Shown here: one piece after another, positions 1-28,273 of the stretch
How the letters are laid out: each line of letters begins with the position of its first letter
Numbering within the stretch: the stretch's first letter is position 1
Virus record (IMG/VR): IMGVR_UViG_3300033153_004940
Span: 1 to 28,273 of that record
Length of the DNA stretch: 28,273 nucleotides
Strand: one strand, 5' to 3'
DNA from: a virus
Made by a program: the position numbers and the translations under genes
Notes under the pieces: model-generated
What the model saw: only the letters and a program-made list of their open reading frames with translations
Databases searched by the model: none
Told to the model about the DNA's origin: nothing

Positions 1-1
1 G

Positions 2-562
2 GAGTATTGGAAAAGAGTAATGCGGGCAGAGAAAGACGTATTTGGTGATGTGTCTTTTATAAAAGCCAACAGTCTAATATTAAAGATGGGTGATATTAAT
101 AATGTCAAATCTGACATATTCAAAGAGGCGTTAGAAGCGGATTATATAATAACTTTTGGCTGTTCATACATTAAGAAACCCTTAATAACAGAACTAATAA
201 AGCGTAAGGCAATCAATATACACATGGGGCTTAGTCCGTATTACCGGGGATCAGGTTGTAACTTCTGGGCCTGCTATGATGGCAATTACGACAAGGTAGG
301 TGCTACTATCCACTTGTTAAGCGAAGGACTTGACAGCGGAGATATGTTATTTACGGCAACGCCAGAGCCGGTTGATGACCCGTTTGAATTAGGCATGAGG
401 GCAGTAGAAACAGCGCATAAGGCGTTAATGAGCAACATAGTGTTTGGTCTTATTAACAGCGTTTCACCAAAGAAACAAAACAAGCAATTAGAAATAAGAT
501 ACAGCCGTTACTCAGACTTTACAGATAAGATAGTAACCGAATACCTGGGGAGGTTAGAATGA
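2..562 (+). CDS. Formyltransferase, sugar N-formyltransferase-like (5' end cut by window)
   Basis: This is the C-terminal part of a formyl_trans-family enzyme, which moves a formyl group from 10-formyl-tetrahydrofolate to an amine. The frame is open to the window edge, so the start lies upstream; the ATG at 20 is probably internal because the N-terminal part of the fold is missing. Counting from that ATG, the active-site residues are Asn66 and His68 in INIHMGLSPYYRG and Asp105 in GLDSGD, the Asn-His-Asp triad known for this family. The HMGLSPYYRG form, in place of HPSLLP, recalls formyltransferases found in polysaccharide clusters more than housekeeping tRNA enzymes; this comparison is from memory. 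It overlaps the next gene by ATGA, so it belongs to this operon. The substrate is unknown. Confidence 0.8.
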   Translation, partial: EYWKRVMRAEKDVFGDVSFIKANSLILKMGDINNVKSDIFKEALEADYIITFGCSYIKKPLITELIKRKAINIHMGLSPYYRGSGCNFWACYDGNYDKVGATIHLLSEGLDSGDMLFTATPEPVDDPFELGMRAVETAHKALMSNIVFGLINSVSPKKQNKQLEIRYSRYSDFTDKIVTEYLGRLE

Positions 563-897
563 AAGCATTGATATTGTTGTTGATGTTATGTGGGTTGGCA
601 AAGGGGGCAGTTCAGGATACAATTATTTGGCCCGCAACATCTGTCTTGACAATTATTGTCAAACATTGGGACGAATACCAAAATACTGACGGCGTTCTCG
701 ATAGCTGTGAGCATTGTTTTGTAACTGCCGATAGCTCATGGCAAGATACTGCGAAGGTGATGCAGGTGTTTTGTGGTGACAATATGGACGGGTCATATTC
801 CTGCGATACAGTATATAGGAAATCTAATAAAATATATTATTTCTACGATAAAACTTTTGACGGCTTCATGGAATTTATAAGGAGCAAAAAGGATTGA
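559..897 (+). CDS. Small exported protein, unknown function
   Basis: The product has 112 residues. It opens with a charged residue and a leucine-rich stretch (MKALILLLMLCGLAKG), which reads as a Sec signal peptide with cleavage probably near AKG or GA. The mature part has a CEHC pair and two more cysteines, which suggests disulfides in the periplasm or outside the cell. I recognise no family. The start overlaps the previous stop by ATGA, and its own stop is shared with the TTG start of the radical SAM gene, so the three genes look translationally coupled. A small exported protein between two enzymes could be a partner or an unrelated moron gene; nothing decides. Confidence 0.6.
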   Translation: MKALILLLMLCGLAKGAVQDTIIWPATSVLTIIVKHWDEYQNTDGVLDSCEHCFVTADSSWQDTAKVMQVFCGDNMDGSYSCDTVYRKSNKIYYFYDKTFDGFMEFIRSKKD

Positions 898-2174
898 GAG
901 TATTATTAGTAGCATACGACAACGGCTCTTACACCCATTGGTTCCCACAGGGGTTAGGATACATAGCTACAGCACTAAGGAAAGACCACGAAGTTACTAT
1001 CTACAACCAGGACTTACACCATTATCCTGACAGCCATTTAACCGACTATCTCAATAAGCACAGGTTTGACATGGTAGGTGTGGGAGTGTGTGGTGGGTAT
1101 TATCAGCATCAAAAACTAATATCAATATCTAAAGCTATTAATGAGTCTAACCAAAGGCCGCATTATGTTATAGGTGGTCACGGCCCATCACCGGAACCGC
1201 AGTACTTTCTTGACCAGACAGGTGCAGACAGGGTGATAATCGGAGAGGCAGAAAATGCTATTATAAACTCAGAAGAGCCGGTTAACATAGACGCTTTCCC
1301 TGCTTATGACTTATTTCCTATGGAATATTACAGGCTGTTACGTATGCCACATTGCAAACCTACAGACTTTGTTATGCCCATCTTATCAGGCAGGGGCTGT
1401 CCGTTTCAATGCACATTCTGTTACCGTATGACCAACGGTATAAGGCTTAGAAGTACTGAAAGTATTGTAGGGGAAGTCAAGTTACTCAAAAGAAACTACG
1501 GTATTACATATATAGCGTTTGCAGATGAACTATTAATGACCGGACCGCAACGCACTATAGAGATATGCGAAGCCCTCTTACCCTTAGACATAAAGTGGGA
1601 CTGTAATGGTCGTTTAAATTATGCCTCACCCAAAATATTAAAACTAATGAAACGTTCTGGCTGTGTATTTATTAACTATGGTATAGAGTCATTAGACAAC
1701 CAAGTATTAGAGAACTACAATAAGAAACTAACCGAGCAACAGATAATTAACGGAGTAGAGGCAACCTTAAAATCAGGCATAAGCCCCGGTCTAAACATAA
1801 TATTTGGTGGTATAGGTGACACCGCAGAGACGCTAAATAAGTCAGTTGATTTCCTGTTAAAATATGACGACTGTACCCAGATGAGGACTATCAGGCCGGT
1901 AACACCGTACCCAGGATCACCGCTATATGATACAGCAATTGAGAGAGGCTTACTAACCGGGCCGGAAGACTTTTATACTAAACATACTAATTCAGACCTG
2001 TTATCCGTTAACTTTACGAATCTTACAGATTCAGTGTTTCACCAATCATTACTAATAGCTAACACTAAGCTTATAAACAACTACTTTATTAACAAGAAGC
2101 GTTACATGACAAAGCAATCAGTAGATTTATACCTAAACAACAATACTAATTTCAGAGGTTACAGACAGTCATAG
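894..2174 (+). CDS. B12-binding-domain radical SAM protein
   Basis: The product has 426 residues in two domains. Residues 1 to about 130 look like a cobalamin-binding Rossmann domain, with GVGVCGGYY and then GGHGPSPEP followed by RVIIGEAE, the usual layout in B12-dependent radical SAM enzymes. From about residue 155 comes the radical SAM barrel, with the cluster motif GRGCPFQCTFCYR (CX3CX2C) binding a 4Fe-4S cluster and SAM. The family does difficult methylations, ring changes and other radical chemistry; the substrate cannot be read here. The start is TTG, chosen because GGAG lies at 881-884 and the codon overlaps the previous stop. Its neighbours are a formyltransferase and exported proteins. 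Such enzymes are uncommon next to terminase genes. Confidence 0.88.
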   Translation: MRVLLVAYDNGSYTHWFPQGLGYIATALRKDHEVTIYNQDLHHYPDSHLTDYLNKHRFDMVGVGVCGGYYQHQKLISISKAINESNQRPHYVIGGHGPSPEPQYFLDQTGADRVIIGEAENAIINSEEPVNIDAFPAYDLFPMEYYRLLRMPHCKPTDFVMPILSGRGCPFQCTFCYRMTNGIRLRSTESIVGEVKLLKRNYGITYIAFADELLMTGPQRTIEICEALLPLDIKWDCNGRLNYASPKILKLMKRSGCVFINYGIESLDNQVLENYNKKLTEQQIINGVEATLKSGISPGLNIIFGGIGDTAETLNKSVDFLLKYDDCTQMRTIRPVTPYPGSPLYDTAIERGLLTGPEDFYTKHTNSDLLSVNFTNLTDSVFHQSLLIANTKLINNYFINKKRYMTKQSVDLYLNNNTNFRGYRQS

Positions 2175-2183
2175 GAGGTTGAA

Positions 2184-2630
2184 ATGAAAATGCTGATTTT
2201 GTTGTTTTGTATTAATATTTGTGGTGCACAATTTAGAGGTTTTGGTGAACAGTCGTATCATTGTATTTATAAGAGCTGCAATATATGCGGCATAGACCTG
2301 TATGCTTATAAAGAAAGCAGCGATTATACGTTTTATGGTGACAATATGCCGGGATACAACCACACCTATCGCCCATCTTGCAAGTGTGAAAACCCCGAAA
2401 AAGCCTATGGTCTTCATATTACCTATGGGCCTATATGCGATTCGTGCTATTTCGTATTAGACAAAATGGGCAATTATATAAAACAACAATGGGATAAGAG
2501 AATTGAAGAAATACGGAAAGAGCATGTCGAATCAAGGATAATGTATGACAAAAAGCGGTACAATGAAGTGGTTCAACAGAAAGAAAATGAAATAAAAAAG
2601 CTTAAAAGAGAACTAGATATATTAAAATAA
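2184..2630 (+). CDS. Exported cysteine-rich protein with C-terminal coiled coil
   Basis: The product has 148 residues. It starts with a short hydrophobic leader (MKMLILLFCINICGAQ), probably a signal peptide. The middle carries paired cysteines (CNIC, CKC, CDSC), consistent with a small zinc-bound or disulfide fold. The last 50 residues are rich in Lys and Glu in a heptad-like pattern (QQKENEIKKLKRELDIL), a likely coiled coil. An AGGAGG ribosome site at 2173-2178 overlaps the stop of the radical SAM gene and fixes the start. I do not recognise a family. It is the last gene before an intergenic promoter-like element, so it probably ends the upstream transcription unit. No terminator hairpin is obvious after it. 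Confidence 0.6.
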   Translation: MKMLILLFCINICGAQFRGFGEQSYHCIYKSCNICGIDLYAYKESSDYTFYGDNMPGYNHTYRPSCKCENPEKAYGLHITYGPICDSCYFVLDKMGNYIKQQWDKRIEEIRKEHVESRIMYDKKRYNEVVQQKENEIKKLKRELDILK

Positions 2631-2645
2631 CAGCCCTAAAAATAA

Positions 2646-2705
2646 TTACAAAATATTATCATTATAAAACTAACCCTTGAATAATACCATGAGACTGCTT
2701 ATTAT
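2646..2705 (+). promoter_or_regulatory. Promoter-like element, copy A (before small terminase)
   Basis: The layout is TTACAAAA, 3 bases, TATCATTAT, 11 bases, TTGAATAAT, 14 bases, TATTAT. The -35-like TTGAAT (2677-2682) and -10-like TATTAT (2700-2705) are 17 bases apart, which fits a sigma-70 promoter. The same blocks with the same spacing recur at 6732-6791. Transcription would start near 2712 and give a leader of about 28 bases before the ATG at 2740. The upstream blocks could be an activator site or UP-like element (inference). Confidence 0.65.
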
Positions 2706-2739
2706 ACTATCGATATTGATATTTTTACCCATTAACAAT

Positions 2740-3255
2740 ATGCTTAATGATAGACAAAAACAATTCTGCTTAGAGTACTTAGTTGACCTCAATGCCACAC
2801 AGGCCGCTATCCGTTCTGGATATTCAACAAAAACAGCAGGTTCAGTCGGTTCGGAAAACCTTACTAAACCTGAAATCGTAAAGGAAATCAAGAAGCAGAT
2901 AGACAAAACCCAAGACCGCACAAAGGTTAAGATAGACCGCATTGTAAAAGAGTTAGAGAAGATAGTCTTTTTTGATATCAAATCAATAGTAAAAGATTAC
3001 AATGAGTGTGGGGTCACTTTTCACACAATAGACAATATAGACGGTGCAACTATAGCCCATATATCAGAGAAACACAACACTAAGGACGGTATTATCTATA
3101 TAGACATGAAGCCACATGACAAGCTAAAGGCCATAGAGTTGCTTGGTAAGCACTATAAGATGTATACAGATATGACGGGCCTTGACCCAGGCACAGTAAC
3201 AACGCCTCTCAAAGAGATAGTAGACCAATTAAAGAAAGACGGGCTTAATGTATGA
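2740..3255 (+). CDS. terS: Terminase small subunit
   Basis: The product has 171 residues. The opening NDRQKQFCLEYLVDLNATQAAIRSGYS is the typical helix-turn-helix start of Terminase_2-type small subunits, which bind phage DNA and hand it to the large subunit for packaging. The rest is helical with a central oligomerisation region, and the length is normal for the family. The frame is open further upstream to TTG 2677 and ATG 2689, which would add a hydrophobic stretch. I reject those starts because family members begin near the DRQ motif and because the extension lies inside the promoter-like element. There is no Shine-Dalgarno sequence before 2740, unlike most genes here. It ends by ATGA overlap with the next gene. 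The large subunit lies 2 kb away, separated by unrelated small genes. Confidence 0.88.
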   Translation: MLNDRQKQFCLEYLVDLNATQAAIRSGYSTKTAGSVGSENLTKPEIVKEIKKQIDKTQDRTKVKIDRIVKELEKIVFFDIKSIVKDYNECGVTFHTIDNIDGATIAHISEKHNTKDGIIYIDMKPHDKLKAIELLGKHYKMYTDMTGLDPGTVTTPLKEIVDQLKKDGLNV

Positions 3256-3491
3256 CAAGAGTAATTATAAAGTATAAAGATGGTAGGCGAGGGGGTTTTG
3301 ACCTTAAGTTTACCGCCGGTTTTAGGGTACACGATTTAGGCTCATGTGACAATATGATAACCGTTGCGGTGATGGGTTCAACATATCACTATGTAAAACA
3401 GGAATATAGCAGGTCTGCACCAGAAGGATATATGGTTGATAACTATGATGAAATACTAGAAAAGCTAACTAATTACTTCTATGGGATTTAA
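3252..3491 (+). CDS. Small protein, unknown function
   Basis: The product has 79 residues, no signal peptide or membrane segment, and alternating beta-type and aromatic residues. A basic patch (KYKDGRRGG) lies near the N-terminus and the last 15 residues look helical. I recognise no family. The start overlaps the terminase small-subunit stop by ATGA, which supports translation by coupling. It is followed directly by tiny membrane-protein genes. The reading frame is otherwise supported only by its tight packing. Confidence 0.55.
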   Translation: MTRVIIKYKDGRRGGFDLKFTAGFRVHDLGSCDNMITVAVMGSTYHYVKQEYSRSAPEGYMVDNYDEILEKLTNYFYGI

Positions 3492-3494
3492 GGT

Positions 3495-3578
3495 ATGAGG
3501 CTTATCACTTGGATAGTAGCTGTATTATTCTGTATAGCTATATGGGGTACGGTGTTTTATTTACTTTATACTTGGTGA
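3495..3578 (+). CDS. Tiny single-pass membrane protein (27 residues)
   Basis: The frame ATG 3495 to TGA 3576-3578 encodes 27 residues, nearly all in one hydrophobic helix (TWIVAVLFCIAIWGTVFYLL) with an Arg before it. A membrane peptide is the natural reading. It starts 4 bases after the previous stop and ends 5 bases before the next gene's ATG, so it fills the gap exactly as a coupled gene would. TAAGG just upstream may serve as a weak ribosome site. Its function is unknown; small phage membrane peptides often affect lysis or superinfection. The evidence is position and composition only. Confidence 0.45.
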   Translation: MRLITWIVAVLFCIAIWGTVFYLLYTW

Positions 3579-3583
3579 GGCAC

Positions 3584-3781
3584 ATGAGAAAAGCAATTAA
3601 AGACTGTACTGCCTACAGGGACGGTAGATGCAGATTCAACCCTTTTTCGCCAGAGTCAAAAGGCGAATATGGTGAATGCTGGGGTGAGCAATGCCCTATC
3701 ATATACTGGTCTAAGCTGTTCGGCATAACAGAAGAAAAGCGTGAACAGATAATGATTAACCTGGAAAAGATAGATATTTAA
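3584..3781 (+). CDS. Small cysteine-containing protein, unknown
   Basis: The product has 65 residues from ATG 3584, which has GGTGAGG just upstream. A longer frame from TTG 3509 is possible but would run through the tiny membrane gene, so I prefer the short form. Four cysteines in two pairs (CTAYRDGRC and CWGEQC) and a proline-rich middle suggest a compact metal- or disulfide-stabilised fold. The C-terminal 25 residues are probably helical. It has no signal peptide and no recognised family. The stop TAA is shared with the ATG of the following lipoprotein gene. Confidence 0.5.
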   Translation: MRKAIKDCTAYRDGRCRFNPFSPESKGEYGECWGEQCPIIYWSKLFGITEEKREQIMINLEKIDI

Positions 3782-3936
3782 TGAAACGCATTGACCTTGT
3801 AAGGGGTGCTATTTTAACGCTCGTTCTGGTGCTTTTACTTGTAGCAAGTTGCCATATGGCATCTACGGGTCTTCCTTATCTGTCAAAAGAAAGAGAGGTG
3901 GGATGGGTAGAAACAATTTTATTGCTTATATTTTAG
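3781..3936 (+). CDS. Tiny predicted lipoprotein (51 residues)
   Basis: The ATG at 3781 shares a base with the preceding TAA. The product has Lys and Arg at the start, a long Leu/Val stretch (ILTLVLVLLL) and a lipobox VAS-C near residue 24, so signal peptidase II processing is likely. About 28 residues remain, with a second hydrophobic run at the C-terminus (ETILLLIF). Small lipoproteins of this kind include outer-membrane spanins, but no matching inner-membrane partner overlaps it, so that role is only a possibility. The stop overlaps TAGGAGG, the ribosome site of the next gene. Confidence 0.5.
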   Translation: MKRIDLVRGAILTLVLVLLLVASCHMASTGLPYLSKEREVGWVETILLLIF

Positions 3937-3947
3937 GAGGAGTTTAG

Positions 3948-4517
3948 ATGTGGGATGAACGCTATGAGCAAATAAGGGGTCATAACTGGTATAAGCCTCT
4001 GTACAGAATAGAGAAGAAATACGCTAAATTACGCTTTGAATTGGTATCTGCCTATATTAACGACAATGTAAAGCCGGGAATGGTTGTAGCAGATATAGGC
4101 TGTGGTAATGGCACTTATTTTGAACTGTTAAGGGCTTGTGGTGCTAAGATCATAGGATTAGACATAATGCCCATGGCTGGGGTGATGTTACACGACATAG
4201 TAAGAGAGCCGATACCGCCTGTTGACCTAGCCTTATGTATAGGAGTTTTACCCTACCATAAAGACTATATAAGCATACTACGCAACATACTGCCTTATAC
4301 AGATAAGCTACTGTTTGATTTCTTGGATAAGCACAGCCCCACAAACATATTAAGACGCATAATCAGGCCTTTGAATGTACGGGGTGTACATTTCCAGGAT
4401 AAGTGGCAGATGGGTTGGGCATTAATGGGCGGCTACATTAAGTACACTAAACGAGGCACCGGCTGGATGGTAGAGTGGAAAGCCGGAGAGAACCATATAT
4501 CCCCATTATTCGCATGA
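3948..4517 (+). CDS. Class I SAM-dependent methyltransferase
   Basis: The product has 189 residues. Motif I is ADIGCGNG at residues 48-55, and the acidic end of the second strand (IGLDI) supplies Asp72 for the ribose of SAM. After that the fold is short (DLALCIGVLPY in the motif IV region), like small methyltransferases of secondary or sugar metabolism. There is no DNA-methylase catalytic motif (no DPPY or PCQ), so base methylation is not favoured. TAGGAGG at 3934-3940 sets the start. The stop overlaps the start of the second formyltransferase by ATGA, so the two are probably made together and may act on one substrate. Confidence 0.82.
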   Translation: MWDERYEQIRGHNWYKPLYRIEKKYAKLRFELVSAYINDNVKPGMVVADIGCGNGTYFELLRACGAKIIGLDIMPMAGVMLHDIVREPIPPVDLALCIGVLPYHKDYISILRNILPYTDKLLFDFLDKHSPTNILRRIIRPLNVRGVHFQDKWQMGWALMGGYIKYTKRGTGWMVEWKAGENHISPLFA

Positions 4518-5200
4518 AAATCTGTTATATGGGTGGTGGCAATCTAGGGGCAATGTGCCTACAACACCTGTTAGATCGGGGCTATGAGGTATCGTATGCG
4601 CTAGGTGACGAGTTTATTAAGGGAGTGTGTTACAAGCAAGACATAGGGGTTGTAGCGCTTAATGGCCTTGTATATCAAGATGACACAGACTTGATCATAT
4701 CAGTGCAGTACCCATACATATTAAAGAAAGAGCACATATCAAAGGCAAGCAGGGCTATTAATCTACATATGGCACCACTACCGGAATACAGGGGTTGTAA
4801 CCAGTTCTCGTATGCCATTATAAACAAAGACAATTCCTTTGGTACGACTGTCCACGAACTGACAGAGAGGGTAGACGAGGGCATGATATTGGCTGAAATG
4901 CGCTTTGGTATAGCCGGCCGGATATGGGTAAAAGACTTGTACAACCTGACGGCAAAGAAGTCCTACCAGATGTTTAAGGCTGCAATAGGCAAGATAATAG
5001 ACGGTTCGGTTAAGGGTAAGGTGCCGGTGGGTAAAGGGTCTTACCATTACAGAAAAGAGATAAATGAGTTAAAAAAGATAGACTTAAGCTGGCCCAAAGA
5101 GAAGATAGAACGTTATATAAGGGCCACGTATTTCCCACCTTTTGAGCCTCCCTATGCAGAGGTAGCAGGAAAGAAGGTGTATTTCACCTTTGAGCCTTGA
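4514..5200 (+). CDS. Formyltransferase, second copy (sugar N-formyltransferase-like)
   Basis: The product has 228 residues from ATG 4514, which forms ATGA with the methyltransferase stop; a start 13 codons earlier would lie inside that gene. The N-terminus KICYMGGGNLG is a nucleotide-fold start. The triad is Asn83 and His85 in INLHMAPLPEYRG and Asp121 in RVDEGM. HxAPLPEYRG is close to the form I recall from dTDP-amino-sugar formyltransferases. The C-terminal part (FPPFEPPYAEVAGKKV) resembles the second domain of ArnA- and Fmt-like enzymes. It is only distantly similar to the first formyltransferase, so the two are not a recent duplication. The likely role is formylating an amino sugar or other amine with 10-formyl-THF. 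Confidence 0.85.
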   Translation: MKICYMGGGNLGAMCLQHLLDRGYEVSYALGDEFIKGVCYKQDIGVVALNGLVYQDDTDLIISVQYPYILKKEHISKASRAINLHMAPLPEYRGCNQFSYAIINKDNSFGTTVHELTERVDEGMILAEMRFGIAGRIWVKDLYNLTAKKSYQMFKAAIGKIIDGSVKGKVPVGKGSYHYRKEINELKKIDLSWPKEKIERYIRATYFPPFEPPYAEVAGKKVYFTFEP

Positions 5201-6440
5201 AAACACCTTATCTAAGTTCGGCATATCACCTCGCCACATATCCGGCCTAAAAGACTTCTTTGCCTCAAATAAGCTAATATACTTCATGCATGGGGCTATA
5301 CGTGCCTCAAAGACAGATGCACAGATACTAGCGCATATCATACAGTGTACAGAGCATCCAGGTGAGTACTTTGCCATAGGCAAGACTCTGGACTCCCTTA
5401 AGCGTAATGTATTAGAGGGTGAGCGTAAATTCAAGTATTGGCTTGGCCCTCAATGCTACCATAAGGGCGATAATATACTAGATATTGAGGGGTCAATAAC
5501 CTATTTCTTAGGTGCTAATAATATAGAGGCAGAGAGTAAGATCAGGGGTGGTACGTTCCATGGTGGTCTACATGACGAATTACCCTTATTACCCAAGAAC
5601 CTCGTTAAGCACAGCATAGGGCGTTGTTCTAAGCCTGGTGCAAGGATGTTCTGGGCCGGTAATCCCGAGAGTCCGTATCATTGGGCTAAGACTGATTACA
5701 TAGATAACAACCCAGACGTGTTATCCCGCAGCTTTAAGCTGTATGACAATCCTAGCCTCACCCAAGAATACATAGACAGGCTTTCAAGGCAGTATACAGG
5801 CATATGGAAACAACGCTATATAGACGGCCTTTGGGTAGTGGCAGAGGGGCTTATATACACCTCATACAAGCCAGATGTACATAACTATACACAAGACATT
5901 GTATATTATGATGAGGCGCTAATAGGCATAGACGTTGGTAGTGATTGGCCTACCTGTTATGAGTTAATCAAGAAAAAAGAGAATAAGTACTTTAATGATA
6001 ATGAGTGGTGGCACGATCCAAGGGAAACGATGGTAATTAAGACTATAACGACATTAGTGAACAACCTGGAGCAGTTTGTTAATGTCTATGTTCCAGAGCA
6101 TATACCATTGAGAATATACGTAGATGAGACAGCAAGGGAGTTTATAGCCGAATGTAGGCAGCGGGACCACCGGGTAAGCGGTATATTAGAGGCTACAACC
6201 AAGAACCCTACAGACAGAGTACAGCACGTAGATGCCCTATATGGTACAAACAGGCTGTTTCAGCACAAGACTAGAACCCCTGTAGCAAGCAGAGAGAACA
6301 CCTATTACATATGGGATGAGAAGAAAGCAGAGAAAGGGGTTGACCTACCCGGCAAGAGTGCCGATATCCACGCAGTAGAGGCTAGGGATTACGCCTTATA
6401 TATGGATAGCCTTAGTTCAGAACCAGGAAATATAAGATAA
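5190..6440 (+). CDS. terL: Terminase large subunit (packaging ATPase and nuclease)
   Basis: The product has 416 residues and starts at TTG 5190, overlapping the formyltransferase by 11 bases; AAGGTG lies 10 bases upstream. The ATPase domain has a Walker A-like HGAIRASKT (residues 34-42), a Walker B ending in LHDE (127-130) and the coupling motif FWAGNPESPYHW. The nuclease domain starts at IGIDVG (Asp248), with YVDETA (Asp312) and ADIHAVEARDYAL (Asp392, Asp400) giving the acidic metal ligands of the RNase H fold. It pumps DNA into the procapsid and cuts concatemers. Walker A is odd: Ser stands where the Gly before Lys is usual. The length is at the short end for the family. Confidence 0.92.
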   Translation: MSLENTLSKFGISPRHISGLKDFFASNKLIYFMHGAIRASKTDAQILAHIIQCTEHPGEYFAIGKTLDSLKRNVLEGERKFKYWLGPQCYHKGDNILDIEGSITYFLGANNIEAESKIRGGTFHGGLHDELPLLPKNLVKHSIGRCSKPGARMFWAGNPESPYHWAKTDYIDNNPDVLSRSFKLYDNPSLTQEYIDRLSRQYTGIWKQRYIDGLWVVAEGLIYTSYKPDVHNYTQDIVYYDEALIGIDVGSDWPTCYELIKKKENKYFNDNEWWHDPRETMVIKTITTLVNNLEQFVNVYVPEHIPLRIYVDETAREFIAECRQRDHRVSGILEATTKNPTDRVQHVDALYGTNRLFQHKTRTPVASRENTYYIWDEKKAEKGVDLPGKSADIHAVEARDYALYMDSLSSEPGNIR

Positions 6441-6450
6441 AGGAGAAAGA

Positions 6451-6696
6451 ATGAGCAAAAAACAGACAACCAAATATCATTATCAAGCGATATATGCTGA
6501 CGGCACCTTCATTAAGGCCGGATGGGTTTACAACAAATACAGGGGAACAAGAGCAGATAAAATTAGATTGAAGATAAAGAGCGCCAATCCAGGTGGCAGT
6601 CAAGATTTTTTAATGCGCAAAGATGAGGCATTATGTATTATTAATGGCCTTAGTAAAATATTGACAATGGAAAGCTTGGGTTATTTTAAGAAATGA
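6451..6696 (+). CDS. Small protein, unknown function
   Basis: The product has 81 residues with a good AGGAG at 6441-6445. It is basic at both ends, with a beta-rich middle (YHYQAIYADGTFIKAGWVYNK) and a helical end. It has no signal peptide, membrane segment or known motif that I can see. It is the last gene before the second promoter-like element, a position equal to that of the gene at 2184-2630 before the first element. Confidence 0.6.
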   Translation: MSKKQTTKYHYQAIYADGTFIKAGWVYNKYRGTRADKIRLKIKSANPGGSQDFLMRKDEALCIINGLSKILTMESLGYFKK

Positions 6697-6731
6697 AAAG
6701 GCTTAAAAAGAAGTAATATCCGCTAAGGCAG

Positions 6732-6791
6732 TTACAAAAACCTATCATTATCTGTACCTCTATTGACTAATCCCGTCTATTCGTATATTAT
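6732..6791 (+). promoter_or_regulatory. Promoter-like element, copy B (before portal)
   Basis: The layout is TTACAAAA, 3 bases, TATCATTAT, 11 bases, TTGACTAAT, 14 bases, TATTAT. The -35-like TTGACT (6763-6768) and -10-like TATTAT (6786-6791) are 17 bases apart. It matches copy A at 2646-2705 block by block with identical spacing. Transcription would start near 6798, only about five bases before the portal ATG at 6803, so the portal message may be nearly leaderless. Confidence 0.68.
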
Positions 6792-6802
6792 TAGTCTTGT
6801 AT

Positions 6803-8443
6803 ATGAACTATTTCGACAAGAATCTCACCGCAGATATCGTTGATAAGATGGTATCTGAATTAAGGGCTAATAACGACAGGGCTAAAGAGGCTTACTTTGA
6901 CGAACTTGACGATTACTGGTATAACAGGGTAGCTGATGATGGATTCTCACAGGCTTACTTCCCCAAACTTGCTAACGAAACCCAGCCAGAGTTTGATGCA
7001 AGGGAAAAGATGGGCATACCTTGGGCAAGGATATTCTCGCAATATCAGAATTATTACTATTGGTACGGGAATACAACTTATGAGTGGCAGCCCAAAAAGA
7101 CAGAAAAGATTGCCTTTGACGAAGATAGAGAACCCACCGCAGAAGAAAAAGAAGCCAACCTATTAAACGATAAGCTCTTTGAAGTCAATGACTACCACGC
7201 CAAGAAATTTGAATATTTAACCACTACTTTTAGGTATGGGTGTGACTATCTAAAGCCTGATTTCGCCAGATACAACATAAGAAACGGTGAAGAGATTAAG
7301 GTAGACGGGGTTAATGGGTCAGGCATGACTTTGTGGCAAGAGATTAAGCCCTATTACGTCACCCCGATATATCACCCCAAATTCCACGATCAGGTACAAG
7401 CCGTAGTTATAGACTACATATTTGATGGCAATGGTGAGTATAAGATGGTTAAAGAGAATTTAGAGTATTCTGCTAACTATGAGAGGCGCTTAGAGTATAT
7501 AAGCCGTGACTCGTACTATACGACCAAGAGTGGCAAGCAGTTTGAGGGTATGTGGAGGGCTTGGGTAATAAAGCACGGTAAAAAGGATTGGGAGGAAATA
7601 CCCAATGACAACGGTAAGGTCGGCAAAAAGAATCCATATCAAATTATGCCTATTAATTTCTGGGAAACCTGGGACGGTGAGTCCATTATATCAAAAGCCA
7701 AAGAATTAATAAATAGGTATAATCTGGAGATTTCTACTGTAGCCAATGCTTTGAAATTCATGGGCTTTCCCATGCTTTCGTTCCGTGGTTTACGGCCTAA
7801 AGGCGGGGATTTGCAGACCGGCCCTAACAGAATCTTATATACTGGTGATCCTACCGGAAGTCAGTATTTTGAGATACTAGAGCCTGGCTATAACGAGGGA
7901 CCGGCCAACATGCTGTTAGATAAGCTGGAACGGTTCTTATCCTTTGTGTTTTCAGTGCCTTTAGAGGTATTGAACGGCATAGCTGAAAGCAAGAGCGGTA
8001 TACAGCTAGAAATGCTTTTTACTAGTTTGGTACAGTTAAGACAGCATATGCAAATGAGCATAACCAGGGCAGAACAGCAGTATATGTGGAACTCACTGTA
8101 TATCTGGGAAATGGAGAACGGTGGCAAGCACAAGTATACAGACGTTTTAAAGCCAGTAGTTACCTACGAAGAGAACATAGTACCGGCTAATAAGCAAGAG
8201 GAATTGACACAGGACATCATAAAAATGACCAATGGTTTAACGGCAAAAGAGGACGGGATATTAAAATACAACACCAGAATAGACAACTTTAAGGATGCCC
8301 AGAAGTTCAAACAGCAGACGGAATCCGAGCAAGAAGAACAGGCAGACAAGGAAGCGGAGAGGCTTAAGGGTAGTATGCCGTTAAACAGGTTCCAGAAAAA
8401 AGAAGATAAGAAACCGCCTTTTAACAAGCAGGGGGCTAAATAA
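6803..8443 (+). CDS. Portal protein
   Basis: The product has 546 residues from ATG 6803; a TTG at 6797 would add two. The size and place between terminase and MuF-like gene fit a portal, the dodecameric ring at the capsid vertex through which DNA enters. The N-terminal part has a long helical wing region, GIPWARIFSQYQNYYYWYGN. The C-terminal half has GIAESKSGIQLEMLFTSLVQLR, a typical portal stem and crown helix segment. The last 70 residues are very rich in Gln, Glu and Lys and end in a basic tail. There is no Shine-Dalgarno sequence, unlike most genes here; the promoter-like element sits directly upstream. It may be P22- or Mu-type; I cannot decide without alignment. Confidence 0.85.
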   Translation: MNYFDKNLTADIVDKMVSELRANNDRAKEAYFDELDDYWYNRVADDGFSQAYFPKLANETQPEFDAREKMGIPWARIFSQYQNYYYWYGNTTYEWQPKKTEKIAFDEDREPTAEEKEANLLNDKLFEVNDYHAKKFEYLTTTFRYGCDYLKPDFARYNIRNGEEIKVDGVNGSGMTLWQEIKPYYVTPIYHPKFHDQVQAVVIDYIFDGNGEYKMVKENLEYSANYERRLEYISRDSYYTTKSGKQFEGMWRAWVIKHGKKDWEEIPNDNGKVGKKNPYQIMPINFWETWDGESIISKAKELINRYNLEISTVANALKFMGFPMLSFRGLRPKGGDLQTGPNRILYTGDPTGSQYFEILEPGYNEGPANMLLDKLERFLSFVFSVPLEVLNGIAESKSGIQLEMLFTSLVQLRQHMQMSITRAEQQYMWNSLYIWEMENGGKHKYTDVLKPVVTYEENIVPANKQEELTQDIIKMTNGLTAKEDGILKYNTRIDNFKDAQKFKQQTESEQEEQADKEAERLKGSMPLNRFQKKEDKKPPFNKQGAK

Positions 8444-8742
8444 TGGATTTGACAGAACGTAAAAAGATTTATGAGTCTGGTGGTATGATTATTTGGGAGC
8501 CGGGGATGGAAAACGAACTGGAAATAATCCAACAAATACCCCAATTAAACAATGCGGAAATCACAATTACTTTGGACAAGGACATTATGCTTAAGGTGTC
8601 CAAGTACTATTTAAGCGGAACAGTAATAGGTTTGTTAAAAAAGACGGTTGATTATTTAGACAAACACGGGAGCATAAACAAGGATTCAGAAGGCTACCGG
8701 GAATTAAAAGATATGATAGAGTTTCTAAAAACAAAGAAATAA
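8443..8742 (+). CDS. Small helical protein, unknown
   Basis: The product has 99 residues. Its start shares a base with the portal stop (TAATG). It has no signal peptide. The middle is amphipathic (NAEITITLDKDIMLKVSKYYL), followed by a charged helical C-terminus (GYRELKDMIEFLKTKK). I recognise no family. It lies between portal and minor head protein, where phages often carry small head or scaffold helpers, but no feature points to one of these. It is coupled to the next gene by another TAATG. Confidence 0.6.
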   Translation: MDLTERKKIYESGGMIIWEPGMENELEIIQQIPQLNNAEITITLDKDIMLKVSKYYLSGTVIGLLKKTVDYLDKHGSINKDSEGYRELKDMIEFLKTKK

Positions 8743-9062
8743 TGAATGAACAGCTTGAAATTGAACTTACAGAAGACTTCCAGACCATCAACAAGGCAAT
8801 CCTTGCCGGGGTTGGACAGTTGGTTGACGAGTATATGCCTAAATTCGACACCGATGAACAAGGGCGCATTACCAGCAACATTCAGAATCTGGCTGTTAAG
8901 CAAGAGCTTGAACTTAAGATCAATGAATTTACTCAACCTTACTTACGGCTTATTCGAGACGAACTCGATGAATCTGAACTAGAGGTAATACTTGGAGTTA
9001 ATAAAGAAATATCAACCAAAGACGGTTCAACTACCAAGCTGGAAACGGCACCAGTTGATTAA
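8742..9062 (+). CDS. Small acidic helical protein, unknown
   Basis: The product has 106 residues and is strongly acidic, with helical segments from about residue 10 to 90 (QTINKAILAGVGQLVDEYM, LAVKQELELKINEF). The end is a short Thr/Lys-rich tail. It has no signal peptide or known motif. The start is coupled to the preceding gene by TAATG. An acidic helical protein just before the MuF-like gene could be a head-assembly helper, but this rests only on position. Confidence 0.58.
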   Translation: MNEQLEIELTEDFQTINKAILAGVGQLVDEYMPKFDTDEQGRITSNIQNLAVKQELELKINEFTQPYLRLIRDELDESELEVILGVNKEISTKDGSTTKLETAPVD

Positions 9063-9088
9063 GAATGAGATACTAAGGTACACACAGG

Positions 9089-9697
9089 ATGCCACTCAGA
9101 CAGGAAGATTTAGACGAGAGAATAGAGCAATGGTTCGCAGAAGCTGGGGTCGGTGAGTTCTTTGACATAGCAGAGATTAGCAGGGCGCAAGTAGAACTTG
9201 CATTGAACAGGAATTTTAGCCTAATCAATCAAGTTGACCGTGATATGAGTGCTGTCATAGGGCAGACCATAGCCAGGGCCATAGCCACTAAGTCAAGCCC
9301 CGCAGACCTTAAGAAAGAACTGATAAGGCTTAATACTCAAGGCGATTTAGAGTTAACGGCTTTAGAGATAACAGACAAGAACGGGGTTAAGCGGGTTATA
9401 GGGCTAGAGACTAGATTAAACACCATAGCACGTACAGAGTTATTTAAGACCGAAGAGGACACCAAGATACAGACCTCAGAAGAGTTGTTAGATGACCCCG
9501 TAGGTACAGCTAAAACAGCCAGAGACAAGAGCGTAAGGCCCAGACACAAGGCATGGCAGGGATGGACAATGAAGCTAAGTGATTGGATGAAAGCACCGGA
9601 TAGGCCCGGTCAATTACCTAATTGCAGATGTACTTTAATTATAGACGAAACAAGTGAATTTAAAGGAACGCTACACAAAACGTTACCAGGAGGTTAA
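9089..9697 (+). CDS. Minor head protein, MuF / SPP1 gp7-like
   Basis: The product has 202 residues. The C-terminal half carries the MuF signature: ARTELFK (residues 114-120), then RPRHKAWQGW (150-159), then PGQLPNCRCTLI (173-184) with the Cys-Arg-Cys pair. In the family this domain sits in the capsid near the portal and helps head morphogenesis or is ejected with DNA. The N-terminal part is helical. At 202 residues it is shorter than many MuF proteins and carries no C-terminal toxin domain. An AAGG lies about 10 bases before the ATG. Its place right after portal and two small genes is standard. Confidence 0.87.
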   Translation: MPLRQEDLDERIEQWFAEAGVGEFFDIAEISRAQVELALNRNFSLINQVDRDMSAVIGQTIARAIATKSSPADLKKELIRLNTQGDLELTALEITDKNGVKRVIGLETRLNTIARTELFKTEEDTKIQTSEELLDDPVGTAKTARDKSVRPRHKAWQGWTMKLSDWMKAPDRPGQLPNCRCTLIIDETSEFKGTLHKTLPGG

Positions 9698-9698
9698 T

Positions 9699-9899
9699 GT
9701 GTTTATCAAGCTTAATGGGATTGATTTTAATGTTCCGAACTGTGAGTCGTTGGATGTTGACCACGATGATTATTTTATGTTATCCCTTGGCTCTGGGGAA
9801 AATGCCATTTTAAAGTTCACCCCGTCCAATCTAGGGGAAAAGGAATTTAAAGCCAAACAAAAGGCACTTCGTAAATATGTAAAGGAGAACTCGATATGA
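9699..9899 (+). CDS. Small protein, unknown; GTG start
   Basis: The product has 66 residues if it starts at GTG 9699, which follows AGGAGG at 9688-9693. The frame is open further upstream to GTG 9654, but that would overlap the MuF gene and lacks a ribosome site. It has a beta-type N-terminal half (IKLNGIDFNVPNCESLDV) and a basic helical C-terminus (EKEFKAKQKALRKYVKEN). A competing ATG at 9697 in another frame would make a 38-residue hydrophobic peptide ending at 9813; see findings. The GTG frame is favoured because its stop is joined to the next gene by ATGA. I recognise no family. Confidence 0.55.
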   Translation: MFIKLNGIDFNVPNCESLDVDHDDYFMLSLGSGENAILKFTPSNLGEKEFKAKQKALRKYVKENSI

Positions 9900-10156
9900 A
9901 ACGACTCTTCATTATCGGTCTGGTATGTGGATTCTGTTTTATAGGCTGTCAGCAACAGTCAGTACAGCAAAAGAAAGCAGAAGAAATGAAGGCTAAAGGC
10001 AAAGCCACAATGAAAAACGTTGTCAAACAATTAAAAGCTAACGAATGGGTTAAACGAGGTGATTATTGGGAAGACCGTAGCGGTACAAGGTGGATGGCAG
10101 TAATAGCCGATAGTACAGGGGCTGTTATTATCAGGCGTCAAAAAAATGAAAAATAA
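9896..10156 (+). CDS. Predicted lipoprotein
   Basis: The product has 86 residues. Lys-Arg, a hydrophobic stretch and the lipobox FIG-C at about residue 18, followed by Gln-Gln, indicate a lipoprotein; Gln after the Cys fits outer-membrane sorting in a diderm. Next comes a charged helical linker (KKAEEMKAKGKATMKN) and a small C-terminal beta unit (DYWEDRSGTRWMAVIADSTGAV). Lipoproteins inside phage late operons are often superinfection-exclusion or lysis factors; neither can be shown here. It is coupled to the previous gene by ATGA, and its 3' end overlaps the start of the giant repeat protein by 11 bases. Confidence 0.65.
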   Translation: MKRLFIIGLVCGFCFIGCQQQSVQQKKAEEMKAKGKATMKNVVKQLKANEWVKRGDYWEDRSGTRWMAVIADSTGAVIIRRQKNEK

Positions 10157-13100
10157 ACTATTCTTACTGGTACTACTGTTTACCTTTGCCCATGCTACCA
10201 CCGGCTGGTATTCGGATCGGGTAGTTAATCGGGCTGGCATAGGGCAGTATAACGCCAAGGTAGAGTTGCGTAGCTGGGATGACACCACTACTACAGACTA
10301 TTACGATACTACTAATAGTGATGGGGAATGGGGTCTTACCATAGAGGCTAATGACTATGGAGTCTTTATAGATTCTGTATATCAGGCTAGGTTTATATTT
10401 GTACCTGATATAATGGGTAATATAACCTTCGGCTTTAACATTACCGATACATTGAGGGTGCAAACGTTAAGAGTAGATTCGGCTTTTTACTTTCCTAACG
10501 CAGTACCTGATTCGGCCAAATTTGCTCAACACGCAGATACAGCGGCTTATACGTCTACTGTTGCGGATAGTACCAGGGCTGCACGTAAAGCGGATTCGGC
10601 TTATATCTGGTCGGCTTTTGCTGATAGTTCACAGGTAACGGACACCGCCACAATAAGCCTTTATTCTGATACTGCTGGGGTGAGCGATACAGCTACGTTA
10701 GCCTTATTTGCGGATACAGCCGGTGTGTGCGATACATCCACTACGGCTTTGTATGCTGATACTGCTGGTGTTTCGGATACATCCACCCTAGCTTTATACG
10801 CTGATACAGCCGGGGTAAGTGACACATCTACTACGGCATTATACGCCGATACCGCTGGGGTATCAGATACAGCGACGCTGGCTTTGACCTCAGATTTTGC
10901 GGAAACTAGTAGGGTTTCAGACACATCGACTTTAGCTCTTTATGCCGACACAGCCGGAGTATGTGATACTGCAACGCTTTCCCTTTATGCTGATACGGCG
11001 GGGGTGAGCGATACTGCAACGCTAAGTTTGACTTCTGATTTTGCTGATAGTGCCGCTGGGTCTGCCCGTTTAGGTGGTCGTTCATTAGGCACATCCGGTG
11101 CGACTGTACCACTTTTAAATGGTTCGAATACCCATAGCGGAACGAATACGTTCTCTGGTGTTTTGTCTGCTACCGGAAGTTTATTAGCAGGGTCAAATAT
11201 AATACAGGTTGTTGGGTATTCTTCCAGAGTTCCGCGTCTTGGTGCTGACACTTTGTACGATTTCGCTAATAGCGATTTAGTAGCCTTAATCAAAAATACA
11301 GACATTATATTTAGTGATTCGATATATGCCGTTATTGCTGAGTTTGATTCCCTGCACAGTACAGCTATTAAGGGTGCTTCCGGTTGGATAGATTCAGCAT
11401 CGGTCACTAATTTCGCAGATACCGCAAGCGGGGCATTAAGGCATGGAGGGTACTTAATAGGAACCTCTGGGGGTACTGTACCGCTTTTAAACGGGACTAA
11501 TACGTTTAGCGGAACGAATACGTTCTCTGATTCCAATGCCTTTACTGTTGCAATATATGTTAATAGAAGTGAAATAGACACCATAAGGGGCGATACCTTA
11601 AACTTCAACGATGGTCATTTTGAACATGCCGAAATTGATACCGTACATGGTGATACCCTTGATTATAACGATGGTCATTTTGAGCATTTAAGCGCAGACA
11701 CCGTACATGGTGATACGTGCGATTTCCTTAATGCAAGGCTTGATACGTTGTCAGGCGATACAGCTAATTTTAAGCACATAGTTGCCCAGAAGATATATGC
11801 CGATACCATAGGTGGAGTTATAGACACCGGATCAGTTACCAATTTTAAGGTAACTAAACTGTATAATGGTGCGGCCTTATGCGCCTTACTAGAAACCGAT
11901 AACATGACTATTAGCGATTCTTTAGAGACAAGGCACGTGGTAGCTGATAGCATTTATGGGTTTATAGTCAGTGGTACAGGGTGGGTTGATTCAGCACAGA
12001 CTTGTAATTTTGCCGATACGGTTAGTGGTGCTTTGAGACATGGTGGTTATCTAATAGGAACATCCGGCGCTACTGTTCCGCTTCTAAACGGCACGAATAC
12101 CTATTCTGATTCAAACGCCTTTACCGATGCCGTCCTGATTGAACTGGGTCGGCTGGATTCGATTCGAGGCGATACTCTTGATTTTGATGATGGAAATATT
12201 ACGACCATTTACACGGGAACAATAAACGACAATGGTGGCGGTACTATTACAATGGGGAATACAACACGATGGGGGACGGGCAATCACATACAAATAGCAT
12301 CTAACACCATTACTGACCAAGGCGGAACAGGGACTATATATTTTAACGCCTCACAATCTGGCAATCCATCTGGGCCGTCAGCAAAAGTCTACGGCATGGC
12401 TGTAGAAATAAATGCTGATGGTGACGGTGGTGATTTGACTCTAGGGGCAGTCGACGATGCGACATTTACCGTAGGAGATCAATTAAACCTTTTGGCCGGT
12501 GCTACTGATACTGTAAATGTAATAAGGGGTTATTTCTCAGCAGATACAATTATCAATGGATACATAAAAGACTTAGACGGTTGGGTGGATAGTGCCGTTA
12601 CCTGTGATACTGCTACAACGGCTCTATATGCTGATACAGCAGACGGGGCTTTATATCTGCAAGGGTTCCAGATTGGAGTAGCGGCAAATAAAGCCCCTGG
12701 TGATTCGCTTGTGTTGGCTTCTGATACTATTACCTGGAGCGCACCGGCTACATTCAGCGACGTAATTATCTTTAGTGACTCTGTACAGCTTAGTAGTGAT
12801 TTGGAATTAACAGGTGTATTATTGAGTTCTACACCAGATACGGTTTTAGTGATAAGCGCAGATGACGCTTTGTTTCATGGTGAAGTCACTGTAAGGGAAA
12901 GTCTCTACGTAACAGAGGGGGGTAGGTTTAACACTGATTTAACGGTTGACGATTCGTTGTCTGTTAACGACATAGGGGTAGCCCATATAAGGGCTGATAC
13001 TATTCGGGGTGATACGGCTAATTTTACTCATGGAGATTTTCAAAAGATATATGTTGATACTTTAGTGGGCGGTTCACCGGTATATGTAGAGGACAGCCTA

Positions 13101-13607
13101 AAATGCGATGGGGTTATATATGCCGAATCGCTTGTGGTAGGTAGTTATTTTGCACATACTGTCCCTCACGCTTATATGTGGTTTACCGATTCAAACTTTA
13201 CTCTTGCGCTTTCAAAAGACGAAACTGTTATCGTAACCAATAATGTACAGGCTAATCTTTGGGACACTCTCGGCACTCCCGGTATGACGTGGCTGGACAG
13301 TGGTTTTTTAGAAATGGACGTGGCCGGTCATTGTGAATTTACTGGCATATTAAGCGCAACCGTTACATCAAATAATGACAGCCTTGAAATAGGGTTTATG
13401 AAGAAAAATGCCGGTGTTTATTCGTGGTGTTTGGGTCATGTGGATTGGGCACCTCAAACAACAAAATGGACTGATCCGGTTCCATTTATGGCAGATTGTG
13501 ATGTATCTGTAAATGATACGGTATGTGTAGTAGTAATTAACCGCCACGACGATGATGATATAACGCTTATCACCGGATCATGGCGAGCCAAATGGATACA
13601 CCCATAG
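10146..13607 (+). CDS. Giant exported repeat protein, fibre or adhesin-like
   Basis: The product has 1153 residues. It has a signal peptide-like start (KNKLFLLVLLFTFAHA), then a beta domain like a surface-protein linker (AKVELRSWDDTTTTDYYDT). Residues about 174-310 hold 15-residue repeats (DTAGVSDTATLALYA). Next come three TVPLLNG-NT copies (near 11087, 11460 and 12057), typical of phage fibre text, with 20-residue GDTLDYNDGHFEH units between the second and third. The last 150 residues (LEIGFMKKNAGVYSW, ending WIHP) resemble a C1q/TNF-type jelly-roll head. The layout suggests a trimeric shaft with a binding tip. A cleavable export signal is unexpected for a virion fibre, so it may be displayed by the host cell. 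The size and position inside the head module are striking. Confidence 0.75.
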   Translation: MKNKLFLLVLLFTFAHATTGWYSDRVVNRAGIGQYNAKVELRSWDDTTTTDYYDTTNSDGEWGLTIEANDYGVFIDSVYQARFIFVPDIMGNITFGFNITDTLRVQTLRVDSAFYFPNAVPDSAKFAQHADTAAYTSTVADSTRAARKADSAYIWSAFADSSQVTDTATISLYSDTAGVSDTATLALFADTAGVCDTSTTALYADTAGVSDTSTLALYADTAGVSDTSTTALYADTAGVSDTATLALTSDFAETSRVSDTSTLALYADTAGVCDTATLSLYADTAGVSDTATLSLTSDFADSAAGSARLGGRSLGTSGATVPLLNGSNTHSGTNTFSGVLSATGSLLAGSNIIQVVGYSSRVPRLGADTLYDFANSDLVALIKNTDIIFSDSIYAVIAEFDSLHSTAIKGASGWIDSASVTNFADTASGALRHGGYLIGTSGGTVPLLNGTNTFSGTNTFSDSNAFTVAIYVNRSEIDTIRGDTLNFNDGHFEHAEIDTVHGDTLDYNDGHFEHLSADTVHGDTCDFLNARLDTLSGDTANFKHIVAQKIYADTIGGVIDTGSVTNFKVTKLYNGAALCALLETDNMTISDSLETRHVVADSIYGFIVSGTGWVDSAQTCNFADTVSGALRHGGYLIGTSGATVPLLNGTNTYSDSNAFTDAVLIELGRLDSIRGDTLDFDDGNITTIYTGTINDNGGGTITMGNTTRWGTGNHIQIASNTITDQGGTGTIYFNASQSGNPSGPSAKVYGMAVEINADGDGGDLTLGAVDDATFTVGDQLNLLAGATDTVNVIRGYFSADTIINGYIKDLDGWVDSAVTCDTATTALYADTADGALYLQGFQIGVAANKAPGDSLVLASDTITWSAPATFSDVIIFSDSVQLSSDLELTGVLLSSTPDTVLVISADDALFHGEVTVRESLYVTEGGRFNTDLTVDDSLSVNDIGVAHIRADTIRGDTANFTHGDFQKIYVDTLVGGSPVYVEDSLKCDGVIYAESLVVGSYFAHTVPHAYMWFTDSNFTLALSKDETVIVTNNVQANLWDTLGTPGMTWLDSGFLEMDVAGHCEFTGILSATVTSNNDSLEIGFMKKNAGVYSWCLGHVDWAPQTTKWTDPVPFMADCDVSVNDTVCVVVINRHDDDDITLITGSWRAKWIHP
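10668..11081 (+). repeat. 45-bp tandem repeats within the giant fibre-like gene
   Basis: Unit starts fall at 10668, 10713, 10758, 10803, 10848, 10893, 10947, 10992 and 11037. The period is 45 bases (15 residues), with one 54-base variant at 10893. Each unit encodes a version of DTAGVSDTATLALYA. Codons vary at third positions, so the protein repeat is conserved more than the DNA, which suggests selection for structure. One isolated copy recurs near 12609. Confidence 0.9.
11577..11756 (+). repeat. 60-bp tandem repeats within the giant fibre-like gene
   Basis: Units start at 11577, 11637 and 11697, with a shorter 45-base unit at 11697 before another GDT unit at 11742. They encode versions of DTIRGDTLNFNDGHFEHAEI. 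A related unit occurs near 12985. The 20-residue period fits a beta-helix or beta-prism shaft turn (inference). Confidence 0.82.
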
Positions 13608-13615
13608 GATAAATT

Positions 13616-14338
13616 ATGCCAGACGCAGTAGTAGGAACAACGTCATATATAAGCAGTAACGACTTAGGGGTCTTTGACAATATGTATAAACAGGCTGGGC
13701 CTAATCGTGTTAATACGGCACTCACCTGGGCGTTTGGTCAGGTAAACGAAGTACTGGTTTTAAAAGTGCCTGTCCCATTAAAAAAGACTTCTACTGGTGA
13801 ATACGATTCTAGTGTAAAGACTTGGCAAGCCCTGTTAGCTTTAGACTACATATACAGGGGTAACGCACCGGAAAAGGCGGATAGCTATATGTTAGCCGTT
13901 ACTAATCCTGATGGAACGGGCATACTAGACAGGTACTTAAAGGGCGAATGGGTGCCGGAAGTAATGACCACCGTAGCAGAGGTAGGCTTTCAGCAAGCAG
14001 TAGCAGGGTCAAGCAATAGCGGTTCTGGCAAGCTGGTAATAGACGTTAGGGCTAAGTATGACGATGACCGGGACCGGACATGGACTTTTATTGTTACTAC
14101 GGCTGGCGCAGTAGGCACAATGGTCTTTAAATGGAAGTCTGATCTTGACAGTAGCACCTATACTGAAAACGTTCTTAGTTCTAGCGATTGGCTATACTTT
14201 GAGTGGGGTCTTAAGGGCTATTGTGTGGGTGATGCGGCTGGTGACTTTGTGGTTAATGATAGTTTCACCGTCAAAGGAATACCACAGCAAGCAGATTTAC
14301 AGGGCATGGGACCAAGCACAGCGGGGTTATTACGATGA
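13616..14338 (+). CDS. Head-tail adaptor-like protein with C-terminal beta domain
   Basis: The product has 240 residues. Residues 1 to about 100 look like a helical head-tail connector of the DUF1320 / Mu gp36 kind (VNTALTWAFGQVNEVLVLKVPVP, then WQALLALDYIYRGN). These proteins bind under the portal and prepare the tail junction. The C-terminal 120 residues are beta-rich with Gly and Asp (KLVIDVRAKYDDDRDRTW, MVFKWKSDL) and are extra compared with the usual adaptor. No clear ribosome site is seen. It is followed by tail-completion-like and terminator-like genes, the order expected for a connector block. The family call is from pattern memory only. Confidence 0.5.
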   Translation: MPDAVVGTTSYISSNDLGVFDNMYKQAGPNRVNTALTWAFGQVNEVLVLKVPVPLKKTSTGEYDSSVKTWQALLALDYIYRGNAPEKADSYMLAVTNPDGTGILDRYLKGEWVPEVMTTVAEVGFQQAVAGSSNSGSGKLVIDVRAKYDDDRDRTWTFIVTTAGAVGTMVFKWKSDLDSSTYTENVLSSSDWLYFEWGLKGYCVGDAAGDFVVNDSFTVKGIPQQADLQGMGPSTAGLLR

Positions 14339-14907
14339 ATTTTGATATAGCCATACAAGATAAAAGAATACAAAAGATGCTTAATAAGGCATGGTGGACG
14401 TTAATAGCGCCCCAAAGAAAGAAAATGTTTAAGGATATAGCGGTAGCAGTACAAAAAGACATTCATTGGAATTTTGACCACGACAGGACATACGATGACC
14501 AGCGAATGCCAAAACTAACAGCCACTACGTGGCGGTTAAAGAACTTGGGTATGATTACGGCTAAATCCGGCAAGCGGAAAGGCAAAAGAATGACTGCTGC
14601 TCAAATCAGAGCAAAGCGCCTAAGACAGAGCAAGAGTGCTGGTAGTTCGGCTGGTAGGGTGATAAGGGCAAGCAAGCTATATGTTACGGGCTTGTTGCAG
14701 AAAATAAGATTCAATGCAAATGCAGACAGGGCTATTGTTTGGAGTCCGGCAGACTACGCATTAGCACTTAATGAACGCTCGCGTGTCCGGCCCTGGGGTG
14801 GCAAATCAAGACCAGCAAAGCCATTTAAGTTTATGGGTTTTGGTAAAAGAGTGCTGGGCAAGATAGATAAGATACTTGTTAAACACATTTTCAATAAGAT
14901 ACGATAA
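14335..14907 (+). CDS. Tail-completion / virion morphogenesis protein (Mu gpG-like)
   Basis: The product has 190 residues and is very basic. It shows the pattern of the phage virion morphogenesis family: a Lys- and Arg-rich middle (KSGKRKGKRMTAAQIRAKRLR), then LYVTGLLQKIRF where such proteins have the 'tG.L..si' segment, then DYALALNERSRVRPWGG, matching 'YA..hq.G'. In relatives it completes or joins head and tail. The start is coupled to the previous gene by ATGA, and its stop is shared with the next ATG. I am fairly sure of the family type and less sure of the exact role. Confidence 0.68.
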   Translation: MNFDIAIQDKRIQKMLNKAWWTLIAPQRKKMFKDIAVAVQKDIHWNFDHDRTYDDQRMPKLTATTWRLKNLGMITAKSGKRKGKRMTAAQIRAKRLRQSKSAGSSAGRVIRASKLYVTGLLQKIRFNANADRAIVWSPADYALALNERSRVRPWGGKSRPAKPFKFMGFGKRVLGKIDKILVKHIFNKIR

Positions 14908-15404
14908 TGCCAGACCTTAAAGACTACGGTAACTTAATACAGACCGCTATTCTAGCGGATAGCACTATTGGCGCATTGCCCCGGCTGGTGGTTGCCAATA
15001 CGTCTATAAACGATGACGAGGACATAGAAAAACAGCTTAAAGTAATAATGGGCGATAATGACAACTTGATAAATATTACTAATCACAGGATAGAGGACAG
15101 CGAGCCGTACTCAAGCGGTCAAAAAAAATTATACTCTTTTCAATCAGACATATACGTAGCAATAAGGACACAGCAAAACTTTGATACAGATGATAACGAT
15201 ACGATCCCTACAATGGGAACTCCGGCATGGGGTACTAACATAGAAACAATGGCAGGCTATATAAGAACTGCTCTTAATTACAATAAGTTAACAGGTGATT
15301 ACCTGGAACTAGGGGGTGAAATTATTACTAGTGAACCCGCAATAGATACAAGAGATGGGATGTTTTATATTATGCTGACCCACCAGGGCCGGTTATACGA
15401 ATAA
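14907..15404 (+). CDS. Tail terminator-like protein (Mu gp37 type)
   Basis: The product has 165 residues with no signal peptide. It begins with a helix (DLKDYGNLIQTAILAD), followed by strands with a long acidic insertion (NFDTDDNDTIPTMG) and an ending FYIMLTHQGRLYE that looks like a final strand pair. Size, layout and position after the morphogenesis protein fit a tail terminator, the ring that caps the tail tube before joining the head. No motif is decisive. The start is joined to the previous stop by TAATG. Confidence 0.5.
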   Translation: MPDLKDYGNLIQTAILADSTIGALPRLVVANTSINDDEDIEKQLKVIMGDNDNLINITNHRIEDSEPYSSGQKKLYSFQSDIYVAIRTQQNFDTDDNDTIPTMGTPAWGTNIETMAGYIRTALNYNKLTGDYLELGGEIITSEPAIDTRDGMFYIMLTHQGRLYE

Positions 15405-15413
15405 GGAGATAGA

Positions 15414-16103
15414 ATGAACAAAATAGATAACGCGATAATCGAGAACATAAACAAGCTTATTGAAGAAAAAAAGCCTGAAGAGGCTAAAAAAATAATGGTC
15501 AAGCTGGCTGACGATAGCGGTTACGACATAGAGAACAACACCAAATTCAAGGGTGTACGTGACCAACTCTTAAGCGAGCAGACCAAACTTAAATCTTTTA
15601 TGGACTTAGGCGTAGATGCGGAAACAGCCAAGACTTTGATTGACAAGGGCAAAGCTGTTGAAGATGCTAACGCAACCGCAGAGGAAAAGGCTGTTAAATT
15701 GGCGCAAGAAAAAGAGGTTTTAGAGGTAGAACGCAACAAGTACAAGAACGAAGTTGATACCCTTAATCAGAAGCGTACAGACCTTGTAAAAGGTTTGATT
15801 GACGATGAGGTTAAGGATATGGACGTACCGGAGCGTGATGCTTTACTAGCCGATTTAGTAGATGTGCCGATTGAAAACCAGCTTAAATTAGTACGCCGGT
15901 TCAAAAACTCTAAAATCATTGATGGCCCACCGAACAATGGTACTCCCGGTCAGAAAGACGTTAACACCAAGATACCAGAAGCAAAGATACAATTATACGT
16001 GGATACTTGGGGTCCGAAAGGCTTAAGCAGGGAAGATGTAATCGTTTGTTTGGATACGGGCTATTCTTTTCCACAAAAGGTAAGAGATAAACAAAAGGGG
16101 TAA
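15414..16103 (+). CDS. Capsid scaffold candidate
   Basis: The product has 229 residues, highly charged, rich in Ala, Glu and Lys. A long coiled coil from about residue 85 to 125 (KAVKLAQEKEVLEVERNKYKN) is typical of capsid scaffolding proteins, which fill the procapsid and leave it. The C-terminal part (KIQLYVDTWGPKGLSRED) could be the capsid-binding helix-turn-helix. It sits directly before a decoration-like gene and the major capsid gene, which is the classic order. An AAGGAG sits upstream of the ATG. There is no Ser protease triad, so it appears to be scaffold without a fused protease, and no separate protease is seen. Confidence 0.68.
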   Translation: MNKIDNAIIENINKLIEEKKPEEAKKIMVKLADDSGYDIENNTKFKGVRDQLLSEQTKLKSFMDLGVDAETAKTLIDKGKAVEDANATAEEKAVKLAQEKEVLEVERNKYKNEVDTLNQKRTDLVKGLIDDEVKDMDVPERDALLADLVDVPIENQLKLVRRFKNSKIIDGPPNNGTPGQKDVNTKIPEAKIQLYVDTWGPKGLSREDVIVCLDTGYSFPQKVRDKQKG

Positions 16104-16106
16104 TGT

Positions 16107-16604
16107 ATGGGTTATGCAAGTCAAACATTGACCGATTCCTATGCCGATGGCAAAATGGGGATGGTCGTTCCCACTGGTTTTGAGCGGTTAGTACCCGCTT
16201 TAGACCCAGACGGGAGCGGTGATTTTATTCCTATGCGTTTGCTGTCTGGTGTAGCTGTTACCAGGGGTGATTTACTTCAATACTCTGGTGGCTACGCTGT
16301 ATCAGCAGATTCAAGCGCATTGCAGTATGACATGGCCGGTATCTGTGTAGAAACAGTTTCCGGTAGTTCTGTAAACACCGAAATAACTATGGATATGGGT
16401 ATAATGAGGGGCGTTATCTATAAAGTACAGGCTTCCGATGCCGCAATGACGTCTACTGACATTGGTGGTTACTGTAATGTAACGACTTCGGGTAAGGTTC
16501 TGTTTTCTGGTTCTAAGAACTCTACCGCGCAGTTCCAGTGCGTTGACGTACTAAATTATACCAATAAAATTGTAGCAGTACGGCTTAACCGCCATAGCGA
16601 ATAG
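16107..16604 (+). CDS. Capsid decoration-like protein (DUF2190 type)
   Basis: The product has 165 residues, beta-rich, with little charge. The stretch MRLLSGVAVTRGDLLQYSGGYAVSAD followed by DMAGICVETV is the kind of text found in small DUF2190-like proteins next to capsid genes, where the value of an extra trimeric beta protein is to stabilise the shell. The end NYTNKIVAVRLNRHSE is a last strand. The start follows AAAGGGG with a short spacer. Another ATG four bases earlier lies in a different frame and is not used. The next gene is the major capsid gene. Confidence 0.62.
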   Translation: MGYASQTLTDSYADGKMGMVVPTGFERLVPALDPDGSGDFIPMRLLSGVAVTRGDLLQYSGGYAVSADSSALQYDMAGICVETVSGSSVNTEITMDMGIMRGVIYKVQASDAAMTSTDIGGYCNVTTSGKVLFSGSKNSTAQFQCVDVLNYTNKIVAVRLNRHSE

Positions 16605-16622
16605 AGGGAGGTGAACTAATTA

Positions 16623-17594
16623 ATGGAAACTTTAAAAGGTTTTGAGGATTTTTTTGATCGTAACTTTACCGACCTTGCGAATGACGGGGAAGTAGTTGCC
16701 CCGGCTATGCATAAGAGGCTGGCAGCGGTTGAAATGGTTACAGACAGGATTGTTAAGGGTTCTGCTGTTTCGGGTTTGAATAAGGCCCAGCATACAGGGA
16801 CTTATGCCGGTTATCAGTCTGACGATCCGGTACAGATGTACGATTTTACGGTTGAGCAGTACAAATGGACTCAGAGCGTGGTAATACCGGAAGCGGTTTA
16901 CAAGTACGCTAACAGCCCTCAGTATTTGGTTGACCAGTACCGGGAACGTGGTGACCTGTCCGAATTGGGCATGTCTTTTAGCAAGCAGATAGATGACGAA
17001 TTGGCAGGGTATTTCAACTCTACCAATATGGTTAGCACCTCTGCTCCTTATGCTACTCCCGATGGTGCGGCTTTATGTTCAGTGGCTCACCCTATAAATC
17101 CTAATCTAGCAACCACCTATAACACTAATCTTTCGACTTCTTCGGGTCTGTCCTATGCTAACGCAGAATCCGTGTTACAGCAGATTGGCGAGATATCGGA
17201 TTTCCGTAATCATCCGGCTGAATTACAGCAAAAGTACCAAATGTTCATGATGGTGTGTGGACAGCAGGCCGGTCTTGCTCGTCGAATAGTTCAGACGTTA
17301 GGTGTTAATAACTCTCGGGCCGGGGATGCAAATAGTGACCGGAACGTACTCCCGTTAATGGGTTTGCAGTCAGAGCCTATTATATGGAGCCGGATTGGTA
17401 ACCGTTATCAGGGTGCCAATGACACGACTTGGTTTATAGTTATACCTAAGTTATCTTTCAAGGTTTATCGTAGTTCAAATATCGAGTACAAAGCCTGGAT
17501 TGACGAGGATACGGATGCTCTGCATTTTGGTGCAAAAGCATGGTATCGTCTAAAACTGGTTGATTGGCGAGGCGTTTATGGTGCAACAGCATAA
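16623..17594 (+). CDS. Major capsid protein (Mu-type, HK97 fold)
   Basis: The product has 323 residues. It has the layout of a Mu-like major head subunit: a helical N-arm (TLKGFEDFFDRNFTDLAND), a beta section with FTVEQYKWTQSVVIPEAVY, then the conserved ATPDGAALCSVAHPINPN and the C-terminal NRYQGANDTTWFIV, FGAKAWYRLKLVDWRGVYG. The HP loop and the WRG-like end match this family from memory. It forms the icosahedral shell. GGAGG at 16607-16611 lies about 11 bases before the ATG. Scaffold and decoration candidates precede it. It is shorter than HK97 because no delta domain or protease-cut N-terminus is present. Confidence 0.83.
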   Translation: METLKGFEDFFDRNFTDLANDGEVVAPAMHKRLAAVEMVTDRIVKGSAVSGLNKAQHTGTYAGYQSDDPVQMYDFTVEQYKWTQSVVIPEAVYKYANSPQYLVDQYRERGDLSELGMSFSKQIDDELAGYFNSTNMVSTSAPYATPDGAALCSVAHPINPNLATTYNTNLSTSSGLSYANAESVLQQIGEISDFRNHPAELQQKYQMFMMVCGQQAGLARRIVQTLGVNNSRAGDANSDRNVLPLMGLQSEPIIWSRIGNRYQGANDTTWFIVIPKLSFKVYRSSNIEYKAWIDEDTDALHFGAKAWYRLKLVDWRGVYGATA

Positions 17595-17604
17595 GGAGGC
17601 TAAT

Positions 17605-18945
17605 ATGAAAAAGCTGATTATAGTTGCTTTATGTCTCCTGATAGCTGTGCCAGCGTTTGCCGCTCACACAGAGGGGCCGATAAATGTAGACCGTGTCGTA
17701 ACCGGCAGCAATAACTACGGTGAAGACCCGAATCCTACCAAGGATATCACTTTGGCAAATGACGAGAATATCGACAACAGTACTGACGGCAACATTGTCA
17801 TTACTGCTGATTCTGTGGTAGCCTCGGCGGTATTGCGTATCGGAACCGATTTGGTGGCTGGCTCTGATATAGTCATTACCGAAGACTTGTCAATAGGTGA
17901 CAATATCACCGCTTTAGATAGTATCAACTCGTCATTCGTAGTAGATGGCGATTTGACTATGGATGCTCTGGGTGATTTGCTGGTTGAGGTTATTGACAGC
18001 CTAGACACTATCTATGCCAAAAACGATCTGGTAACTATCGAATCTGACCTTAAGGTAATAGACGATTTAGAGGTCGGGGCTGATTTGACAATTGGTGATG
18101 ATATTGTTGCCTTGGATCGTATTAGCGACTTAGACAGCATAACCACAAGCTTTGTAATACGTGGCGATGTTAAGCTGGGAACGTTAGGCGATTTGCTGGT
18201 TGAGGTTATTGACAGCCTGGATACTATCTATGCTAAAGCAGATTTATTGGTTATCGAATCTGACCTTAAGACAGTAGACGATTTAGAGGTCGGGGCTGAC
18301 TTGACAATCGGTGACGATATTGTTGCTTTGGACCGCATATCGGACCTAGACAGCATTACCACTAGTTTTACTATCACTGGTGATGTGACGATGGGAGCGA
18401 GAGGCGATTTGGAGATAGAAGTAATTGACAGCCTAGATACCATTTATGCCAAGAATGACATGCTCTATATCGAGTCTGACCTTACCATTTTAGGTGACGC
18501 TTATATAGCCACCGCAGTTCAGGTGCCAACTATCGATTCGCTGGCTACGATTTATGCGGCTGGTGACACCTGTACGTTTAATGAAAACGTAAAGGTTACG
18601 GGTGACATAGAGATTGACGGCCAGGGTGTGCCGGTTGTTGTTAATTCCGGTGGTACTGATTCGCCTGTTATCCAATACGGGGCGTTAACCAATCCTACGG
18701 CGGTTGACACGATTCATTTCCCGCAGGCATTTACTACGGTGGGGGGGCTGTTCTTACAGGCTAGTTACGGCGTCACCGATAGTACTGTTATATGGTCAGT
18801 TGACAGTATTAGTGCCACAGTGGAGACAACGGCATATATCCATTGCGATTTACTGCTTCCAACGTCAGCAGCTGACACCTGCTTGATACGTGCTAAAACA
18901 ACAGTTGATGCTTCGACGCTGTATTGGCAGGCAATAGGTAACTAA
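17605..18945 (+). CDS. Exported tandem-repeat beta protein
   Basis: The product has 446 residues from ATG 17605, which has AAGGAGG just upstream; a longer frame from 17560 would run into the capsid gene. The N-terminus KKLIIVALCLLIAVPAFA is an almost ideal Sec signal peptide with AFA-A cleavage. The body is made of 72-residue repeats (LLVEVIDSLDTIYAKNDL, LEVGADLTIGDDIVALDRI, SFVIRGDVKLG), strongly acidic and beta-like. The last 90 residues differ (FPQAFTTVGGLFLQASYGV) and may be a head domain. It follows the capsid gene by only 10 bases. A secreted repeat protein in this place is unusual. It could be a host-surface protein or a fibre whose export is needed for assembly. Confidence 0.72.
   Translation: MKKLIIVALCLLIAVPAFAAHTEGPINVDRVVTGSNNYGEDPNPTKDITLANDENIDNSTDGNIVITADSVVASAVLRIGTDLVAGSDIVITEDLSIGDNITALDSINSSFVVDGDLTMDALGDLLVEVIDSLDTIYAKNDLVTIESDLKVIDDLEVGADLTIGDDIVALDRISDLDSITTSFVIRGDVKLGTLGDLLVEVIDSLDTIYAKADLLVIESDLKTVDDLEVGADLTIGDDIVALDRISDLDSITTSFTITGDVTMGARGDLEIEVIDSLDTIYAKNDMLYIESDLTILGDAYIATAVQVPTIDSLATIYAAGDTCTFNENVKVTGDIEIDGQGVPVVVNSGGTDSPVIQYGALTNPTAVDTIHFPQAFTTVGGLFLQASYGVTDSTVIWSVDSISATVETTAYIHCDLLLPTSAADTCLIRAKTTVDASTLYWQAIGN
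17971..18486 (+). repeat. 216-bp tandem repeats in the exported beta protein gene
   Basis: Full units start at 17971 and 18187, and a partial third at 18403; spacing is exactly 216 bases (72 residues) each time. Units 1 and 2 are clearly similar at the DNA level, differing mainly at third positions and a few short patches. A more divergent part-unit precedes 17971. The pattern suggests growth by unequal recombination. Confidence 0.9.
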
Positions 18946-18980
18946 GATTACGGGAGGGGGTAAAACCCCTCCCAATCTTT
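18946..18980 (+). terminator. Hairpin terminator after the exported repeat protein
   Basis: A perfect 8-bp stem, GGGAGGGG (18952-18959) with CCCCTCCC (18966-18973), closes a six-base loop, and outer GATT and AATC can also pair. TCTTT follows at 18976-18980. This is a strong stem with a short T-tract. It starts one base after the stop of the repeat protein. No new promoter is visible before the next gene, so it probably reduces rather than ends transcription. Confidence 0.78.
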
Positions 18981-18990
18981 AGGAGAAAAG

Positions 18991-19200
18991 ATGAGTTATC
19001 CAAGATTTGAACAAGACCAACGGTGGGCTTCAGCAGGCGGTGGACGGGCCTATATACGGTGGTCTAGCCGGGAGCATCCGAAAAACACCACTTGCCCCTT
19101 GTGTGGGGCTGGATTGACTAACGGATACTGTACGGTGTGTACATGGAACAGGGTTAAATTTATAGACCCAATACGTTATAACAGATTAGTACCTAAATAA
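18991..19200 (+). CDS. Small zinc ribbon protein
   Basis: The product has 69 residues. The middle has CPLC, eight residues, then CTVC: a CX2CX8CX2C zinc ribbon. The N-terminus is Gly- and Arg-rich (RWASAGGGRAYIRWSSRE) and the C-terminus basic. Small ribbon proteins of this sort bind metal for structure or nucleic acid; the role here is unknown. AGGAG at 18981-18985 directly follows the terminator hairpin and sets the start. It is the first gene of the unit behind the terminator. Confidence 0.7.
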   Translation: MSYPRFEQDQRWASAGGGRAYIRWSSREHPKNTTCPLCGAGLTNGYCTVCTWNRVKFIDPIRYNRLVPK

Positions 19201-19212
19201 TCGAGGGAGATA

Positions 19213-19713
19213 ATGATGGAACCAAAGACAGCAAGCCAAAAGGCTTATGATTTTATCGAGAACACGGGAGTATTCACTGATCCGGCTAAAGCCGCTAACA
19301 AGCCGGAAGAATGGACACAAAAATCAGTAAAGGCGGTAACGCAGGTATTTGAACAGATAGAGGAATTAAATCAACATATAGGGCATTTAAACGATGTAAT
19401 AGCTTCTGGGAAAGACGCTGTTAAGGTGGCAGGCAATCTCAAGGCTATTACCGATTCACCAAATGCGAAGATGTGGGTACAATACAGAAACGAGGTAATG
19501 GGTGGAGGCCCAACTTCGGTAGAGACTTCCATGTTAGCGCAGTTGGTTTTGGTTATGGAAATTCTTACAGAAAAATTACTAAAAAAACAGATTTATGAAC
19601 TATTAGCGGAGAAAGACAATGAAAAAACTGCTGATGTTCCTGCTCCTGACAAGCGTGGCTCTAAGCCAGATGATGTTGGGAGAAAGGGACAGCCGGATAA
19701 TCCAGGGGCATGA
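19213..19713 (+). CDS. Helical protein, unknown, with disordered tail
   Basis: The product has 166 residues with no signal. It has a helical middle (AVTQVFEQIEELNQHIGHLND, then LAQLVLVMEILTEKLLKKQIYEL) that could be a coiled coil. The last 30 residues are Pro-, Lys- and Asp-rich (ADVPAPDKRGSKPDD), probably disordered. GGGAGATA upstream of the ATG serves as ribosome site. The final 95 bases overlap the next gene, in another frame. I recognise no family. The gene follows the zinc ribbon within 12 bases, and both may serve head or neck assembly, but nothing shows it. Confidence 0.6.
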   Translation: MMEPKTASQKAYDFIENTGVFTDPAKAANKPEEWTQKSVKAVTQVFEQIEELNQHIGHLNDVIASGKDAVKVAGNLKAITDSPNAKMWVQYRNEVMGGGPTSVETSMLAQLVLVMEILTEKLLKKQIYELLAEKDNEKTADVPAPDKRGSKPDDVGRKGQPDNPGA

Positions 19714-20104
19714 CGTTGATGGGACGGGCTATATAACCGTTGATGCCGTTGACACCGCTGCTTCTGACACTATTAACGCAGCTGGCTATCCGTATCCAAG
19801 TATTGAGATATGGGCAGTACAGGATGGGGATAGTGTTGCTTTTGACAGTATTTGTATATTAGCCACGCTACAACCAAGGGGCAATACATCGCCCATGACT
19901 GTTGCGAGTGATGTTAATCGTAGCAAAGCATGGTCAAAGGTACGGGGTGCGTGGACGCTGCTTAATTATACTGCTGGTGACCATGAGATAATTTCTTTAT
20001 CCATGCCCAAAATAGAACGGATTATAGTACGGGCTTATAACGGGGCTAGTGCCGATAACGGGACAAACTCAAAGCTATACTTTACTCTAAACCTGGGACC
20101 ATGA
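19619..20104 (+). CDS. Small exported beta protein
   Basis: The product has 161 residues. KKLLMFLLLTSVALS is a good signal peptide with cleavage likely after SQ. The mature part is beta-rich, Asp/Thr/Ala-rich and short on cysteines (VDAVDTAASDTINAAGYPY, LYFTLNLGP). The style resembles the neighbouring exported repeat proteins but without tandem repeats. GGAG at 19608-19611 lies at good distance from the ATG, supporting a start deep inside the previous gene. It is followed by another exported protein. I recognise no family. Confidence 0.62.
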   Translation: MKKLLMFLLLTSVALSQMMLGERDSRIIQGHDVDGTGYITVDAVDTAASDTINAAGYPYPSIEIWAVQDGDSVAFDSICILATLQPRGNTSPMTVASDVNRSKAWSKVRGAWTLLNYTAGDHEIISLSMPKIERIIVRAYNGASADNGTNSKLYFTLNLGP

Positions 20105-20118
20105 AAGGGGGTAATATC

Positions 20119-21159
20119 ATGAGGAAATTACTCCTATTAGCTTTATTGATTACCCCTATATTTGCTCAATGGGATAGGGGTGTACGGGACTCTGTAAGGG
20201 CCGCTAGTGTAGCTGACAGCCTGTTAAGCTTCGATAAGGACTCTACATGGTCTAAGATTATAGTTGATACTATAGGTGCTGGTGACAGCCTGTTTATAAC
20301 GGCTCACACTCGTATTACCAAGTCTGTAACGGTTGATTCTACGTTTACGGTTAGGGGTTCTACAATAAAAGCAGATACCATAGATGATTGGGATGACGGA
20401 TTTATAACCATAAAGCCTACTGTGACCATAAACGGCTCTCTTTATGTAAATACAGCGGTTATAGACACCCTTGATTCGTTGCGTATTATAAGGCCAACAG
20501 ATGACTCTCTAAGTGTTTACGGGGTATTAGAGGCTGATGATTTGCTTATCAATAATGATATAGTAGTTACTGGTGATATTGATTCGGTGGATAACGTAAG
20601 GACTAAACGCCTGTATGCTGACTCTGCTAATATTGACACGGTTAATGGGAATATCGTCCTCAGCAACAAGACCACTCTCGATGATACTCTACAGGCAAAT
20701 GGGAGATTTAGGTCAACACAATATTCGAAATACGAAGGTGTGATATTTTTCAACGGACTAAACGTCAACTTGGGGGGGAACGGTGATTCGCTCTATTTGT
20801 ATGATGGTACTCAGCCCGATACGGGTCATGCTTATATAGCCGAAATAATTCCCACATACAGCAAGGGTGGTGTTGCCGTATTAGACACTATAACGGTTAA
20901 TTATACGGTTCAAGACAACGATGATGACTGGGATTTTTATCTCATGGCCTCGTCTGGTGGCGGTGGGGCAACTAGGGTTGACTCGCTCAAGGCGTTGGGG
21001 GAAGGGGCTACGGGCAACTTTACGTCTGGCAATATGTTGGCGGCAGACCGCACAATGAGTAACGGATACGGGTATTTTTTAAGGGCAATGCTAAGAGATT
21101 CTGATGTTGACCGTGACATCAAGATAAATCAAATTAGAATTATATACCATCGGGAATAA
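20119..21159 (+). CDS. Exported beta-repeat protein, fibre-like
   Basis: The product has 346 residues from ATG 20119, which follows GGGGG; an ATG at 20101 would add six residues. RKLLLLALLITPIFAQ is a clear signal peptide. The mature part uses the same style as the other exported proteins: DSLFITAHTRITKSV, VDSTFTVRG, ADTIDDWDDGFITIK, VNTAVIDTLDSLRII, irregular strand-turn units with DT and GD turns. The end (YFLRAMLRDSDVDRDIKINQIRIIYH) looks like a compact C-terminal head. Together with the 1153- and 446-residue proteins it makes a set of exported shaft-type proteins in the virion gene cluster. It may be a fibre, adhesin or cell-surface product; not settled. Confidence 0.68.
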   Translation: MRKLLLLALLITPIFAQWDRGVRDSVRAASVADSLLSFDKDSTWSKIIVDTIGAGDSLFITAHTRITKSVTVDSTFTVRGSTIKADTIDDWDDGFITIKPTVTINGSLYVNTAVIDTLDSLRIIRPTDDSLSVYGVLEADDLLINNDIVVTGDIDSVDNVRTKRLYADSANIDTVNGNIVLSNKTTLDDTLQANGRFRSTQYSKYEGVIFFNGLNVNLGGNGDSLYLYDGTQPDTGHAYIAEIIPTYSKGGVAVLDTITVNYTVQDNDDDWDFYLMASSGGGGATRVDSLKALGEGATGNFTSGNMLAADRTMSNGYGYFLRAMLRDSDVDRDIKINQIRIIYHRE

Positions 21160-21160
21160 C

Positions 21161-21487
21161 ATGAAATACATTGTATTACTTGTATTACTTGGTGTCGGTG
21201 GTGTAGTAGGTGCGTTAAATGCCAACGTGGTTGTTGATTTTATTACTTCTCCGTTAAGCTGGAACGATAGAGAGGTAGCAAGGCATTTAGCCAAGCCAGA
21301 AGTCCAAAGAGTAGTTATAGCCGGTGTGCCATTTAAAAGTCTTAATGTAAGAGGCAAGCAGATTTACAGACCAGAAACAATAGAAAAAATACGTAACAAA
21401 TGGAAAGGATCAGATTATGCTGAAGTGGTTAAGATTTATTTTGGTATTGATACCCCTAATTCCATTTTAACCAAAGGAGCTAAATAA
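21161..21487 (+). CDS. Small protein with N-terminal signal or anchor
   Basis: The product has 108 residues. A hydrophobic start (KYIVLLVLLGVGGVVGALNA) is a signal peptide or anchor; ALNA gives a possible cleavage. The rest is soluble with a helical end (ETIEKIRNKWKGSDYAEVVK). It begins one base after the previous stop and ends on TAATG with a small membrane protein, which in turn overlaps a third membrane protein. The tight trio suggests a membrane-linked function. No enzyme motif is seen, so it is not an obvious endolysin. I recognise no family. Confidence 0.58.
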   Translation: MKYIVLLVLLGVGGVVGALNANVVVDFITSPLSWNDREVARHLAKPEVQRVVIAGVPFKSLNVRGKQIYRPETIEKIRNKWKGSDYAEVVKIYFGIDTPNSILTKGAK

Positions 21488-21669
21488 TGGATTACGATAA
21501 ATTCGTAAGCTGGATTTCAAACCCGCTGGTGTGGGGTGCGCTTGCTGCTTGCCTTGGTATTCTTGGATGGGTAGCAAAGAAAACCAAGACCAAAGTAGAC
21601 GATAAGATTGTGGGATTTATTAAGGGTGCACTCGGTGCTATGCGTGGCAAGAAAGCCTCTAAAAAATGA
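21487..21669 (+). CDS. Small one-pass membrane protein, holin-like candidate
   Basis: The product has 60 residues. One membrane helix (PLVWGALAACLGILGWVA) is followed by a very basic tail (KKTKTKVDDK and MRGKKASKK), as in many small holins with a charged C-terminus, which must sit in the cytoplasm. AAGGAG upstream sets the start and TAATG couples it to the gene before. The reading is by shape and neighbourhood only; no endolysin lies in the window. It could equally be another phage membrane factor. Confidence 0.48.
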   Translation: MDYDKFVSWISNPLVWGALAACLGILGWVAKKTKTKVDDKIVGFIKGALGAMRGKKASKK

Positions 21670-21914
21670 AATTCAAGTTAAACTGGAGTATGCTTTTCCA
21701 GATATTAACCGTAGCCGTAATCATAGGCTTTTGGGCATGGAAAGCTGGCTCTGGAACGGGTATAGCTATTGACCGTGTAGATGCACACGAAATACAAATA
21801 AAAGAAATAACCGAGCGCCTACGAAAGGACGAGACACATGACGCAGGGTTTGAATCAATGGTAATAACCAAATTAGACAATATAGAATCGATTCTAAAAG
21901 AATTGAGGAGGTGA
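21666..21914 (+). CDS. Membrane-anchored coiled-coil protein
   Basis: The product has 82 residues. One N-terminal helix (MLFQILTVAVIIGFWAWKAG) is followed by a charged heptad-like region (HEIQIKEITERLRKDE, then LDNIESILKELRR). The shape of an anchor plus coiled coil is seen in XhlA-like and inner-membrane spanin proteins; both would suit a lysis unit with its neighbour, but this is inference. It overlaps the preceding stop by ATGA. AGGAGG near its 3' end serves the next gene, the tail tube. Confidence 0.5.
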   Translation: MKFKLNWSMLFQILTVAVIIGFWAWKAGSGTGIAIDRVDAHEIQIKEITERLRKDETHDAGFESMVITKLDNIESILKELRR

Positions 21915-21919
21915 ATTAA

Positions 21920-22921
21920 ATGAGCGTTTACGGAGTAAATAACACCAAGTATGGTATAGTGCAGGAAACCGCTGCCGGGACTGCTATAACTACCGGGGAC
22001 AATCTTTTGTTAACCACCGAAAGGGAGATTAACATAGAGAATGGCATGACCCTCAATAATACCCGAAAGGCTACGGGCTTAAGCTATCAAACGGCTGGTG
22101 ATGGGAATGATTTTATTATGACCAACCAGTTGCCTACCGTTACATTGCCGTTTCATTGTAATACTGATAACATGGTTCTGTTGCTGGCTAGTCTCACCCA
22201 AAACCCGTCAGAGAGTGGTTCTGGGCCTTACGTAGTGCAGTACGACCCCTATACGACTACTGCAATGGGACAGATAGAGATAGGTGATGCCAGTGATTTT
22301 TACACGTTTACCCTGCTTAAGCAGAACGAGTCCGGCGTTACATTGAGCGAGTCTTTGGCTGGTTGTGTGGTCAGGAGTATGACTATTACTAGTGGACAGG
22401 GTGACCCAATATCGATATCTGCTGAAATCGTAGGCATGGTATACGATAGCCAGGTAGACTTGTCTGGGCTGGCTTCTTTTACCGCCTTTGACACCAAGGT
22501 CAAGTTACATAGCGATTTAACAACCAAGTTTGCCGGTAACAGCTTTGATCTGCTTAACTGGTCTATGACTATCACTAATAACGTTATACCGGTGTACGGA
22601 CCCAACCAGACCCCTCAGAAGTGGCTATTTGGCCCTCTGGACATCACTTTAGAGGCTACATGGCCTTGGACATCAACTGACTATAAAGCCGCTATAAAGG
22701 CAGATACGGACTATCTGTTTGAGGCTTACAGGGGTTCTCAGGCTGGTTCTAGTAACGGTGACATATCCTTTTTAAGTAACTTTGTACCTGATAACATACC
22801 TACCGGCAACCAAGATGAGATGAAAATCCATACGATTACCGGAGTGGGTGCGTATGACGGTACTAATGCCGCTTTACAGATTATCTTAGGCAGTACAGGC
22901 GATAGATTAACAGCAACTTAA
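21920..22921 (+). CDS. Major tail tube protein
   Basis: The product has 333 residues. AGGAGG with a good spacer precedes the ATG. The protein starts GVNNTKYGIVQETAAGTAITTGDNL, in the manner of tail tube subunits, then shows beta-rich text with ALASLTQNP-like and GQGDPISISAEIVGM segments that fit the stacking ring fold. It polymerises into the tail tube, with the chaperone and tape measure as partners, and these are the next genes. No sheath gene is seen, which supports a non-contractile tail. The tube identity rests on order and general pattern. Confidence 0.68.
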   Translation: MSVYGVNNTKYGIVQETAAGTAITTGDNLLLTTEREINIENGMTLNNTRKATGLSYQTAGDGNDFIMTNQLPTVTLPFHCNTDNMVLLLASLTQNPSESGSGPYVVQYDPYTTTAMGQIEIGDASDFYTFTLLKQNESGVTLSESLAGCVVRSMTITSGQGDPISISAEIVGMVYDSQVDLSGLASFTAFDTKVKLHSDLTTKFAGNSFDLLNWSMTITNNVIPVYGPNQTPQKWLFGPLDITLEATWPWTSTDYKAAIKADTDYLFEAYRGSQAGSSNGDISFLSNFVPDNIPTGNQDEMKIHTITGVGAYDGTNAALQIILGSTGDRLTAT

Positions 22922-22940
22922 ATAACCGAGGGAGATAACC

Positions 22941-23399
22941 ATGATTGAAACGTCTGGAAAAGATTACGATACAACTTATCCGTATGTATTAGAGTGTGAC
23001 AGGCTAGAACCGCTTGAAAATCAAACAACCTATAATCTTAACCTGTTGAGGCCAGAGCGTAACAACTATTATGTTAGCCGGTTTGCCGATTGTGCCAAAC
23101 AGCAGGGGTCAAGGAATAACAAGCTAGACCATAAAAAGTTTACCCTTGTGGAGAATGACCGCCTAATGGACATAGTTGACAACGTAGAGAATGTCAAAAT
23201 TGATGGGACAGTAAACAAGAAAGTTGACAAGTCTGGCGATAGAGCGCTATTGCTTAAACATCTTACCGACCTGGACAGCAAGAAGCGAGACGAATTAGCA
23301 GAGGCTGGCTCGGATATGGCAGCAATGAGTGAGGGGCTAAAAAAAAACTTGCCTATCTCGCATGGTTCGCCCTCTGGCGAACAGAGCACAAGCGATTAA
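22941..23399 (+). CDS. Tail assembly chaperone, unshifted form (gpG-like)
   Basis: The product has 152 residues in normal reading. The charged soluble protein (LVENDRLMDIVDNVENVKIDG, LLLKHLTDLDSKKRDELAE) lies between tube and tape measure genes, where phages keep the chaperone that loads tube subunits onto the tape measure. GGGAGATAACC precedes the ATG. After codon 133 the frame meets the run of nine A's (23339-23347) and then ends 17 codons later, so both this product and a longer shifted one are expected. I recognise it by position and by the frameshift more than by sequence. Confidence 0.72.
   Translation: MIETSGKDYDTTYPYVLECDRLEPLENQTTYNLNLLRPERNNYYVSRFADCAKQQGSRNNKLDHKKFTLVENDRLMDIVDNVENVKIDGTVNKKVDKSGDRALLLKHLTDLDSKKRDELAEAGSDMAAMSEGLKKNLPISHGSPSGEQSTSD
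23342..23348 (+). promoter_or_regulatory. -1 frameshift slippery heptamer A AAA AAC
   Basis: In the zero frame of the chaperone the codons are CTA AAA AAA AAC, so the heptamer A AAA AAC ends at 23348, a classic -1 slip site. A perfect 7-bp hairpin, GTTCGCC (23365-23371) with GGCGAAC (23376-23382) around a CTCT loop, follows 16 bases downstream and could pause the ribosome. A -1 shift opens a frame to 23821 with no stop. Confidence 0.85.
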
Positions 23400-23821
23400 G
23401 ATTATATGATTGTGATGTCTGCCACGCGGATAAGTACAGATGTGATCGTGGTTGTTTCTTAGAAGAGGACACCTTAACCGTAGAGTATACTTTTAAGGGT
23501 GAAACCGAAAGGAAATCCGTTGACCTAGAGGGGTTGTGGGAGATAATAGGGGAACTATACGAAAGTGAGCCAAGCAAATCAATATTTCTGCACGTTGACC
23601 AAATGCGGGTTGTTCTCGGGGATAAGCCGGGATTTGTATGTCCCACGTCGATTGTTGACCCGTTTTGTGACAGACTACTCTTATATGAAACATCTTTTGA
23701 AAAGTACGGCGTTGATTTGTTTTCGTTAGACTCATTTTTAGTAGAAGCACTCGCCATTATCAACACTACCCGAAACCAGTATGATGAATTTCAATACTTA
23801 GCCAAGCATGGAAACAAATAA
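23348..23821 (+). CDS. Tail chaperone -1 frameshift extension (gpGT-like)
   Basis: After a -1 slip the frame reads LAYLAWFALWRTEHKRLRLYD, then CDVCHADKYRCDRGC, then continues without a stop for 157 codons to TAA at 23819-23821. The fusion with the first 136 residues would have about 293. An independent start in this part is unlikely: the first in-frame ATG or TTG with a ribosome site lies well inside and the upstream part is uninterrupted. The two Cys pairs suggest a small metal site. In lambda-like phages the extended form binds the tape measure while the short form binds tube subunits; I infer the same here. The stop is joined to the HNH gene by TAATG. Confidence 0.8.
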   Translation, partial: LAYLAWFALWRTEHKRLRLYDCDVCHADKYRCDRGCFLEEDTLTVEYTFKGETERKSVDLEGLWEIIGELYESEPSKSIFLHVDQMRVVLGDKPGFVCPTSIVDPFCDRLLLYETSFEKYGVDLFSLDSFLVEALAIINTTRNQYDEFQYLAKHGNK

Positions 23822-24054
23822 TGCCACTACGTAAATCAGCAGGGCGAAAGGCGGAGAGCCGGGAACGTGGAGTCAGGGCAAGGGCTAGAAGTGTGGCTAT
23901 TAAGAAGTTCGGTCAATCAAGGGTTAGCGGTATGGATGTACACCACAAGAACGGTAACAATAAAGACAATAGACCTAGTAATTTGAGTCTTAAAGCTCAC
24001 GGCTTACACGCAAAGAAACACGGCAGGGGTAACGGTAGGCGAGGTAAGAGATAA
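23821..24054 (+). CDS. Small HNH-type nuclease
   Basis: The product has 77 residues and is very basic at both ends. The core MDVHHKNGNNKDNRPSNL (residues 38-55), followed by His60 and the final His67 of LHAKKH, is the HNH beta-beta-alpha-metal pattern: His-His, the Asn of DNRPSNL, then His. Such proteins cut DNA; here the size is minimal and it may be a free-standing homing-type nuclease or a packaging helper. It is joined on both sides by TAATG to the frameshift product and the tape measure. HNH genes are more usual next to terminase genes. Confidence 0.75.
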   Translation: MPLRKSAGRKAESRERGVRARARSVAIKKFGQSRVSGMDVHHKNGNNKDNRPSNLSLKAHGLHAKKHGRGNGRRGKR

Positions 24055-25871
24055 TGGGTAGCACAATAGCAAAAAAACTCAAGATGATAGTTAGCATTAA
24101 GGGTGCGGCTAAAGTAATGAGCAGTATTAAGAAAATAGCCGAGGGTATATTCTTTATTGGTAATGCCGCTAAAATGGCAGTAGGGTTTATTCAGAGGCTG
24201 ATTTCTCCCCTGACAAATTTTACCAAAGAGGGTATTAAAAACAATATTATGTTGGAGCGCATGAACCTCACCCTTGAGGTGGTGATGAAATCTGCCAAAA
24301 AAGCAAAAGATATGTTTGCCTGGGTTCGTGGCTTTGCGGCTAGAGTGCCTTTTGAACTACAATCGGTATTAAATGCGGCTACTGTTTTAGAAACCTACGG
24401 ACTTAATGCAAAAAAATGGATGGGCAATATTGCCAATATGGCGGCTGTTATGGGTCGAGACATAACCGACGCTTCACAGGCTATCGCTAATTTGTTGCAG
24501 GGCGAGGGTGAAATGATGAAGCGGTTTGGTGCTACCCGTCAGACCTTAATGAAATACGGTTGGTCTGGACTTTACAAAGACACCCAACAACTTGTAGTAG
24601 CTGTTAACAAGTTTATGATAGACAAGTTTAAAGACGGTACAATAAAAATGGCTAAAACTTGGGATGGTGTTATATCCATGTTCAAGGACAAATGGTTTTC
24701 GTTTACTGCCGGGGCAACGTCAGAATTGTTTGAAAGTTTTAAGGATACAATGAACAGTGTTAACGATTTTTTAAGCAAGTACGATTGGGAACAGATAGGA
24801 CGAAACTTTATTAAAAACTGGCGATTAGTGTGGGATACCATGAAAAAAATAATGGTCATGTCTGTCAAATTAGGATGGACCCAGACTATTGATTGGCTTA
24901 AGGGCGAGGGTTTGGCTCTGTTGTGGGGGTGGGCTAAAAAGGTGCTTGATGTTATGGGAATGATAACCAACCCCGCAGAATTAGCAAGGCGTGGAATTAA
25001 GGCCACGCATGGTCTAATTAAACGAATTCTGTTTGGCAAAGATGCAGAAAAAGCAGACCCAATCGAAGATTATAAAAAAGAGGTAAAGCGTCTTGTAAGT
25101 GACTTGTTTGGAGAGTTGTCAAAGGGTGCGGCTATCGTCGTTGGTGGTGAAGCAACGGGTGGATATTTCCGGGGCGGTACTACGGGTGGTGGGGGTCCAG
25201 CGTCGGACAGTGGAGAAAAAAAGCGATTAAAAAAGCTAGAGGAATATTTTCAATGGAAACAAGATATTTACGATAAAGCTGTTGAAGATTGGTATACGGC
25301 AGCAGAAAAAGAAAGAGACTTAAGGGAAAAATGGTATCAAGAGGGTGTGGCGATATATAAAAAAGAATTGCAACAAATTCAAGACATGACTAATTATGTA
25401 TCACAGGCTTTTGTGTCCATGTTCGATGTTATTTCGGTCAACGCTAATTCTACAGAAAAACGAGTGCTTAGTTCGTTGACTGCTATTACTAGCGCTGTTC
25501 CGCAAGCGCTCAGCTTAATGCATAAACTAAAACTGGGTGACATAACGGGTGGCATGTTTGGTTTTGGTATAGCCGGTTTGGGTCTAGGCTTAATCGGTAC
25601 GCTGATGGGTCAGTTTAAAGGTGACAAAGAATCCGAGGAATCTGCTAAAGAAGCCCGTCAGGAGCGACAGATAAGACGCTTCGGCAGTACCACCAGGGCA
25701 ACCCCCATGAATGTCACCATAGCCCCGGTAGTAACGATTACAGGTGAATTAATCAACTTAGGTGAAGACGGAACGGTAGCCGGTGGTAGAATTTTCGACC
25801 TCTTAATTAACGCTACGCAAGAAGCAGTTGAAACAGGTGAAATGCAGGGAGTGATAGGAGCGGTTATATGA
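24054..25871 (+). CDS. Tape measure protein
   Basis: The product has 605 residues. The start is coupled by TAATG to the HNH gene. The N-terminal half is helical and Met/Lys-rich (IKNNIMLERMNLTLEVVMKS, SQAIANLLQGEGEMMKRFG), as in tape measures that contain a RING-like phage domain (AARVPFELQSVLNAATVLETYG). A long coiled coil follows at about residues 385-450 (LREKWYQEGVAIYKKELQQI), then a Gly-rich membrane-type segment (MFGFGIAGLGLGLIGTLMG). It sets tail length. At about 0.15 nm per residue, the family rule, the tail would be near 90 nm. It ends by ATGA with the next tail gene. Confidence 0.85.
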   Translation: MGSTIAKKLKMIVSIKGAAKVMSSIKKIAEGIFFIGNAAKMAVGFIQRLISPLTNFTKEGIKNNIMLERMNLTLEVVMKSAKKAKDMFAWVRGFAARVPFELQSVLNAATVLETYGLNAKKWMGNIANMAAVMGRDITDASQAIANLLQGEGEMMKRFGATRQTLMKYGWSGLYKDTQQLVVAVNKFMIDKFKDGTIKMAKTWDGVISMFKDKWFSFTAGATSELFESFKDTMNSVNDFLSKYDWEQIGRNFIKNWRLVWDTMKKIMVMSVKLGWTQTIDWLKGEGLALLWGWAKKVLDVMGMITNPAELARRGIKATHGLIKRILFGKDAEKADPIEDYKKEVKRLVSDLFGELSKGAAIVVGGEATGGYFRGGTTGGGGPASDSGEKKRLKKLEEYFQWKQDIYDKAVEDWYTAAEKERDLREKWYQEGVAIYKKELQQIQDMTNYVSQAFVSMFDVISVNANSTEKRVLSSLTAITSAVPQALSLMHKLKLGDITGGMFGFGIAGLGLGLIGTLMGQFKGDKESEESAKEARQERQIRRFGSTTRATPMNVTIAPVVTITGELINLGEDGTVAGGRIFDLLINATQEAVETGEMQGVIGAVI

Positions 25872-27043
25872 GCCAAGGTGACAAATTTGAATTAGGTGTC
25901 GAATGTCCTATTAAGAACTGGCAGTTTGAAGAGTGGGACAGGTGGCTATATATTAGAGACGCTGTAACTAGTGGTGCTACTGTTTGGGTATCTGATGTAG
26001 ACGGTGACGAATTAGACCCCAGAATAGCAAGCTATGTATTAAGTCCTCAAAACACGGTTATAATCGGTCCTAATTCTAGCGGTTATTCGGAAACTCAAAC
26101 GGTACAGTCAATAGAGAAACATATCACAGCAGACGAATATTTTATTACTTTTGGGAACAACTTATTATTCGACTACTCGGCACAAGACAAGATGTTAATC
26201 AGGACAGCACCGTTGGGATGGACACCATCTTATGATAGCTATAGAACAGACAGGGTTTATGCCCGTAAGGGAGCCATGAAATACGGCAACTCTAAACTAG
26301 ACTATGGGGTTGGTTCTTCTGCATACATTGAGCGAACTGCCGCTGCTGGTACTGATTACCGCCTTTTGCAAACAACCGACATTGACACAGTTTTAGCGGC
26401 TAATGGAGTACACAGAATGTCTACGTGGGGTTATGCAATAGGCGATACTGGCAATTGTGATATCAAGCTAGATACACTGAAAGCAGACGGTTCAACGATA
26501 GCTTCTGCCACTACTACCCACAACTACAGCGGAATAAGCACATGGGCGCAAAATACCTCAACTTTTACACCTGGAAGCAGAACATCGAAAGCAAACATAT
26601 ACATGCAGATAGATACCGTACCATCTACTACAACACATTTTTATTTAGACAACCTAACTATAGAACACGCCCAAGGAACGGATGACACAGCCTCTGGGTA
26701 CTACACCATGACTCAATATGCGGATCAGGGGTCAATTAACTATGACAAGATTTCCAGGCAGGCCAGAACGGTATTAGTTAACAACACTATGTATGCCACA
26801 GACTCAAGTAATAATCGTATCAGGTATTGGTTAAGCTGTAATTTTACTAACGCAACTCAAGCAACCTATGATAATTTAATTGTTTTGGAAAAGCACTGTA
26901 ACGACGGTAACAACATAGTATTCAGACCTTTTATTAACGACCTGCCAGATGTATTGATTGGCAAAATACGCATTACCAGCCCTAGTAAAAACCTGTGGAA
27001 CTACGACTATAGAAGCTTTTCATTTCGCTTTGAGGCGGTCTAA
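25868..27043 (+). CDS. Distal tail-like protein with carbohydrate-binding-like insert
   Basis: The product has 391 residues with no signal peptide. The N-terminal 125 residues and the last 110 look like two halves of a tail-ring protein (FRPFINDLPDVLIGKIRITSP, then YDYRSFSFRFEAV). Between them, about residues 130-265, lies a beta-sandwich-like segment that starts ARKGAMKYGNSKLDY and ends HFYLDNLTIEHAQ; this end is the usual last strand of CBM_4_9-type carbohydrate-binding modules. Such inserts in distal tail proteins help phages hold cell-surface sugars. It overlaps the tape measure by ATGA and the next gene by TAATG. Confidence 0.62.
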   Translation: MSQGDKFELGVECPIKNWQFEEWDRWLYIRDAVTSGATVWVSDVDGDELDPRIASYVLSPQNTVIIGPNSSGYSETQTVQSIEKHITADEYFITFGNNLLFDYSAQDKMLIRTAPLGWTPSYDSYRTDRVYARKGAMKYGNSKLDYGVGSSAYIERTAAAGTDYRLLQTTDIDTVLAANGVHRMSTWGYAIGDTGNCDIKLDTLKADGSTIASATTTHNYSGISTWAQNTSTFTPGSRTSKANIYMQIDTVPSTTTHFYLDNLTIEHAQGTDDTASGYYTMTQYADQGSINYDKISRQARTVLVNNTMYATDSSNNRIRYWLSCNFTNATQATYDNLIVLEKHCNDGNNIVFRPFINDLPDVLIGKIRITSPSKNLWNYDYRSFSFRFEAV

Positions 27044-28273
27044 TGGCGGTATCCGCACAGCTTAAAGAACTCATTAAGCGTGGACACCTTGTCTACGATA
27101 TCAAGTTTTTCATTCAAGACGAAAATTCTAAATGGGTGGACTTTACCGATAGGACAGCAGAGAACGCTTTAGTCAATATTGGCGAGATAGAGATAAGCGG
27201 TGAGCGCAACCACGGACAGAGCAGTACCCACGATATCACCGTTACCATGCGAAACAATGACCGCTTCTGGAATAAAGCCCCGTCTAAGATATTGGGATTA
27301 CTAACGACAGACGGTAGTAGTGCCAGTTTCACAGACTTCTATAACAAGAAAGCCCAATTAAAATTAAAGTATAAAATGCCTAACGGTGGTGCAGAAGAAC
27401 ACGCAGTAGGCACGTACTTAATTAAAAAGATTGCCCCCGGCAGTTCAGCCAGCCAGACAGCCCAATTAACATTGACAGGCTTACAGGATATGTTAAGGAA
27501 TGTGTCAGCCGAGAGTGTTAAAAATGGTGAGATAATGTACAGGGACAGGCCAATACGACAAGTAATAGACCAGATATTAGCGTTAGTGCATACAGCAACA
27601 GAAAGACAGGGGTTCGATTGGCCTGACAATATAGAGATACAAAATCAAGTAAAAGTTAATAGTAACGATTTTAGAACTGTTAGCACCGGATTTAGACCAC
27701 CAGGACAAGACCAATACGGCGTATGGTCAGACCCCGAATTTAGCGGTATTGTGAGTAGGCGCATCTTGTATAATTCTAATTTCAGCACCACCTTGTTTTA
27801 TTTTGCTGTTGGAGAGGAACTATACAGTTATAGCGTTGCCGAAGACTATTGTACATTGCTAACGTCTGGTTCAGCAGCGGAACTTGGTAGCGGTTTCAAT
27901 ATACGGCGGTTATGGTATAATTCAAACGATGGTAAATTGTGGGGTGCGGCGTGGGAAGACCAGAGAACTAGCACGGTAAGGGCAACCCCAGCCAAGTTTT
28001 TTTCTTTTGATGGAGCCACCCTGGTGACAGAGGGTGCGGTTAACGATGTTTTTACCGGTGAATTTTGTTATAGGCGGGGATTTAAATATACCATAGGGGC
28101 CAATGATTTTTATTATAATATAGGAAACAACAATAACGACACATACGATTCTGGGAACAATGTTGTGGTTCCGTTTGACCAATATATAGCTATTTCTGCT
28201 GGTGGTTCAACCACCCAATCGGTCAATCGAACAACCCTTACATCCGAAACCCCTAATAGCCCCGTAGCAATTC
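27043..28273 (+). CDS. Tail tip / baseplate protein (3' end cut by window)
   Basis: ATG 27043 shares a base with the preceding TAA. The frame stays open for 410 codons to the window edge. It begins VSAQLKELIKRGHLVYDIKF, then has strand-rich text with ITVTMRNNDRFWNKAP and LIKKIAPGSSASQTAQLTLTG, in the style of the first domain of tail hub proteins. From about residue 235 it changes to propeller-like units (LYSYSVAEDYCTLLTSGS, IRRLWYNSNDGKLWGAAWE) that may be a binding region. Its place after tape measure and distal tail protein fits a tail hub or tip protein. The end is missing, so the full domain set is unknown. Confidence 0.6.
   Translation, partial: MAVSAQLKELIKRGHLVYDIKFFIQDENSKWVDFTDRTAENALVNIGEIEISGERNHGQSSTHDITVTMRNNDRFWNKAPSKILGLLTTDGSSASFTDFYNKKAQLKLKYKMPNGGAEEHAVGTYLIKKIAPGSSASQTAQLTLTGLQDMLRNVSAESVKNGEIMYRDRPIRQVIDQILALVHTATERQGFDWPDNIEIQNQVKVNSNDFRTVSTGFRPPGQDQYGVWSDPEFSGIVSRRILYNSNFSTTLFYFAVGEELYSYSVAEDYCTLLTSGSAAELGSGFNIRRLWYNSNDGKLWGAAWEDQRTSTVRATPAKFFSFDGATLVTEGAVNDVFTGEFCYRRGFKYTIGANDFYYNIGNNNNDTYDSGNNVVVPFDQYIAISAGGSTTQSVNRTTLTSETPNSPVAI

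Follow-up and report, generated by a model that had tools for sequence, protein, structure and literature searches.

The frameshift that joins the G and T reading frames of tail chaperone genes, its mechanism and its low rate are known in lambda and in other tailed phages (PMC5009743), and frameshift rates of 6–7% have been measured for other phage chaperone genes (PMC3711429). In lambda, according to the account of gpG/gpGT relayed in PMC5009743 (Xu, Hendrix and Duda, 2004), the gene pair lies between the tail tube and tape measure genes, the −1 shift takes place late in the first ORF, and a long −1 extension is made as a minor product. The locus described here has the same placement and the same layout, and would likewise make its extended protein as the minor product. 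It is very probably a tail chaperone gene of the lambda G/GT type, in which a −1 slip within A9C, nine A's followed by C, would yield a short and a long form. The first-pass annotation had proposed a programmed frameshift of this type, and the proposal is supported by gene order, the reading frame, the slippery site, coding potential, the absence of an internal start and related tail loci.

The window, meaning the whole stretch of DNA that was analysed, is an entire IMG/VR virus record of 28,273 bases. It carries tailed-phage structural genes, including those for terminase, portal, head-morphogenesis homologues, tail tube and tape measure. The genes around the proposed frameshift are as follows.

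21920..22921, plus strand: tail tube protein, Phage_tube_2-like (Pfam PF18906, E 3.8e-6, 27.1 bits against a cut-off of 27)
22941..23399, plus strand: zero-frame tail assembly chaperone (G-like), 152 aa, between the tube and tape measure genes
23821..24054, plus strand: small HNH endonuclease-like ORF, 77 aa (phrog_7545 HNH, E 1.6e-12; PF13392 above cut-off)
24054..25871, plus strand: tape measure protein, 605 aa (phrog_973, E 5e-9)

The order tube, chaperone, tape measure is that of lambda-type G/GT genes, with the 77-aa HNH ORF in between. Pfam and BLAST bear out this order as first annotated, but the ORF at 23821 encodes the HNH protein and the tape measure gene begins at 24054. The tape measure protein is 32% identical over 201 aa to that of TP-84 (E 1e-27). 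The chaperone ORF has a codon log-odds of +0.20 bits and weak local similarity to chaperone ORFs immediately 5′ of tape measure genes (best E 0.017, locus L076); it matches phrog_16833, whose function is not known, at E 0.023 and a profile of related chaperones at E 3.4, and a PDB search with it returned no relative.

Elsewhere in the window, ORFs at the left end of the contig (2–562, 894–2174, 3948–4517 and 4475–5200) comprise two formyltransferase-like ORFs, a B12-binding radical SAM protein and a methyltransferase-like ORF, the last called from reading the sequence alone; together they may form a cassette for sugar or surface modification. Three large ORFs with signal-peptide-like starts lie among the head and tail genes (10146–13607, 17560–18945 and 20101–21159), the first of which contains short repeats (ADTAGVSDTATLALY).

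The proposed shift involves two features within and downstream of the chaperone gene.

23339..23348, plus strand: slippery run A9C, read directly; its heptamers recur in related loci
23348..23821, plus strand: −1 frame extension (T-like domain), 157 aa, with an open frame, coding-like codon usage and no early start

On re-reading, the run matched the first description base for base: nine A's occupy 23339–23347, C23348 ends the heptamer, and the zero-frame codons are CTA AAA AAA AAC. The heptamer named as the site, A_AAA_AAC (23342–23348), is present, and a second, overlapping heptamer, A_AAA_AAA (23339–23345), is also in frame. Its description as canonical holds for eukaryotic ribosomes, and A_AAA_AAC was the commonest heptamer in the survey of tail chaperone loci described below (11 loci), but it is far less shifty than A_AAA_AAG in E. 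coli (PMC5009743).

The zero-frame stop lies at 23397–23399, 17 codons past the slippery codons, giving an ORF of 152 codons in total. The −1 frame is open from 23333, after a TGA stop at 23330, to a TAA at 23819–23821 that overlaps the ATG of the next ORF at 23821. The 157 open codons reported earlier, running to the next gene start, were verified, and have a chance probability of 2.6e-5 from base composition; the longest −1 opening within 27 other window genes is at most 74 codons. Past the zero-frame stop, codon-usage log-odds favor the extension frame (+0.126 bits/codon), all five others scoring below zero, which marks the extension as coding. Scanning the −1 frame from 23333 found no ATG, GTG or TTG before 23534, so the part containing the first Cys cluster requires a change of frame. 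Inserting one A joins the two parts into a single frame of 293 residues, the fusion length given earlier, consisting of 136 chaperone residues and the 157-aa extension. An in-frame heptamer late in the first ORF and an overlapping −1 ORF that lacks its own start thus occur together here, as in lambda-type G/GT genes.

Three candidate or predicted stimulatory features flank the run.

23365..23382, plus strand: perfect 7-bp hairpin GTTCGCC-CTCT-GGCGAAC, read directly; upper part of a longer stem
23358..23395, plus strand: predicted compound stem-loop, MFE −14.8 kcal/mol, starting 9 nt past the heptamer
23327..23335, plus strand: Shine-Dalgarno-like element GAGTGAGGG, a putative 5′ stimulator (anti-SD duplex −8.4 kcal/mol)

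The 7-bp hairpin is as first annotated, but the spacing of 16 bases given for it is not, since the predicted fold adds UCGC/GCGA and UG/CA pairs to the hairpin and the longer stem begins at 23358, 9 nt from the site. This distance fits the 5–9 nt described for many −1 stimulators (PMC5009743). Perfect stem-loops with at least 7 bp and loops of 3–8 nt are listed seven times in the window, twice at one locus, and 23365–23382 is among them; against shuffled sequence the stem is marginal (z −1.7 to −1.9, P 0.064). Pairing of GAGTGAGGG with the anti-SD sequence is as strong as that of the chaperone gene's own ribosome-binding site. Pairing of the CTCT loop with AGAG at 23383–23386 to form a pseudoknot was ruled out on geometry, as it would have no loop nucleotides.

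Neither viral contigs nor cultured phages yielded a close relative when searched by way of the extension, the tube, the tape measure, the portal or a flanking DNA pattern; prokaryote genomes likewise gave no close relative of the extension, and no other contig covering the A9 site was found, so that a single contig spans it. Capsid relatives (L002–L005) are distant, at 23–26% identity, and the longest of them (L004) ends about 2 kb past the capsid gene. Because no close relative was found, the comparison was made with distant tape measure relatives, in a sample of 47 non-redundant tape-measure loci with the +1 frame as control. An in-frame X_XXY_YYZ heptamer with a −1 extension reaching the tape measure start is present in 31 of the 47, compared with 4 of 47 for the +1 control, which supports a −1 shift. 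The zero-frame tail is 17 codons in the window, and in most relatives with an A run the stop falls within 2–3 codons. In the surveyed relatives, the extension mostly runs straight to the tape measure start; in the window, the HNH ORF (23821–24054) lies between.

Loci were chosen by heptamer and frame, and structure played no part in the choice. RNA structure just 3′ of their sites (mean z −0.97) is stronger than at other offsets, where z is −0.1 to −0.65 (p 0.007). Pairing with the anti-SD immediately 5′ of the sites likewise exceeds that in the rest of the same genes (p 5e-4). Compared across phages, as first suggested, downstream structure is usual in relatives with Cys-type extensions (mean z −2.4); the window stem has the marginal z given above.

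In the proposed mechanism, most ribosomes would complete the 152-aa chaperone (G), and a minority would step back one base on A9C to make the 293-aa fusion (GT). Two tRNAs would probably re-pair on A_AAA_AAC, giving a KKN-LAY junction, or on A_AAA_AAA, giving KKK-LAY; the stem-loop 9 nt 3′ of the site would aid the slip, and the upstream SD-like stretch perhaps would too. By analogy with lambda, the G part would coat the tape measure and the T part would recruit tail tube subunits, with the G:GT ratio important for tail assembly. The tail tube protein encoded at 21920..22921 is the likely partner of the extension.

The main alternative is that RNA polymerase, rather than the ribosome, slips on A9, so that transcripts with one extra A are read into the extension. 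A 10-A transcript would encode an uninterrupted 293-aa protein (...KKKLAYLAW), of the same length and with the same KKK-LAY junction as a ribosomal shift at A_AAA_AAA; no other homopolymer in the window is as long as A9, and runs of nine A's or T's slip in bacteria (PMC5009743). However, loci of the same layout have interrupted heptamers or short runs (A6C, A6G, G_GGA_AAC and T_TTA_AAG) on which the polymerase should not slip, and the downstream stem and SD-like stretch fit ribosomal slippage, which makes polymerase slippage improbable. Still less probable is a sequencing or assembly error, with a true genome of ten A's and one continuous 293-codon gene: homopolymers are prone to such errors and one contig covers the run, but the break would then fall exactly where related phages shift frame, at the same heptamers, and neither the stem nor the SD-like stretch close by would have an explanation. 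Production of two separate proteins, with the extension made from its own start or by reinitiation, hardly merits belief, as the TTG at 23534 opens a 95-codon in-frame ORF but 23333 to 23534 holds no ATG, GTG or TTG and a start at 23534 would drop 62 residues including the first Cys cluster.

The extension begins with a Cys-rich segment.

23411..23455, plus strand: first Cys cluster, C-x2-C-x6-C-x3-C (CDVCHADKYRCDRGC), which aligns with C-x2-C...GC of other −1 extensions
23639..23644, plus strand: Cys-Pro of the extension (GFVCPTS), the C and P columns being invariant in a seven-sequence alignment

The first-pass annotation called the Cys-rich piece unusual, but −1 extensions at this position in other loci have similar Cys spacing. 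C-x2-C, C and CP follow in order at the extension start, the motif covering extension residues 22–99, and 84 of 100,000 shuffled sequences have the full motif. The Cys-rich start of the T part may be a metal-binding knuckle.

Ten other distinct −1 extensions have most or all of C-x2-C...C...CP, two of them from cultured phages. They include L021, L023, L037 and L067 (the last without the second Cys), and protein-similarity searches with extensions of this type led to Rhizobium phage L338C and Microcystis phage Mae-JY22 and to L096, L101–L103 and L105 (L103 lacking the second Cys and the CP proline). In all of the loci reached by these searches, the extension starts at an in-frame heptamer within the chaperone gene. 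No Cys-type extension matched a Pfam or PHROGs model tried, nor did those searched against NCBIfam match a model there, and an L037/Mae-JY22 extension alignment found nothing in prokaryote genomes. In L338C (L090:2456–2836) and Mae-JY22 (L091:2453–2788), the extensions are annotated as separate hypothetical proteins with starts that are too late; these ORFs look like missed frameshift fusions.

The window extension likely resembles this Cys-type family, although sequence statistics leave its membership unproven. Compared with Cys-type relatives, it has about 50 additional residues between GC and CP. With profiles of related chaperones and extensions, neither half of the window gene was significant; against a profile of the other Cys-type extensions, the window extension had an HMM score of 7.2 (E about 1 in 3,936 sequences, not significant), hhalign gave a probability of 8%, and no Pfam or PHROGs model matched. 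AlphaFold models of the extension (pLDDT 49.6) and of its relative L101 (pLDDT 57.5) are too poor for a fold search or for reading a metal site. At L010:2256–2995, the locus with the closest tape measure, a chaperone ORF and a −1 frame ORF are Cys-type-like, passing the family profiles weakly in both halves (E about 0.002), yet have neither an XXXYYYZ heptamer nor the Cys motif. It is tentatively suggested, as a possibility rather than a favored conclusion, that the extension belongs to an unnamed metal-binding T-domain family (C-x2-C...C...CP), carried by tail chaperones only via −1 frameshifting, usually where an A-rich heptamer is followed by a strong stem, and missed by annotation because it has no start codon of its own.

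The proposed reading extends G/GT frameshifting to an uncultivated phage for which no close relatives were found, and draws attention to a Cys-type extension found again at ten or more other distinct loci. Metal binding by the Cys cluster, if real, would provide a concrete way to study how the T domain, itself poorly understood, brings in tail tube subunits.

Among described systems, the g-t genes of halovirus HCTV-2, an archaeal siphovirus, also shift by −1 at A_AAA_AAC, in the same pair of genes (PMC5009743), the comparison here covering site and gene pair. Rhizobium phage vB_RleS_L338C (KF614509, L090) resembles the window in having a −1 extension with DCSTC...RGC...RCP 5′ of the tape measure, but its site is G_GGA_AAC. 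Mae-JY22 (PP438414, L091) shares with the window a chaperone ORF, the A_AAA_AAC site, a near-identical SD-like stretch upstream (GAGTGAGGC) and a −1 extension with C-x2-C, C and CP, which in Mae-JY22 lies directly 5′ of the tape measure; unlike that of the window, its extension is 112 aa long and lacks the insert of about 50 residues between GC and CP, and there is no significant overall similarity. The frameshift cassette of E. coli dnaX, like that of the window, combines an SD-like element, an A-rich slippery heptamer and a downstream stem, but dnaX is an unrelated gene with an A_AAA_AAG site, and the SD spacing in the window looks shorter.
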